NCBI GenBank assembly: GCA_013824245.1 | Contig: PNNN01000046.1 | Coordinates: 1-58,872, forward strand | Direction of reading: 5' to 3' | Origin: Chlorobiaceae bacterium | GTDB taxonomy: Bacteria; Bacteroidota; Ignavibacteria; UBA10030; SZUA-254 | DNA length: 58,872 nt | Shown here: in pieces, positions 1 through 58,872 of the stretch | Layout: every line of letters begins with the position of its first letter | Numbering within the stretch: the first letter of the stretch is position 1 | Notes under the pieces: model-generated | Databases searched by the model: none | What the model was told of the DNA's origin: nothing | Seen by the model: only the letters and a program-made list of their open reading frames with translations | Translations under genes and position numbers: made by a program

Positions 1-2299
1 TTGTTCTTTCATCTACTAAACCGATCCATGCCATCTGGAATTTTCCGAAATCAATTGCGGTGCGGCATGCCTCCCGGAAAAGCTCGTCCTTGTCGCGTGT
101 TCGTATAATCATCTGGTTTATTTGACTAATCACGGCATAAACGCGGTTCGCTTTAAGAATTTTTTCTTCAGCAAGTTTGCGCTCGGTGACGTCCTGGACG
201 GTACCAGCAGAACGAAATGGAATTCCTTCACCATCATAGAAAGTTTCACAGCGTTCATGTACAAACTTTATACGACCGTCAGGCATCAAAAGACGATGGA
301 CTATATCATATTCACTTCGGTTGCGAACAGAACTCGTATAAGCTTCATTAACCATCACCCTGTCGTCGGGATGAATGATATTTAAAAATGCTTCGTACGA
401 TACTCCAAGTTTAGCAGGATCCATTTCGAAGATGCGATATATTTCATCAGACCAAGTTAGGTGGTTCTTAATTAAATCTAAGTCCCAATTACCGACATGA
501 GCAATTCGTTGTGCTTCACGTAATCGCTGCTCGCTTTCTCTTACTGATTTTTCCGCCATCTTGGTTGTCAGTTCGGAAAGCTTGCGCTCGGTGATATCAA
601 TCGAGAGAACGAAGATACCTTCGGGCGTGGGCTGAATGCTAAGCTGTAACCACATCTTCGTATTATCAGGATATGTAAATTCATTTTCCATCTGTTGTGG
701 GATGCGCTCATCCATACAGCGCCGCAGAGCAGCGAACATTTCCGTATCTTCGATACCCGGATAGACTTCCATCATTTTATAACCCACGAACTCTTCCTTT
801 GACTTCCGACCATGTTTAGCGGCAGCATCGTTTAGATAGCGATAACGCCAATCGGTACCAATAATCTGTATACCCTCTAACATGTCATCAAGAGTTTGTC
901 GTAACCGCTCCTCGCTTTTTTGCAGCTTCTCGTATGCCTTCCTCAATTCAGCAGTTCGTTTGTCGATGCGCCGTGCGAGATCCGCGTTGAGTTTTCGGAC
1001 TTCCTCTTCTGCCTGCTTGCTCGCTAATTCAGCGAGCTTACGAACCCGGTTCTCGCGAATTAGCAGCAGGAATACCACCGCGAGCAAAACAAAACTTACA
1101 ATGTTTCCACCAATTAAAGTTACAATAGCATTATGTGAGCTTGCCTCCGATTTTTTGATTCGTTCCTGAAGAAGTCTGCTCTCCTCAGTTTTCATTTCTC
1201 CAATTTTCGCACGAATCTCATCCATCAATTGATTACCACGCTTGGTTTGGTATTGCTCAATCACCGTAGCTTCAAATCCTTTTGTTTTCCTAATGGTAAT
1301 TGCATCGGACATAAAGGCAATTTTGTCTTTAACAATCGGTTCAAGAAGATCAACGCATCGTTGGTGGTTGGGATTATCGGAAGTTAAACTGCGAAGCTCG
1401 TTTATCTCTATCCCGATGCTATCGTATTGAGCATAATATGGCTCGAGGTACTGTTCATTGCCGGTAATTACAAAACCCCGAACTCCCGTTTCCACATCTT
1501 TGATGTCAGAGAGTACCTCTTCAAGGTTCTGGAGAACTTCATGGGTATGTGATACCTGTTTTGCATCTTCGATCTGACTGACAGTGTTCCAATAGGAGAT
1601 GATTCCAATATACAAAAGTGTAACAACGGCAACCCAAAATCCAGACCTGATGATATACTGTAAATCAAACACAAACCGCAGCGATAACAAACTTACTGCA
1701 GCGAATATGAAGGTTATCGAAGTATGAAGCGCCATTACCGTAAAAGGACCGAGGTGGAATAACGAGCTTAAACCGAATAAGTAACCAAGGAGCGAGAATA
1801 ATGCTACCACCGCCATCACTGAAATAATAACGCGCGCTGTTGTGAATACTTTTCGCGAGTATAACAACAGCGAAATGCCAATAAGTAAAAAATTGAAAGC
1901 TGTTGCCGGCGCCATGCGCCCCGGATTAGATGTTTCAACGGCACCAACCGGTTCTTTAAACAGTAACTGGTCAATGCCGAAGTCAATTCCGAAAAGATAT
2001 TGAGCAAGTGATAATCCACCAAGAAGAGCCACTATAACCGCACATGCTTGCGCAAAATAGATCTTCCATTGTTTCGTTTGTTCATCGATCAAGAACCATA
2101 GAGATATTCCAGAGAGAATAAACCCAATAGCAGTATTTGCTTTCATCGAAACGAGGTTCGGATAGATACTCTTCAAAATGGGAATATCAAATATCCAACC
2201 AATAATTGCACTGATGCCAACAAGCATCACAAAACCACTTGCAACTTTTGAAACGGATTTGGACGAAGGAATAAAACTCGGATTTATCTCATTATGCAT
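1..2299 (-). CDS. Multi-sensor membrane protein (membrane region, CHASE3, PAS, PAS, GAF start), C-terminus outside window
   Basis: About 766 residues are visible; the gene continues past position 1. The start at 2299 is an ATG with a GGAG about ten bases upstream. Residues 20-220 hold a series of hydrophobic segments. They are followed by a CHASE3-like extracytoplasmic domain (about 255-385, with VETGVRGFVITGNEQYL), another membrane segment near 400-420, a coiled coil, a PAS domain near 470-590, a PAS_3-type domain near 605-720 (GNWDLDL, IHPDDR) and the beginning of a GAF domain (FQMAWIGLVDE). Proteins of this build usually end in a histidine kinase, but that part is not visible, so the output is unknown. 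It probably senses a signal in the periplasm and redox or small ligands in the cytoplasm. The family is clear; the exact role is not. Confidence 0.85.
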   Translation of the reverse strand, partial: MHNEINPSFIPSSKSVSKVASGFVMLVGISAIIGWIFDIPILKSIYPNLVSMKANTAIGFILSGISLWFLIDEQTKQWKIYFAQACAVIVALLGGLSLAQYLFGIDFGIDQLLFKEPVGAVETSNPGRMAPATAFNFLLIGISLLLYSRKVFTTARVIISVMAVVALFSLLGYLFGLSSLFHLGPFTVMALHTSITFIFAAVSLLSLRFVFDLQYIIRSGFWVAVVTLLYIGIISYWNTVSQIEDAKQVSHTHEVLQNLEEVLSDIKDVETGVRGFVITGNEQYLEPYYAQYDSIGIEINELRSLTSDNPNHQRCVDLLEPIVKDKIAFMSDAITIRKTKGFEATVIEQYQTKRGNQLMDEIRAKIGEMKTEESRLLQERIKKSEASSHNAIVTLIGGNIVSFVLLAVVFLLLIRENRVRKLAELASKQAEEEVRKLNADLARRIDKRTAELRKAYEKLQKSEERLRQTLDDMLEGIQIIGTDWRYRYLNDAAAKHGRKSKEEFVGYKMMEVYPGIEDTEMFAALRRCMDERIPQQMENEFTYPDNTKMWLQLSIQPTPEGIFVLSIDITERKLSELTTKMAEKSVRESEQRLREAQRIAHVGNWDLDLIKNHLTWSDEIYRIFEMDPAKLGVSYEAFLNIIHPDDRVMVNEAYTSSVRNRSEYDIVHRLLMPDGRIKFVHERCETFYDGEGIPFRSAGTVQDVTERKLAEEKILKANRVYAVISQINQMIIRTRDKDELFREACRTAIDFGKFQMAWIGLVDERT

Positions 2300-2566
2300 G
2301 ATGATTATTCTCCACTATTAATCCAACATTCGACTGGATACACTGATTAGCTGGCAGCTATTTTGGTAAGGATCACCGCTCTTTACTACGTAACTCGACA
2401 CTCTAACCTCCATATCATCAGTCATCCTCAGTATTGATTTTATATTAAGTCAAATTTAGATAACTTTTTTTACATTATCAATACAATAAAATCGACGAAT
2501 CGTATCGGTCCCTTAACATGTGAATTACATGAGAAATATGAAGAAAATACATAATAAAACCTGTTG

Positions 2567-5128
2567 CTATCCATTTTTTTTACCGATCTCGGGAAAGTAT
2601 TTCTCGGTACATTCCGGGCAGATACCGTGCGTAAATTTGGCATCTGAGTGCTCGATTATATATTTTTCTAATTGATTCCAATATCCCTTATCATCGCGTA
2701 TTTTCTTGCATGAAGCACAAATAGGGATTAAACCGCTTAGTGTCTTAATGTTGTCCATCGCTTGCTGCAATTCCCAGATGATTTTTTCTCTCTCGGCTTC
2801 CGCCCGTTTTCTCCCGGTGATGTCGCGGACGATAGCTTGTAGATAATAGATACTATTCAGTTCGATTCTATTTAAACTCACCTCAGCATCGAAAGGTGAG
2901 CCGTCAAGGTGGCAATGTTTCCATTCAAAAAATTGAGGTTCACCTTTTAATGCAGCACGAATTTTTTCTACTGCCTTTTCAGCCGACAAACGCCCATCGG
3001 GCTGTAGTTGTGGCGAGAATTCAATCGGCGAATGGTTAATTATATCTTTTTTTGAGCATCCAAATATGACCTCGGTTTTGAAATTGCAATCAACAAAGTT
3101 TTTATTATCCATTATAAAGATTGCGTCATTAGCTGCCTCAAACAGGGTTTTGAACTTGGTTTCGTTTTCCTTGATTGCTTGCTCTACACGCTTGCGTTCC
3201 GTGATGTCAGTAAATGTAGCTATTGCACCTACCACCATGCCGTCTTTTACAATCGGATGCGACCAGTATTCAACCGGGACCGAACCACCGTCCTTACGCC
3301 AAAACACTTCACCAGAAACATTGATTGGTTGATTGGTACGATGAGCGCTATACATTCTGCATTCACTTGCCGGATATGGACTGCCATCGTTATGAGAATG
3401 ATGAATGAGTTCGTGTATATGTTTGCCAAGTACTTCTTGGTCGTTCTGATAACCAAGAATTTGTAAGAATGATCGATTTATGAAGGTACAATTGCCATTG
3501 GTGTCCACACCATATGCACCTTCAGCTATCGAATTTAGGAGGCGGGATAAATCTTCGCGAGAATCTATCAGTGCCGCCTCCGCCTTTTTGCGTTCCACAA
3601 TATTTCCAAAGATTGTTCCTATGATTCTAAGCAGCGTTACTTCGTTTGTCGTCCACGTGCGTTTAGATCGGACGGAGTCGAACCAAAGATATCCTACTAA
3701 TGAATTATTTGAAATTATCGGAATGACAACAAGAGATTGTATATCCTGCGACTGTAGAATTTCTTTTTCAGCAGTTGCTTCAGGTGGCAAATCGGCTACA
3801 TTATTGATAATAATGTTCTCAAATCGTTTTAACTTCTTCATCCACCACGGGAATGCCTGAACAGGGATATCTTGAAGATTCATAATTTCAGGTTTGATTT
3901 CCTCCGCGCACCACTCGTGCGTATTATTCATCTTTGTTCCGTCATCGGAAAAAATAAAAACATAACTGCGATCAACCTTAACAAATTCTCCCAGAATCTT
4001 AAGAGCGCTCTCTATTGCCTCATCAATCTCAGATATTTTAATATTGACAAAGTTTGAAGATATAGCTGTAATAACTTTTTGGAATTCACTGTGGTAAAAT
4101 ATTTCTTCCTCCGCTTGCTTAGATTCGGTGATATCTCTCCAGATTCCAACTATCTCCTTTGGCTTTCTCTCTTCATCCCTTATAAGAACTATATGATCAG
4201 AGAACCAACGATACAATCCGTCAGCGCACAGCCAGCGATATTCTGTATGAGCGTACTCGTCTTTTAACACGGAATAATATTTTTCCAATGTTTTTTTACG
4301 ATCATCGGGATGAAGTCGGTTTTGCCAGAACATTGTAGTCTCTGTAAACCACTTTGGCGGATAACCAGTAATTAGTTCCACTTGCTCGCTTATCCAAGCA
4401 GTTGCTATATCCGGTGTGGCATTAGCTGTATAGAAAACCATTGGGAGTGATTGAAGCACAAGTGATTGCTGGTGTTCTTTTTTACGAAGTTCTTCTTCCG
4501 CTCGTTTACGCTCCGTAATATCCCGTGCAACACCAACCATCGCGACCGGATTGCCATCGTCGTCTTTGACGAGTGATGCCCATAGTTCGATGGGAAAATC
4601 ACTGCCATCTTTACGGCGATTAACAAGTTCACCGTACCATTCTCCGACAATTGTGGCAGGGAATATTTGTTGGGTTACTTCGGCTGATATGTTAAGGGGG
4701 CGAACCATCGAAATGTTCTTACCCATTAATTCCTCATTAGAATATCCATACACATTAATGAAAGCATCATTCACGAATATAATGTTATCGTTCAGATCGG
4801 TAATAGAAATGCAATCCTTTGCAGATACAACAGTTTGGGCAAGCAATCTGATCTCCGCTTCTTGAGATCTGCTCTTAGCGATTTCATTTCTTAGTTCCCT
4901 CCACCTGCGTAGCGAAAAAATACCAAAAGCAAATGCTAACACAATAAGAACAGTAATAATTTCGTCGAGTTTGTATTTTTCTAAATAGATCTGCAATTTT
5001 ATAAATATCCCAAACCAATCGAAATAAACTGCCAATATTAAAACAACAACAGCAACAATCGATATAACAAGTAAATCCTTGTATGGTGCTATAAGTTTCT
5101 TTTGTAATTCTGTGCGGTTTTTTTTCAT
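2567..5128 (-). CDS. Multi-PAS/GAF membrane sensor with C-terminal paired-CxxC module and no kinase domain
   Basis: The ATG at 5128 is preferred over a TTG at 5140 because the GAGAG just upstream can act as ribosome binding site; this gives 853 residues. Two membrane helices lie within the first 75 residues, followed by PAS (about 95-210, ending DITERK), PAS_3 (220-340), GAF (350-515), PAS (525-650) and PAS (660-780). The last 55 residues contain LIPICASCKK and GICPEC, that is two CxxC pairs about 30 residues apart, after a short coiled coil. No H-box, HATPase, GGDEF or EAL motif is present. It follows the other PAS sensor in the same direction after a 267-base gap. It is likely a membrane sensor whose output is the cysteine module or protein-protein contact; the ligand is unknown. 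Confidence 0.85.
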   Translation of the reverse strand: MKKNRTELQKKLIAPYKDLLVISIVAVVVLILAVYFDWFGIFIKLQIYLEKYKLDEIITVLIVLAFAFGIFSLRRWRELRNEIAKSRSQEAEIRLLAQTVVSAKDCISITDLNDNIIFVNDAFINVYGYSNEELMGKNISMVRPLNISAEVTQQIFPATIVGEWYGELVNRRKDGSDFPIELWASLVKDDDGNPVAMVGVARDITERKRAEEELRKKEHQQSLVLQSLPMVFYTANATPDIATAWISEQVELITGYPPKWFTETTMFWQNRLHPDDRKKTLEKYYSVLKDEYAHTEYRWLCADGLYRWFSDHIVLIRDEERKPKEIVGIWRDITESKQAEEEIFYHSEFQKVITAISSNFVNIKISEIDEAIESALKILGEFVKVDRSYVFIFSDDGTKMNNTHEWCAEEIKPEIMNLQDIPVQAFPWWMKKLKRFENIIINNVADLPPEATAEKEILQSQDIQSLVVIPIISNNSLVGYLWFDSVRSKRTWTTNEVTLLRIIGTIFGNIVERKKAEAALIDSREDLSRLLNSIAEGAYGVDTNGNCTFINRSFLQILGYQNDQEVLGKHIHELIHHSHNDGSPYPASECRMYSAHRTNQPINVSGEVFWRKDGGSVPVEYWSHPIVKDGMVVGAIATFTDITERKRVEQAIKENETKFKTLFEAANDAIFIMDNKNFVDCNFKTEVIFGCSKKDIINHSPIEFSPQLQPDGRLSAEKAVEKIRAALKGEPQFFEWKHCHLDGSPFDAEVSLNRIELNSIYYLQAIVRDITGRKRAEAEREKIIWELQQAMDNIKTLSGLIPICASCKKIRDDKGYWNQLEKYIIEHSDAKFTHGICPECTEKYFPEIGKKNG

Positions 5129-5174
5129 ATAATCTCTCAACTTATCGCTTAATATTCAGTTCATTTTATTTTAA

Positions 5175-5242
5175 TCCGCCTTCGCGTTCCGCTTCGGCGG
5201 ACGAGAAGGTATGGGTACAATTCCCCGCCGCTTGCGGCGAGG
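5175..5242. repeat. Two adjacent GC-rich inverted repeats
   Basis: TCCGCC at 5175 pairs with GGCGGA ending at 5201, and CGCCGC pairs with GCGGCG around 5224-5239. Both stand out as GC-rich in an AT-leaning spacer. They resemble the short palindromic intergenic elements common in this bacterial group; no transposase is nearby. Confidence 0.5.
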
Positions 5243-5698
5243 TAGTTCATTTGTAAAGAAAACACAACTGGTGAATATTTCTATGTCTAAGAACCGATTC
5301 AACATTACAGTACCTTCGTGAACGATGATAACAATCGAGGCGATGAGAAATGTTGCGCATAATGTGTCGCCTCCCTATGAGTTTGATAAGTTTTTTTATC
5401 ATCGTTGGTCACATTATTTTAACCCTGTATCTATCTTATAAAAATCATTGAATGCAAGATAAATAACATCTCTCATATTGTCAAGTAAAAGAAAGATAGT
5501 ATCGAGAATATATAGAGATTTCTGCGTGGTAGCGGATCATCTTTATCCGCCAGCTTTTGGGCGGAAATCCGCGTTTTTGATATCCGAATAACACCGATCT
5601 CGCTGATGTTGTACCTGCGATGATCAGTTACTATCTTTCGTTCCGCAGGCAGTTTTGAGCGAAGCGTGGGGTTGACCAATAAGTTTGTTTTCTACACT

Positions 5699-5736
5699 CG
5701 CCTGCCCGCCGTGCCTGCGGCAGGCAGCAGGCGGGA
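5699..5736. repeat. Nested GC-rich palindrome
   Basis: The centre reads GCCTGC-G-GCAGGC with an outer arm pairing GCCTGCCCGCC-like sequence with GCAGGCGGG. It is an intergenic palindromic element rather than a terminator, since no T-run follows on either strand. Confidence 0.5.
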
Positions 5737-5828
5737 AAACCGACAGAGTAAGCAGGTTCTCGAGTGTCCCGTCACGACGAATGTCGAGACGGGATGTATC
5801 GAGAGAACATATTAATCATCCTCGCGGA

Positions 5829-5851
5829 GCGAATGTCTGCGGAACATTCGC
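5829..5851. repeat. Perfect stem-loop of a dispersed intergenic repeat
   Basis: GCGAATGT (5829-5836) and ACATTCGC (5844-5851) pair perfectly around a 7-base loop. Twenty-one bases starting at 5825 recur exactly at 22392-22412, where the right arm is mutated. This marks a dispersed repeat family. Confidence 0.6.
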
Positions 5852-5865
5852 AATCAGGTGGAAAT

Positions 5866-5899
5866 AAAAACGGCTCGCGTCGATGCGTGAGCCGTTTTG
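5866..5899 (-). terminator. Bidirectional rho-independent terminator after fbaB
   Basis: AAAACGGCTCGCG and CGTGAGCCGTTTT form a strong stem around a short loop. On the minus strand it is followed by TTTTTATTT, and on the plus strand by TTTTGTTT. It lies about 90 bases downstream of the fbaB stop. Confidence 0.8.
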
Positions 5900-5989
5900 T
5901 TTAATTAAAAAAGCCGATGAATGTTGAAACATTTCAATCTTTCCCTGTCACTGTATAGGGTGAGTGTCAAAATGTTTATCCGTACGGGA

Positions 5990-7048
5990 TTACGCTACTG
6001 TTACATCTTTACAAAGATAAACATCTTGAATTGCGTTAAGTATCTTTACCCCGTCGTTCATCGGTTTCTGGAATGCTTTTCTTCCCGATATCAATCCCAT
6101 ACCGCCGGCGCGTTTGTTGATAACTGCTGTGCGGACAGCTTCCGCCAAATCGGATGCGCCTTTTGATTCACCGCCTGAGTTTATTAATCCCATCCGACCC
6201 ATATAACAGTTTGCCACCTGATACCGGCACAAATCAATCGGGTGATCGGTTGTGAGTTCAGAGTAAACTTTTGGATGTGTCTTCCCAAACTTAAGCGCAT
6301 TGTAGCCGCCGTTGTTCTCGGGTAATTTCTGTTTTATGATATCGGCTTCGATTGTTACGCCGAGATGATTACCTTGTCCGGTAAGATCGGCAGAAACGTG
6401 ATAATCTTTCTCAGGAGTTTTGAAAGCCGGATTGCGCAAGTAGCACCAAAGTATTGTTGCCATACCAAGCTCGTGTGCCTGTTGGAATGCAAGACCCACT
6501 TCCTGTATCTGCCGCTTTGCTTCGGGTGAACCGAAATATATCGTGGCGCCAACCGCAACTGCGCCCATATCGAACGCCTGCTTGACACGCCCGAACATTA
6601 TCTGGTCGTGTGTGTTTGGGTATGAAATAAATTCGTTATGATTGATCTTCAGTATGAATGGAATTTTGTGCGCGTACTTTCTTGCAACTGCGCCAAGCAC
6701 TCCAAGTGTTGATGCAACTGCATTGCATCCGCCCTCGATGGCGAGCTTCACGATATTTTCAGGATCGAAGTAAATCGGATTCGGTGCGAACGATGCGCCG
6801 GCAGAATGCTCTATGCCTTGATCGACAGGTAGAATAGAAACATAACCCGTATGTGCGAGGCGCCCCTGATGAATTATCCAGTTCAAACTTTTAAGAACCG
6901 GCGTTGGCCTGTCCGAAAGTGCGAACACTCTGTCAACCGAATCCGCTCCGGGAAGAATAAGCGTCTCTTTTGGAATTCCTTTGCATTTGTATTCAAGTAA
7001 GTTTTTCGCATCGCTGCCAAGCAGTTGCTCTATTTCATGTAAATTCAT
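5990..7048 (-). CDS. fbaB: Class I fructose-bisphosphate aldolase (FbaB/DhnA type)
   Basis: This 352-residue protein matches the E. coli FbaB style along its whole length: [20 protein letters not shown] near 71-90, LKINHNE near 133-138, [13 protein letters not shown] near 162-174, [13 protein letters not shown] near 217-229 and KRAGGMGLI near the end. Lys-239 in ADIIKQK is the probable Schiff-base lysine. The enzyme cleaves or forms fructose-1,6-bisphosphate from dihydroxyacetone phosphate and glyceraldehyde-3-phosphate in glycolysis and gluconeogenesis, in the cytoplasm. It is monocistronic, with its own terminator at 5866-5899. Length and motifs are normal. Confidence 0.97.
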
Positions 7049-7309
7049 AATCGCTCCGTCTGATAAATGATTTAATATATTCTTATTAAATTAACCTGAC
7101 ACAATATAATAAAAATGGATTTAAAGAGAAAAATATGTAATCATTGGTTATTAGTCAGTTGTCATTTGTCATTGGTGAGTGGTTATTAGTTATTGGTTAT
7201 TAGCGAGTAGTAATTCGAACCACCCCACCCATAAATAACTCATAACTCATAATTCATTCTTTATTTCGCTCTTTGTTTCTGCATTCTCTTTTTGCTATAT
7301 TTTACCACC

Positions 7310-7984
7310 ATGAAGCATATTTCTTGCATTATTTTCGATCTCGACGGTACTTTAACCCAAACAAACGAGCTAATTTTTGCCACGTTCAATCATGTTACCG
7401 AGAAATATCTTGGTAAAACCTACAACCCGGATGAAATCACAAAAATGTTCGGTCCACCGGAAGAGATAGCTATTGAACGACTCATCGGCAAAGAACGGAT
7501 TGATGAGGCGATGGATGATTTTTATTTGTTCTACGAGAAACATCATCCTCGAATGGCAAATGCGTATCATGGAATTCGCGAGATGCTTGAATATCTAAAA
7601 TCTAAACGGTTGCTTTTGGCGATCTTTACAGGTAAAGGAAAACGAAGCACGCTTATATCTTTAGATATTCTTGGGATTAAAAAATATTTTGACTCTATCA
7701 TCACAGGCAGTGATGTTGAAAATCATAAACCTTCTGCCGAAGGGATTACAAGAGTAATGAAAGAATTTGAACTTGCACCGCATCAGGTGTTGATGGTTGG
7801 GGATGCGGTGGCAGATGTGAAAGCGGCGCACGAAGCAGGTGTAAAAATTGCCGCCGTGCTCTGGGATTCGTACGGGAAAGAAAAAGTTATGCAGATGGAA
7901 GTGGATTATATCTTCCACAATGTTTCAGAGTTTTTTGGATGGCTAAAAACTTCTTTAAATCATAGTGAAAATATTGATGGATAA
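7310..7984 (+). CDS. HAD-family phosphatase (phosphoglycolate phosphatase-like)
   Basis: The ATG at 7310 is preferred over a TTG at 7292, giving 224 residues. HAD motif I is DLDGTLTQT near residues 10-18, motif II is IFTGKGKRST, the motif III lysine lies in NHKPSAEG, and motif IV is MVGDAVADVKAAHEAG. A helical cap between motifs I and II fits subclass IA. It probably hydrolyses a small phosphate ester in the cytoplasm; phosphoglycolate, pyrophosphate or a sugar phosphate are possible and cannot be separated by sequence. It heads a plus-strand run and overlaps the start of the next gene, implying cotranscription. Confidence 0.9.
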   Translation: MKHISCIIFDLDGTLTQTNELIFATFNHVTEKYLGKTYNPDEITKMFGPPEEIAIERLIGKERIDEAMDDFYLFYEKHHPRMANAYHGIREMLEYLKSKRLLLAIFTGKGKRSTLISLDILGIKKYFDSIITGSDVENHKPSAEGITRVMKEFELAPHQVLMVGDAVADVKAAHEAGVKIAAVLWDSYGKEKVMQMEVDYIFHNVSEFFGWLKTSLNHSENIDG

Positions 7985-9485
7985 TCGCTTGAGCCGTTTA
8001 GTCGTCTTTCTTGCTGTAGCGGGAATTGTCGTCGTTTTCTTTTTAAATGTGAAAACACACTTCAATTATACAACCGATGATACTTACATTTACCTTCAGT
8101 TTGCGAAAAATATTATAACCGGCAACGGAATATCGTTCAACCCCAGCGAACCCACTTACGGTATTACAAGTCCATTATGGCTTTTCATGATTTCAATCGG
8201 CGGGTGGCTTGGTTTGGATCTTTATCTAACAGCTAAATGGTTGGATATTTTGTTCGCGTGTAGTTCATTGGTCGTCTTTTATCTATTATCATTTCAAGTT
8301 ATAAAGGATAAGGCGGTGGCGATTACAGCCGTAATTGCTTTCTCGGTGAATGCATGGTTTATGCGGTGGGCAGGAAGCGGAATGGAAACATCGTTGGCGG
8401 TATTTTTATCATTGTTAATGGTTCTGTTTTTTATCCGGATGAAATATTCTTTATCGATTTTCTTCACAGCTCTTTTAACACTTGTAAGACCGGAAGGTAG
8501 TTTGTTCGTTTTAATTATTTTTGCCGACATATATTTTTCTAAATCAATAGAAAAGAAAATATGGCTATTCACTAAATTGATAACTATTTTCCTCGGCATT
8601 ATCATTCCGTGGATTCTTTATGCCCGTTCGGTTTTTGGAACTTTCATCCCGAACACCATGCTTGGCAAAGTTGGCTTCAATTTTTCTCTTCATGAAAGTT
8701 ATCTGACATCTGTTGATATTCTACAAACTCTCGCTGTTACCGATGGAATTGTTATAATTATTATCGTAGGATTGATCTTAAAAGATTTGTTAAGGAAATC
8801 GGTCAGAAAAGAGAATTCTATCATTCATAAACTCATCGAATTATTTAGAAATAATTTTCTATTATTCGGCTGGATCCTGATTGTTTTATTGTTTTATATT
8901 TTATCGGACACGAATGTTGTTTCCCGTTATCTATTGCTGATCATTCCTGTCCTTATCGTATATGGATTTTATTTTTTTTATGGTTATCTCAAATCGATAT
9001 ATGACGAGAGATATGTTTATTTTGGGATATTCATGCTTACTGCTTTTGTGATGATACAAAACCAAATATTTTATCATCGGATTGTTCGTCCGGGAATAGA
9101 AGAATTCTCATCCGGTATGGAGAATTGTCTAATCCCAATCGGGAAGTGGCTGAATAAAAATACAAATCCCAAAGCAACTATTTTAGTCGGAGATATCGGT
9201 GCTATCGGTTATTATTCCGATAGAAGAATTTATGACGCTGCCGGCTTAGCTTCTCCTGAATTTCTTCCTCTTTTAAAAAGAGGAATGTCGCCATATCAAA
9301 TTATCGAAAATGATCAATATCAATCATTGTGCAAGCCGGATTATATAATCCATCGGTCGGAGCAACCCGAAGTGCTGAATGATTACAAATCATTAATGCC
9401 CTTAGTAACAAAGCCATTTTTCAAGATGGGATTGAACAATGACAAAATTATTTATTACACGATTTATAAAGTGAATAATCCGTAA
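7977..9485 (+). CDS. GT-C-type polytopic membrane protein (glycosyltransferase 39-like)
   Basis: The ATG at 7977 is chosen; a GTG at 7965 is possible. Either start overlaps the HAD gene. The protein has about 502 residues, with a first helix at 5-25 and roughly ten further hydrophobic segments. After helix 1 comes TTDDTYIYLQFAKNI, the acidic pair typical of GT-C transferases that use polyprenyl-phosphate sugars, then YGITSPLW. The C-terminal part (VGDIGAIGYYSDRRIYDAAG) is a soluble domain typical of this family. It probably transfers a sugar to lipid or protein on the outer side of the inner membrane. Substrate unknown. Confidence 0.75.
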   Translation: MDNRLSRLVVFLAVAGIVVVFFLNVKTHFNYTTDDTYIYLQFAKNIITGNGISFNPSEPTYGITSPLWLFMISIGGWLGLDLYLTAKWLDILFACSSLVVFYLLSFQVIKDKAVAITAVIAFSVNAWFMRWAGSGMETSLAVFLSLLMVLFFIRMKYSLSIFFTALLTLVRPEGSLFVLIIFADIYFSKSIEKKIWLFTKLITIFLGIIIPWILYARSVFGTFIPNTMLGKVGFNFSLHESYLTSVDILQTLAVTDGIVIIIIVGLILKDLLRKSVRKENSIIHKLIELFRNNFLLFGWILIVLLFYILSDTNVVSRYLLLIIPVLIVYGFYFFYGYLKSIYDERYVYFGIFMLTAFVMIQNQIFYHRIVRPGIEEFSSGMENCLIPIGKWLNKNTNPKATILVGDIGAIGYYSDRRIYDAAGLASPEFLPLLKRGMSPYQIIENDQYQSLCKPDYIIHRSEQPEVLNDYKSLMPLVTKPFFKMGLNNDKIIYYTIYKVNNP

Positions 9486-9512
9486 ATCATCATCCATCAA
9501 TACTGAATTGAA

Positions 9513-10502
9513 ATGAAGCTACCAATAGGAGTTATAGGAGTGGGCCATCTCGGCTCTCTTCATGCAAAAATGCTTGCGAAAATATCATCTGCTGATCTGG
9601 TTGGTATATATGATGCCGACCGCGTTCGTGCAGAAAAAATTGCGGGTGAATATAATACTAAAATATTTACGAGCATCGATGATCTGCTGAATAATGTGAA
9701 AGCGGTTTGTATTGCAACACCTACTACTTCACATTTTGAAATTGCCCGAGAGGCAATCGATAAACGTGTTCATCTTTTTATTGAAAAACCTATAACGCAT
9801 ACAACCGAAGAAGCAGAAATATTAGTGAAAGAGGCGGAGGAGAACAAGGTAAAAATTCAAGTCGGGCACATCGAGCGATTCAACCCCGCACTTCTGGCTT
9901 TGGAAACTTATAAACTTAATCCGATGTTCATAGAATCACACCGGTTGGCGCAATTCAATCCGCGCGGGACAGATGTTGCGGTGGTGCTCGACTTAATGAT
10001 TCACGATATCGATATCATATTGAGTTTGGTTCAATCGCCGGTAGTTAATATCGAAGCGAACGGGGTTGCGGTTGTTTCCGATAAGATAGATATAGCCAAT
10101 GCGCGACTTCAATTTGAAAACGGCTGTGTGGCAAATGTTACTGCAAGTCGCATCTCGCAAAAGAAAATGAGGAAGATGCGATTATTCCAGCGCGATGCGT
10201 ATATCTCGATAGATTTTTCTGACGGGACTGCGGAAGTATTTCGACTTGTTGATGAAACTGAAAAGGTTGAGAATCTTGCAATGATGTTGGGGCAAATAAA
10301 TGCCGGGACCAAGAACCGGAATATTGTTTTTGAAAAGCCCGAAATTAAAGATGTGAATGCTTTAATGTATGAACTTAAATTGTTTGTCGACGCGATTCAA
10401 AAAGACGTGCAACCTGTTGTAACGGGCAAAGATGGGCTGCAAGCATTGAAGGTTGCTCACGATATTATATCTAAAATCAATCAGCAAAGTATTTCTTTTT
10501 AA
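9513..10502 (+). CDS. Gfo/Idh/MocA-family NAD(P)-dependent oxidoreductase
   Basis: This 329-residue protein opens with a Rossmann nucleotide-binding motif GVIGVGHLG (6-14). It carries EKPIT at 91-95, whose lysine is the family's catalytic residue, and a substrate-binding domain with HDIDI near 168. Family members oxidise or reduce sugars, inositols or UDP-sugars. Similar proteins in related bacteria act on UDP-GlcNAc in lipid A synthesis (GnnA), but no lipid A gene is beside it here, so this is only one option. Its stop codon overlaps the next start (TAATG), implying translational coupling with the nucleotidyltransferase. Confidence 0.85.
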   Translation: MKLPIGVIGVGHLGSLHAKMLAKISSADLVGIYDADRVRAEKIAGEYNTKIFTSIDDLLNNVKAVCIATPTTSHFEIAREAIDKRVHLFIEKPITHTTEEAEILVKEAEENKVKIQVGHIERFNPALLALETYKLNPMFIESHRLAQFNPRGTDVAVVLDLMIHDIDIILSLVQSPVVNIEANGVAVVSDKIDIANARLQFENGCVANVTASRISQKKMRKMRLFQRDAYISIDFSDGTAEVFRLVDETEKVENLAMMLGQINAGTKNRNIVFEKPEIKDVNALMYELKLFVDAIQKDVQPVVTGKDGLQALKVAHDIISKINQQSISF

Positions 10503-11920
10503 TGATGAAAGAATCTTTAATATATATAGAGATTGAAAACGAGATATTAAAGCAGATCGGTTCTATTGCCGATGAACTTCAGATCGAGGCGTATGTTGTT
10601 GGTGGTTTTGTCAGAGATAAGATTTTGGGTAAAGAGGTAAAAGATATAGACATTGTTGTGATTGGTGATGGGATTGCGTTTGCAAAAAGCGTGGCAAAAA
10701 AAATCAACCAGAAGAATGTTGTAACTTATGAAAAATTTGGCACAGCTATGCTTCCGTTGGAGGAGGGAAAGATTGAATTCGTTGGTGCGCGCGAAGAAAG
10801 TTACGCGAGAGATTCAAGAAAACCGGTGGTAACCAAGGCATCGCTTCAAACCGATCTTTCACGACGTGATTTCACAGTGAACGCTTTAGCCGCGTCGATA
10901 AATAAAACTGCATTTGGTGAGTTGAGTGATCCTTTCAACGGTTATGTTGATTTAAAAAATAAAATTCTCCGCACACCATTGGCGCCGGAAAAAACATTCG
11001 ACGACGATCCGCTGCGAATGATGAGAGCGATAAGATTCGCGTCGCAATTGAATTTTACGATAGAGGCGAGCGCATACAAAGCAATTCGCGAAATGGCATC
11101 GAGAATATCAATCGTATCGATGGAACGAATATCGGATGAATTCTTTAAAATTCTATCATCACCCAAACCCTCCGTTGGTTTAAAATTATTCCAGGAAACC
11201 GGTTTGGCTAAATATATTATCCCTGAACTTGTAGATATGGTTGGCATCGACCAAAGAAAAGATTATCACCATAAAGATGTTTTTCTTCACACCTTGAAAG
11301 TCGTCGATAGTCTAAGTCAGTTTACCGAAAATGTTTGGCTCAGATTTGTCGGGTTGGTTCACGATATTGCAAAGCCAAGAACGAAAGCATTCAAGGAAGG
11401 AATTGGTTGGACTTTCCATGGGCATGAAGAAATTGGCGCGAGGATGATGAAGCCATTGTTCAGAAGAATGAGATTGCCGATGGATAAATTGGCATATGTT
11501 GAAAAGATTGTGCGCTTACATTTGCGCCCGATGGTTTTGGTGAGTGAAGAGGTTACAGATTCTGCTATCAGACGTGTAATGTTCGAAGCAGGACAGGATA
11601 TCGATGATCTGATGATGTTGTGCCGTGCCGATATTACTTCTCAAAATCCGCAGAGAGTTTCTAAGTATTTGCAAAATTACGATCAGGTGCTTGCTAAAAT
11701 GAAAGAAGTCGAAGAGAAAGACCAAATTCGAAACTGGCAACCGCCTGTTAAAGGCGATGAAATTATGCAAGCTTGTGGCATTAAACCCGGACCGATTGTA
11801 GGTGTCTTAAAAACAAAGATTGAAGACGCTATCATTGAGGGTGAAATTCCAAATGAACACGATGCTGCACTTTCTTATCTATTAAGTATAAAAGATGATA
11901 TTATCAAAAATTATTCATAA
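10502..11920 (+). CDS. cca: tRNA nucleotidyltransferase / poly(A) polymerase family protein with HD domain (CCA-adding type)
   Basis: The 472 residues start with the class II nucleotidyltransferase core: VVGGFVRDKILG and KDIDIVVIG near 30-55, supplying the metal-binding aspartates, then RRDFTVNALA and DDDPLRMMRAIRFASQL. An HD domain follows, with HHKDVFLHTLKVVD and LVHDIAKPR near 255-300. The enzyme probably adds or repairs the 3' CCA of tRNA in the cytoplasm. CCA-adding and poly(A)-adding enzymes look alike, so the exact activity is inferred. It begins inside the stop of the oxidoreductase gene. The 115-base gap downstream separates it from the efflux operon. Confidence 0.88.
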   Translation: MMKESLIYIEIENEILKQIGSIADELQIEAYVVGGFVRDKILGKEVKDIDIVVIGDGIAFAKSVAKKINQKNVVTYEKFGTAMLPLEEGKIEFVGAREESYARDSRKPVVTKASLQTDLSRRDFTVNALAASINKTAFGELSDPFNGYVDLKNKILRTPLAPEKTFDDDPLRMMRAIRFASQLNFTIEASAYKAIREMASRISIVSMERISDEFFKILSSPKPSVGLKLFQETGLAKYIIPELVDMVGIDQRKDYHHKDVFLHTLKVVDSLSQFTENVWLRFVGLVHDIAKPRTKAFKEGIGWTFHGHEEIGARMMKPLFRRMRLPMDKLAYVEKIVRLHLRPMVLVSEEVTDSAIRRVMFEAGQDIDDLMMLCRADITSQNPQRVSKYLQNYDQVLAKMKEVEEKDQIRNWQPPVKGDEIMQACGIKPGPIVGVLKTKIEDAIIEGEIPNEHDAALSYLLSIKDDIIKNYS

Positions 11921-12035
11921 TTTTGAATAATTTTTCAATTAACATGTAACATTTAAATTATCAAATCGTTAAAGAGGGGTAGTTTTAATTGAGCCCCGGA
12001 AGTAGCTCAAATCTATTAAATCAAGGAGTCACGAA

Positions 12036-13367
12036 ATGAAATTCGTCTATTCAGCAATCATTATACTCATATTTTCAACTGTTCTTTTTGCACAGGAACA
12101 AGTTGTACTCACATTAGAAAAAGCAGTCGAACTTGCTTTCCAAAATAACTTATCTGTTCTCCAGGCAAATAACAATGTAGATGCAGCAAGCGGTAGTTTA
12201 CTTGCAGCTTATGGTAGTTATCTCCCGTACATAAATGCTTCTGGTTCCTGGAATAGAACCGATAATCAACGGGTTGGATTACAATTTGAGGGCGTTAATA
12301 TTCCGGTTATTTCGAAATCAACAACAAATTATTTCCAGACCAGTATTGGTGCCGGGTATACAATTTTTGACGGCTTTCAACGTGAGGCAAATTTTTCGAA
12401 AGCAAGTGCCAACATGGTTGGTTCGGAATATAACGCCACTAGAACTAAACAATCTATCCGTTATCAAATAGAATCCTCATACCTAAATTTGCTGAAACAG
12501 GAACAATTAGTGAAAGTTACTGAAGAGAATTTAAAAAGAGATCAACGTCAGCTTGAACGTATTACCGAATCGAATCGGATTGGCGCTCTTTCATTGGCTG
12601 ATGTCTATCGCCAACAATCCCAAGTTGCTGCAGATGAACTGAGTGTAATCAATTCGCAGAACAGTTTCAACCAATTGAAAGCAGATTTGGTTTCTTTAAT
12701 AGGCATTGATATGAATAAAGATTATCAATTCTCAGATCCGGCTATCGCGGGGATGATCGGTCAGTTGGAGTTCGAAGCAACAAAAGAAGAATATAAAAAT
12801 TCCGATGAACTTGTGAGGAGAGCTTTGGATTCTAGGGTTGATTATTTATCTGCAAAAGAAAATTACAACGCCGCAACAGCGAGTGTCACAGCAGCTTGGG
12901 GTCAATACTTACCAAGCATTTCTGCTTCTGCAAGATATTCATTATCCAATGAAAAATATGAGAACCTCAATGATAACAGATCAATGTCATGGGGTATCAA
13001 TTTGAGTTGGGATATATTCGACCGGTTCTTGACAAATCAAGCAGTTCAAACCGCGATAGTTTCGACAAAAAATTCTGAAACGGCAGTTAAGCAGCAAGAG
13101 CGGAACATTTCAGTTGAAGTACAGAAAGCTCTGATGAATTTGGAGTCTGCCCAAAAACAAGTCGAAGTAAGTCAAAAAGGATTGAAGTCGGCTACCGAAG
13201 ATAGAAAAATTGCCGAGGAGCGCTACAACCTTGGTGCCGGGACATTGCTTGATCTACTAACCGCCAATGCAGGATTTGTAAATGCATCGGCGAACAACAT
13301 TAATGCAACTTATTTTTACATCACAGCTAAGAAGAATCTCGATTATGTATTGGGCGAGAATAAATAA
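12036..13367 (+). CDS. TolC-family outer-membrane efflux protein
   Basis: A signal peptide (MKFVYSAIIILIFSTVLFAQ) begins at an ATG preceded by AAGGAG. The 443-residue protein has the two-fold OEP repeat of the TolC family: LTLEKAVELAFQNNLSVLQA at the mature N-terminus, coiled-coil hairpins, and paired barrel segments (TSIGAGYTIFDGFQREA; WGINLSWDIFDRFLTN). It forms the outer-membrane channel of a tripartite pump. It is the first gene of the efflux operon with the adaptor, ATPase and permeases. A small stem TTGAGC/GCTCAA at 11989-12010 lies in the leader and could be regulatory. Confidence 0.93.
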   Translation: MKFVYSAIIILIFSTVLFAQEQVVLTLEKAVELAFQNNLSVLQANNNVDAASGSLLAAYGSYLPYINASGSWNRTDNQRVGLQFEGVNIPVISKSTTNYFQTSIGAGYTIFDGFQREANFSKASANMVGSEYNATRTKQSIRYQIESSYLNLLKQEQLVKVTEENLKRDQRQLERITESNRIGALSLADVYRQQSQVAADELSVINSQNSFNQLKADLVSLIGIDMNKDYQFSDPAIAGMIGQLEFEATKEEYKNSDELVRRALDSRVDYLSAKENYNAATASVTAAWGQYLPSISASARYSLSNEKYENLNDNRSMSWGINLSWDIFDRFLTNQAVQTAIVSTKNSETAVKQQERNISVEVQKALMNLESAQKQVEVSQKGLKSATEDRKIAEERYNLGAGTLLDLLTANAGFVNASANNINATYFYITAKKNLDYVLGENK

Positions 13368-13410
13368 TCGTTGCTCGTTAATATAATTAAATACTGTAAA
13401 GGTATATTTT

Positions 13411-14667
13411 ATGGCAAATAATAAAAAATCAAAAAAGAAAATAATTATCTTCTCGATCATAGGTGTATTGCTGATAGTTGTTACGCTCCTCGTTGTTTTG
13501 GGCACCAAGCGCGAGCCGGTTTTTACCGTGCAAACAGAAAAGGTCGCGAAGCGCACAATAACACAAACCGTAACTGCAACAGGCAAGATTTATCCTGAAG
13601 TGCAAGTGATTATCACGCCGGAAGTGAGCGGTGAAATTATTGCATTGCCAATGAAAGAGGGGACCAAAGTTAATAGAGGTGATTTGTTATTAAAAATAAA
13701 GCCCGACATTTATATGGCGATGAGAGATCAGGCATCGTCTGGGGTTGCCTCAGCTAAAGCGCGATTGCAGCAGGTAGATGCGGAATATAAACGATCACAA
13801 GAATTATCTGCTAAAGGATTGATCTCGGCATCTGAACTTGAGCAATCTAAAATGTCGTTTGAGGTTGCCAAGGCGCAATTCGAACAAGCTGATGCTCAGT
13901 TGAAACAATCTAATGAAAGTTTGTCAAAGACATCGATATATTCACCCATGGTTGGCACAATTTCCGATTTAAAAGTTGAGCTTGGTGAGCGTGTTCTTGG
14001 AACCAGTCAATTCCAGGGAACAACCGTCATGACCGTTGCCGATCTGTCGCGAATGGAAGCCCGCGTTGACGTCGGCGAGAACGACATCATATTAATTTCA
14101 ATCGGCGATACGGCACGAATTGAAGTGGATGCAATCCAGGATAAAAAGTTAGTTGGGATTGTGTATGAAATTGGAAATTCCGCAAAGACGAAAGGACTTG
14201 GAACACAGGAAGAAGTTACCAACTTTGAAGTTAAGATAAGAATTATAGATAAAGATGTGATTCTGCGCCCGGGAATGTCGATGACTGCAACAGTGGAAAC
14301 GGAGACAAAGAAAAATGTGCTTACAGTACCGATACAAAGTGTAACAACACGCGCTATGGACAAGAGTAAAGATAAGAAAGCATCAGAAGATGGAGAAGAT
14401 ATGGCGGCGACCGATTCGCGAATAAAACAGAAAGCGGAAAAAGTAAAAGAGATCGTTTTTATAGCCGATAATAATGTTGCGAAAGCGGTGGAAGTGAAAC
14501 GCGGCATTTCTGATGATTCGTATACGGAAATCTTATCCGGATTAGAAGAAAATAAAGAAGTTGTTTCAGGAAGTTATAAAGCCATAAATCGGGAACTTGA
14601 AGAAGGCGTGAAAATAAAAATCGATAATGTAAAAAAGAAGTCGGGTAAAGACGGTGGGTCTAAATAA
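13411..14667 (+). CDS. Periplasmic adaptor (MacA/HlyD-like) of the efflux pump
   Basis: This 418-residue protein has one N-terminal anchor helix (about 10-32), a lipoyl-like half-motif (TPEVSGEIIALPMKEG then VNRGDLLLKI) near 68-95, an alpha-helical hairpin rich in Ala/Gln/Lys (about 100-175), the second lipoyl half (IYSPMVGTISDL) and beta-barrel and membrane-proximal domains. The C-terminal region has a Lys/Glu-rich charged insert (about 310-350) longer than in standard MacA. It bridges inner-membrane ABC permeases to TolC. It lies 43 bases after the tolC-like gene and 20 before the ATPase gene. Confidence 0.93.
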   Translation: MANNKKSKKKIIIFSIIGVLLIVVTLLVVLGTKREPVFTVQTEKVAKRTITQTVTATGKIYPEVQVIITPEVSGEIIALPMKEGTKVNRGDLLLKIKPDIYMAMRDQASSGVASAKARLQQVDAEYKRSQELSAKGLISASELEQSKMSFEVAKAQFEQADAQLKQSNESLSKTSIYSPMVGTISDLKVELGERVLGTSQFQGTTVMTVADLSRMEARVDVGENDIILISIGDTARIEVDAIQDKKLVGIVYEIGNSAKTKGLGTQEEVTNFEVKIRIIDKDVILRPGMSMTATVETETKKNVLTVPIQSVTTRAMDKSKDKKASEDGEDMAATDSRIKQKAEKVKEIVFIADNNVAKAVEVKRGISDDSYTEILSGLEENKEVVSGSYKAINRELEEGVKIKIDNVKKKSGKDGGSK

Positions 14668-14687
14668 ATTTGAAAAAGGAAATTTGA

Positions 14688-15407
14688 ATGGATAATTCTG
14701 TTGTAATAAATCTTAAAGAAATAAAAAAAATCTATGATATGGGCGGGGCAGAAGAAGTGCAGGCGCTTCGCGGAGTTTCGGTTGAAATTCATAAAAATGA
14801 ATATGTAGCTATTATGGGACCATCCGGTTCCGGGAAATCAACTTTGATGAATATTATCGGATGTTTAGATACGCCATCATCCGGGTTGTATGAATTCAAC
14901 GGCGTGAATGTCAGTGAGATGAATGATAATCAACTTGCGAAAGTTCGGAACAAAGAAATCGGTTTTGTCTTTCAAACATTCAATCTCCTTGCCCGTTCAG
15001 ATGCCCTTCACAATGTAGAACTGCCGTTGATTTACGCCGGAGTAACATCCGGAGAACGGAAGCGGTTAGCACGCGAAGCTTTAAATCATGTTGGTTTAGG
15101 AGATCGCGTTCACCATAAACCGAACGAATTATCGGGTGGTCAGCGCCAGCGTGTTGCAGTTGCAAGAGCATTAGTTAATAGACCATCGATTTTGTTGGCA
15201 GATGAGCCAACCGGCAATCTTGATTCAAAAACCGGCGACGAAATAATGATTTTGTTTGAAGAACTACACCATCAGGGAAATACGATAATTCTTGTAACAC
15301 ACGAAGAGTACATTGCAGAACACGCTCATCGTATAATCAGGGTTCGAGACGGTATGGTTGAAACAGATGAAAGAGTCGATAAACGTAAAACTGTTACAAC
15401 GGTATAG
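14688..15407 (+). CDS. MacB/LolD-type ABC transporter ATP-binding protein
   Basis: The 239 residues carry a complete set of ABC motifs: Walker [10 protein letters not shown] (44-52), Q-loop VFQTFN, signature [15 protein letters not shown] (from about 147), Walker [14 protein letters not shown] and the H-loop LVTHE. An AAGGA precedes the start. It powers the pump from the cytoplasmic face. Unlike E. coli MacB, in which ATPase and permease are fused, here the ATPase is separate and followed by three permease genes, so it presumably serves all of them. Confidence 0.95.
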
Positions 15408-15409
15408 AG

Positions 15410-16633
15410 ATGCATTTTCTTTCTGAAGTAAAAGAAGGGTTGATAATTGCTTTCAGGGCGATCAGGGCAAATAAAATGCGTTCTGTTCTTACAACGCTCG
15501 GTATTATCATCGGTATCGTATCGGTAACGATGATGGCGACTGCTATTGAAGGTGTTGATCGGGCGTTTGAGAAGAGTGCTTCAGCATTCGGTTCTAAAGT
15601 TCTCTACATCCAAAAATTTCCATGGGTTCAGCATGATGACTGGTGGAAATACCGTAACCGGCGCGATATGAAGTTAGAATATGCCGTTGCTATCAGTCAA
15701 CAGGCAACTCTTGTTGATGCGGTTGCCCCATCTGCTGTAACTATGAAAGATTCACGCTTTGGATCTCGCACAATGCTGGGAACATTCATAACTGGAACAA
15801 CGCATCATTATCAGGAAGCATCGGGGACTACAATCGAAGATGGAAGATTTTTCTCACAGGAAGAATCGGATGGCGGTCGACCTGTCTGTATAATCGGTGC
15901 AAACGTAGCCGAAACTCTTTTCCCATCCATTGACCCGATAGATCAGACCATTAAAGTTGGCGGGTTTCCTTATAAAGTTTTAGCAGTGCTGGAAAAACAA
16001 GGTGGAATGTTTGGAACATTCACAGCCGATAATAGAATATTTGTTCCAATAAATTCTTTTATAAATCAATTTGGCTCGCGACGCGGTGTCCTCATCAGTG
16101 CACGTGTTGCTGCCGGTGCTGATATCGAAGAGGCAAAAGAAGAATTGCGCGGTATTATGCGTAAATTGCGCCATCTTACTCCGGGGCAGGAAGATGATTT
16201 CAACATCAATGAACAGGAGATGTTGACGCAAATTTTTGGCGCCATTACTGCAGTTATTGCCGGTATCGGATTTTTCATAACCGGTTTATCACTTTTTGTC
16301 GGAGGCATCGGCATAATGAATATCATGTACGTTTCGGTAACGGAACGAACAAAAGAAATTGGAATTCGGAAAGCCATTGGCGCGCGCAGGCGAACCATAC
16401 TGATGCAATTTCTTGTCGAAGCGGCATCAATCTGTCTCATCGGCGGATTGATAGGTTTAGCGATAGCATATCCTCTGAGTTTAATCGCCGATCAGTTAAT
16501 ACCAACTGCTATGCCTGTATCCGTTGTTGCAATCGCATTATTCGTTTCTCTTCTGGTTGGTGTGATATCGGGATTCTTACCGGCATATAAAGCATCCAAA
16601 TTAGATCCTGTGGATGCATTACGCTACGAGTGA
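15410..16633 (+). CDS. MacB-type ABC permease, copy 1
   Basis: This 407-residue protein has a first helix after NKMRSVLTTLGIIIGI (about 20-45), a large MacB-type periplasmic domain (about 50-275) and three C-terminal FtsX-type helices. GIGIMNIMYVSVTERTKEIGIRKAIGARR is the hallmark coupling region, and it ends LDPVDALRYE. It starts two bases after the ATPase stop. It is the most divergent of the three permeases, with a KSASAFGSKVLYIQKFPW segment absent from the others. Confidence 0.93.
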   Translation: MHFLSEVKEGLIIAFRAIRANKMRSVLTTLGIIIGIVSVTMMATAIEGVDRAFEKSASAFGSKVLYIQKFPWVQHDDWWKYRNRRDMKLEYAVAISQQATLVDAVAPSAVTMKDSRFGSRTMLGTFITGTTHHYQEASGTTIEDGRFFSQEESDGGRPVCIIGANVAETLFPSIDPIDQTIKVGGFPYKVLAVLEKQGGMFGTFTADNRIFVPINSFINQFGSRRGVLISARVAAGADIEEAKEELRGIMRKLRHLTPGQEDDFNINEQEMLTQIFGAITAVIAGIGFFITGLSLFVGGIGIMNIMYVSVTERTKEIGIRKAIGARRRTILMQFLVEAASICLIGGLIGLAIAYPLSLIADQLIPTAMPVSVVAIALFVSLLVGVISGFLPAYKASKLDPVDALRYE

Positions 16634-16636
16634 TCG

Positions 16637-17896
16637 ATGACCGGCGCCCTTGAAACATTTTTACATGAAGTTAGAGAAAGTTTGTCGATGGCGCTCATCT
16701 CCCTTCGGACAAATAAACTTCGTTCAATCTTAACGCTTCTCGGAATTGCCGTCGGTGTCTTTTCGATTATCGGTGTAATGACGGCGATGGGAGTTCTTAT
16801 CAGCAGTATTCAAAACGGCATGACCTTCCTTGGTGCGAATACGTTTCAGGTTCAGCGAACATCGCCGATGATGACTGGTGATATAAATGAAAGACTTAAG
16901 ATGATGAACCGCCGAAGGATCACATACGAACAAGCGGTTCAGGTTAAAGAGTTTGCTTCGCTTGCTAAGGCGGTCGGAATATTTTGTTATCTTGAATCCC
17001 CAAAAGTCGTAATTGCCGAAGGTGGTAAAAAAACGAATCCAAGCATCAGCGTATCGGGGCGCGAGATCGAAAGTTTTTTAGCCAATAACTGGACTATAGA
17101 TAATGGGCGTCTCTTCAGCCAGAGCGAATTAAACTCCGGCAATCATGTTGCAATACTTGGTGCCGATGTGGTTACGAAACTTTATCCCAAAACCGATCCG
17201 ATTGGTCAAACCATCAAAGTCGATGGACACAAATATCAAGTGATAGGAACGGTACAATCGAGGGGATCGGTTCTTGGAGGTGGAGATGAATCATTTGTTC
17301 TTATTCCTTTGAGTACATTTTTCGGCATCTATGGAAAAAATCAGGAATTTTCTTTTAAAGTTCAAGCCGACGCGTTAGCGATTGATGATTGCATGGAACA
17401 GGTAAGAGGGATATTACGAGCTGTCCGCCATGTACCCCCGGGTGAAGAAGATGATTTTGCAATTATTTCTAATGATTCGCTGATTACACAATTCAGTGAG
17501 TTCACAAAATATCTCCGACTTGGAATAATAATCGTCAGTAGTATCGCTCTCCTCGCTGCGGGTGTTGGTATAATGAACATCATGCTCGTATCGGTAACTG
17601 AAAGAACGAGAGAGATCGGAATTCGAAAAGCAGTTGGCGCGAGGAAAAATCACATAATGACGCAATTCATTTTAGAAGCGATTCTTATAAGTCAACTCGG
17701 CGGTATCATTGGAATAATATTGGGAATCTTGGGTGGTAATTTGCTTGCCGTAGTAATGAATACAACCGCAGTGATTCCAATGGATTGGGTTCTGATAGGA
17801 TTTCTAACATGCAGTGTAGTCGGCGTTGTTTTTGGCGTATATCCCGCATGGAAAGCCGCAAACCTTGACCCAATTGAATCGCTCCGTTACGAATGA
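16637..17896 (+). CDS. MacB-type ABC permease, copy 2
   Basis: The 419-residue protein has the same build: LRSILTLLGIAVGVFSIIGVMTAMG as first helix, a periplasmic domain, and GVGIMNIMLVSVTERTREIGIRKAVGARK before the last helices, ending LDPIESLRYE. It begins three bases after copy 1. It is closely similar to copy 3 along its whole length (same length, same indels, same ANNWTI..GRLFSQ/T segment), so the two arose by tandem duplication and later diverged. Confidence 0.93.
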   Translation: MTGALETFLHEVRESLSMALISLRTNKLRSILTLLGIAVGVFSIIGVMTAMGVLISSIQNGMTFLGANTFQVQRTSPMMTGDINERLKMMNRRRITYEQAVQVKEFASLAKAVGIFCYLESPKVVIAEGGKKTNPSISVSGREIESFLANNWTIDNGRLFSQSELNSGNHVAILGADVVTKLYPKTDPIGQTIKVDGHKYQVIGTVQSRGSVLGGGDESFVLIPLSTFFGIYGKNQEFSFKVQADALAIDDCMEQVRGILRAVRHVPPGEEDDFAIISNDSLITQFSEFTKYLRLGIIIVSSIALLAAGVGIMNIMLVSVTERTREIGIRKAVGARKNHIMTQFILEAILISQLGGIIGIILGILGGNLLAVVMNTTAVIPMDWVLIGFLTCSVVGVVFGVYPAWKAANLDPIESLRYE

Positions 17897-17967
17897 AAAA
17901 TTTTATACCGTACAAACAAGAGTTAATACTATTTTCCTTTTTTACTTTTAAATTTTGAATTGAACAT

Positions 17968-19227
17968 ATGAGTCAGGCAGTAGAAACTATATTACACGAA
18001 ATTCGCGAGAGTTTGATGATGGCGCTCGTTTCTCTTAAAACAAACAAGCTTCGATCAGTATTAACTCTTCTTGGAATCGCCGTGGGAGTATTTTCGATCA
18101 TCGGTGTTATGACAGGAATGGCTGTGTTGATTAACAGCATCGAGAGCGGGATGAGTCAGCTTGGCGCTAATACTTTTCAGGTACAGAGAATGCCTAACTT
18201 CCAAACAGGCAATCCGCAGGAACGCGCAAAACTTCGGAATCGAAAATATATAAAATATGAACAGGCGTTGAAAGTAAAAGAAAATTCAACGTTTGCCGCC
18301 GCTGTTGGAATAGAAGCATGGACGTTCGGCAAAACTGCTGTGGGATCTGACGGAAAAAAATCGAATCCCGATATCCAGATAGCAGGTGAAGATATAGAAG
18401 GTTTCGTCACTAACAACTGGACAATTGGCGAAGGACGATTGTTTACTCAGGATGAGTTAAACTCCGGACGAAATGTTGCAGTCCTGGGAAAACAAATTAT
18501 AGATAAATTATTTCCAAGAACCGATCCTATCGGACAAACAATTCGCGTCGATGGTCATGAATATCAGGTTATAGGCACTATCGAACCAAAAGGTGGAATG
18601 CTCGGGGGAAATCAGGATAATTTTATAACTGTTCCGCTCACATCATTTTTCAATATCTATGGCAAAGAGAGGGATGTGCATTTGATGGTACAATCCTCAT
18701 CAAGAGAATCGTTCGATGATTGCATCGAGCAGGTGAGAGGAATCATGAGAACCGCCCGGCAGGTGAATCCTGGAGACGAAGATGATTTTTATATATTCTC
18801 CAACGATTCGATGATCGAACAGTTTAACGATTTTACGAAATATCTTCGACTCGGAATCATGCTTGTAAGTGCAATTGCACTGCTGGCGGCGGGCGTTGGC
18901 ATCATGAATATCATGCTTGTTTCTGTTACCGAGCGGACACGCGAAATCGGGATTCGCAAGGCAATAGGTGCGAAAAAAACAAATATACTTTCACAATTCA
19001 TTCTCGAAGCTATAGTTATAAGCGAGTTAGGTGGAATGGTAGGAATATTACTCGGTATAGTTGTAGGGAATATTCTCGCAATCATGTTAGAAGTACCGGC
19101 AGTAATTCCGTGGGATTGGGTGGCAATCGGTTTTGGAAGTTGTTCTCTTATTGGTATTACTTTTGGTGTCTATCCTGCGTGGAAGGCATCAAACCTCGAT
19201 CCGATCGAGTCGTTACGGTATGAATAG
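17968..19227 (+). CDS. MacB-type ABC permease, copy 3
   Basis: At 419 residues it is a full-length paralogue of copy 2: LRSVLTLLGIAVGVFSIIGVMTGMA, a periplasmic domain with NNWTIGEGRLFTQDELNSG, GIMNIMLVSVTERTREIGIRKAIGAKK and the terminal LDPIESLRYE. A 71-base gap separates it from copy 2, the largest in the operon. Copies 2 and 3 could form a heterodimer, with copy 1 a separate partner; this is inference. It is the last gene of the efflux operon. Confidence 0.93.
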   Translation: MSQAVETILHEIRESLMMALVSLKTNKLRSVLTLLGIAVGVFSIIGVMTGMAVLINSIESGMSQLGANTFQVQRMPNFQTGNPQERAKLRNRKYIKYEQALKVKENSTFAAAVGIEAWTFGKTAVGSDGKKSNPDIQIAGEDIEGFVTNNWTIGEGRLFTQDELNSGRNVAVLGKQIIDKLFPRTDPIGQTIRVDGHEYQVIGTIEPKGGMLGGNQDNFITVPLTSFFNIYGKERDVHLMVQSSSRESFDDCIEQVRGIMRTARQVNPGDEDDFYIFSNDSMIEQFNDFTKYLRLGIMLVSAIALLAAGVGIMNIMLVSVTERTREIGIRKAIGAKKTNILSQFILEAIVISELGGMVGILLGIVVGNILAIMLEVPAVIPWDWVAIGFGSCSLIGITFGVYPAWKASNLDPIESLRYE

Positions 19228-19344
19228 ATAAATGTGGTAGCGTTTTACCCTTCTTACATAAAATAGCTTGACTTTAACATCAAAATTTACCACTATTAAT
19301 AAGTCAAACCACCACATTTCTCATCCTCTGAAAGGAATGGTTAC

Positions 19345-20739
19345 ATGAGACACTTATTAAAATTTTTTATAATCCTCGTTACATTGGTTCTGTTTTCTTC
19401 GCTTCTTATAGCCCAACCGAAGTATCGAACATTCAATCAAAATTCACTCTCCGATAAAAAAGCGAAAGCAGGAAAAGTTCTCAGCAATACAGTCAGTTTT
19501 GTTTTCACAAACGACAGTACCGGCATACCTGTCAATAGTCTTCACGCACGTATCAATTCCAGAATAATTAGTGTCATAGATAATGGCGGCTTCACAACAA
19601 TCGATATCAACGAAAAAGGAAAAGTTATAAATGCCACTGGAAAAACCATACTTGCCGGTGAGTCGGTAACATTATCTTTCAATCTTGAAAAGAAAGCTCC
19701 CGGCGCACAAGCAATTAAATGGTATTGGGATGTTGATGGTTCTCAGGTTGGCACGGTACGTTATCCTATTGCCGGAACCTATGCTCCAATTCAAAACCAG
19801 CCGAATGGCGGTAATATGTTAGAATATATTTACAAAAATATTATAACCAGACCGGCTGGGTTAGTTGTTGGCAATGTTACAGACACTTCCGGTGTTGGTT
19901 GGATTCGATACATGAAAGCCGATAAAAAATATTTCCCGCACACCGGTATTGCACGTTGTTTTGATGCGATAGCCACAGGATCAAGCAGAACAAAACCTTT
20001 CGATAAAGAAATTAAAAATCCTCACGTAAAGAAACATAATAATCGACTTCTCGGTGAGTTACATGCTCTAAAGCTTGCAATCATAGCGAACGATTCTGGC
20101 GCGACAGAACCGTTAGACACAACAGCGCTTGGCGATTTAATTTACAACGACTTTGCCAATCCAACCGATCCATGCAATGGATTTACACTGAGACAGGTTG
20201 CTGGATTTACCGACTCGGCATTAACATACTGCAATCATTTTGATTTGAATCCTGATCTCTACGCTCAACTTGATGCGACTATCGGTAAAATCAATAGCGC
20301 ATTCGATGGAGAATATATTGCGATATCATTTATCCCGTTCGTCCTTGCAGGTACCCACACTGTGGCTGAAGTGCCATTTATTCATCCTAATCCTTCTCCT
20401 GTACCGATGACAAGAAGAGTACCTCAGTTCTCAATTATCGATCAAGCTCCGGAACAATTTATATTAGCACAAAACTATCCTAATCCATTCAACCCCATAA
20501 CAACTATAGAGTTCAATCTCCCGGAACCGAGCATTGTAACACTCAAAGTCTATAATCTTCTCGGTCAGGTTGTTGCAACGTTGATTGAACATGAAGCAAT
20601 TGAAGATGGCGAACAATCGGTTGATTTTGATGCAAGTACTCTTACATCCGGTATATATTTTTATAAGATCGATGCACAGGGAACCGGTGAAAAACAGCAA
20701 CAGATTCACGCCGTGCGACGGATGATTCTTGTGAAGTAA
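19345..20739 (+). CDS. Secreted protein with T9SS type A sorting domain (YPNPFNP style)
   Basis: A signal peptide (MRHLLKFFIILVTLVLFSSLLIAQ) starts at an ATG with AAAGGA upstream. The body of about 350 residues is not recognised; it has beta-rich segments with an ESVTLSFNLEKKAPG stretch and a helical middle with two Asp/Cys-containing parts. The last 90 residues are a T9SS C-terminal domain: LAQNYPNPFNPITTIEFNLP, VTLKVYNLLGQVV, LTSGIYFYKI and RRMILVK. It is therefore exported and attached to, or released from, the cell surface by type IX secretion. A terminator follows at 20823. Confidence 0.85.
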   Translation: MRHLLKFFIILVTLVLFSSLLIAQPKYRTFNQNSLSDKKAKAGKVLSNTVSFVFTNDSTGIPVNSLHARINSRIISVIDNGGFTTIDINEKGKVINATGKTILAGESVTLSFNLEKKAPGAQAIKWYWDVDGSQVGTVRYPIAGTYAPIQNQPNGGNMLEYIYKNIITRPAGLVVGNVTDTSGVGWIRYMKADKKYFPHTGIARCFDAIATGSSRTKPFDKEIKNPHVKKHNNRLLGELHALKLAIIANDSGATEPLDTTALGDLIYNDFANPTDPCNGFTLRQVAGFTDSALTYCNHFDLNPDLYAQLDATIGKINSAFDGEYIAISFIPFVLAGTHTVAEVPFIHPNPSPVPMTRRVPQFSIIDQAPEQFILAQNYPNPFNPITTIEFNLPEPSIVTLKVYNLLGQVVATLIEHEAIEDGEQSVDFDASTLTSGIYFYKIDAQGTGEKQQQIHAVRRMILVK

Positions 20740-20822
20740 AGCGTATGTCTCATTCTGAAACAGTTGCCATGGATTGGTAACCGCTGAATGTAGAAAAGTA
20801 ATTTGTAGAAGATAGTAAAACG

Positions 20823-20850
20823 AAATCCCGGTCGATGATCGGGATTTTTT
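20823..20850 (+). terminator. Rho-independent terminator
   Basis: AAATCCCG (20823-20830) pairs with CGGGATTT (20840-20847) and is followed by a T-run. It ends the transcript of the T9SS cargo gene, about 85 bases after its stop. Confidence 0.8.
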
Positions 20851-21017
20851 ATTTACATCGTTTTAAACAGTTCTCTTAAGATGTGGTCCTGATTATTTTA
20901 TTTGGCAGCTTGGTGATCAATGCTTGATCTCTATGAATCCCGCGGAGATTAAAATTTTAATCTCATGTAGATATTCAAATTCGATTCTACAAAAATGGGA
21001 AATGCTTACTCAACATT

Positions 21018-21155
21018 GCTAACGATGCGTGGGATTATAGAATCTATGGAATGACAAAGCGGGGTGGCGAGCAGCAAGGTAGCTTGTCATGCCCGAAAGT
21101 TTTTATCGGGCATTCACTACTGGGTTCCCGCCACTTATGGGCAGATGCTGTTAGC
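21018..21155 (-). repeat. attC-like segment downstream of the minus-strand T9SS gene
   Basis: GCTAAC (21018-21023) and GTTAGC (21150-21155) are perfectly complementary and bracket 138 bases. The segment begins directly after the stop of the gene at 21166, as attC sites do in integron cassettes. The inner arms are not clearly complementary, and a dispersed hairpin sits inside, so the call is tentative. Confidence 0.3.
21086..21116. repeat. Dispersed hairpin repeat, copy 1
   Basis: ATGCCCGA (21089-21096) pairs with TCGGGCAT (21106-21113). A closely similar sequence (cccgaatgtttttgtcgg) lies at 26464-26482, so this is a repeated intergenic element. Confidence 0.6.
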
Positions 21156-21165
21156 GGTTAGGGCA

Positions 21166-22317
21166 TTATTGTTTCACTATTTTAGTTGTCCAGGTTTTAT
21201 TTTCTTGTTTTAATTTCAGTATGTAAATTCCGCTTGTGAAATTTGAAATGTCAATAGTTGTTTTGTCGGTTATTTTTAAGAGTTGTTGTCCAAGTATGGA
21301 ATAAACTTCGATGGAATAGTTTTTATGCGGGTTTGGAAGATTAAATTGAACTAAACTGTTTGAAGGGTTTGGGAAAATTGTTACACCTACAATATTTTCT
21401 GTTTCCTTAATTCCGGTTGCAGAAGTACGATAACGCAAAAATAGTTTATACACACCGCCAACCTTTTTATGATAATACATTTTTGATTGGTCGGTTGTTA
21501 GTGTTGGTGCTTCCGGAAAAAGTGATGAGGTGTAAATAATAGAAGGTAAGCTGAAAGTATCTGTTACATTTGTTCTTACTGAAGCACAAATTTCGGTTTT
21601 TGTGGGATCGCTTTTTAAAAATCTTGTATAATATAGTTCCATTTCATTTTTAGTAACGAAGGGGGCATAAACAACATAGTTTGTGTCATTAATATTTTGC
21701 ATAATGCCATCGGAGTTGATTAGTTTATTGAAGGTGGAATCGTTTTGCTTTTGTGCCACACCGAGTTTTGCTTCACAGGGAAGTCCAGAACAGCCAGAAT
21801 AGGTTGGAGTAAAATATGCGTTGCAATAATAAAGCAAATTCCCTTGATAATTGATGGCTGCGTCCATAATAATCCATCCGGGAATATAGATGTAAAATGT
21901 TCCGTGAACCCTACCAATATTTACTACATCTGTTCCGTTGAACGTGCCGTGAAAATAATTATCAAATTGAGAAGGGAAATCCCTTATTGATACCCAAAAG
22001 AAATTGTTAGCTGAGTCAGAAGAAGCAACGGCATCGAGTCTTGGAGTGATTGTTTGATTCGCCCCCGTAAGTGGTCCAGAATAGGTAAATGTAGAGTCAT
22101 TTACTTTAGTTGCATAATAAATGCTTGTTGTAATTCCATCATTTAAACTGTTGAAAAAAATATAATTACCATCGGCTGTTATGGAGGGTTCCATTGCATC
22201 AAAGGTCAATCCGTTTATGGTTACGGGAATTTCAGTCACAAATGTCGGGTAGGTCTGCGAAAAAGTTTGTTGACTTAGCATAGTCAGCATTGTCAGAATA
22301 AGAATGTTTGTTTTCAT
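21166..22317 (-). CDS. Secreted PD40-like propeller protein with Bacteroidia-style T9SS sorting domain
   Basis: The 383 residues begin with a signal peptide (MKTNILILTMLTMLSQQTFSQ). The body has repeats like PSITADGNYIFFNSLNDG and APTLTTDQSKMYYHK, resembling PD40/TolB propeller blades. The C-terminus is a T9SS domain of different style from the neighbour: IFPNPSNSLVQFNLP, YSIEVYSILGQQLL, FTSGIYILKLKQ and KIVKQ. That FPNPS form is typical of Flavobacteria/Sphingobacteria, while the gene at 19345 has YPNPFNP. It is bracketed by attC-like segments, suggesting acquisition by transfer. Function beyond surface export is unknown. Confidence 0.82.
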   Translation of the reverse strand: MKTNILILTMLTMLSQQTFSQTYPTFVTEIPVTINGLTFDAMEPSITADGNYIFFNSLNDGITTSIYYATKVNDSTFTYSGPLTGANQTITPRLDAVASSDSANNFFWVSIRDFPSQFDNYFHGTFNGTDVVNIGRVHGTFYIYIPGWIIMDAAINYQGNLLYYCNAYFTPTYSGCSGLPCEAKLGVAQKQNDSTFNKLINSDGIMQNINDTNYVVYAPFVTKNEMELYYTRFLKSDPTKTEICASVRTNVTDTFSLPSIIYTSSLFPEAPTLTTDQSKMYYHKKVGGVYKLFLRYRTSATGIKETENIVGVTIFPNPSNSLVQFNLPNPHKNYSIEVYSILGQQLLKITDKTTIDISNFTSGIYILKLKQENKTWTTKIVKQ

Positions 22318-22359
22318 TTACCTTACTGTTTTATATGTTGGTGTCGTCTTTATACCTTA

Positions 22360-22544
22360 CCACTAACTTCCCGACCTGCTTTTAATCGGGACGGAGCGAA
22401 TGTCTGCGGAACGTTTCGCATAAAAATGACGTACCGTTGCGAACTAGTATAGATAAATTTCCTGTGAGCAACGGTATGTTCTATTGAGCAGGACGTTTGA
22501 TTTAATTTTGATAAATTCTGATTCATTTTATGCGTGTTATACGT
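22360..22544 (-). repeat. attC-like segment between the two minus-strand accessory genes
   Basis: On the minus strand it opens with a GTATAAC motif shortly after the lipoprotein stop and closes with GTTAGTG about 45 bases before the next gene. An inner stem pairs TACCGTTGC (22432-22440) with GCAACGGTA (22468-22476). At about 185 bases it is long for attC, and it contains a copy of a dispersed repeat found at 5825, so the evidence is mixed. Confidence 0.25.
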
Positions 22545-22575
22545 TCGTTGGTTTGCGTGACTTTTTCGATCTTAT

Positions 22576-22968
22576 TCATTTTACAATCAAAGAGTCCCTG
22601 AGGATACTACCATCTGGTTGGTGAATATTTATGAAATACCAACCTTGTTGTGTTAACACTACATTGTATTGTTTATCATTCAAATAGACCATTACATCAG
22701 GACAAACACTATTTTGGGTTCGTTGCCCCCAAACAGTTAAGTCGAGTTGAAGAGGTTTTTTTATGTCTTCGAATCGACAAAAAGAATGGCAACCATCTGG
22801 ACCAATCGTACCAAACAAATGAATAGTGATAGTATCACCAGTTGCGCCGAATGATTGATGGCTAATGCTGTCAACCTTTACAATGAACTGAATCGGTTGT
22901 TTATCTGGTTCAGTACTACAACCAAATAGCAAGGTGATGCTCAATAAAACAGGATATATCCATTTCAT
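22576..22968 (-). CDS. Small lipoprotein of unknown function
   Basis: The start at 22968 is set by an AGGGGAA box and by the signal peptide, giving 130 residues. MKWIYPVLLSITLLFGCST has a lipobox LFGC, so Cys-17 would be lipidated. The mature part is a small beta-rich domain with a GPDGCHSFCRFEDI segment whose cysteines may pair, and it ends DGSILRDSLIVK. No family is recognised. It sits between two attC-like segments and reads in the same direction as the T9SS gene downstream, like genes in a cassette array. Confidence 0.7.
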   Translation of the reverse strand: MKWIYPVLLSITLLFGCSTEPDKQPIQFIVKVDSISHQSFGATGDTITIHLFGTIGPDGCHSFCRFEDIKKPLQLDLTVWGQRTQNSVCPDVMVYLNDKQYNVVLTQQGWYFINIHQPDGSILRDSLIVK

Positions 22969-23008
22969 TCTGTTCCCCTTCAAAATATGTATTAAGCAGA
23001 CCAATGAC

Positions 23009-23117
23009 GCATAACGCTGCGCGGGAAGTCTCCCTCCTTCGTTGGGATAAACTCCGTGAGGGCGAACGTTCCGCCTTTTTGGGCGGAACGATTCGAGCGC
23101 ACGCATTGCGTTAGTAC
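23009..23117 (-). repeat. attC-like segment upstream of the lipoprotein gene
   Basis: TAACGC (23012-23017) and GCGTTA (23108-23113) are complementary, and the arms continue with TGCG/CGCA. Inside is a hairpin CGTTCCGCC/GGCGGAACG near 23070-23092. At 109 bases it fits attC size. It ends about 40 bases before the lipoprotein start, as attC sites do relative to the next cassette gene. Confidence 0.4.
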
Positions 23118-23328
23118 GCTTTTTCTTTCAGTTTATTCATCTAATATTTTATATTCTTCTTTTATCGCAAGCTCATCATCATACTCACGCACTCCATCAT
23201 CTCTTTATTATAAAGTCCTTATGCGTGAGTTCCCTTGTTTCTACCCATCAAAATCGTAGTACGCAAAGTATAAAAGATGTGGGAAAATGTCAAATCAAAT
23301 TTATGCCATTTTCGTGTTCAAGCTAAAA

Positions 23329-23377
23329 AACCTTGCGAAGGTTTCTTTAGAAGAACGATGTCAACCTTCGCAAGGTT
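23329..23377. repeat. Inverted repeat pair of 15 bases
   Basis: AACCTTGCGAAGGTT (23329-23343) and AACCTTCGCAAGGTT (23363-23377) are perfect reverse complements, separated by 19 bases. Each is itself nearly palindromic. The pair resembles a small palindromic mobile repeat; no encoded protein is linked to it. Confidence 0.65.
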
Positions 23378-23476
23378 CAAATACAGCCACCTTCAAAATT
23401 TGTTTATTTTTGAGGGGTCAAGATCGCTACCTGCAATAACAAGCCAATTTGGGCATTATGCTTATTTGAATCGTCG

Positions 23477-23602
23477 CAATTCATTCATGCATCGTGGCAA
23501 TGCATGTATGTTTTGTCGCAATACAATTATGTTCTGCCTCAATGCAGTCATGCTCTTCGGCAATTCATTTATGCTTTGTCTCAGTTCAGTTGTGTTCTTT
23601 CT
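23477..23602 (+). repeat. Six degenerate 21-base tandem units
   Basis: Units start at 23477, 23498, 23519, 23540, 23561 and 23582, each beginning CAAT or CAGT and carrying a central ATG- or GTG-like core. A weaker seventh may precede them at 23456. There are no unique spacers, so it is not a CRISPR. In one frame it would encode seven-residue repeats (RNSFMHR, GNACMFC and so on). Confidence 0.75.
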
Positions 23603-23687
23603 TCAAACAGTTATATCAAAAGCAATAACTTATAATTTATAACTCATAACTCATAAAAATTGCATTTCTCTCAAATATTTCTAATCT

Positions 23688-23741
23688 TTTCAATCATTAT
23701 AATTATTTTAATCAACACAATTATTTCAATCATTACAATCA
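23688..23741 (+). repeat. Three 18-base tandem units before the HD-domain gene
   Basis: Units at 23688, 23706 and 23724 share TTT-AATCA-CAAT-type sequence (for example tttcaatcattataatta) and stop six bases before the ATG at 23748. They occupy the position of the promoter and leader of that gene. Confidence 0.65.
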
Positions 23742-23747
23742 ATCAAT

Positions 23748-24296
23748 ATGAACAGACAAGATGCTTTATCTCTCTTAAAAGAATACACAAAAAATGAAGC
23801 GTTGTTAAAACATATGTACGCGGTTGAAGCCGCGATGCGAGCTTATGCAAAATATTTTGGTGAAGATGAGGAGAAGTGGGGGATAGTCGGCTTACTGCAC
23901 GACTTCGATTATGAAAAATATCCAAACGCGCCCGATCATCCGCTCAAAGGTTCTGAGATTTTGAAAGAGAAAGGTTATCCCGAAGATGTTCGTATCGCAA
24001 TTCTCGGTCATGCAACATACAGCGGAGTTCCGCGCGATACGCGAATGGCAAAAACTCTTTATGCTGTCGATGAATTATGCGGATTTATTATGGCATGTTC
24101 GCTCGTCCGCCCGAATAAAATCTCCGATCTGCAACCCTCGTCCGTCAAAAAGAAATTGAAAGACAAAAGTTTCGCCGCCAACGTGAACAGGGAAGATATT
24201 CTGAAGGGAACCGAGGAATTAAATTTACAACTCGATGAACATATTCAGTTTGTCATCGATGCGATGAAAACAATATCGCCGGAACTTGGATTGTAG
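23748..24296 (+). CDS. HD-domain phosphohydrolase
   Basis: The 182 residues form a small HD domain: the first histidine is in LLKHMYAVEAAM (about 22), the HD pair in VGLLHDFDYEKYP (about 53-54), and further metal ligands in AILGHATYSG and YAVDELCGF. Such stand-alone proteins probably hydrolyse nucleotides or phosphoesters; the substrate is not known. No Shine-Dalgarno sequence is visible, and the AT-rich 18-base repeats lie immediately upstream. It is isolated from other plus-strand genes. Confidence 0.85.
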   Translation: MNRQDALSLLKEYTKNEALLKHMYAVEAAMRAYAKYFGEDEEKWGIVGLLHDFDYEKYPNAPDHPLKGSEILKEKGYPEDVRIAILGHATYSGVPRDTRMAKTLYAVDELCGFIMACSLVRPNKISDLQPSSVKKKLKDKSFAANVNREDILKGTEELNLQLDEHIQFVIDAMKTISPELGL

Positions 24297-24423
24297 CCGC
24301 TAGACGAGTCATCGACAGACTTCATATCTGCGATGTCGGCATACGAGCGCGACCGTGAAGGCGTTGTCCTGAGGACTTTGTCCGACGAATCGCGGCTACA
24401 CTTGGTGGTCACGAACTATTGGT

Positions 24424-25347
24424 TTAAAAGAAATCGACATTAAATCCCGCACCAATTGTTTCTAACCGCTGGTCGTAATATTCACCAAACATATGCCTGC
24501 CGCTGTAATATGAAATGTAAATGTTGATTCCTTTGCCATACGGATCGCCAATCTTGAATCCCACTTCTGCATGGTGCGACGGAAAATATTTCGGCGCACC
24601 CGTCATATTCATAGTGTATGAAATGAACGGAGATATATTTTGTTTGAAGATGCTCAAGTTCAAACGTGATGTTGTAAATTCAATACCCGCCAAGCCCGCA
24701 AGTCGTTTAAATTCAGCGGGTCGGTTTAGAGTTGAATAAGAAATTCCGCCATAGTAACGCAATTGCTCCATTCCATAATTAAGATGATGAAGTAATACAA
24801 GCTCACCAAGGTCACGTGTGAACGGAATAGGACCACCTATTTTTGTCCAATCGCGCGGATAAGTATGAATCCAATAATTACCGTCGGCAAGATGCGCGCT
24901 GTGATGAAATATCCGCAGACGCGCCATCGGTTTGCTGAATGAATCTGTTCCAGCAACTGTAATATTCCCGCCGAAGAATCCATCTATCGCATCGATCTGC
25001 AGATAAAGTCCTTTAGAATCTTTTACATATGCGTAAGCGAAGAAGTCAATTCCCACTCTGAAAATTAAATTATTATTCACAGGTCTATATTCAATAAGAT
25101 CGATCGTATTCCCAAGTTCAACCTTCATTTCAGCTCTGTCAAGAAACCGAACCAAACCAACCCGCGGTTCATCGATATTTGTTTTCAATGGTGGAAATTG
25201 CAAACCGGCAGGGAAGAGATTGAAAATCGAAGAAGATTCCGGTTGAGCATTCTCCTTGACAGTCTGTGAATATGCTTGCGAGTTTATGATATTCAGAAAG
25301 ATAATGTAAATTATTGGTTTCAGATATTTTAATCGTATCTTTTGCAA
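24424..25347 (-). CDS. DUF1207-like outer-membrane protein
   Basis: This 307-residue protein has an N-terminal signal segment (YIIFLNIINSQAYSQ). It then shows the DUF1207 pattern: LFPAGLQFPPLKTNIDEPR, a beta-rich core, ARLRIFHHSAHLADG and alternating hydrophobic strands ending in YYSGRHMFGEYYDQR and a terminal aromatic (FF). This suggests an outer-membrane barrel or a protein tightly bound to it. Function unknown. It is divergent from the barrel gene at 25468, with a 120-base shared promoter region. Confidence 0.75.
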   Translation of the reverse strand: MQKIRLKYLKPIIYIIFLNIINSQAYSQTVKENAQPESSSIFNLFPAGLQFPPLKTNIDEPRVGLVRFLDRAEMKVELGNTIDLIEYRPVNNNLIFRVGIDFFAYAYVKDSKGLYLQIDAIDGFFGGNITVAGTDSFSKPMARLRIFHHSAHLADGNYWIHTYPRDWTKIGGPIPFTRDLGELVLLHHLNYGMEQLRYYGGISYSTLNRPAEFKRLAGLAGIEFTTSRLNLSIFKQNISPFISYTMNMTGAPKYFPSHHAEVGFKIGDPYGKGINIYISYYSGRHMFGEYYDQRLETIGAGFNVDFF

Positions 25348-25467
25348 ATTAACTCCGTAAAATAATTCGTTAATATAATGAATTTGTGTACGAAAAAGAA
25401 TATTTTGGAACTGAGCGGATATTTTAATACATTTTCCAAAATGAAAATATTTATTAGGAGAACTGAA

Positions 25468-26241
25468 ATGAAACGATTGATATTAATAACCGGATTGATC
25501 TTTATCTTTTTCATCCCTCTATTATCGCAAGATGAAGAAGAAGTACCAACACCTCCGCGCAGGTCTGCGCCGGCAAAAATTGGTGGTGCGGGTGGATTCA
25601 CACAAAACCTGCTCTTCTTGAATCTTGATCCGATTAACGAATATCTTGCGCTCAGCGGTGCGGCAAAATTCGATAAACAACCGATGTTATTACTTGGCGG
25701 ACAGGGTTACGGATACATCATGCTTGTGCAGAATCTTCGCATAGGCGGACTTGGTGCAAGCGGAACAATGAAAAGCGCTTCGATTGATACAGGTATTTAT
25801 CCAAACATGAGGCGCGATGTTGAACTCTCAGTTGGCTTTGGTGGAATGACTATAGAATATGTTTTACCGATTGTACCGCGACTTGATATTTCAGCAGGCA
25901 TTATGCTCGGCGCTGGTTCCACAACTTTAAAAATATGGCGCAATCAAGATCCAAATAAAATCTGGAATGATATTTGGAATGAATATGGAAACAATTATAC
26001 TTCATCGGGGGATTATGCACGCACACTGAAGGGTGCATTCTTTATTTATCAACCGCAGGTCAATATTGAATATGCGGTGTTTCGATGGGTTGGAATTCGA
26101 GTTGGTGTTGCATATAACGGTATGTCGGCTCCGGATTGGAAATTAGATGATAAGTACGATCTCATCGGTGTTCCCTCAAACATCAGCGGCAAGGGCTTGA
26201 TGATTAACGGTGGAATATTCCTCGGCACATTCCTTTTCTAA
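25468..26241 (+). CDS. Exported beta-rich protein, probable outer-membrane barrel
   Basis: The start at 25468 is chosen over upstream in-frame starts because TTAGGAGAACTGAA precedes it and a signal peptide follows (MKRLILITGLIFIFFIPLLSQ). The 257-residue product has a DEEEVPTPPRR linker and then glycine-rich amphipathic strands (LLLGGQGYGYIM, LRIGGLGASG, VELSVGFGGMTIEY) and ends in Phe, as barrel proteins do. No named family is recognised. Confidence 0.75.
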   Translation: MKRLILITGLIFIFFIPLLSQDEEEVPTPPRRSAPAKIGGAGGFTQNLLFLNLDPINEYLALSGAAKFDKQPMLLLGGQGYGYIMLVQNLRIGGLGASGTMKSASIDTGIYPNMRRDVELSVGFGGMTIEYVLPIVPRLDISAGIMLGAGSTTLKIWRNQDPNKIWNDIWNEYGNNYTSSGDYARTLKGAFFIYQPQVNIEYAVFRWVGIRVGVAYNGMSAPDWKLDDKYDLIGVPSNISGKGLMINGGIFLGTFLF

Positions 26242-26619
26242 ATTAGATAATATTGGCAATTCGGAAATATTGTCTGTCTGAGCGCAGTGAGTCCTGTCAT
26301 TAGACAGGGCGAACGGAGTCGAAGACTGAAGAGCGATGAGTCCTGTCGATAAACTTACTGAGCGGGTTTCTGGATTCCCACTAAGAGCGTGTGGGAATGA
26401 TAAATAATTAAATGAGAGCGATACTTGTTGACTTTGGAATGACCAAACTGAACTACTTGTCATTCCCGAATGTTTTTGTCGGCATGCCTGCCGAAGCGGC
26501 ACGCAGCCAGGGAATCCAGATATTAGAAAAATCTATTTAAAGCGAACCATAAAGATTCACATATTGGGAGTCCATAATACACCGATCTTTCTCTCTGGTT
26601 CCAAATGCGGTAAGAAGGT
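26242..26619. repeat. Intergenic mosaic of dispersed repeats
   Basis: Holds a hairpin CCTGTC/GACAGG (26294-26309), the second copy of the dispersed cccgaa..tcgg repeat (about 26458-26488), and repeated phrases such as gattccc. No gene is supported. Confidence 0.5.
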
Positions 26620-27714
26620 TCATTTATTTCCTCTGAGCAATTCTTTTAACTTCTCCACAAATATTTGATTTTGTTCCATTGTCCCGATTGTTACGCGGAT
26701 ACATTGCGGCAACCCGAACGCCTTTAATGGACGGACGATGATTCCTTTCTGCAACAATCCTTGATAGATTCGGTTCACTTCATTTTCATCCTTGAATACT
26801 ATCGTTACAAAGTTAGCATGAGAAGGAATTACATGCAGATGAAGATCGCGTAGTGCATCGGGGAGAAATTTTAATCCTTTATTATTTAATTCAACAGCAC
26901 GTTTTACAAATTCGATATCGTCGAGTGCGGCAAGTCCCGCAACTTGAGCTAACAAACTCGGTTCGAACGGCAATTTAACTTTCATCAGATTCGTTATGAG
27001 ATTATCATGCGCAAAACCGTATCCAAGCCGTAACCCGGCGAGTCCGTAAATTTTAGAAAATGTTCGAAGCGTAATTACATTATCATAACGGTATTGCATT
27101 GAATCGGGGTAATCGGGAATATGCTGTGCATATTCAAAGTAAGCTTCGTCGAGTATAATTAAAGTGCGCTCAGGAATTTTCTTATAGAAAACATCGAACT
27201 CTTGCTTGCTGAAAATTGTGCCTGTAGGATTGTTTGGATTTGCTAAGTAAACAATTTTTGTATGGGCGTTCACTTGCTTTGCCAGAGCAGGAAGATCGTA
27301 ATGCCAATCGCGATACGGCACTGTCCGGTATTTTACACCGCGGGATCGTGCTAATACTTGGAAGCCGATAAACGCCGCCTCTGTCGTCAACACTTCATCA
27401 TCATCACATAGAAAAGTGCGGATGATAAATGACATAATTCCATCGGAACCGTTTCCAACAATGACGTTATCAATTTTCAGATTATATAATTTTGCAAGCT
27501 TTACTCTTAAATCATATCCGCCGTTCGGATAGAAATTTACTTCGTTGATCTGTTTTTTAATCGCCGCAATTGCAAGAGGCGAAGCGCCCATCGGATTTTC
27601 ATTGGATGCTAACTTGATAACTTCTTTTACGCCATATTCACGTTGAACTTCGTCTATTGGTTTCCCGGGTTTATAAGGTTGTAACGATTCTATATAAGGT
27701 GGAACTAAAGGCAT
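26620..27714 (-). CDS. hisC: Histidinol-phosphate aminotransferase
   Basis: This 364-residue fold-type I PLP enzyme has SNENPMGASP near 37, YLANPNNPTGT near 163-173, DEAYFEY, and the PLP lysine in TLRTFSKIYGLAGLRLGYG near 220; the phosphate-binding arginines lie in that segment and near the C-terminus (CIRVTIGT). It converts imidazole-acetol phosphate to histidinol phosphate with glutamate. It lies alone, without other his genes, so it could equally transaminate aromatic amino-acid precursors, as some HisC proteins do. Confidence 0.9.
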   Translation of the reverse strand: MPLVPPYIESLQPYKPGKPIDEVQREYGVKEVIKLASNENPMGASPLAIAAIKKQINEVNFYPNGGYDLRVKLAKLYNLKIDNVIVGNGSDGIMSFIIRTFLCDDDEVLTTEAAFIGFQVLARSRGVKYRTVPYRDWHYDLPALAKQVNAHTKIVYLANPNNPTGTIFSKQEFDVFYKKIPERTLIILDEAYFEYAQHIPDYPDSMQYRYDNVITLRTFSKIYGLAGLRLGYGFAHDNLITNLMKVKLPFEPSLLAQVAGLAALDDIEFVKRAVELNNKGLKFLPDALRDLHLHVIPSHANFVTIVFKDENEVNRIYQGLLQKGIIVRPLKAFGLPQCIRVTIGTMEQNQIFVEKLKELLRGNK

Positions 27715-27853
27715 AACAGTATCATTCAGGTCTGTTTAGGATATTTTTTGTGTCAAAAGATAAGAAAGTGATAACTCAAAATCAATTATCGCTTTGGATA
27801 TAATTAACAATTTCCTTACTTTTCAACCAATGAGTTTTAATGAAAGGAGAAAG

Positions 27854-27880
27854 ATGAACGACGGTTACAATCAATTTTAA
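27854..27880 (+). promoter_or_regulatory. Eight-codon minicistron with a strong ribosome binding site
   Basis: ATG at 27854 is preceded by AAAGGAGAAAG, the best Shine-Dalgarno sequence in this neighbourhood, and reads MNDGYNQF then stop. It lies 25 bases before the TTG that opens the large outer-membrane gene, in another frame. It may be a leader that feeds ribosomes to the weak TTG start, or a sign of a frameshift at the true start. Confidence 0.4.
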
Positions 27881-27905
27881 AAATCAATTAATATAAATCC
27901 CCATT

Positions 27906-30900
27906 TTGTTATATAACCGTTGTAAAATATTCCCCCTAATCTTCAGTATCAGCATTCTGCTGAGCTTCTTAAATGCTACTGCGCAATTGGGTAGTTATGG
28001 AGTTTCCAACGAGATCAAATTCCCGCTTTCCAAATTCAAAGATACAACAATAATACTCAGTCATTCCTTTATTATTCCAAAATCACTGACGGTCTGTGCC
28101 GATTCTATCGTTCTAAAAGATTCAGTCGATTATATTTTTAATAGATCGTTAAATACAATCACCATTAAAAAGGTTTATGAGGAGAATATTGTTCAAGATA
28201 GAAGCGACCGTGCAATTGTAATTCATTATCGACAAGCACCTTTCTTTATTAAGAAAAATTACAGACACAGGATTCCGCAGCCGTTAAGCGATAGCATGAA
28301 AACAATATCGGAACGAATTGACAAACCAAAACAATCGTTTTCTGTTGATGATTTATTCGGATCGAATCTTCAGGCATCAGGCAATATAGTCAGAGGTTTT
28401 TCATTCGGAACAAACCGCGATTTATCTTTGAACTCCGGCTTTCGCATGCAGATGTCGGGCAAGCTTGCAGATGATGTTGAAGTAATAGGAACGTTAACCG
28501 ATGAAAATTCTCCGCTCCAGCCGGAAGGAACAACACAAACACTTCAGGAAATTGATAAGGTGCTGATTGAGATACGAAGCGAAAAAATGTCGGCTACACT
28601 CGGCGACATAAATATCAATGTAGCCGGTAATGAATTCGGTATCGTCAATCGCAAGTTATCGGGAGCCAAAGGATCGGTCAATTACAACATTGGCTCAACA
28701 GCCGGAGATTTGAATATTGCCGGTGCTGTAACGCGCGGCAAATATACGTCGAATGAACTTCAGGGACTTGACGGTGTGCAGGGACCTTACCGACTTACAG
28801 GTGAGCGAAATAACCGTAATATAATTGTGATTGCCGGAAGTGAGCGAGTATTCGTAAATGGTGAGCGAATGCTTCGCGGTGAAAATGCAGATTACACAAT
28901 TGACTACGCAACTGCCGAAATTACATTTACCACGAAACGGTTAATTATGCGCGGCAGTAGAATTATTGTGGATTTTGAATATACAGATAGACAGTTTAAC
29001 CGCAGTTTGTACGGCGGGAAAACAGGCATTCGCTTTATGGATGATAAATTGAAAATGAATTTTCTGTTCTTTCAGGAAAACGATAACGAGAATGCACCAA
29101 TAGATATTTCGTTAAGCGAATCTGATAAATCGATCCTTCGTGAGGCAGGGAGCGATCCTACAAAAGCGTTTCGTTCCGGTGTGGATGAGGTGGGGGTCGG
29201 GAAGGGTCAATATACTGCTATCGATACTGTTGTAAAAACCACCGCGAATGCCGATTCAATTATTCGAATATACAGGTTCAATCCGGTAGATACGCTGCAT
29301 TCAATTTATAACGTAACATTTTCTTACACAGGAAATGGAAGTTATAAAAAACTAAGCATAGGCAGGTACGAGTTTGCAGGCATAGGGCGCGGCAATTACG
29401 AGCCGATAAAATATTTACCTGTACCGGAGAGCCGCTCGCTATTCGATTTCGACCTCAACATAAAACCAGTTAAAGATTTTGAAATTGCCGCAGAGTATGG
29501 TATGAGCAGCTATTCAGCCAACAAGTTTTCACCACAAGCTGGAAAAAACGGTCAAGCAATTTTCATTAAAGCTATTTATTCACCCGAAAAAGTTAATATC
29601 GGTGGAACCGACTTCGGTACGTTTGATTTTGGATTCAAAGAACGGTTCGTTGGAAAATATTTTTCTCCTATGGATCGAGTTAATGAGGTGGAATATAATA
29701 GGAATTGGAACATTACAGACAATCTGAAAGAAGATGAAAATCTGATGGAAGGAAACTTCACATACAGACCGAAACAATTTTTATCACTCGGCACTCAAAT
29801 TGGAAAAGTAACGCGAGGCAGTAGATTCAGTTCATTTAAATATGCGCTCAACGGAGAGATACGCGAAGAACTGTTCCCATTAATTCAATATAGAATGGAA
29901 AATATAAGCACCCTAAATAATTTATTCGATTCTAAAAGCAAATGGAGTAAACATTATCTTAATGGTGCATACCGATTGGGAATGTTGGAACCGCGCATTC
30001 ATTTTTCTCTTGAAGATTTAAGAACAAGCCGTACCTCAACAGATTCTCTAATTGATGGGAGTTACATCTTCTCAGATATCGGTGGAGGGGTTGGTATCAA
30101 ACCATCCGATAAATTGATGATGGAAGGTAATGTGAAAATTCAGCGCGACGATTCCCTCGATCTTGGCACGATGACTCACGTATCGGATCGGATTGTCCAA
30201 GAATATAATGCACGTTGGATGCCAGATGAAACATTTTCTACAAACGTGGAAGTTGTGGCACAGAAAAGAAAATTCACGAGCGAATATCTTCGACGAGGTA
30301 ATGCTGATAATTCTAATATTCTTTTCCGTACTCAAACTAATGCGAACATTTTTAATCGTGCGCTGGAAACTGAATTGTATTACGAAGCAACGAGAGGTAT
30401 GGCAGCTAAAATAGAACGATTATTTCAGCGTGTGCCAAAAGGAACCGGTTCGTACATATATCTCGGCGATTTAAATAATAATTTGATAATCGATCAGGAA
30501 GATTTTCAATTAAGCCGGTTTGATGGTGAGTACGTTGCAGTGGTGGTTCCGGGAGATCAATTGATACCGATAGCTGAAGTAAAAGCCGCGAGCCGTTTTA
30601 GATTCGATCCGGAACGATTGTTTAAATCTGATTCATGGCTCGAAAAAGCAATATCTGCTGTCTCTACTGAAACCTACCTGAGAATTGAAGAAAAAAGCAG
30701 TACAAGCAATGTAGATGATATTTATTATTTGAGATTGTCCCGTTTTCAAGATGAATCAACAACCCTTTCTGGTAGTGAACTTATTGTTCAGGATGTTAAC
30801 TTTCTAAAAGATAATCCTATGTTTTCTCTATCGTATCGATATACACAGAATAGATCATTAACACAATATGCGTCGTTTGGTGAAAGGAGATATAAAAGAG

Positions 30901-31406
30901 AACATTTTAGCAGAATTCGATGGCAACTGGTTGAAGAGATTAGCAACCAAACAGAATTTGTACAAAAAATTGATTTGCGAAACGGTTATAACGGTGGTTT
31001 ACGCACTTGGTCTATTAATGCAAATTCGTTTTCATCAGATTGGTCGTACCGTCCATGGCAGGAACTTGAAGTAGGATTCAGGTTTGGATTTGGAATGGCA
31101 GCAAATTACGACACAACTGCCGCAGATATGAACGACCAATCGTTGCGGTGTCAATATGGTATCTCAGTTGAAGGGCAATTGCGTGTAGAATTTACACGCG
31201 AGGAAGTAACGATTAACAGAGCGCTTAGCGAACCTCTTTATGAATTAACGGATGGAAAACTACGAGGTCAAAGTTGGTTATGGCGATTGATGTTCGATTA
31301 CCGCTTAGCAAAATATCTCCGGATGGAAATAAATTATTTTGGGAGGAGTGAAGGACGGAACACCGCGCTCCATAACGTAAAAGCGGAACTTAGAGCATTC
31401 TTTTAA
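27906..31406 (+). CDS. Large outer-membrane beta-barrel protein of unknown function
   Basis: The 1166-residue protein begins at a TTG, the only usual start codon after an in-frame stop at 27894. It opens with a signal peptide (FPLIFSISILLSFLNATAQ). An N-terminal domain carries LSHSFIIPKSLTV and a repeat like DSVDYIFNRSLNTITI, repeated later as ENADYTIDYATAEITFT. From about 150 onward there are long runs of alternating strands (GNIVRGFSFGTNRDLSLNSG, MSATLGDININV), and it ends in KAELRAFF, an aromatic barrel end. A DLNNNLIIDQEDF segment near 855 resembles a calcium-binding loop. It may be a surface or secretion-linked barrel; no named family is certain. Confidence 0.8.
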   Translation: MLYNRCKIFPLIFSISILLSFLNATAQLGSYGVSNEIKFPLSKFKDTTIILSHSFIIPKSLTVCADSIVLKDSVDYIFNRSLNTITIKKVYEENIVQDRSDRAIVIHYRQAPFFIKKNYRHRIPQPLSDSMKTISERIDKPKQSFSVDDLFGSNLQASGNIVRGFSFGTNRDLSLNSGFRMQMSGKLADDVEVIGTLTDENSPLQPEGTTQTLQEIDKVLIEIRSEKMSATLGDININVAGNEFGIVNRKLSGAKGSVNYNIGSTAGDLNIAGAVTRGKYTSNELQGLDGVQGPYRLTGERNNRNIIVIAGSERVFVNGERMLRGENADYTIDYATAEITFTTKRLIMRGSRIIVDFEYTDRQFNRSLYGGKTGIRFMDDKLKMNFLFFQENDNENAPIDISLSESDKSILREAGSDPTKAFRSGVDEVGVGKGQYTAIDTVVKTTANADSIIRIYRFNPVDTLHSIYNVTFSYTGNGSYKKLSIGRYEFAGIGRGNYEPIKYLPVPESRSLFDFDLNIKPVKDFEIAAEYGMSSYSANKFSPQAGKNGQAIFIKAIYSPEKVNIGGTDFGTFDFGFKERFVGKYFSPMDRVNEVEYNRNWNITDNLKEDENLMEGNFTYRPKQFLSLGTQIGKVTRGSRFSSFKYALNGEIREELFPLIQYRMENISTLNNLFDSKSKWSKHYLNGAYRLGMLEPRIHFSLEDLRTSRTSTDSLIDGSYIFSDIGGGVGIKPSDKLMMEGNVKIQRDDSLDLGTMTHVSDRIVQEYNARWMPDETFSTNVEVVAQKRKFTSEYLRRGNADNSNILFRTQTNANIFNRALETELYYEATRGMAAKIERLFQRVPKGTGSYIYLGDLNNNLIIDQEDFQLSRFDGEYVAVVVPGDQLIPIAEVKAASRFRFDPERLFKSDSWLEKAISAVSTETYLRIEEKSSTSNVDDIYYLRLSRFQDESTTLSGSELIVQDVNFLKDNPMFSLSYRYTQNRSLTQYASFGERRYKREHFSRIRWQLVEEISNQTEFVQKIDLRNGYNGGLRTWSINANSFSSDWSYRPWQELEVGFRFGFGMAANYDTTAADMNDQSLRCQYGISVEGQLRVEFTREEVTINRALSEPLYELTDGKLRGQSWLWRLMFDYRLAKYLRMEINYFGRSEGRNTALHNVKAELRAFF

Positions 31407-31761
31407 AGATGTTCTCCCATTGAACTGCTGAGACTCAACTAAAATATTTTTTAAAATAAATTTCTTAAATCGTTTCACGGGGTTTCACGTAAAAGTATTA
31501 TTTTTTAATCATCCCGAAAAAATTTTCATTACTCACAAAAGAAAAAATATTTTATTTTATTTCATTTTTTTCTTGCTTTTCTTTCTCAATCTTTTTATAA
31601 TAAAACCGCATTAGTTTTACTCGCAGGGTTTGCTCGCACAACTCACCCAACAAACAACATAAACAAATTTGTCATGGTTTATTTTAACATCCGATTAATA
31701 ATTTCCAAAATTCATATTACGAATAATCTGAATAATGGAAATGATGTAAACGAGGGCTTAG
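31407..31761. other. AT-rich intergenic region before ogt
   Basis: Two direct GTTTCACG copies lie at 31472-31479 and 31482-31489. Otherwise it is AT-rich with no gene seen. It presumably holds the promoter of the ogt gene. Confidence 0.5.
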
Positions 31762-32382
31762 ATGTTTGAATATGCAGCTGTAGTCGAAATGCCGCGGACT
31801 ATCTCGCAACCACGTAAAAGAACGGGGCACGAAAATCATCGGGGTAATTTTAATTCTAAAAATCCCGTTTTGCAAGAAGAAATATATTGCACATCATTCG
31901 ATTCCCGCATCGGCAGGATCTATGTCGCTTCGACAGAGAATGGTGTTTGCAAAATGAGTTTGCCGAAGGAAAATCGAAAAGATTTTTACAGTTGGCTGAA
32001 AGATCATTTTGATCTGGATATGGTGATTGATAATAGATCTCGGAATCGGGATGTCATAGATCAATTGACACGTTATTTCAACGGTAGATTGGCAAAATTC
32101 ACTTGTCCGGTGGATCTAATCGGAACTCCATTTCAAGTGCGGGTTTGGAAAGAATTGGCCAAAATATCATACGGTTCAACAATTACGTATAAACATCTCG
32201 CCAAACGCGTTCATGCGCCAAAAGCTTTTCAAGCGGTAGGCAGGGCTAATGGAGCGAATCCGCTTCCAATCATTATTCCGTGCCATCGCGTTATCGGTTC
32301 CGATGGTTCACTAGTCGGCTATGCTTATGGAGTTAAAACAAAAGAATTTCTCCTACGCCTTGAAGGCGCGATCATGTTATGA
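31762..32382 (+). CDS. ogt: Methylated-DNA-protein-cysteine methyltransferase
   Basis: The 206-residue protein has a non-conserved N-terminal stretch of about 35 residues, then an RNase H-like N-domain, and the catalytic domain with GTPFQVRVWKEL near 115 and the active-site Cys in IIIPCHRVIGSDG near 173-185. The helix-turn-helix segment ISYGSTITYKHLAKRV binds DNA. It removes alkyl groups from O6-alkylguanine onto its own cysteine. GAGGGC precedes the start. It is followed by the helicase gene in the same direction. Confidence 0.95.
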   Translation: MFEYAAVVEMPRTISQPRKRTGHENHRGNFNSKNPVLQEEIYCTSFDSRIGRIYVASTENGVCKMSLPKENRKDFYSWLKDHFDLDMVIDNRSRNRDVIDQLTRYFNGRLAKFTCPVDLIGTPFQVRVWKELAKISYGSTITYKHLAKRVHAPKAFQAVGRANGANPLPIIIPCHRVIGSDGSLVGYAYGVKTKEFLLRLEGAIML

Positions 32383-32525
32383 AATAACGGCAATTAACCT
32401 GTCGGCACATTCATATCAAGTTGTTCTTCGTTTCCCCACCTCATTTCTAAGATAAAAATTATTTTCAAAGTTTGGAGGTAAAAAAATATTTCCCTACTTT
32501 TTTACAATCTCATTATAAATACTTC

Positions 32526-34751
32526 ATGGAATTTCTTCAAAATGTAAATCAGCAACAGCGCGAAGCTATTGAAACCATTAACGGTCCAATCATCGTTGTA
32601 GCCGGACCGGGTAGCGGTAAGACTCGCGTTCTTACAAACCGGATGGCGTACCTTATGTCGCATGGTATTCCATCGTATAACATCCTTGCGCTTACTTTCA
32701 CGAACAAAGCCGCTAATGAAATGAAGGAGAGAGTCGCAGGTTTGATTGGTCAGGGTGCGAACTATTTGTGGATGGGAACATTTCATTCGATCTTTGCCCG
32801 AATTCTTAGGATGGAATGTGAGAAAATAGGATTTCAAAAAAACTATACGATTTATGATGAAAATGACAGTCTGAAATTAATTAAGAGGATTATGACCGAT
32901 CTGCATATTCCGGTTCAGCAATATTCACCCCAGGGAATTCGATACCGGATCAGTCAGGCAAAAAATTCCGTCATCACTCCCGATGAGTTCACACGCAATG
33001 TTTATGATTTGACAGGCGAACAAACTGCAAAAATATTTAAAGAGTATGCGAGGCGTTTGAAAGAAAACAATGCGATGGATTTTGATGATCTGCTTATCAA
33101 GCCGATTGAGTTGTTCCAGCGTCATAAAGATATACTAAAATCTTATCAAAATAGATTCAAATATTTGCTTGTAGATGAGTATCAAGACACAAATCATGCT
33201 CAATATATGATGCTGAAATTGCTTGCCGAGGGTCAAAAAAATATTTGCGTAGTCGGAGACGATGCCCAGAGCATCTATGCATTTCGAGGAGCGGATATAA
33301 GGAATATTCTTGAGTTCCAAAAGGATTATCCCGACTGTAAATTCATCCGTCTCGAACAAAATTACCGTTCAACTAAAACTATCCTTGCCGCTGCTGATTC
33401 TGTTATAAAATTCAATCAAAAACAAATTACAAAAAATTTATGGACAGATAATGAAGAAGGCGACCGCATAACGCTATTACAATGTGGAGACGATCGCGAA
33501 GAGGGTCAAGAAATTGTCAGCAGAATATTTGCCGGGGTGAATAATCAAGAGATTCACTATCACGATGTCGCCATCATGTACCGGACAAATGCACAATCAC
33601 GGTCTATCGAAGATGCTCTGCGGAAAAACAGTATTCCTTATGTTATCATCGGAGGAATTGAATTTTATCAACGAAAAGAAATCAAAGATGTTATTGCTTA
33701 CTTCCGGCTTTTGGTAAATCCACAAGATAATGAAAGTTTTCTTCGGATTGTTAATTTTCCCAACCGTGGTCTTGGGGAGGTCGCATTGGGACACCTTCGA
33801 TCATATGCAGCATCGTCGTCTTCGTCTTTGCTTGCTGTGGCAGGTGAGTCGGGTAAAATCGCTCAATTATCTAAAAGAGCACAATCCGCATTTTTAGTAT
33901 TCTACAACTTAGTCAATAAATATAGAAAACTGATTACTGAATTATCGATTTCGGAATTGACCAGAGCAATGGTTGACGAGACTGGGATTCTGAGACATTT
34001 TAAAGATGAAGGAACTCCGGAATCTATGGGACGCATGGAAAACGTTCAAGAACTTCTTTCTGCGATCTCGGAATATGAGGATGAACATACCGATGCAACG
34101 CTCGAAGGATTTTTACAAGAAGTTTCGCTCGTCGCCGATATCGATGAATGGGACAATAAGGCAAATGCGGTAACACTGTTGACCCTGCATAGTGCCAAGG
34201 GTTTGGAATTCCCGGTAGTTTTTATTACAGGATTAGAAGAAGGATTGTTGCCATATTATAATTCATCCTTCGAAAGTATCGAGCTTGAAGAAGAACGCAG
34301 GTTATTTTATGTTGGTATCACCCGTGCGATGAAAAAATTGTTCCTAAGTCATTGTCTAACACGGTATCGGTTTACCGAAATATCATTTCAATCTCCCTCT
34401 CGTTTCATTACTGAACTTCCCGAGAATCTTATTGATAAACCGGCATCCAAACGATCTCAATTATTTGATGGAACAAGAAAGTACGGTATTCCCCGCAAAG
34501 GGAAGATCGACAAAAAGATTAATGCAAGGAAAGAAGATTCTTACTTTACCGATGTACAACCGGATTACGAACATCACTCGGATGAAATTAAAAATATCCG
34601 TTCAGGCGTTTTGGTTGAACACGATAGTTTTGGGAAAGGAAAGATTTTACATGTTGTTGGAAAAGGAGAAACATGTAAAGTCGTTGTGCATTTTGATGCC
34701 GTAGGATCAAAAACTCTCATGTTAAAATATGCGAGGTTAAAAATAGTATGA
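32526..34751 (+). CDS. pcrA: UvrD/PcrA-family 3'-5' DNA helicase
   Basis: The ATG at 32526 gives an N-terminus of normal length (MEFLQNVNQQQREAI) and a 741-residue protein. A TTG at 32472 extends the frame by 18 residues but is part of the GGAGGT box itself, so it cannot use it. Motifs: Walker A GPGSGKT, motif II VDEYQDTN, QNYRST, TLHSAKGLEFPVVF and RRLFYVGITRA. The last 45 residues (VLVEHDSFGKGKILHVVGKG) form the Tudor-like PcrA C-terminal domain. It unwinds DNA in repair and replication restart. Its stop overlaps the next start. Confidence 0.93.
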   Translation: MEFLQNVNQQQREAIETINGPIIVVAGPGSGKTRVLTNRMAYLMSHGIPSYNILALTFTNKAANEMKERVAGLIGQGANYLWMGTFHSIFARILRMECEKIGFQKNYTIYDENDSLKLIKRIMTDLHIPVQQYSPQGIRYRISQAKNSVITPDEFTRNVYDLTGEQTAKIFKEYARRLKENNAMDFDDLLIKPIELFQRHKDILKSYQNRFKYLLVDEYQDTNHAQYMMLKLLAEGQKNICVVGDDAQSIYAFRGADIRNILEFQKDYPDCKFIRLEQNYRSTKTILAAADSVIKFNQKQITKNLWTDNEEGDRITLLQCGDDREEGQEIVSRIFAGVNNQEIHYHDVAIMYRTNAQSRSIEDALRKNSIPYVIIGGIEFYQRKEIKDVIAYFRLLVNPQDNESFLRIVNFPNRGLGEVALGHLRSYAASSSSSLLAVAGESGKIAQLSKRAQSAFLVFYNLVNKYRKLITELSISELTRAMVDETGILRHFKDEGTPESMGRMENVQELLSAISEYEDEHTDATLEGFLQEVSLVADIDEWDNKANAVTLLTLHSAKGLEFPVVFITGLEEGLLPYYNSSFESIELEEERRLFYVGITRAMKKLFLSHCLTRYRFTEISFQSPSRFITELPENLIDKPASKRSQLFDGTRKYGIPRKGKIDKKINARKEDSYFTDVQPDYEHHSDEIKNIRSGVLVEHDSFGKGKILHVVGKGETCKVVVHFDAVGSKTLMLKYARLKIV

Positions 34752-35620
34752 TTGGAATATTGCGGAAGATATTGGGATTTATTGTTTATTACACAAAAGG
34801 AATTTATCGTAAGGTGAATGAAGAAAATATATTTTTTCTTTCTGCCGGAATTGCATTTAATGGTATCCTCTGTCTATTGCCCGTATTATTACTTTTTACA
34901 TCCGTGATAGGTATGTTTCTTCACTCATCGAGTATTTCTCTTCAAAAGATAGATCAGATATTGGATACGGCTTTTCCACCGCAACCGTACGCACAGCAAA
35001 TTCAACAATCGCTGAAGGGGATAGTGAGAGATATTATACACTATCGGTCTACTTTTGGTTTGTATGGCATAGGTATTCTGTTGTATGCCTCTGCTTCAAT
35101 GTTCAGCTCAATCAGACATGTTTTGAATACGGTATATCGACTCAAGTCGTCGAAATTAGTTATTATTACGATTCTTGAAAACATTCTTTTGGTTATTGTG
35201 CTCGGAGCATTATTCGTGGTTGCCAATATTTTCTCATGGGTTCTGCTTCCCGTTACTTCGCTACTCAAAGAAATACCCAATCTTGGAATAATTGATATTG
35301 GGAGTTTGATGAAGTCGCTCTCGTTTGCGGCATCTTACATACCGGCATTTATAATGTTCTATGTAATAAATCGATTTATTCCTGAGAGAGGGATAACAAA
35401 CAAAGTAGCGCTTGTTTCATCAATCACGACAACATCGCTTTGGTGGATCGCGGGAAAAGAATTTAGCTGGTATTTAGCCGCCTTCCATTCGTATAGCAAA
35501 TTATATGGAACGTATGCTTTTATTTTAGTATTTCTACTTTGGGTTTATTATTCCTCTGTCGTGTTTGTTGTGGGCATTATGGTAGGACAGCTTTACCGTG
35601 AGAGAAGGTCTGGGATTTAG
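34748..35620 (+). CDS. YihY/BrkB-family inner-membrane protein
   Basis: The 290 residues have six hydrophobic helices and the family pattern: FFLSAGIAFNGILCLLPVLLLF near 27-48, YASASMFSSIRHVLN near 117-131, and GTYAFILVFLLWVYYSSVVFVVG near the end. Function of the family is unsettled. The ATG overlaps the helicase stop by four bases (ATGA), so the two are translationally coupled. Confidence 0.88.
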   Translation: MIGILRKILGFIVYYTKGIYRKVNEENIFFLSAGIAFNGILCLLPVLLLFTSVIGMFLHSSSISLQKIDQILDTAFPPQPYAQQIQQSLKGIVRDIIHYRSTFGLYGIGILLYASASMFSSIRHVLNTVYRLKSSKLVIITILENILLVIVLGALFVVANIFSWVLLPVTSLLKEIPNLGIIDIGSLMKSLSFAASYIPAFIMFYVINRFIPERGITNKVALVSSITTTSLWWIAGKEFSWYLAAFHSYSKLYGTYAFILVFLLWVYYSSVVFVVGIMVGQLYRERRSGI

Positions 35621-35673
35621 CATTCCGCAGTTCTAATTTCCTCAATTATCTTTGGAGTGATTTTGTTGAATAT

Positions 35674-35772
35674 ATGCCAAAATCAATGAATTATTTAGAA
35701 AACATCACTTCCAATATTCTTTTTTTGTTTGTGATCTTGACTATGATGGTAAGACAGCTTAAATTCAGGTAG
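35674..35772 (+). CDS. Possible 32-residue single-helix membrane peptide
   Basis: The frame encodes MPKSMNYLENITSNILFLFV followed by a hydrophobic end and MVRQLKFR, a plausible membrane peptide with a positive tail. The nearest GGAG is about 17 bases upstream, which is far, so translation is doubtful. Confidence 0.25.
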   Translation: MPKSMNYLENITSNILFLFVILTMMVRQLKFR

Positions 35773-35882
35773 CACTCCATTATTTTAATCAAAATATTTT
35801 AAGAAGACTTAACCGCATTAGGTTTTCAATGGGGAGTGTTGAATGATTTACAATAATGAATTAACCGTAATAACCTCCGAAG

Positions 35883-35914
35883 TAGGCGATGAAGTTTTTC
35901 ATCGCCTATTTTAA
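35883..35914 (+). terminator. Rho-independent terminator overlapping a 23-codon frame
   Basis: TAGGCGATGAA and TTCATCGCCTA form an 11-base perfect stem with a 4-base loop, followed by TTTTAATTTTT. It lies 263 bases after the brkB-like gene. The overlapping frame (35843-35914, MIYNNELTVITSEVG..) has GGGGAG at good spacing, which could make it an attenuator, or it is chance. Confidence 0.7.
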
Positions 35915-36097
35915 TTTTTGTCGATCAGTTATCTATGTTAGTACGCCGCGTACAATTCTTATGATATGCCAGAGTAATGAGCATCTACGACTTGATTTTC
36001 TCATTTATTTTTGATTCGCTTCCATTATTTTGATAAATGTTGACGCAAATCAACCTAATTGACAGTGGTTTTTGCTATTCTTGTCTTGATAATCTTA

Positions 36098-36125
36098 TTG
36101 ACATTTAGTGGTATAAACATATAGA
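36098..36125 (+). promoter_or_regulatory. Sigma-70-like promoter for the pseudopilin cluster
   Basis: TTGACA (36098-36103) and TATAGA (36120-36125) are 16 bases apart. The first gene starts at 36296, implying a leader of about 165 bases. A second TTGACA lies at 36059 without a good partner. Confidence 0.4.
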
Positions 36126-36295
36126 TTATTGATACACACCGGGCATTAATATCTCAACGCGATCTGTTGCGGCTAAATTATAAAGCAAACTGATAGTTTG
36201 TTTTTATTATTTCCATCTCTATTAGAAATCGAGTTAAAATATTAATCGTCTTCTCTGAATAGCAGGGTGTTAAAAATCTTTTTTTCTTATTGATT

Positions 36296-36886
36296 ATGAA
36301 CCTCGGTCAAATATTATTAATTGTTTTAGCATTAGCTCTTTTAGCTACTTTACAACTCACGATTAATTCATCGATCTTACGAGCATCGTTAGTAACTATG
36401 GATAACGAGGCGAAGATTGATGCGATCTCCATTGCCCAGGCGATGATTGACGAAATAAATTCAAAATCTTTTGATAGCAGTACAACAAGTAAAATTGTGC
36501 ATTTCACAACTGGTTTGACCCCACAAATCAGATTCGGACCGGAAGGTGCCGAACTGACTGTTCCTGCTTACGATCAGGAGCCCTTCAAATCTCAAACAGT
36601 ATTTAATGATGTTGATGATTACCATAGGTACACACGTCTTGATCATTCTTCTACCCTTGGTGCTTTTATGGTCAGGGATAGTATTATTTATGTGACGAGC
36701 ACAAATCAAGATGTATATTCAACTTCGCCCACGTGGTATAAGAAAATATTTGTTATTGTGAAGCATCCGAATTTAATCGATTCTCTTGTTGTCAGTTCAT
36801 CAACTCAAGATATACCAAAGCGCGTCTCCTATGTAGGTGATTCGATTATGATTAAGTCGCTTGCCGTTTACCGTGAATATTTTTGA
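36296..36886 (+). CDS. Pseudopilin-like protein 1 (PilV-like build)
   Basis: The ATG at 36296 is preferred over a TTG at 36290; the product has 196 residues. The N-terminus is a single hydrophobic helix (NLGQILLIVLALALLATLQ) continuing into an amphipathic helix (DNEAKIDAISIAQAMIDEIN), the usual pilin N-terminal spine, then a beta-rich head. The canonical Gly-Phe-x-x-x-Glu prepilin peptidase site is missing. Order of three such genes followed by an assembly ATPase suggests minor pseudopilins of a type IV pilus-like or type II secretion-like machine. Confidence 0.6.
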   Translation: MNLGQILLIVLALALLATLQLTINSSILRASLVTMDNEAKIDAISIAQAMIDEINSKSFDSSTTSKIVHFTTGLTPQIRFGPEGAELTVPAYDQEPFKSQTVFNDVDDYHRYTRLDHSSTLGAFMVRDSIIYVTSTNQDVYSTSPTWYKKIFVIVKHPNLIDSLVVSSSTQDIPKRVSYVGDSIMIKSLAVYREYF

Positions 36887-36906
36887 TAAAAATATAGTGT
36901 GAATTA

Positions 36907-37488
36907 ATGTCAATAATGCTCGACATATTTGGATCGCTTCTTATTGCTGGTATTATGTTTCTTACGATATTCAGTTTGATGGGAAATATGAATCAGGCGA
37001 ATATTGAAAAGACTCTGAATGTAAATGTTCAGGGTGACATTATTACTCTCGCACAGATTCTTGAATCCGATCTTCTTAAGATTGGTTACCATACTAAAAA
37101 CGATGCAATCCAATATGCTGATAGTTCCGGTATTCGATTTAAATCGGATCTTGTTAACGATAGCACTATAGTTACAGTTCAATACACGTTAGGTGGTAAT
37201 GTAACGACAACAAAAAATCCCAAAGATAAATTTATCATAAGGTCAGTAGATGGACAAACGACGATCAATGCAAGTGTTGGATTAACATATATACATTATT
37301 CATATTTCGATTCTTTAGGACGAGAACTGACATCTCCATTGACGACGACGAATCGACTTGACTCGATTAAAGCAATAAGGGTGAAGATACGATTAGAAAG
37401 CGCCGAGCCGGTTGCATCGCCCTACTCCATTACGCCAACATACCAAAGTGTATTTTGGGAAAAAACAATCTATCCACGAAATTTATAA
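36907..37488 (+). CDS. Pseudopilin-like protein 2 (PilW-like build)
   Basis: The 193 residues start MSIMLDIFGSLLIAGIMFL, a hydrophobic helix, continuing into a polar helix (NVQGDIITLAQILESDLLKIGY) and a beta-rich head with TYIHYSYFDSLGRELTSP. This matches the PilW-like pattern of minor pilins, but no prepilin peptidase motif is visible. It starts 20 bases after protein 1 and ends nine bases before protein 3, so the three are one transcription unit. Confidence 0.6.
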   Translation: MSIMLDIFGSLLIAGIMFLTIFSLMGNMNQANIEKTLNVNVQGDIITLAQILESDLLKIGYHTKNDAIQYADSSGIRFKSDLVNDSTIVTVQYTLGGNVTTTKNPKDKFIIRSVDGQTTINASVGLTYIHYSYFDSLGRELTSPLTTTNRLDSIKAIRVKIRLESAEPVASPYSITPTYQSVFWEKTIYPRNL

Positions 37489-37497
37489 ATAAAATTT

Positions 37498-38508
37498 ATG
37501 GGCAGTAATTCTTTTTTAGGTGTTCTAACGTTGATGATCTTTTTTGGATTGATAAATTCGTCTCTTAATGAGAGAGATAGACGTGCCGAGGAAGATACAT
37601 ATGGATATATTAAGGTTACAACGGCTCGTGAGATTGGCAGGAGTTCGATTAATATTGCGTTGAAAAAATTGTCGGACAGCAGCAGCATTACTTTAATTGC
37701 CGGTAATTTGGATGGTGGTACTTACAATGTTTCGTTGTCTCGTGACGATAGTATAATGAATGTTACTTCCACAGCGCAATTTAGTGATTCAACCTACAGA
37801 ATAATATCGAGATTATTAGTCTACCCAAAACCTTTTCCACAAGATTCTGCGGCAGTTTCTTTGCATGTTAATTCAGTTGGGATGAAGATTAATGGAACAC
37901 CGCTTATTGACGGACGCAATTATGACATTAATGGCGAAAATCCAAGTGACACCGGTGCTGTTCCGGGTATAGCGGTGCTAACGAGTACCGACAGTGCTAA
38001 TCTTGCTAAATATGGTGGCTACATCAGCGGTTCACAAGACCTTGCTGTAAACCCCAATCTTCCCAATCCCAAAGCGTTTGTTGATGAATATATGGCAAGG
38101 GCAGATTTTATTCTAACCCCAAGCGGATCGCCATACAGCGGGAATATGACATACGGTTCTATCACGAATCCCAAAATCGTATTTATCGATGGCAGTGATT
38201 CAACCCATCCCGTAAAAATTTCAGGGGGTATTCAGGGTTGGGGCATTTTAGTTGTGAGAGGATTCTTTCAACTAACCGGAACAATGGATTGGCATGGATT
38301 AGTGGTCGTTTCCAGCAGTACGGTATTCGATTTTTCTTTGGCAAAAGGTAATCCCCGTATCATCGGCTCATTACTCATGGGTGGACCAGCGGGAAGTACG
38401 TTAGAGATGCGAGGTACTTCAAGTATCCTTTACAGCAGTGAGGCATTACATCAAGCACAATGGATCGGTAAACTTTTAGCGTATCATATCCTCGATTGGT
38501 ACGAATAA
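37498..38508 (+). CDS. Pseudopilin-like protein 3 (PilX-like, beta-helix head)
   Basis: This 336-residue protein has an N-terminal helix (FLGVLTLMIFFGLINSSLNE), a polar helix and a large C-terminal domain whose repeated short strands (GGIQGWGILVVRGFFQLTG, TMDWHGLVVVSSSTVFDF, NPRIIGSLLMGGPAG) look like the right-handed beta-helix found in PilX-type minor pilins. The peptidase-site motif is again absent. It is the largest of the three and might form the tip. A 140-base gap with an inverted repeat ATTCATT/AATGAAT (38586-38605) precedes the ATPase gene. Confidence 0.6.
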   Translation: MGSNSFLGVLTLMIFFGLINSSLNERDRRAEEDTYGYIKVTTAREIGRSSINIALKKLSDSSSITLIAGNLDGGTYNVSLSRDDSIMNVTSTAQFSDSTYRIISRLLVYPKPFPQDSAAVSLHVNSVGMKINGTPLIDGRNYDINGENPSDTGAVPGIAVLTSTDSANLAKYGGYISGSQDLAVNPNLPNPKAFVDEYMARADFILTPSGSPYSGNMTYGSITNPKIVFIDGSDSTHPVKISGGIQGWGILVVRGFFQLTGTMDWHGLVVVSSSTVFDFSLAKGNPRIIGSLLMGGPAGSTLEMRGTSSILYSSEALHQAQWIGKLLAYHILDWYE

Positions 38509-38649
38509 ATAAACGAAAATTCTTTCTACGTAGGCGAGGTGAATATTAACCCCGTCCCTTTTTACTTCGATAAAAAAATTAGTATATTCATTCCAATTAA
38601 TGAATGAAATATATATCATATGTGCGTATAATTCAGAGAACTATCAACC

Positions 38650-40503
38650 ATGCCGGAAATCAATGAGTTAAATAATTTATCTTCATCATCCGAGACAAAT
38701 AAATTTCAAGGTAGCGAGAATCAGGATGGGAAAAAACAACTATTCGCTGATGGTATTACTGGTTTTATTGAATCTTTGATTCGAAAAAATATAGTCTCCC
38801 GGAAAACAGTCAATGAAGCCGTTGCGTGGAAGAAAGCAAACAATGGTAATGAAAAGCGGTTGCTTTTTCAAATTCTTATTGAAGAATTTCAAGCTGAAAG
38901 AGAAACTGTATACGCAGAGTTTGCACGTTATTATTCATTCAAAACTATCGGTCTTGAGGATGCAGATTTAGAGCGGGATCGTTTAGTCTTTGTCAATAAG
39001 CTACTTGATGGAATCCCTCGGAAGATTCGCGATTCCGCCATCATTAATAAAATTCTGCCATTCCAACAATGCGAGGGAGATCCATCCAAACTTCAAATTA
39101 TTACTCCCGACCCATCTAATCCCGAAATTGCTACTATTGCGCGAGCTTTCTCTTATCCAAAATATGAGATTTGTTATATGGCTTTGAGCAACTACGATGC
39201 TCTATCTAGAGAACTTCTCGCAGATACTCAGAGTCGGCCTGCTACAACTACGATGGAATATTTGGATGAAGAACATGATGTCCAGATTGATGAACTTGAT
39301 GAAGAAATCAGGAAAGGACATCTCAATGAGATAGTTGATAATATATTTTCTGATGCAGTCCGTTTGAATGCAAGTGATATTCATATTATTCCAAAAGGTG
39401 CAAGAAAAACGGAAATACATTTCAGGGTGGATGGACATCTATCATTATGGCAGACACTCGACGATCTACGTGCCGATGCGGTTGCGGCAGTAATTAAAGA
39501 TATTGCCAAAGGCACAGACCGATTCGAACGCAACACGGCACAAGACGGTTTTGTTCAATTAACTATTGATAATAAGATTATTCGTTTTCGAGTCTCGATC
39601 ATTCCTCTTATTGGAAAAGAGCTTAAAGTAAAATTAGAATCTATCGTTCTGCGCGTTCTTCGCGACCCGGAAGCAAGCATCACAGTAGAAAACATTGGTT
39701 TCCAACCGGTTGCATTAGAGCGGTTCAGAAAAGCCATTGAGAAACCTTACGGTATAGTCATACTTACAGGTCCTACCGGAAGCGGTAAAAGCACAACGCT
39801 GTTGGCGGCATTGCGCGCAGTCATGAATCCGGCGTTTAATATAATAACCGTCGAGGATCCGGTAGAATATTTTATTGACGGTGCTCGGCAGGTGAAGCTG
39901 AATCCAAAATTGAATTTCGATGAAGCGCTCCGTGCGATTCTCAGACACGATCCTGATATAGTTATGGTAGGCGAAATACGCGACAAGCAAACCGCCGATC
40001 TCGCAATCAAGCTCGCTAATACAGGACACTTGACGTTTTCAACGCTCCACACCAACGACGCACCAAGTGTAATCGCGCGCCTTTATAAAATGGGGATTGA
40101 ACCGTTTCTATTGGCGTATTCGATTAATATTATTGTCGCGCAGCGGCTTTTAAGGAAATTATGTCCACGTTGCAAAGCGGTTGATACCGAAATTCTGCCG
40201 GTCACATTAGAAAAACTTGGTTTTACTGAAGAAGAAATTCCAACGGCTAAGGTTTATAGACCAGTCGGCTGTTTATATTGCCTGAAAGGTTATAAAGGGA
40301 GGACAGCAATTCATGAAGTTCTTTACTTCACTAAAGAAGTCCGGCAACTTATTTTAGAATCCGGTTCGGCCATCAACGAGGAGGCATTACGTCAGCTTGC
40401 AATCAAGCAGGGAATGCAGACGTTGAGGCAATCGGGTCTTGAGCTTCTGAAGAAAGGCATCACGACAATGGAGGAAGTAGCCACAACGACAATGGACGAT
40501 TAA
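38650..40503 (+). CDS. PilB/GspE-family assembly ATPase
   Basis: This 617-residue secretion/pilus ATPase has an N-terminal MshEN-like region (about 25-195), then the core with Walker A GPTGSGKSTT (374-383), Walker B IVMVGEIRD (437-445), the histidine box GHLTFSTLHTNDAPS, and a zinc motif with CPRC (504-507) and CLYC (541-544). It hydrolyses ATP at the cytoplasmic base to push pseudopilins outward. No GspF-type platform or prepilin peptidase gene lies in the window; these must be elsewhere. Confidence 0.93.
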   Translation: MPEINELNNLSSSSETNKFQGSENQDGKKQLFADGITGFIESLIRKNIVSRKTVNEAVAWKKANNGNEKRLLFQILIEEFQAERETVYAEFARYYSFKTIGLEDADLERDRLVFVNKLLDGIPRKIRDSAIINKILPFQQCEGDPSKLQIITPDPSNPEIATIARAFSYPKYEICYMALSNYDALSRELLADTQSRPATTTMEYLDEEHDVQIDELDEEIRKGHLNEIVDNIFSDAVRLNASDIHIIPKGARKTEIHFRVDGHLSLWQTLDDLRADAVAAVIKDIAKGTDRFERNTAQDGFVQLTIDNKIIRFRVSIIPLIGKELKVKLESIVLRVLRDPEASITVENIGFQPVALERFRKAIEKPYGIVILTGPTGSGKSTTLLAALRAVMNPAFNIITVEDPVEYFIDGARQVKLNPKLNFDEALRAILRHDPDIVMVGEIRDKQTADLAIKLANTGHLTFSTLHTNDAPSVIARLYKMGIEPFLLAYSINIIVAQRLLRKLCPRCKAVDTEILPVTLEKLGFTEEEIPTAKVYRPVGCLYCLKGYKGRTAIHEVLYFTKEVRQLILESGSAINEEALRQLAIKQGMQTLRQSGLELLKKGITTMEEVATTTMDD

Positions 40504-40585
40504 GAAAATTTGTTTTGCTTCTTTCTAAAAGTTTCAGTACGTTCTACAACAAACTAAATATACTATTTTTCCAAATGAGGATTGT

Positions 40586-40813
40586 ATGGAAGGTTATGTT
40601 GTTGTAGAAACATTTTTAAATGAAATAGATGCAGAACTTGCCCAAGCAACTCTATCTGCCGCCGGCATTGAATCTTTTTTGAAATACGAAGATACGGGAC
40701 ATATGATGCCTGTGTTACAGCAAGCAGAGGGAGTAAAATTATTTGTCTTACCAGAAAATCTTGAAGAAGCTAAGGCAATTTTAACTACTGCCTCTCAAGA
40801 CGCAGAAGGTTGA
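40586..40813 (+). CDS. DUF2007-like small protein
   Basis: The 75 residues (VVVETFLNEIDAELAQATLS, then GVKLFVLPENLEEAKAIL) match the DUF2007 ferredoxin-like fold, described as a putative signal-transducing domain. GAGG lies before the ATG. It follows the ATPase gene by 82 bases and may be cotranscribed. Partner unknown. Confidence 0.75.
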   Translation: MEGYVVVETFLNEIDAELAQATLSAAGIESFLKYEDTGHMMPVLQQAEGVKLFVLPENLEEAKAILTTASQDAEG

Positions 40814-40873
40814 CGGATATAATACCACTTTCATAACTCAACTTTTGTTCAATTCGAATATATAGTCAATCTT

Positions 40874-42388
40874 ATGTTGCGTCAACTATTCGAGACAAAA
40901 AGCCTAGATAGGATACTTAAAGATTCTGAAAGATCAGATCATAAGCTGAAGCGTGTACTTGGTCCTGTAGATTTAATCGCGCTTGGTATCGGGGCGATAA
41001 TTGGTTCAGGTATTTTCGCAACAGTGGGAACTGCTGTTGCTGGTGATGCAATGCGCCCGGGTGCAGGTCCTGCAATCGTTCTATCATTTTTTCTAACCGC
41101 AGTTGCATGTGCATTTTGCGGATTGTGTTATGCAGAGTTTGCTTCATCGGTTCCCATCTCTGGGAGCGCTTACACATATTCTTACGCCACCCTCGGCGAA
41201 TTAGTCGCATGGATTATCGGATGGGATCTCATCATTGAATACGCCGTGGGGAATGTTGCTGTAGCGATAGCATGGGCGGCATACTTTCATCAGTTGTGCG
41301 CCGGTATCGGGTTGGATATTCCCGCATGGATATCAGTCGATTATAGGAGCGCCGTTCAAGCAGGTAATGCTGTGATACAAGCGGGAGGGCAGGTCGATCC
41401 CTCGATCTCGCTTTACTATAAAGCATGGATCGATCATCCTACGATTGCCGGTATTCCAATTATTTTCAACTTTCTCGCCGCCTCTATCGTGATGATAATT
41501 ACCTGGCTGCTCGTTATTGGAGTTAAAGAATCCGCGCGCGCCAATAACGTCATGGTTGCAATCAAACTTGTTATCCTATTCTTCTTTATCTACTCGGGTA
41601 TCAAATACGTACAGCCAGAAAACTGGTCACCGTTCATGCCAAATGGATTTTCGGGTGTGTGGGTTGGTGCGAGCTTAATTTTCTTTGCATATATCGGCTT
41701 CGATGCAATCTCGACTGCGGCAGAAGAATGTAAACGTCCTGAGCGCGATATGCCGATCGGGATAATCGGTTCACTGATTATTTGCACTATCCTTTATGTT
41801 ATTGTTGCCGGCGTACTGACGGGAATGGTCCCGTGGAATAAACTCGGTGTTGCAGATCCGCTCGCCGCTGCATTTGCTTACGTTGGTGCCGATGTCTCCG
41901 CCGGTATTGTTGCGATGGGCGCGGTGGTTGCCATGACAGCAGTTCTTTTGGTTTTTCAATATGGTCAACCGCGTATTTTCTTCTCAATGTCGCGGGATGG
42001 ACTGCTACCGGCATACTTTGCTAAAGTTCACCCAAAGTACCAAACTCCACATGTTACAACAATCTGGACGGGAGTTGTTGTCGCTGTAATTTCTGCTGTC
42101 GCGAATATCAATGAAATTGTTGAGTTGACGAACATTGGAACACTCTTCGCCTTCATCCTCGTCTGTGCAGGTGTCATCATTCTGCGGTATAAAGACCCTG
42201 ATCGTCCCAGGGCGTTCCGGACACCGCTTGTCCCGTACATACCGCTTCTCGGTATTGCTTCATGCATTTATTTAATGTTGGGTTTACCGTGGGTGACCTG
42301 GTGGAGATTTTTCATCTGGCTTTTAATCGGAATTATTATCTATTTGGCTTATGGTTACCGCAACAGCAGATTGAGGCAATCACAGTGA
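40874..42388 (+). CDS. APC-superfamily amino-acid permease
   Basis: The 504 residues have about 12 to 13 membrane helices and the family pattern: LGPVDLIALGIGAIIGSGIFATVG near 29-52, LCYAEFASSVPISGSAYTYSYATLGE near 88-113, FFAYIGFDAISTAAEE near 269-285 and DRPRAFRTPLVPY near 445. This matches the cationic amino-acid transporter branch (YfnA/CAT-like). It probably imports amino acids with protons or by exchange. It stands alone between DUF2007 and ferritin genes. Confidence 0.92.
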   Translation: MLRQLFETKSLDRILKDSERSDHKLKRVLGPVDLIALGIGAIIGSGIFATVGTAVAGDAMRPGAGPAIVLSFFLTAVACAFCGLCYAEFASSVPISGSAYTYSYATLGELVAWIIGWDLIIEYAVGNVAVAIAWAAYFHQLCAGIGLDIPAWISVDYRSAVQAGNAVIQAGGQVDPSISLYYKAWIDHPTIAGIPIIFNFLAASIVMIITWLLVIGVKESARANNVMVAIKLVILFFFIYSGIKYVQPENWSPFMPNGFSGVWVGASLIFFAYIGFDAISTAAEECKRPERDMPIGIIGSLIICTILYVIVAGVLTGMVPWNKLGVADPLAAAFAYVGADVSAGIVAMGAVVAMTAVLLVFQYGQPRIFFSMSRDGLLPAYFAKVHPKYQTPHVTTIWTGVVVAVISAVANINEIVELTNIGTLFAFILVCAGVIILRYKDPDRPRAFRTPLVPYIPLLGIASCIYLMLGLPWVTWWRFFIWLLIGIIIYLAYGYRNSRLRQSQ

Positions 42389-42502
42389 TTGGCTCCTTTC
42401 AAAGGTATCGTGCATCAAATAGAGAAATATATTATATTTGAGTCGCTTATTATTAGCATTCGCGAAATCACAAACAAATGAAAAATTTAAAGGAGAAAAA
42501 TT

Positions 42503-42991
42503 ATGATAAGTAAATCGATGCAAGAAGCAATTAATGATCAGATCAATGAGGAATTATATTCATCGTATCTATACCTTGCCATGGCGGCGCATTTCGACGC
42601 GGAGAATTTTTCAGGATTCGCACATTGGATGAAAGTTCAAGCCGATGAAGAGCGCTCACATGCCATGAAATTTTACAGCTATATTTACGATCGAGAAGGG
42701 AAAGTAACTTTTAAAGCAATTCCCCAACCGCCGTCGAAGTTTAAGTCACCACTCGACATTTTTAAGCAAGTCCTTGAGCACGAGCAAAAAATAACAAAGC
42801 TCATTAACAAGTTATATGAGCTTGCGATCAAGGAGAAAGATTATCCAACCGAGATGATGCTTCATTGGTTCATTAGTGAGCAGGTTGAAGAAGAGAAGAA
42901 CGATAACGAAATAATCAACTACCTTGAAACATTAGGTGATTCACCGGTCAGCTTGATGATGCTCGACCGTCGGCTTGCCGAGCGGAAATAA
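42503..42991 (+). CDS. ftnA: Ferritin (non-haem, FtnA type)
   Basis: The 162-residue four-helix protein carries the ferroxidase ligands: Glu-17, Tyr-24, Glu-50, His-53, a glutamate pair near 93-95 and Gln-128/Glu-131 in SEQVEEEK. It oxidises Fe(II) and stores iron in a 24-mer shell in the cytoplasm. AAAGGAG precedes the ATG. A strong terminator follows. No Fur-box-like palindrome was evident. Confidence 0.95.
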   Translation: MISKSMQEAINDQINEELYSSYLYLAMAAHFDAENFSGFAHWMKVQADEERSHAMKFYSYIYDREGKVTFKAIPQPPSKFKSPLDIFKQVLEHEQKITKLINKLYELAIKEKDYPTEMMLHWFISEQVEEEKNDNEIINYLETLGDSPVSLMMLDRRLAERK

Positions 42992-43008
42992 TTCTGTATA
43001 TGAAATTA

Positions 43009-43036
43009 AAAGGGGTTTGAGATTTCAAACCCCTTA
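43009..43036. terminator. Bidirectional terminator between ftnA and the DUF6249-like gene
   Basis: AAGGGGTTTGA and TCAAACCCCTT form an 11-base stem with a 4-base loop, AT-rich on both flanks. It serves ftnA on plus and the converging small membrane gene on minus. Confidence 0.8.
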
Positions 43037-43062
43037 ATTGTTATTCCAAGATGTATGAAAAT

Positions 43063-43416
43063 TTATTTTGGACTATTGATTTTCTTTACTGCGATAGTGT
43101 AGAAAAGAACGAGAGCAATACCCACGAATAATGTAACCAATCCGAGTATCACTCCTTCATCAACATTGTATACCGCACGAAGGTAATTCCCCAATAAAAT
43201 TGCCACTCCTGCAAGCAATGCCATCAATCCCCACTTTAGTGATGTGAACGGATCTCTCTTAATCTCTCTTTGGAACATTGCTTTGATCTCATCGCTTGTT
43301 AATCCTTTTTCAATCATAGATACACGTTCACGGTGGCGAGTTACCAACCAAATTATAAGCACAGCCGCAGTTGTCAAGAACATTGTTATCGGTATTAAAA
43401 CTTCTTCTGGATTCAT
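43063..43416 (-). CDS. Small membrane protein, DUF6249-like
   Basis: The 117 residues have three membrane helices (about 7-25, 64-82, 89-108) with a conserved cytoplasmic piece TRHRERVSMIEKGLTSDEIK after the first. AAAAGGAG precedes the ATG. The family is common in Bacteroidota, often beside sigma factors; here it is divergent from the ECF sigma gene with a 148-base spacer. Function unknown. Confidence 0.75.
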   Translation of the reverse strand: MNPEEVLIPITMFLTTAAVLIIWLVTRHRERVSMIEKGLTSDEIKAMFQREIKRDPFTSLKWGLMALLAGVAILLGNYLRAVYNVDEGVILGLVTLFVGIALVLFYTIAVKKINSPK

Positions 43417-43525
43417 GATAATCTCCTTTTAATGATTAATATCTAAAATGGATGTTCTGATATATTTGACTTGAAGAATTTTGATAAGGTTTCATTTTCT
43501 CTAAAAATATTATTATGATAAAGCA

Positions 43526-43555
43526 TGAAACCCGTCGAGATTCATAGAAGTCTAA
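43526..43555 (+). promoter_or_regulatory. Probable ECF-type autoregulated promoter
   Basis: TGAAAC (43526-43531) and GTCTAA (43550-43555) are spaced as in sigma-E/SigW-type promoters. The sigma gene starts at 43565, only nine bases after the -10 element, so the mRNA would be nearly leaderless; no Shine-Dalgarno sequence is present. It would let the sigma factor drive its own operon. Confidence 0.5.
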
Positions 43556-43564
43556 ATATCAGAT

Positions 43565-44140
43565 ATGGCTTTATCGGATAATCAAATAATCGACGAAATT
43601 CGATCTGGGAGAAAACACTATTTTACCTCATTGGTAGATAGATATAAAGATCGCGCGTTCACACTGGCTGTTAGAATGCTCAGGAATCGTGAAGAAGCTG
43701 AAGAAGCGGCTCAGGATGCTTTTATTCGTGCATACAACGCATTAAACAGCTTCGAAGAGAAATCGCGGTTTAGTACTTGGTTCTACAGAATTTTGTACAA
43801 TGTTTGTCTAACACGGATTTCGAGACGCAAGGATTTTTCACTCTCAATCGATTTTAATGATAATATTGAATATGCGGAAGCCGAAGCAATGGTGGATTAT
43901 ACCGGAAACAACAATTACGAAATGAGCGATACGATTGATTTCATAAAAAAGACGATGGATGCTTTACCGGCAAAGTACCAGACTATTCTAACACTCTTTT
44001 ACATTCAAGAATTATCACACGATGAAATTGCCGAAGTAACTCAACTACCTATTGGAACTATCAAAACGCATCTGTTTCGGGCAAGGCATCTGCTACAACA
44101 ACGGTTACAAAAAGAATTTGAAATGGAGAAGGCATCATGA
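43565..44140 (+). CDS. ECF RNA polymerase sigma factor (RpoE-like)
   Basis: The 191 residues hold region 2 (FTLAVRMLRNREEAEEAAQDAFIRAY near 32-57, then FEEKSRFSTWFYRILYNVC) and region 4 (LPAKYQTILTLFYIQELSHDEIAEV and GTIKTHLFRARHLL), joined by an acidic linker. It directs RNA polymerase to envelope-stress or similar promoters. The next gene starts within its stop (ATGA) and encodes its likely anti-sigma factor. Confidence 0.95.
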   Translation: MALSDNQIIDEIRSGRKHYFTSLVDRYKDRAFTLAVRMLRNREEAEEAAQDAFIRAYNALNSFEEKSRFSTWFYRILYNVCLTRISRRKDFSLSIDFNDNIEYAEAEAMVDYTGNNNYEMSDTIDFIKKTMDALPAKYQTILTLFYIQELSHDEIAEVTQLPIGTIKTHLFRARHLLQQRLQKEFEMEKAS

Positions 44141-44691
44141 ATCATCTTACTTCAGAATTAATACAGGAATACTTAGACGGTTTAGTGACAACTGACATTC
44201 GGAACAGCATTGAAATACATTTAGATGACTGTAATATCTGTCGAGATAAAATGAAATCTTATCAAGCTATTGATTCAGCTTTGAAAACAATGCCTTGCGA
44301 GAACGCGAATCCTTATTTTACACAGCGAGTGATGGAGCGTTTGGGAATAAAGGAATCTCCTTCAATTATCTGGTCGATATTTAAAAATCTTGCACCTTTG
44401 CTCGGTCTTATAATCATAGTAGGTGTTATTTATGCGGCGCTCAGATTCACAGGCAAATTAGAAGGATCGGGAGTAGGCGACACGGTAACGGCAACACAAT
44501 CGGTTTATAATACAGCCGCTTCCGGAATATCGAGCGGGATATCATCATTTACCGGGTGGATGAAAAATATTTTTCCTTTTCTTTACACGAAAAACAGTTA
44601 TGGCATTGTAGTATATCTGCTGATCCTTTTTATCATCGTTGCGTTGTTGGATAAATTCATCTTCATGCCGATAGTTAAAAGGAAGATGTAG
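44137..44691 (+). CDS. Membrane anti-sigma factor with zinc-binding HxxxCxxC motif
   Basis: The 184-residue protein has an N-terminal zinc anti-sigma domain with His-28, Cys-32 and Cys-35 (EIHLDDCNICRDKM), a helix at about 88-106 (APLLGLIIIVGVIYAALRF), an extracytoplasmic segment rich in Ser/Gly/Thr, and a second helix near 155-176. It probably holds the sigma factor at the membrane until a signal arrives. It overlaps the sigma gene by four bases. Confidence 0.88.
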   Translation: MNHLTSELIQEYLDGLVTTDIRNSIEIHLDDCNICRDKMKSYQAIDSALKTMPCENANPYFTQRVMERLGIKESPSIIWSIFKNLAPLLGLIIIVGVIYAALRFTGKLEGSGVGDTVTATQSVYNTAASGISSGISSFTGWMKNIFPFLYTKNSYGIVVYLLILFIIVALLDKFIFMPIVKRKM

Positions 44692-45019
44692 AAGCGAATA
44701 TTCACCTTCAATATAAAAAGACAAGAAACTTTCCGCTGATTGAAAATCAATTCAACCTAAGTTGGTTTTGCAAATAAAACCACTTTTGCTTATTTTGCAT
44801 AATCATTAGCCGTTGTTGGCTCTAAATTGCATAAGAAAACGCACAGATATTGAATTCGTCGAGTGCGGATTCCAATCACACCATCATCATCACTATCGTT
44901 CTTTGGCGCGCTATTTAACACTCTCCTCGAAATACAAGTCGAAGATTGATATAAGCCTGCCCAAATTTTAATCACTAACATCACAACGACATTTAATTTA
45001 TTCACAATAGGAGTATACC
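44692..45019. other. AT-rich intergenic region
   Basis: No gene supported; a minus-strand open frame here has no ribosome binding site and no family resemblance. It must hold the promoter of the DUF485/symporter group, but no clear -35/-10 pair stands out. Confidence 0.5.
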
Positions 45020-45295
45020 ATGTTGCATGAACCTGCTGTAGAACTGGGAAAAGATCATTCGATTCCCCAAAAGACAAAATTAGGGATCATAATGTTCCTC
45101 GTATATTTAATCATTTATGCCGGTTTCGTATTTATCGGAACGATTTATCCGAAAGCATTAGGCGCTAAAGTTATTGGTGCTCAGAACCTGGCTTTCATAT
45201 ATGGAATGGGATTGATCCTTCTCGCGGCAGTAATGGGCTTAGTATATAATTACTTCTGCACAAAATTCGAAAACAAATGGAATAAGGGAGCGTAA
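45020..45295 (+). CDS. DUF485-family small membrane protein
   Basis: The 91 residues have two helices (about 24-43 and 60-80) with the family sequence LIIYAGFVFIGTIYPKAL and a charged C-terminus. Like E. coli YjcH beside ActP, it precedes a sodium:solute symporter gene by one base, indicating a joint transport unit. AGGAG precedes the ATG. Confidence 0.85.
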   Translation: MLHEPAVELGKDHSIPQKTKLGIIMFLVYLIIYAGFVFIGTIYPKALGAKVIGAQNLAFIYGMGLILLAAVMGLVYNYFCTKFENKWNKGA

Positions 45296-45296
45296 T

Positions 45297-47195
45297 ATGA
45301 TTTATGAAATTTCACCAACTGCGATTACCATATTCCTTTTCTTTGTCTTAACTGTCTTAGGTCTTTCATTCTATTTTGCCAGGAAAACAAAATCAGCGAG
45401 CGGATATTATGCCGCAGGCGGACAAATTCACTGGGCAGTGAATGGGATTGCATTTGCAGGCGATTATTTATCGGCGGCGTCGTTTCTCGGTATTTGTGGA
45501 ATGATTGCATTCTTCGGTTATGATGGTTTTCTTTATTCAATCGGATATTTAGCCGGCTGGGTTGTTGCACTTTTTCTGGTAGCAGAGCCAATGAAGCGGC
45601 TCGGTAAATATACATTTGCCGATGCACTTGATTCAAAATTCGATTCTCGCGGGATTAAATTAACTGCGGCAATAAGTACACTTGTCGTTTCAATATTTTA
45701 TTTGATTCCTCAGATGGTGGGCGCAGGTGCCATCGTAACAACACTCCTCGGTCTGCCGCATTATGTCGGGGTGCTTATGGTCGGGTCGGTTGTTATCCTC
45801 ATCGTTGCAACAGCAGGCATGACATCAACAACTTATGTTCAATTTATTAAAGGCGGATTGCTGATAGTCTTTTCATCAATCCTGGTATTTTTAGTTTTGA
45901 ATAAAGGTTTAGACAAATCACCATCCGACGAGTATCATAAATTTATCACCCTTGATGCAACAGTCACAGATGGGAAAGTAATGGCTGTAAGTGATGCAGA
46001 ATATAAAATACTTGGCCAACAAAATGATAAGGATCTCGTATTTGTAAAGCTGGAAAAAAACGGTGTCTTTTCGTGGTGGAAAATAAGTTCAAGGGATGGG
46101 TCCCCAGTTCTGGAAGAAGCGCTTTCGGTTGTAACAATGAAAGACGGAATAAAATTGTACAATGGTGAACCGAAAGCTTCGAAGAAGTTTTATCAGGTCG
46201 GCCACATCAACAAAATAATAGTCGATGGAAAAGAGGTGGAGCGCACCGGACCAGTGGGTCCATTCGAATACATAAAAAATATTGAATCATCTGAGATAAC
46301 TCGATTCACAAAGAAAGCTTTTGTGCACGAGGGAGAGAAAGTAACTCTCTATTATCAAAACATTACTTCCGGCGAAGATATTATGAAACCGGGATTGTAT
46401 TACAAACTCGATAAAGGTTCAAATTTCTGGTCACGGCTCGATTTCATTTCTCTGATGCTCGCTCTCTTTTTGGGCACTTCAGCTTTGCCGCATATTTTAA
46501 TCAGATACTATACCGTGCCGAGCCAGCGTGCTGCCCGCAAGTCGACGATTGTTGCAATCGTTGTGATCGGTTTCTTTTATATCCTGACCCTATACATGGG
46601 AACCGGTGCGATGATCAATGGGTGTCTTGATGTTGAGAACTCTAATATGTCAGCTCCGCTTCTTGCAAAAACATTCGGTATCACTTTGTTTTCAATTATC
46701 TCTGCAATCGCGTTCGCAACGATATTGGGCACTGTAAGCGGATTGATTGTTGCTGCATCAGGAGCGGTTGCGCATGACCTGATGGACAAATATATGAAGG
46801 TGAAGATGACTGAACATGGTAAAGTAACCGCAGGCAGATTCGCCGCTGTTGGCGTGGGCATTATTGCAATCATTCTTGGAATTATATTCGAAAAGCAGAA
46901 CGTGAATTTCCTCGTTGGGTTGGCATTTGCGATTGCCGCATCGGCAAATTTACCGGCAATTCTGATGCTGCTCTTCTGGAAGAAAACAACTTCGAAGGGT
47001 ATCTCATGGGGAATCATCGTGGGTATGGTTGCATCTCTTGTGATAATTCTATTCTCACCCACGCTTTATGAAATCTACGGTTTGCCTCCGGACCAAGCTT
47101 GGATTCCGCTTCAGAATCCCGGTATCATTTCAATACCCCTTGGATTTATTACATTAGTTATTGTATCGTTGATGACAAAAAAGAAAACAGTATAA
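45297..47195 (+). CDS. Sodium:solute symporter (ActP-like) with a large soluble insert
   Basis: The 632-residue SSS-family transporter begins with FLFFVLTVLGLSFYFARKTKSASGYYAAGG and ADYLSAASFLGI-type motifs and ends with the usual helices. Residues about 203-375 form a hydrophilic, beta-rich insert (SPSDEYHKFITLDATVTDG to DKGSNFWSRLDF) in an external loop that ordinary members lack or have shorter. It probably takes up acetate or another small carboxylate with sodium. It is preceded by DUF485 and followed by a barrel gene, fitting cooperation across the envelope. Confidence 0.9.
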   Translation: MIYEISPTAITIFLFFVLTVLGLSFYFARKTKSASGYYAAGGQIHWAVNGIAFAGDYLSAASFLGICGMIAFFGYDGFLYSIGYLAGWVVALFLVAEPMKRLGKYTFADALDSKFDSRGIKLTAAISTLVVSIFYLIPQMVGAGAIVTTLLGLPHYVGVLMVGSVVILIVATAGMTSTTYVQFIKGGLLIVFSSILVFLVLNKGLDKSPSDEYHKFITLDATVTDGKVMAVSDAEYKILGQQNDKDLVFVKLEKNGVFSWWKISSRDGSPVLEEALSVVTMKDGIKLYNGEPKASKKFYQVGHINKIIVDGKEVERTGPVGPFEYIKNIESSEITRFTKKAFVHEGEKVTLYYQNITSGEDIMKPGLYYKLDKGSNFWSRLDFISLMLALFLGTSALPHILIRYYTVPSQRAARKSTIVAIVVIGFFYILTLYMGTGAMINGCLDVENSNMSAPLLAKTFGITLFSIISAIAFATILGTVSGLIVAASGAVAHDLMDKYMKVKMTEHGKVTAGRFAAVGVGIIAIILGIIFEKQNVNFLVGLAFAIAASANLPAILMLLFWKKTTSKGISWGIIVGMVASLVIILFSPTLYEIYGLPPDQAWIPLQNPGIISIPLGFITLVIVSLMTKKKTV

Positions 47196-47249
47196 ATCAT
47201 TGAATAAATGGAATTTTCATTTAAACCATAAAGAAAGACGATACTCCAT

Positions 47250-48551
47250 ATGAAAATGAATCATACATTTTGGCTTATATTTATTCTTCTTCTGCCGTTA
47301 TGTTTGCAAGCGCAAGAAGAGAAAAAAGAATTTGGCATCAAGTTCTCAGGATTTGTTAAGAGCGATTTTTTTTACGATACCCGGCAAACGGTCAATATTC
47401 GCGAAGGACATTTCCTGCTTTACCCTGCGGGTGAAAATCTCGATGCTGATGGTAAGGATATCAATGCGAGATACAATTATAACTTTTTATCTATCCAGAC
47501 GCGGTTAACCGGAACGATTAGCGCACCCGATGCATTTGGTGCGAGCGTTTTGGGAGTGCTTGAAGCCGATTTTTTTGGAAATGAAAACACCAGCTTTTCC
47601 GACGTGAACGGATTTAGATTACGTCATGCATACGCAAAGCTTTCGTGGACAAATACAGAGTTGATGTTCGGACAATATTGGCATCCGCTCTTTATTCCGG
47701 GATGTTTTTCGGATGTAATTTCATTTAACACCGGCGCTCCTTTTCAACCATTTTCCCGCAATCCGCAGATGAGGATAACTCAGAAACTCGATAACTTTAA
47801 ACTCATCGGTGTTCTTTCAGCACAGCGTGATTTTACAAGTCCTGGTGGTTCTGCTTCGCTCAGAAATTCCGGATTACCCGAAATACATGCCCAAGTTCAG
47901 TATGAGAATAAAAATGTTGAAACAAAGGAAGAAATACTTGCCGGTTTAGGCGGCGGTTACAAAGTTCTTCTGCCTCTCTTGAATACAGAAAAAGAGAATA
48001 AAAAATACAGCACCGATGAAACGGTTGCAAGCTTATCAACCACAGGATTTCTGAAATTGAAGTTCAAGGATTTCACTTATAAATTACAGGGAGTGTACGG
48101 TGAAAATTTATATGATATGACCATGTTAGGTGGCTATGGTGTTCAAGAGGTTATAGATACGAACAAAAACACAGTAACGTATTCACCCTTTAAAACATTT
48201 TCTATTTGGTCTGAAGTGATGACTCAAGTAGATGATCTCCAGTTTGGTTTGTGGGGTGGATACACGCAAAATTTAGGCGCTAAGAATTCTATAGTTTATT
48301 ATTCAAATAAAGTCGGCGGTACCGATGTTACCATTCGAGGAAGCGACATTAAAAGTATTTGGAGAATATCACCACGGGTCATATTAACATCGGGCAAATT
48401 TAATTTTGCTTTGGAAACAGAATACACAAGTGCAGCATACGCAATAAGAAATAGTAACGGCGATCTTTTGAGAGATGCAAAAGGTGTCATCACAGAAACA
48501 AAGAATCTTTCAAATCTTCGGATATTATTTGCAGTCATATTAAAATTCTAA
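47250..48551 (+). CDS. Porin-like outer-membrane barrel
   Basis: The 433 residues start with a signal peptide (MNHTFWLIFILLLPLCLQAQ) and show alternating strands: FGIKFSGFVKSDFFYDTRQT, RLRHAYAKLSWTNTELMFGQYWHPLF and a terminal NLRILFAVILKF. This is the build of Bacteroidota barrel proteins of the DcaP-like sort. It may admit the substrate used by the symporter immediately upstream (54 bases). A hairpin terminator follows. Confidence 0.8.
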   Translation: MKMNHTFWLIFILLLPLCLQAQEEKKEFGIKFSGFVKSDFFYDTRQTVNIREGHFLLYPAGENLDADGKDINARYNYNFLSIQTRLTGTISAPDAFGASVLGVLEADFFGNENTSFSDVNGFRLRHAYAKLSWTNTELMFGQYWHPLFIPGCFSDVISFNTGAPFQPFSRNPQMRITQKLDNFKLIGVLSAQRDFTSPGGSASLRNSGLPEIHAQVQYENKNVETKEEILAGLGGGYKVLLPLLNTEKENKKYSTDETVASLSTTGFLKLKFKDFTYKLQGVYGENLYDMTMLGGYGVQEVIDTNKNTVTYSPFKTFSIWSEVMTQVDDLQFGLWGGYTQNLGAKNSIVYYSNKVGGTDVTIRGSDIKSIWRISPRVILTSGKFNFALETEYTSAAYAIRNSNGDLLRDAKGVITETKNLSNLRILFAVILKF

Positions 48552-48563
48552 ATTATTCAGCAA

Positions 48564-48600
48564 GACCTCCGTGGTGAAAGTCCTCGGAGGTCGATTATTT
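48564..48600 (+). terminator. Hairpin terminator after the porin-like gene
   Basis: GACCTCCG (48564-48571) pairs with CGGAGGTC (48585-48592). The following T-stretch is weak, so termination may be partial and let transcription reach the phosphoesterase gene. Confidence 0.55.
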
Positions 48601-48609
48601 GAGTAAAAA

Positions 48610-49389
48610 ATGAAAATCGGTATTATCAGCGATATACATGAAGATGTAGTTCGGTTATCGGAAGCAATACGCCTCTTGGAACAGAACAATTGTGATGAGC
48701 TGGTTTGCCTCGGCGATATTACCGGCTTCGATGTATTTTACTATCGTTATCTTTCTACGAGAAGTGCATCCCGTGCTCTCGCCATCATTCGTGAGAATTG
48801 TCGATATGTTGTAACAGGAAATCATGATCTCTATGCAATACGAAAATTACCCAACTGCAATGGGGCATTTACATTTCCTCCCAACTGGTACTCGCTCGAT
48901 TACGATGAGAGAGAACGGTTGAGCAATAAAAAAGTTTGGCTGTTTGAGCAACAAGAACTTCCTTCACTGTTGAATACAAACGAACGGGAGTATCTTCATT
49001 CATTGCCCGATCATGTTATCTTTGAGGTTGATCAGAAACGGATCCTTTTCTCGCATTCACTGTATCCTGATTTTTCCGGCACTTTGGTCTGGAGACCTCA
49101 TGATGTCTGGGATTTTCGAAGGCATTTCAAATTTTTAAAGGAGCAGGGCTGTTTACTTGGATTTTCAGGGCATCTCCATCCTAACGGTATCGGGAAAGCG
49201 ACTCAAAACAATTATTCTTTTTTATCATTTGGAACTTTTAAAATAGAAAATGATTTTGTACAATACATTTGTCCGTGTACGGCAAACAGTTCAAGCAAGA
49301 ATGGTTTTTTAATTTATGACACTAATCAATCAACCCTGAGTGTTGTGCAATTGAAATCGAAAAAATATAAGATCGATTTTTTTACATGA
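48610..49389 (+). CDS. Metallophosphoesterase
   Basis: The 259 residues show the calcineurin-like motifs: Asp-8/His-10 in ISDIHED, Asp-36 in CLGDITG, GNHD near 71-74, FSHSLYPD, and GFSGHLHPNG with the last histidines. It hydrolyses phosphoester bonds, perhaps a nucleotide or a modified protein. The ATG of the next gene overlaps its TGA (ATGA), coupling it to the DUF294 sensor. Confidence 0.9.
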   Translation: MKIGIISDIHEDVVRLSEAIRLLEQNNCDELVCLGDITGFDVFYYRYLSTRSASRALAIIRENCRYVVTGNHDLYAIRKLPNCNGAFTFPPNWYSLDYDERERLSNKKVWLFEQQELPSLLNTNEREYLHSLPDHVIFEVDQKRILFSHSLYPDFSGTLVWRPHDVWDFRRHFKFLKEQGCLLGFSGHLHPNGIGKATQNNYSFLSFGTFKIENDFVQYICPCTANSSSKNGFLIYDTNQSTLSVVQLKSKKYKIDFFT

Positions 49390-52301
49390 AAACCGTTACC
49401 GTTAAAATCAACCGGAAGCATTTTTTCTTCAACATAGTTCTGCCCACACTTCTAACCATTGGGTTATTCATACTTCTCATCTTTGTTTTTATCGTTCCGT
49501 ATTTCGAGCAAAATATGCTCGATGGTAAAAAAGAAATGATCCGCCAGCTTGTGGTTACAGCAATAAGCATTGCATCAAAGTATGAACAGGAAGCCGCCGC
49601 AGGAAGCATTTCCACCGAAGAAGCGAAATCAAAATCACTCATTCGCATAAATCATCTGCGGTATGGAGTTGACAATAAAGATTATTTTTGGATCACCGAT
49701 TTACATCCGACGATGATCATGCATCCATACCGGGGTGATCTGAATGGAACTGATTTGTCCGGTTTTACCGACCCGAATGGGAAAAAATTATTCGTAGAGT
49801 TCGTAAGTATAGTTAAGCAAGATGGCGATGGATATGTCGACTATATGTGGCAATGGATGGATGATTCATCCCGCATCGTTCCCAAAATATCGTATGTGAA
49901 AGAATTCAAACCCTGGGGATGGATTGTTGGGACGGGAATTTATATCGAAGATGTTAAGCTGGAAATATTGGCAATCGAAAAGCGTTTGATCGGGGTTTCG
50001 TTGGCGATATCTGCGCTCATGGCGTTGCTGTTAACATTCATCGTTCGGCAGAATCTTCGTGTAGAGATGAAACGAACGGAAGCCGTGCGGGAATTACATG
50101 AATCGCGCGAGAAATATAAAGTGCTGGTGGAAGCGGCAAATGAAGGCACTGGAATGATTATGGAGGGGAGATGGATTTATTCAAATAAAAAACTCCAGGA
50201 GATGATTGATTGTTCTCCAAACAAAATAATAAGTGATGATCTGAATGAAATCATTCATACGGACATAACCGATGATCTGTTGAAGCTTAGAGAATTCCAA
50301 AAAAGTGATTCTTCATTTCTGCAAATTGAAACTCAAGTGGTTACTAAATCTAAAGCTGTTGCCACAGTGCTTCTCTCCATCTCTAAAATTACGCTTTATG
50401 ATAAAAAAGGTCTCATTGTGATCATTAAGGACCTCACAGTTGACAATGAAGATGAGATCAATCAGGCGGAACGCGGTAAAGAATTATTGCGTCTTTCCGA
50501 ATTACTCTCCATCGGGTTTATCCGGTTTTTACCGGGGAGAAAAGGGAGGATTCTCGAAGCAAATAACGCGGCGGTACAAATGCTCGGTGCAACTTCAGAA
50601 GAAGACGTTTTGAAACTAAATTTTAGCGATCTTTTTGAAGATGGGGAAGAGAAAGAACGGTTTTTCAAGATGATCGAAGATCAAGGTATTGTTAAGGAAT
50701 ATCCTCTTCAGATTCGAACCAACGCAATAAGCCAGCGAACCCTGTCGGTTTCCGCAACGATTGTGAAAGATGAGCATGGAGTTGCTCAATACACGGATGG
50801 AATTTTCGAAGATATTACTGAACATAGGAATCGTGATAGAATCCAGAATGAGCTTCTGATCGAGATGCAGACGGCATCAATGTTTATGAATCAAAAAGTA
50901 ATGAACGTTTTGAAAAAAATTGTATCGTGTGAAATGAATCATTCCATTATGGAAGCCGCAGCATTGATGACAAGTAATAAGTCGAGCGTAATTTTGCTTC
51001 GCTCACTTGGAGATGAATTCGTCGGAATTCTCACTGATCACGACATCCGTGAACGCGTTGTTGCAGGCGGCTTAGATCCCGGACGTCCGGTTTACGAAAT
51101 TATGAGTTCACCCATTCACTACATTGATGAAACTGCCACCCTCTCAGACGCAGTCATCAAAATGAAGCATACGAAAGTCAGCCATTTAGTCGTCAAAAAC
51201 GCTGGAAAGCAAATAGCAGGATTTTTAAGCAGAAATACAATCGAAGATCTTCGCCAGTTAGATCATGAGGCATTCGTTAATAGCATTCATACGGCGGTTA
51301 ACATTGATGAATTAAAAAAACATTTTCAACGGATAATGCTCTTGGTTAACGCGCTGGTGGAAGGTGGTGCGCGTACAACAAGCATAACAAAATTAATCAC
51401 CGCAGTTGCAGATGCAATTACGGAAAAGCTCGCCGATATGGTCATCGCCGAATTAGGCAAGCCACCTGTTACGTTTGCATTCGTTGCGTTAGGGAGTGAA
51501 GGAAGATCGGAACAAACGCTTTTGACCGATCAGGATAATGCATTGATTTATAGCGATAACATTGATATCGATAGTAACATTGTTACAGACTATTTCCACC
51601 GTTTCGGAGAAAGGATGAACACGCTCCTTGATAAAGTGGGATACTCGTTGTGCAAGGGTGATGTTATGGCGCAAAATCCGCGATGGAACCAACCTCTATC
51701 GAAATGGAAAAAATACTTTACCGAATGGATAGTAACTCCTGAACCCAAGAACCTGCTTGATCTGAGCATCTTCTTCGATCTACGATGCGTATATGGTGAC
51801 AAGATGCTTGTAGATGAACTGATTCTTCACATCAATCAAGCGCTGTCTCAACATCCTTCTTTCTTCGGATCTTTAGCGCGCGTCTGCATGAATTATAAAA
51901 TACCACTTGGGATATTCGGGAAGATTCACACGGAATCTTCGGAAGATCATGGTAAGAGTGTGAATGTTAAAAATGCCGCAAGGGTGATCGTCAATCTCGT
52001 CAGACTCTATACAATGCACAAACAAATCGCGGAAACGAACACCATTCGGAGAATGGATTATTTGTATGAAAAGAATATTCTTAGCCGTTCATTTTATCGC
52101 GATTTAAAATACGCTTTTGATTTTCTTATGGTGATTCAATTCAGTAGCCAATCGCGGGCATTCAATACAGGTAAAAAAATGGATCATCATGTCGATCTCT
52201 CCGATCTCACGAGTATTGAAGTTAAGACACTTAAATCGATTTTTTCCCAGATCGCCGTTTTTCAGTCGAAGGTAAAACACGATTTTGGAATTACTGAGTA
52301 A
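49386..52301 (+). CDS. Membrane sensor: Cache, PAS, PAS, paired CBS, DUF294 nucleotidyltransferase
   Basis: The 971-residue protein has TM1 (about 15-37), a single-Cache periplasmic domain (40-195; NKDYFWITDLHPTMIMHPY, GWIVGTGIY), TM2 (205-222), two PAS domains (240-480), two CBS repeats (510-630; LTDHDIRERVV) and a GlnD-like nucleotidyltransferase (GSEGRSEQTLLTDQDNALIY from about 703) with the DUF294 helical C-terminus. It may nucleotidylate a protein in response to small-molecule ligands outside and adenylate state inside. Translational coupling to the phosphoesterase suggests a write/erase pair; target unknown. Confidence 0.85.
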   Translation: MKTVTVKINRKHFFFNIVLPTLLTIGLFILLIFVFIVPYFEQNMLDGKKEMIRQLVVTAISIASKYEQEAAAGSISTEEAKSKSLIRINHLRYGVDNKDYFWITDLHPTMIMHPYRGDLNGTDLSGFTDPNGKKLFVEFVSIVKQDGDGYVDYMWQWMDDSSRIVPKISYVKEFKPWGWIVGTGIYIEDVKLEILAIEKRLIGVSLAISALMALLLTFIVRQNLRVEMKRTEAVRELHESREKYKVLVEAANEGTGMIMEGRWIYSNKKLQEMIDCSPNKIISDDLNEIIHTDITDDLLKLREFQKSDSSFLQIETQVVTKSKAVATVLLSISKITLYDKKGLIVIIKDLTVDNEDEINQAERGKELLRLSELLSIGFIRFLPGRKGRILEANNAAVQMLGATSEEDVLKLNFSDLFEDGEEKERFFKMIEDQGIVKEYPLQIRTNAISQRTLSVSATIVKDEHGVAQYTDGIFEDITEHRNRDRIQNELLIEMQTASMFMNQKVMNVLKKIVSCEMNHSIMEAAALMTSNKSSVILLRSLGDEFVGILTDHDIRERVVAGGLDPGRPVYEIMSSPIHYIDETATLSDAVIKMKHTKVSHLVVKNAGKQIAGFLSRNTIEDLRQLDHEAFVNSIHTAVNIDELKKHFQRIMLLVNALVEGGARTTSITKLITAVADAITEKLADMVIAELGKPPVTFAFVALGSEGRSEQTLLTDQDNALIYSDNIDIDSNIVTDYFHRFGERMNTLLDKVGYSLCKGDVMAQNPRWNQPLSKWKKYFTEWIVTPEPKNLLDLSIFFDLRCVYGDKMLVDELILHINQALSQHPSFFGSLARVCMNYKIPLGIFGKIHTESSEDHGKSVNVKNAARVIVNLVRLYTMHKQIAETNTIRRMDYLYEKNILSRSFYRDLKYAFDFLMVIQFSSQSRAFNTGKKMDHHVDLSDLTSIEVKTLKSIFSQIAVFQSKVKHDFGITE

Positions 52302-52302
52302 C

Positions 52303-52450
52303 CTTACCCTGATCCTGCAAGGCAGCAATCGCTCAAGAGAACTAATCCGCAGAGCGGAGTTCCTCGGATACGAGTAAATTATTTGCGGTGGCTCGGCAAT
52401 ATACGCTGCACTATCGCAGGTGCTGGGTAAGTGATACCACGACAATGGTA
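52303..52450 (+). ncRNA. Candidate structured RNA
   Basis: CTTACCC (52303-52309) pairs with GGGTAAG (52425-52431); after a 4x4 internal loop, CCTGC (52314-52318) pairs with GCAGG (52416-52420); then GCAGC (52322-52326) with GCTGC (52405-52409). The enclosed multiloop has hairpins TCCGC-AGA-GCGGA (52346-52358) and CTCG-GATA-CGAG (52363-52374), and TACCA/TGGTA (52435-52450) follows. A terminator comes next. No known RNA class is matched. Confidence 0.45.
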
Positions 52451-52464
52451 GTCTCTAAAATTGC

Positions 52465-52497
52465 AGAGGCGGGTTTAAGCACCCGCCTCTTGTTTCT
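52465..52497 (+). terminator. Rho-independent terminator
   Basis: AGAGGCGGGT (52465-52474) pairs with ACCCGCCTCT (52481-52490), a perfect 10-base stem with a 6-base loop, followed by TGTTTCTCTT. It ends the DUF294 transcript and the structured RNA. Confidence 0.85.
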
Positions 52498-52547
52498 CTT
52501 GGGCAATTTATCGTTACAATAAATTGTGGATTGTTATTCCCGGGCTG

Positions 52548-52658
52548 TTACAATCCCAGCAGTAATTTAGCAATGATTAACAGAGCAATTAACCCTACAA
52601 CAAAGCCAAATATTCCCCAAGCTACTTGCTTACCGGATTGAATATTTTCTTCTGACAT
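52548..52658 (-). CDS. 36-residue single-helix membrane protein
   Basis: The frame starts at an ATG with TGAGGA about ten bases upstream and encodes MSEENIQSGKQVAWGIFGFV followed by a hydrophobic helix to KLLLGL. A soluble polar head and one membrane helix are seen. Codon use is like the neighbours. No family is recognised. Confidence 0.6.
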   Translation of the reverse strand: MSEENIQSGKQVAWGIFGFVVGLIALLIIAKLLLGL

Positions 52659-52753
52659 AATATTCCTCATTTAAATAAAATAGTTATATCGATCCGAAAA
52701 CAATCGGATCGAACGATAATTGTGTATTAATTAAGAAGAGTATTAGTGGTAAG

Positions 52754-53116
52754 TTACAGGTCGGAAGATGTTTGCAATGTATGAAGAAGGTGCTTCTGGT
52801 ATACGGGTGTTTTTTCCGAGGGAAAATCTGTGAGTAACAAGGAAATATGCGATTCACAGACCAGACTTACAGTTGTTCGATTAGGAGAAGAGATTTGTAC
52901 GACCGGGTTCTGATCGTTTTGTTTGGTCTTTATCCAATTCGGACTGAAGGTAAATATAGTCGATTGGGTGATCTGTGGTTCAGTGGGTGACTTTGGAACT
53001 GGATTATTACCGGTTTGAACTGTCGTTTCCAACACGAGGATGGAAACGAGTACCAGCAAAAGAACACTCAGCGAAGATTGCAGTTTACTGAACTTATTTA
53101 AGAGACCATTTTTCAT
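52754..53116 (-). CDS. Small exported or membrane-anchored protein
   Basis: The ATG at 53116 is preferred to a TTG at 53128. The 120 residues start MKNGLLNKFSKLQSSLSVLLLVLVS, a signal or anchor helix, followed by a Pro/Thr/Ser-rich segment with TGNNPVPKSPTEPQITQS. The rest has no recognisable fold. The ribosome binding site is weak, so the gene is likely but unproven. Confidence 0.45.
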   Translation of the reverse strand: MKNGLLNKFSKLQSSLSVLLLVLVSILVLETTVQTGNNPVPKSPTEPQITQSTIFTFSPNWIKTKQNDQNPVVQISSPNRTTVSLVCESHISLLLTDFPSEKTPVYQKHLLHTLQTSSDL

Positions 53117-53214
53117 TTCTATAAACAATTTACAACATTACAATGCGATTTGCAAAAATAGGAGACGGGAGTTTACCGCACGCTTCCTTCCCCAATCCAG
53201 TGATTTTAAGATAG

Positions 53215-53526
53215 CGCCCACTTTTTGGCGTAGAAAACCATCTGAACTATATCTACCGACCAAGCGGTCACCTTGATCGCAATGAGATATTAGGTTTTGC
53301 CGCATTGCTGAACAGCACTCTCTTCGATACATATTTCCGGACATTCAATGGTAATATCAATGTGAGTGCAACAGAGCTGCGAGAAATGCCTTTGCCACAA
53401 CTTGCAACAATCAAGCAAATCGGAAACGCAATTATCATAAAAAACAATTTCTCTCAATCCGTTGTAGATGAGGTTATCGAACAGTTCTTTAAATTAGAAA
53501 AGGAATTCTCAACAGTATATGAGTGA
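53215..53526 (+). pseudogene. Remnant of an Eco57I-type restriction-modification enzyme (C-terminal target-recognition part)
   Basis: After an in-frame TAG at 53212 the frame reads RPLFGVENHLNYIYRPSGHL, then LGFAALLNSTLFDTYFRTFN, GNINVSATELREMPLPQL and about 45 more residues to the stop. This is the conserved C-terminal piece of class IIG/Eco57I-type adenine methyltransferase-endonucleases. The N-terminal catalytic part is absent from the window, so it is a dead fragment, not a working enzyme. Confidence 0.75.
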
Positions 53527-53751
53527 CTAATGTTACGCAGAATAAGGATTTATCACAATAGCCCCACGATTTATCTTGGGGATTAATGAAACCCAACTAA
53601 TATTGGGGCTTCAGCTCACAAATTATGGGGTTAAAACCCTCGTGGTTTTGTTTTTTATATTTCCCCGAACTGAAGTTCGGGGCTATTAAGACTTCAAAAA
53701 CAATGATATGTGATATCAGTTAGTAAAACAAAAAATTTATCCTAACATTAT
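53527..53751. repeat. Palindromic intergenic repeat (CCCCGAACT type)
   Basis: CCCCGAACT (53663-53671) and AGTTCGGGG (53674-53682) form a perfect 9-base stem with a 2-base loop. Further GGGG/CCCC arms lie at 53565-53582. Such elements are dispersed in many Bacteroidota genomes. No gene here. Confidence 0.6.
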
Positions 53752-53937
53752 TCAGATATATTTTGTCAGAAGTAATCCCCACAACACCGCGCCAAGTATT
53801 ATACGGTAAAAGATGAATACGTAAGTCGTATGCTTCTGTAGGAATTTCAGCAGGAACGATATCGCCCAGTAGCCGACAATTCCTGAAACAAACGTGGATA
53901 CGATGAGAGGCGCAATTCCTAAATCGCCTTTTTTCAA
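53752..53937 (-). pseudogene. C-terminal remnant of a second uppP
   Basis: The 61-codon frame (GDLGIAPLIVSTFVSGIVGY, then SFLLKFLQKHTTYVFIFYRI) aligns with the last 57 residues of the intact uppP at 54282, with 39 identities by my count. It opens straight after a stop codon with no usable ATG. Third-position differences are frequent, so it is an old or foreign copy, not a recent duplication. Confidence 0.8.
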
Positions 53938-54281
53938 TCAAAATTTAAACACGATTTTAGAATTAGCGAGTAGTGGGTGTCATATCATTACATGATATCA
54001 CTTGGAAATAAATTGAATCTGAGATGATTGAAAATTTGTTTTATTCTTCTAAATCTATTATATTAATTTAAGTTTACACCATCTTCGGACTCCCCCTAGT
54101 GCTGCCGGCCCTCCCACGGCATCACACCGTCTGAAGATGGTTTTTTATTTTAATAATTATCCTTTCTCAGAGAGACTATTTCAGGGATATTTACAAAATT
54201 ATCTATGAATCCTCAAAAATAATAAAAACCCTGCCAATTCTTGAACCACGGAAAGACAGAAATCTAATTGAAGTTTATAAT
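53938..54281. other. Intergenic region with hairpin RNA candidate
   Basis: AT-rich apart from the GC-rich hairpin at 54078-54141. No gene is seen on either strand. Nothing on the minus strand looks like a uppP terminator. Confidence 0.5.
54078..54150 (+). ncRNA. Candidate small RNA hairpin with C-rich unpaired parts and terminator
   Basis: ACCATCTTCGGAC (54078-54090) pairs with GTCTGAAGATGGT (54129-54141); inside, GTG-C-TGCCG (54099-54107) pairs with CGGCA-T-CAC (54117-54125). Unpaired parts are TCCCCCTA and CCCTCCCA, which could base-pair with Shine-Dalgarno sequences. The stem is followed by TTTTTTATTTT, as in a rho-independent terminator. No plus-strand gene lies directly upstream. Confidence 0.45.
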
Positions 54282-55124
54282 TTACGCTCGAGTCAGGATA
54301 TAAATCCAGATTGCTATACCAAGAACAATTCGGTAGCTAATAAAAAGATAAGTTGTATGTTTTTGAAGAAATTTAAGAAGAAATGAAATTGACCAATATC
54401 CGACAATCCCGGCGACAATTGCCGATACTATTATCGGTTCAATGCCAATATCTCCGATGTGTTGACGCGATTCATAAAATTCGTAAAGTCCACTGGCGAG
54501 CACGGCAGGTATGCTCAAGTGAAACGAAAACCTTGCCGCGGTTTCGCGTTCTAAGCCGAGGAATAAACCGGCGGTAATTGTTGTGCCGGATCGGGAAGAA
54601 CCGGGTATGAGTGCAACAGCTTGTGCTAATCCAACTACCAAAGCGTCGCGCCAATTGGTATTGTTCTCAGACCGTAAATGCGTGCCTTTTCTCTCCGCCC
54701 AAAAAAGAAATATAGCCAGTCCGATTAAACTTGTAGCGATAGTGCTTAATTCTTTTGTAAATGTCCCTTGAATAAAATCTTTGAATATAAGAGCAATCAC
54801 AATAATTGGAATTGTGCCGATGATTATTTTTCCTGCTAATCGCGATTCATTACTGCATGCTGATTTGTTAATCAGGCATCCATTTTTCAGATCGCCCATG
54901 ACACCTTTATAAATAAGTAAATAATCTTTGAAGAAATAAATAACAACAGCAACTACAGTTCCTAATTGCATTATCGCCATGAAGGCAGTCCAATCTTCAG
55001 GATCGAGTCTTTGAACGATACCGAAAAATTTTCCGGCGAGTGTTAGGTGCGCTGTGCTGCTAATTGGTAGAAATTCTGTTATCCCTTGGATGATCCCTAA
55101 AATAATCGCTTCGAAAATGTTCAT
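54282..55124 (-). CDS. uppP: Undecaprenyl-diphosphate phosphatase
   Basis: The 280-residue polytopic protein has the two BacA/UppP signature segments: GITEFLPISSTAHLTLAG (14-31, with catalytic Glu-17) and ALIPGSSRSGTTITAGLFLG near 170-189. It removes a phosphate from undecaprenyl diphosphate so the lipid carrier can be reused in cell-wall synthesis. It is single, with a second C-terminal remnant nearby at 53752. Confidence 0.96.
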   Translation of the reverse strand: MNIFEAIILGIIQGITEFLPISSTAHLTLAGKFFGIVQRLDPEDWTAFMAIMQLGTVVAVVIYFFKDYLLIYKGVMGDLKNGCLINKSACSNESRLAGKIIIGTIPIIVIALIFKDFIQGTFTKELSTIATSLIGLAIFLFWAERKGTHLRSENNTNWRDALVVGLAQAVALIPGSSRSGTTITAGLFLGLERETAARFSFHLSIPAVLASGLYEFYESRQHIGDIGIEPIIVSAIVAGIVGYWSISFLLKFLQKHTTYLFISYRIVLGIAIWIYILTRA

Positions 55125-55253
55125 TCTTTACATCTCAATTAAAATTGTCGTGTTCGGTTGGAACTCACACTTCCAACGAGCAATTACGACACTCGCAAGA
55201 CAATTTCCAACAACATTAAATGTAGCACGTTCCATATCCATTATCTCAAATCA

Positions 55254-56807
55254 TTACGCAGTATGTACGATTTTATTATTTAAAACTCCTTCTGATTTTG
55301 CGATACATGTTGCAACAGCCGCATCACCGGAAGTATTAACTACAGTTCGGCACATATCGAGGAATCGATCGACTCCTAATATGAGGGCAATTCCTTCTTC
55401 AGGGATATTCACCGACCTTAAAACAATAATCAACATAATAATTCCAACACCCGGCACCGGTGCCGTACCGATAGATGCCAGTAAAGCCGTTAATAAAATA
55501 ATTAATTGCTCTGAGAGGTGTAATTCAACGCCATAAACCTGAGCAATAAATACTGCCGCAACTGCCTGGTACATTGATGTACCGTCCATGTTAATAGTTG
55601 CACCCAATGGAAGTACAAAACTTGTAATCTTTTTCGGTACACCGAGGTTCACCTCACAACATTCCATATTCACAGGTAATGTGGCTGCACTTGAGCTTGA
55701 TGTAAATGAGATCAGCATGACATCTCTAATCCCTCTGAAAAATTTTATCGGATTCATCCCGGCAAAAATCTTCACCGTTAAACCGAGAACGATGAATTGA
55801 TGAATAGTGAGTCCGATAATAAGCGTGAGAGCATACCAGAATAATGTTTGCAGTATATCGAATCCAAACTCGCTGACTGTTGCTGAAATCAATGCGAACA
55901 CACCGATCGGGGCAAGCTTCATGATTATCTCCACCATGCGAATCATCATGTCGCTGAAGCCATCGAAGAAACGGATAACCGGTTCAGATTTTTCTTTCCT
56001 GATCATCGTTAATGTTATTCCGACCATCAACGCGAAGAAAACGATTTGCAGCATCTCCGCATTTGCCATAGCGGCAATTGGATTAGTTGGCACTATGTTC
56101 ACAATCGTGTTAATGACATTCAGATCAACACTTTCTGCAATTTTAGCTTGAATGTTAGGAGAGAATTCCACGAGCAATTTCTCTCTTGCCTCCGTTGATA
56201 GCCGATCTCCTGGTCGAATAGTATTTGCGAGCGTTAGTCCGATTGTGATGGCTATTGCAATGAGGCAGAAGTAAAATAACATCATCTTGGCGCCAATTTT
56301 ACCAACTGTGCGGATGTTTCCTAAACTTGATGCACCGACTATTAGAGAAGCAAGCACCAGAGGGATAGCAATAAATGTTAAGAGTCGGATGAATAATGTC
56401 CCGATTGGCTTTATGTAAAGCGGGATTGTTTTGACTTTCTCAATCTTATTTATATCCTGAAATTCTTGGGTCGATTCTTTAGCTGGATCATTTGCTGTTA
56501 TTTTTGTGACGATAAAAACGAGTTTAGTCTTTTCCGGCTTACTTAAACTTTGGAAATAATTTAATAGTTTTAGTTGGTCATCTTTTCCGAAAGTTGCTAA
56601 TACATTTCGATTTTGTATATCAATAACATCGATTCTATCCCACTTTTCAATCTTTACTGTTTGTTCTTTCCCATCAACTTTGAATTGAAAAATGAGTTCA
56701 TATTTACTCACGTTTAACCAGGCGCCAAAAAATGCACCGAGTAAAAGTCCGAGCAAGATTTTATTATGTAACTTAATATTCCAGAGCCAAGAGAGTATGA
56801 ATTTCAT
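55254..56807 (-). CDS. Dicarboxylate/amino acid:cation symporter with soluble insert (DAACS)
   Basis: The 517 residues have the family core (LTFIAIPLVLASLIVGASSL, SFTSSSSAATLPVNMECCE with the serine-rich loop, and LGATINMDGTSMYQAVAAVF). Between helix 1 (15-33) and the next helix, residues 34-130 form a soluble beta-rich insert (IFQFKVDGKEQTVKIEKWDR..) not usual in the family. It imports dicarboxylates or glutamate/aspartate with sodium or protons. A 7-base hairpin (55157-55177) lies between it and uppP without a T-run. Confidence 0.92.
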   Translation of the reverse strand: MKFILSWLWNIKLHNKILLGLLLGAFFGAWLNVSKYELIFQFKVDGKEQTVKIEKWDRIDVIDIQNRNVLATFGKDDQLKLLNYFQSLSKPEKTKLVFIVTKITANDPAKESTQEFQDINKIEKVKTIPLYIKPIGTLFIRLLTFIAIPLVLASLIVGASSLGNIRTVGKIGAKMMLFYFCLIAIAITIGLTLANTIRPGDRLSTEAREKLLVEFSPNIQAKIAESVDLNVINTIVNIVPTNPIAAMANAEMLQIVFFALMVGITLTMIRKEKSEPVIRFFDGFSDMMIRMVEIIMKLAPIGVFALISATVSEFGFDILQTLFWYALTLIIGLTIHQFIVLGLTVKIFAGMNPIKFFRGIRDVMLISFTSSSSAATLPVNMECCEVNLGVPKKITSFVLPLGATINMDGTSMYQAVAAVFIAQVYGVELHLSEQLIILLTALLASIGTAPVPGVGIIMLIIVLRSVNIPEEGIALILGVDRFLDMCRTVVNTSGDAAVATCIAKSEGVLNNKIVHTA

Positions 56808-56915
56808 TTAGCGTCTTAATTATTCTAATTGAATTGGCATAAAGTAACTTAATGACAGTTTCATTGGTTAATCATTTCTTTATCAGAAAATAATTTCCGG
56901 AATTCAATCGCTAAA

Positions 56916-57059
56916 TTACCGCTGAACATCATCATTTTTAGTATATGAATCCGGTTCAGATTTCGGAGGTGTTCTTAATACTTTAATAAAAAGATATAAG
57001 GTAATCGCGGTTATGGTTGACATAGTTATAACCATCATGATAATTGCGGCAGTTGACAT
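56916..57059 (-). CDS. MetS-like small subunit of the NSS transporter
   Basis: The 47 residues start MSTAAIIMMVITMSTITAIT, a helix typical of the methionine/alanine import small subunit, followed by a polar tail with PPKSEPDSYTKNDD. GGAG lies in the end of the upstream gene, and the ATG follows its TAA by one base, so it is translated with the transporter. It is presumably needed for assembly or activity of the large subunit. Confidence 0.85.
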   Translation of the reverse strand: MSTAAIIMMVITMSTITAITLYLFIKVLRTPPKSEPDSYTKNDDVQR

Positions 57060-57060
57060 T

Positions 57061-58725
57061 TTATTTCTCCTTCTTTAATCTGTTAGCACTGGCTCTATAG
57101 ACCATGTAAGCGATTAATAAAAATGTAGCGATCAATAAGATGCGGGCTCCGTTTGTGAAGAGCAATTGTAATTCAAGATGTGAAATAACTGCCGGATCGG
57201 TGGCAGCAGCGATTTGTTCATGCAAGCCGGCATTAAAAAATTGTTTAATGATTGAGCCATTGTCGAGTTCCCAGCCATTTCCACTCATCAAGCTGCTTAA
57301 CGCCGCAGACCAGTTCCCTTTCTTCGGTGAGAAGATTGAACCGATGAAGACAAAGAAAAGAAACGCGGGTGTAATATATTTTATTATGAATTTGTAAATA
57401 TTCGGGACTTTAATATCTGCACCGGTGGTTAATTCGTTCCAACCGTTTTTAATCCCAAAGATCCATGAAAATAAAATAGATTCCACTAAAGCAAAGATGA
57501 CGAGAGATACCGTTCCTGCCCAGTAATCGTATTCATCGAAGACACCGAAGTTGTAGAAAAAGACAGTCGGCAAACCGAGTATAAGCACAAATAAACCGAA
57601 TGACCACGCCGATTTATTTCTCGTCCATTTAAATTCATCCTGCATAAATGCCATCCATGGTGTTCCCATCGCGAGGGAGGATGTTATACCGGCGAAGAAA
57701 AGAAGTCCGAACCAAAATAATCCCGCCGTGGCTGCAAGCATAGGTCCCCAGTTTTCAAATAGAAACGGCATTGTTTGAAATGCCATACCGAAGCCAGCGT
57801 TTTCTTTCACCCAATCTAATCCTAAATATCCGGCTGCAATCGGGATAACGATTAAACTGCCAAGAACAACTTCAACGAATTCGTTTGTCCATCCGGCAGA
57901 CATCGCGTTTAATGCGATATCATCTCTCGATTTCACATAAGCGGCATAACAATGAATCGTGCCCATTCCGACTGAGAGTGTGAAGAAAATTTGGCCTGCG
58001 GCGGCTAACCATACTTTCGGATTCGATAATGAATCGAATTGCGGATTCCAAAGAAAATCGATGCCAGCCCAGGCGCTTGCGTCGGGATGTGCAATGCTTG
58101 CTCCTGATGTACCTAAAGTAAGTCCGCGAATGGCTAAGAATATACCGAACAATATTAAAATCGGCATCCCAATTTTTGCAGTCAGTTCGATTCCGCCGCT
58201 CAATCCACGCGATAGAATCCACGTGTTGAGTGCGAGACACAAAACATAAAAGATAATAGCTTCGTACGGTATTCCTGTTGTTGATGTTGTGATGTCAACA
58301 TAATTCCTAAAAAAGTTTGCAACCTCTAATTGGTTCATTCCATCAAAAGTTCTGGCAAGCGAATGAATCACATAAGACATCGTCCATGATTCGATATAAC
58401 AATAATACGCTGCGATAGCAAGGTTAGTCCATATTCCAAACACGGCGAAATATTTCCAGTAATGTTTCTTACCCATCCTTTCGAACATGAAGGGAGGAGA
58501 ATGATGTCCGGCTTTACCTCCGTATCTACCAATCGACCATTCAATCCACAACAATGGTATTCCCATTACCAGAAAAGAAACGAGGTAGGGGATTATGAAA
58601 GCTCCGCCACCGTTATTTACTGCTTGTACCGGGAAACGTAGGAAATTACCAAGTCCTACCGCATTCCCCGCCATTGCAAGTACAAGTCCAACTCTTGTTC
58701 CCCAACCTTCTTTTGTCGATGACAT
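57061..58725 (-). CDS. Sodium-dependent NSS/SNF-family transporter
   Basis: The 554 residues show the LeuT-like start GLVLAMAGNAVGLGNFLRFP (sodium-site Asn and the unwound helix 1), NGGGAFIIPYLVSF, and 11 to 12 helices in the family order. With the MetS-like gene downstream it most resembles methionine/alanine uptake systems of the NSS family. AAGGTG precedes the ATG. Substrate is inferred from the small subunit, not seen. Confidence 0.93.
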   Translation of the reverse strand: MSSTKEGWGTRVGLVLAMAGNAVGLGNFLRFPVQAVNNGGGAFIIPYLVSFLVMGIPLLWIEWSIGRYGGKAGHHSPPFMFERMGKKHYWKYFAVFGIWTNLAIAAYYCYIESWTMSYVIHSLARTFDGMNQLEVANFFRNYVDITTSTTGIPYEAIIFYVLCLALNTWILSRGLSGGIELTAKIGMPILILFGIFLAIRGLTLGTSGASIAHPDASAWAGIDFLWNPQFDSLSNPKVWLAAAGQIFFTLSVGMGTIHCYAAYVKSRDDIALNAMSAGWTNEFVEVVLGSLIVIPIAAGYLGLDWVKENAGFGMAFQTMPFLFENWGPMLAATAGLFWFGLLFFAGITSSLAMGTPWMAFMQDEFKWTRNKSAWSFGLFVLILGLPTVFFYNFGVFDEYDYWAGTVSLVIFALVESILFSWIFGIKNGWNELTTGADIKVPNIYKFIIKYITPAFLFFVFIGSIFSPKKGNWSAALSSLMSGNGWELDNGSIIKQFFNAGLHEQIAAATDPAVISHLELQLLFTNGARILLIATFLLIAYMVYRASANRLKKEK

Positions 58726-58872
58726 ATATGATTCACCTTTTATGAGTTTGCAGGATAAACTTTCGAAAAATTGTTCTCGAATAATAAGAAAAATAAATAG
58801 AACCTCAAAATATATTTTATCTATTCTTTAAAAATCGATTTCTTGACTGGCGATGAATGATTTCGTATTTTA
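58726..58872. other. Region upstream of the NSS transporter
   Basis: AT-rich, holding the ribosome binding site and presumably the promoter of the NSS gene. No gene is seen before the window ends. Confidence 0.4.

What the first reader, a model, noticed from the sequence alone, without database searches (positions are those of the whole stretch)
48610..52301. Coupled phosphoesterase and Cache-PAS-CBS-DUF294 sensor
The genes overlap by four bases. The second joins a periplasmic Cache sensor, two PAS and two CBS domains to a GlnD-like nucleotidyltransferase, where such enzymes usually carry a cyclic-nucleotide domain. A membrane receptor that nucleotidylates a target, with a partner that reverses the mark or degrades a product, would be a new signalling pair.
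Basis: inference. Interest (0 to 1): 0.65.

Follow-up and report, generated by a model that had tools for sequence, protein, structure and literature searches.

The report
Carboxylate-sensing nucleotidyltransferase receptor with dedicated phosphodiesterase
A bacterial membrane receptor that almost certainly senses small food acids such as acetate is fused to an enzyme resembling those that tag proteins with nucleotides, and is encoded beside its own tag-cutting partner and an acid-uptake system, which points to a largely unstudied form of bacterial nutrient signalling.

Summary
A metallophosphoesterase (MPE, 48610-49389) overlaps by four bases a 971-residue receptor (NT, 49386-52301): two membrane helices, sCache_2, two PAS, two CBS, DUF294, DUF294_C. 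The pair is the tail of a five-gene module (DUF485, ActP/MctC-like symporter, porin-like protein, MPE, NT) that sits in a 9.6-kb stretch absent from a same-genus genome.

(1) All seven C2/C3-carboxylate contact residues of the PscD sensor are identical in the NT and in 22/22 homologues. (2) The nucleotidyltransferase motif is intact in 22/22, and the predicted fold matches the protein AMPylators GlnE and DrrA (Z 25-26). (3) In 310 genomes the MPE subfamily occurs only beside Cache-NTs (13/13). (4) Ordinary cNMP-CBS-DUF294 enzymes instead have an adjacent DnaQ-like exonuclease (52/71, never MPE); Cache-NTs have MPE (15/23, never DnaQ). Both kinds occur near monocarboxylate symporters.

Most likely this is an acetate/pyruvate-type receptor that nucleotidylates a component of carboxylate uptake, with the MPE removing the mark. 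The target and chemistry are untested. PII is excluded as target: the genome has none. I found no report of this architecture or of the partner exchange in the open library searched.

The parts
45020..45296 (+). DUF485-like small membrane protein, 91 aa; stop codon abuts the symporter start
   Evidence: sequence; co-located with the symporter in L031, L033, L037, L039, L041, L042, L043, L047, L079
45297..47195 (+). sodium:solute symporter of the ActP/MctC (acetate/monocarboxylate) type, 632 aa
   Evidence: Pfam SSF 1e-71; NCBIfam MctC-type 470 bits and ActP 419 bits, both below equivalog/subfamily cut-offs
45906..46361 (+). 152-residue insert in the symporter (residues 204-355), no Pfam match
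47250..48551 (+). porin-like outer-membrane protein, 433 aa (annotation by inference: signal peptide and beta-rich; no Pfam or NCBIfam match)
   Evidence: homologues in the same position in L031, L032, L039, L043
48610..49389 (+). calcineurin-like metallophosphoesterase (MPE), 259 aa; complete metal-site motifs D8 H10 D36 N71 H72 H149 H188 H190
49386..52301 (+). Cache-PAS-PAS-CBS-CBS-DUF294-DUF294_C receptor nucleotidyltransferase (NT), 971 aa
49425..49505 (+). NT transmembrane helix 1 (about residues 14-40)
   Evidence: hydropathy, model helix 10-71
49521..49970 (+). periplasmic sCache_2 domain (residues 46-195) with the seven C2/C3-carboxylate contact residues Y100 W102 H113 F136 Y153 W155 K167
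49983..50045 (+). NT transmembrane helix 2 (about residues 200-220)
   Evidence: hydropathy, model
50145..50432 (+). PAS domain 1 (residues 254-349)
   Evidence: model; NCBIfam sensory_box second stretch
50514..50813 (+). PAS domain 2 (residues 377-476)
50898..51245 (+). CBS domain pair (about residues 505-620)
51330..51749 (+). DUF294 nucleotidyltransferase domain (residues 649-788)
51492..51536 (+). nucleotidyltransferase signature GSEGRSEQTLLTDQD (residues 703-717); G703 S704 R707 E709 D715 Q716 D717 invariant
51858..52286 (+). DUF294_C helical domain (residues 825-967)
52465..52490 (+). terminator-like hairpin after the module (10 pairs, 7 G-C)
44692..54281 (.). stretch holding the whole module, absent from same-genus genome G172, where the two flanking genes are 275 bases apart

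Best explanation
This is a one-protein transmembrane receptor for C2/C3 carboxylates (acetate, pyruvate, propionate or glycolate). Its output is a GlnE/DrrA-type nucleotidyltransferase. In steps: the porin-like protein and the DUF485-symporter pair bring the acid in; the periplasmic Cache domain binds it; the signal passes through the second membrane helix, the PAS domains and an adenylate-binding CBS pair, and sets the activity of the cytoplasmic DUF294 enzyme; that enzyme transfers a nucleotide (most likely AMP) to a protein of carboxylate uptake or activation (most likely the symporter or its DUF485 subunit); and the co-translated MPE, a dedicated phosphodiesterase, removes it. Supported computationally: sensor specificity, intact catalytic site and fold, dedicated partnership, and genetic link to carboxylate uptake. 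Inferred: that the product is a protein-nucleotide bond, the identity of the target, and the direction of MPE action.
For: Sensor: nearest solved structures are Adeh_3718 (4k08, crystallised with acetate) and PscD (5g4y/5g4z, KD 23-356 uM for glycolate, acetate, propionate, pyruvate; PMC5062169). All seven PscD propionate contacts are conserved in the NT and invariant in 22/22 homologues. The position whose Leu marks L-lactate sensors (PMC12415202) is His here. Model against 4k08: Z 23.5, 1.0 A over 144 residues. Output: DUF294 motif invariant 22/22; the model's C-terminal part matches GlnE 1v4a Z 26.4 (338 residues), DrrA 6yx5 Z 25.4 and GlnE C-domain 3k7d Z 25.2, all protein AMPylators. Partner: full-length MPE subfamily (E < 1e-95) in 5 of 296 phylum genomes and 8 of 14 further genomes, 13/13 beside a Cache-NT; all other metallophosphoesterases score about 1e-19 or worse and match only in part. 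Analogy: DUF294 enzymes without Cache have an adjacent DnaQ-like exonuclease in 52/71 loci and MPE in 0/71; Cache-NTs have MPE in 15/23 and DnaQ in 0/23. Context: symporter within 8 kb in 19/23 Cache-NTs and 20/71 others, acetyl-CoA synthetase beside 10/71 others. Pseudomonas Pflu5625 (cNMP-CBS-nucleotidyltransferase) is in the CrbS/R acetate regulon with DUF485-ActP (PMC5715377). The module is gained or lost as a unit.
Against: No target is known and no biochemistry exists for any DUF294 protein found in the library. Six of 21 Cache-NT loci whose flanks could be read have no MPE, so the MPE is not obligatory. In the closest studied system, deleting Pflu5625 had a negligible effect on growth on acetate (PMC5715377). 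CBS and PAS2 are absent from some homologues. Adjacency counts are not corrected for shared ancestry: the Cache form is one side of a single branch in the DUF294 tree, with weak support (SH-aLRT 53). The host genome has no ACAS_N-type acetyl-CoA synthetase, only acetate kinase.
Confidence: 0.5

Rival explanations
1. The DUF294 domain makes a small nucleotide messenger or a nucleotidylated metabolite, and MPE (or DnaQ in the cNMP form) is the phosphodiesterase that destroys it. The CBS pair may sense the product.
For: The MPE model's nearest characterised structure is SapH, an asymmetric Ap4A hydrolase and phosphodiesterase (Z 18.8). DnaQ-fold enzymes act on nucleic-acid phosphodiesters. CBS pairs bind adenylates (neighbours include AMP-bound 2rif and 9s4v).
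Against: The closest output folds, GlnE and DrrA, modify proteins, and no separate receptor or effector gene for a messenger is conserved in the module.
Confidence: 0.25
2. MPE is a protein phosphatase or phosphoesterase acting on something else in the module (for example phosphorylated PAS/CBS regions or transporter), and is co-transcribed but does not oppose the NT.
For: Calcineurin-fold enzymes include PP1/PP2A and lambda phosphatase (Z about 15). MPE is dispensable in some loci.
Against: The nearest folds are phosphodiesterases or uncharacterised metallophosphoesterases rather than protein phosphatases (Z 18-23 against 15), and other DUF294 enzymes have an unrelated phosphodiesterase, DnaQ, in the equivalent place. 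No kinase gene is conserved in the module.
Confidence: 0.15
3. The NT is a regulatory pseudo-enzyme: it senses carboxylate and acts by binding, without nucleotide transfer.
For: A few Cache-free DUF294 relatives have lost the DxD motif (4 of 70).
Against: The motif is invariant in all 22 Cache-NTs, and the broken copies mostly lack the hydrolase partner (3 of 4; small numbers).
Confidence: 0.07

Closest known systems
cNMP-CBS-DUF294 proteins such as Pflu5625 of Pseudomonas fluorescens (CrbS/R acetate regulon; PMC5715377)
   Same: CBS pair + DUF294 + DUF294_C; genetic link to ActP-type or DUF4212-linked symporters and acetyl-CoA synthetase; many have an adjacent phosphodiesterase-type gene
   Different: Those sampled here are predicted soluble and mostly carry a cyclic-nucleotide domain and a DnaQ-like exonuclease neighbour. 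The window protein is membrane-bound with Cache and two PAS domains, and is paired with a metallophosphoesterase.
GlnE glutamine synthetase adenylyltransferase/removase (1v4a, 3k7d) and Legionella DrrA (6yx5)
   Same: predicted fold of nucleotidyltransferase plus helical C-terminal domain (Z 25-26); G-S...DxD signature
   Different: about 14% identity; no transmembrane sensor in those proteins. GlnE reverses its own mark with a second internal domain, whereas here a separate metallophosphoesterase is proposed.
GlnD / PII uridylylation cascade
   Same: sensor-controlled nucleotidyltransferase principle; DUF294_C and the GlnD C-terminal domain share a Pfam clan (PMC3710099)
   Different: the host genome has no PII gene; no HD or ACT domains
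PscD, McpP and Adeh_3718 chemoreceptors (sCache_2)
   Same: 43-46% identity over the sensor and all seven ligand-contact residues
   Different: their output is chemotaxis signalling; here it is a nucleotidyltransferase
MctS sensor kinase with MctC/MctP-type monocarboxylate transport
   Same: Cache input matches the MctS model (89 bits over residues 39-220); linked to a monocarboxylate symporter
   Different: below the MctS cut-off (700 bits); output is DUF294, not a histidine kinase, and no response regulator is conserved in the module

Membership tests
DUF294 (PF03445) + DUF294_C (PF10335) nucleotidyltransferases | both domains above curated cut-off | tested here: met
   161 and 111 bits against 21 and 22.5
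DUF294 (PF03445) + DUF294_C (PF10335) nucleotidyltransferases | polymerase-beta-type signature G-S-x10-D-x-D intact | tested here: met
   G703 S704 D715 D717 invariant in 22/22
cNMP-CBS-DUF294 with DnaQ partner (Pflu5625 type) | N-terminal cyclic-nucleotide domain | tested here: not met
   no PF00027 match; sCache_2 and PAS instead
cNMP-CBS-DUF294 with DnaQ partner (Pflu5625 type) | adjacent DnaQ-like exonuclease | tested here: not met
   0/23 Cache-NT loci, the window included
GlnE/DrrA-type protein AMPylators | fold of NTase plus helical domain | tested here: met
   Z 26.4 / 25.4 / 25.2 over 297-338 residues; predicted model, pLDDT mostly above 85 in this part
GlnE/DrrA-type protein AMPylators | transfers AMP to a protein tyrosine | not testable with these tools
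   needs biochemistry
GlnD/PII cascade | PII protein present as target | tested here: not met
   no PF00543 match in the 100%-complete own genome, while 13 of 14 control genomes ring
sCache_2 sensors of C2/C3 carboxylates (PscD type) | seven ligand-contact residues of PscD | tested here: met
   Y100 W102 H113 F136 Y153 W155 K167, invariant 22/22
sCache_2 sensors of C2/C3 carboxylates (PscD type) | binds acetate, glycolate, propionate or pyruvate | not testable with these tools
   needs thermal shift or calorimetry
calcineurin-like metallophosphoesterases (PF00149/PF12850) | curated score and five metal-site motifs DxH, GD, GNHD, H, GHxH | tested here: met
   44 and 47 bits; D8 H10 D36 N71 H72 H149 invariant, H188 H190 at least 90%
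MctS sensor kinases (NF052443) | full-length score over cut-off, histidine-kinase output | tested here: not met
   89 bits against 700; match limited to residues 39-220
MctC / ActP symporters (NF058657, TIGR02711) | equivalog cut-off | tested here: not met
   470 against 670 and 337 against 1099 bits; belongs to the SSF family

The most novel reading that the evidence does not exclude
A class of transmembrane receptor that signals extracellular nutrient by protein AMPylation, with its own dedicated de-AMPylating phosphodiesterase. Bacteria would have recruited two unrelated phosphodiesterase folds (DnaQ and calcineurin-like) for the same job beside DUF294 enzymes that control monocarboxylate uptake.
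Probability: 0.4. Interest if true: 0.82.

Novelty: new variant of a known kind. Interest (0 to 1): 0.64.

Why it matters
DUF294 proteins are widespread (about a third of the sampled genomes of this phylum had a match; also seen in Proteobacteria, Acidobacteriota and others), yet no substrate for them turned up in the library searched. The Cache form supplies what the soluble form lacks: a predictable ligand, a dedicated hydrolase and a small set of candidate targets encoded beside it. That makes the long-open question of what DUF294 enzymes modify directly testable. If correct it adds nucleotide transfer to the known outputs of transmembrane receptors (kinase, methyl-accepting, cyclic-di-GMP).

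Tried and rejected
PII as target: own genome has none. DnaQ as target: DnaQ-like genes keep their catalytic acids and occupy the place taken by MPE, so they look like partners. MPE as a generic housekeeping enzyme that happens to sit there: rejected, since the subfamily occurs only beside Cache-NTs. L047 as a histidine-kinase variant: rejected, Pfam shows Cache-PAS-DUF294-DUF294_C. Literature searches for DUF294 function, the DnaQ link, Cache plus nucleotidyltransferase, and DUF4212 gave nothing beyond PMC5715377 and PMC3710099; the library holds open-licence papers only. A first MctS search returned human transporter papers. Solved-structure sequence search for MPE found none. Scan for sigma-70 promoters: no more than in shuffles, so the promoter is not located. 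Loss of E705 coincides with loss of MPE in one sub-clade (L035, L037, L044, L082), but this is probably one event, so no weight was put on it.
Full report
OBSERVATION. MPE is a calcineurin-like metallophosphoesterase; NT carries sCache_2, PAS, two CBS, DUF294 and DUF294_C. AlphaFold on 22 homologues (mean pLDDT 82.5) shows a long first helix, a Cache fold, a second membrane-coiled-coil helix, two PAS-like domains (254-349, 377-476), a CBS pair and the nucleotidyltransferase. Hydropathy peaks at residues 14-40 and 201-220 put the Cache domain outside the membrane and the rest in the cytoplasm.

THE REAL UNIT IS FIVE GENES. Upstream lie a DUF485-like protein (45020-45296), an ActP/MctC-type sodium symporter (45297-47195) and a porin-like protein (47250-48551), all on the same strand with gaps of at most 58 bases. 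A terminator-like hairpin follows NT at 52465-52490. The same order DUF485-symporter-porin-MPE-NT occurs in records titled Acidobacteria (L031, L043) and Aminicenantes (L039), and as far as the contig reaches in Chrysiogenales (L032), with symporter identities of 74-80%. In a same-genus genome (G172) the genes flanking the module, anti-sigma factor and bacA, are 275 bases apart, against 9.6 kb here; NT, MPE and symporter are absent from that genome. So the block is gained or lost as a unit. High symporter identity to other phyla suggests horizontal transfer (inference).

INPUT. The Cache domain's nearest solved structures are Adeh_3718 (4k08; crystallised with acetate) and PscD (5g4y/5g4z), which binds glycolate, acetate, propionate and pyruvate (PMC5062169). 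PscD contacts Tyr90, Trp92, His103, Phe126, Tyr143, Trp145 and Lys156 correspond to Y100, W102, H113, F136, Y153, W155 and K167, each identical in 22/22 homologues. A leucine in place of the histidine marks L-lactate sensors (PMC12415202); here it is always histidine. The ligand prediction, acetate/pyruvate-type C2/C3 acids, is therefore strong though not measured. It agrees with the symporter next door.

OUTPUT. G703, S704, R707, E709, D715, Q716 and D717 are invariant in 22/22. The C-terminal part of the model matches the adenylyl-removase and adenylyl-transferase halves of E. coli GlnE (Z 26.4 and 25.2) and DrrA (Z 25.4). From general knowledge, GlnE and DrrA AMPylate a tyrosine of a protein; hence protein AMPylation is the preferred chemistry. 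The third catalytic acid could not be assigned: D759 of the window is not conserved.

PARTNER. An HMM of 15 MPEs finds full-length relatives in only 5 of 296 genomes of the phylum and 8 of 14 genomes reached through homologues, and all 13 lie directly beside a Cache-NT; the next hits drop from about 1e-97 to 1e-19. The MPE model (pLDDT 90) keeps the full set of metal ligands and resembles 3rqz (uncharacterised, Z 22.9) and the Ap4A hydrolase/phosphodiesterase SapH (Z 18.8).

A PATTERN ACROSS THE FAMILY. Of 94 DUF294 genes with neighbourhoods, 23 have Cache and 71 do not. With Cache: MPE within 300 bases 15, DnaQ 0, symporter within 8 kb 19. Without Cache: MPE 0, DnaQ-like exonuclease 52, symporter 20, acetyl-CoA synthetase 10. 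Fisher p = 5e-12 for MPE and 9e-11 for DnaQ, treating loci as independent, which they are not: on the DUF294 tree the Cache form needs one change (support of the branch only 53). Of the eight Cache loci without MPE two (L034, L082) begin at a contig edge and so cannot show it; the genome of L082 had no MPE hit. Cache-free enzymes mostly carry a cyclic-nucleotide domain, and their DnaQ-like partners keep DxE, H/D and HxxxxD residues. The inference is that a DUF294 enzyme and a phosphodiesterase form the functional core, and that both sensor and phosphodiesterase fold were exchanged when the membrane form arose. In Pseudomonas fluorescens the cNMP-type protein Pflu5625 is under the acetate regulator CrbS/R together with DUF485-ActP and acs (PMC5715377), though its deletion had a negligible effect on acetate growth.

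MECHANISM AND CONFIDENCE. Shown computationally: architecture, conserved pocket, conserved catalytic motif, dedicated MPE, module with symporter. Inferred: ligand gates the enzyme; enzyme modifies a protein of carboxylate uptake; MPE removes the modification. The overall mechanism is put at 0.5, a small-molecule product at 0.25, an MPE role unrelated to NT at 0.15 and a catalytically inert NT at 0.07. PII is excluded, and ACAS_N-type acetyl-CoA synthetase is absent from this genome, leaving symporter and DUF485 as the nearest candidates.

NOVELTY. DUF294, sCache_2 and metallophosphoesterases are all known families. The Cache-DUF294 receptor, its dedicated MPE and the DnaQ/MPE exchange were not found described in the open-licence library. 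Subscription papers were not searched. Hence 'new variant of a known kind'.

Noticed in passing
45906-46361: 152-residue insert in the symporter (residues 204-355), no Pfam match; shared at 39-63% identity by nine DUF485-linked homologues, weakly by L047, and not detected in the 515-residue symporters of L080, L081 and L083. Possibly a periplasmic docking domain.
   Followed up: partly
window genome G000: No PII (PF00543) gene found in a genome rated 100% complete, and no ACAS_N acetyl-CoA synthetase; acetate kinase is present.
   Followed up: partly
L175:5927-13171: Desulfocarbo has two DUF294 genes in tandem with one DnaQ-like and one acetyl-CoA synthetase gene between them; one DUF294 copy has lost the DxD motif.
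   Followed up: no
L085, L100, L101: Cache-free DUF294 proteins with a broken catalytic motif (such as SRQHN) also lack the adjacent DnaQ gene, which would fit coupling of activity and hydrolase; small numbers.
   Followed up: no
53221-53526: Open stretch (frame starting at 53221) that reads like the C-terminus of an adenine methylase-type protein by eye, with no Pfam match; perhaps a gene remnant inside the inserted stretch.
   Followed up: partly
L035, L037, L044, L082: The sub-clade of Cache-NTs without MPE also lacks the glutamate after GS (E705) in the active-site loop.
   Followed up: no
40874-42388 and 57061-58725: The module is flanked by more transporters: an amino-acid permease and a sodium:neurotransmitter-type symporter, besides a dicarboxylate symporter at 55254-56807.
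   Followed up: no
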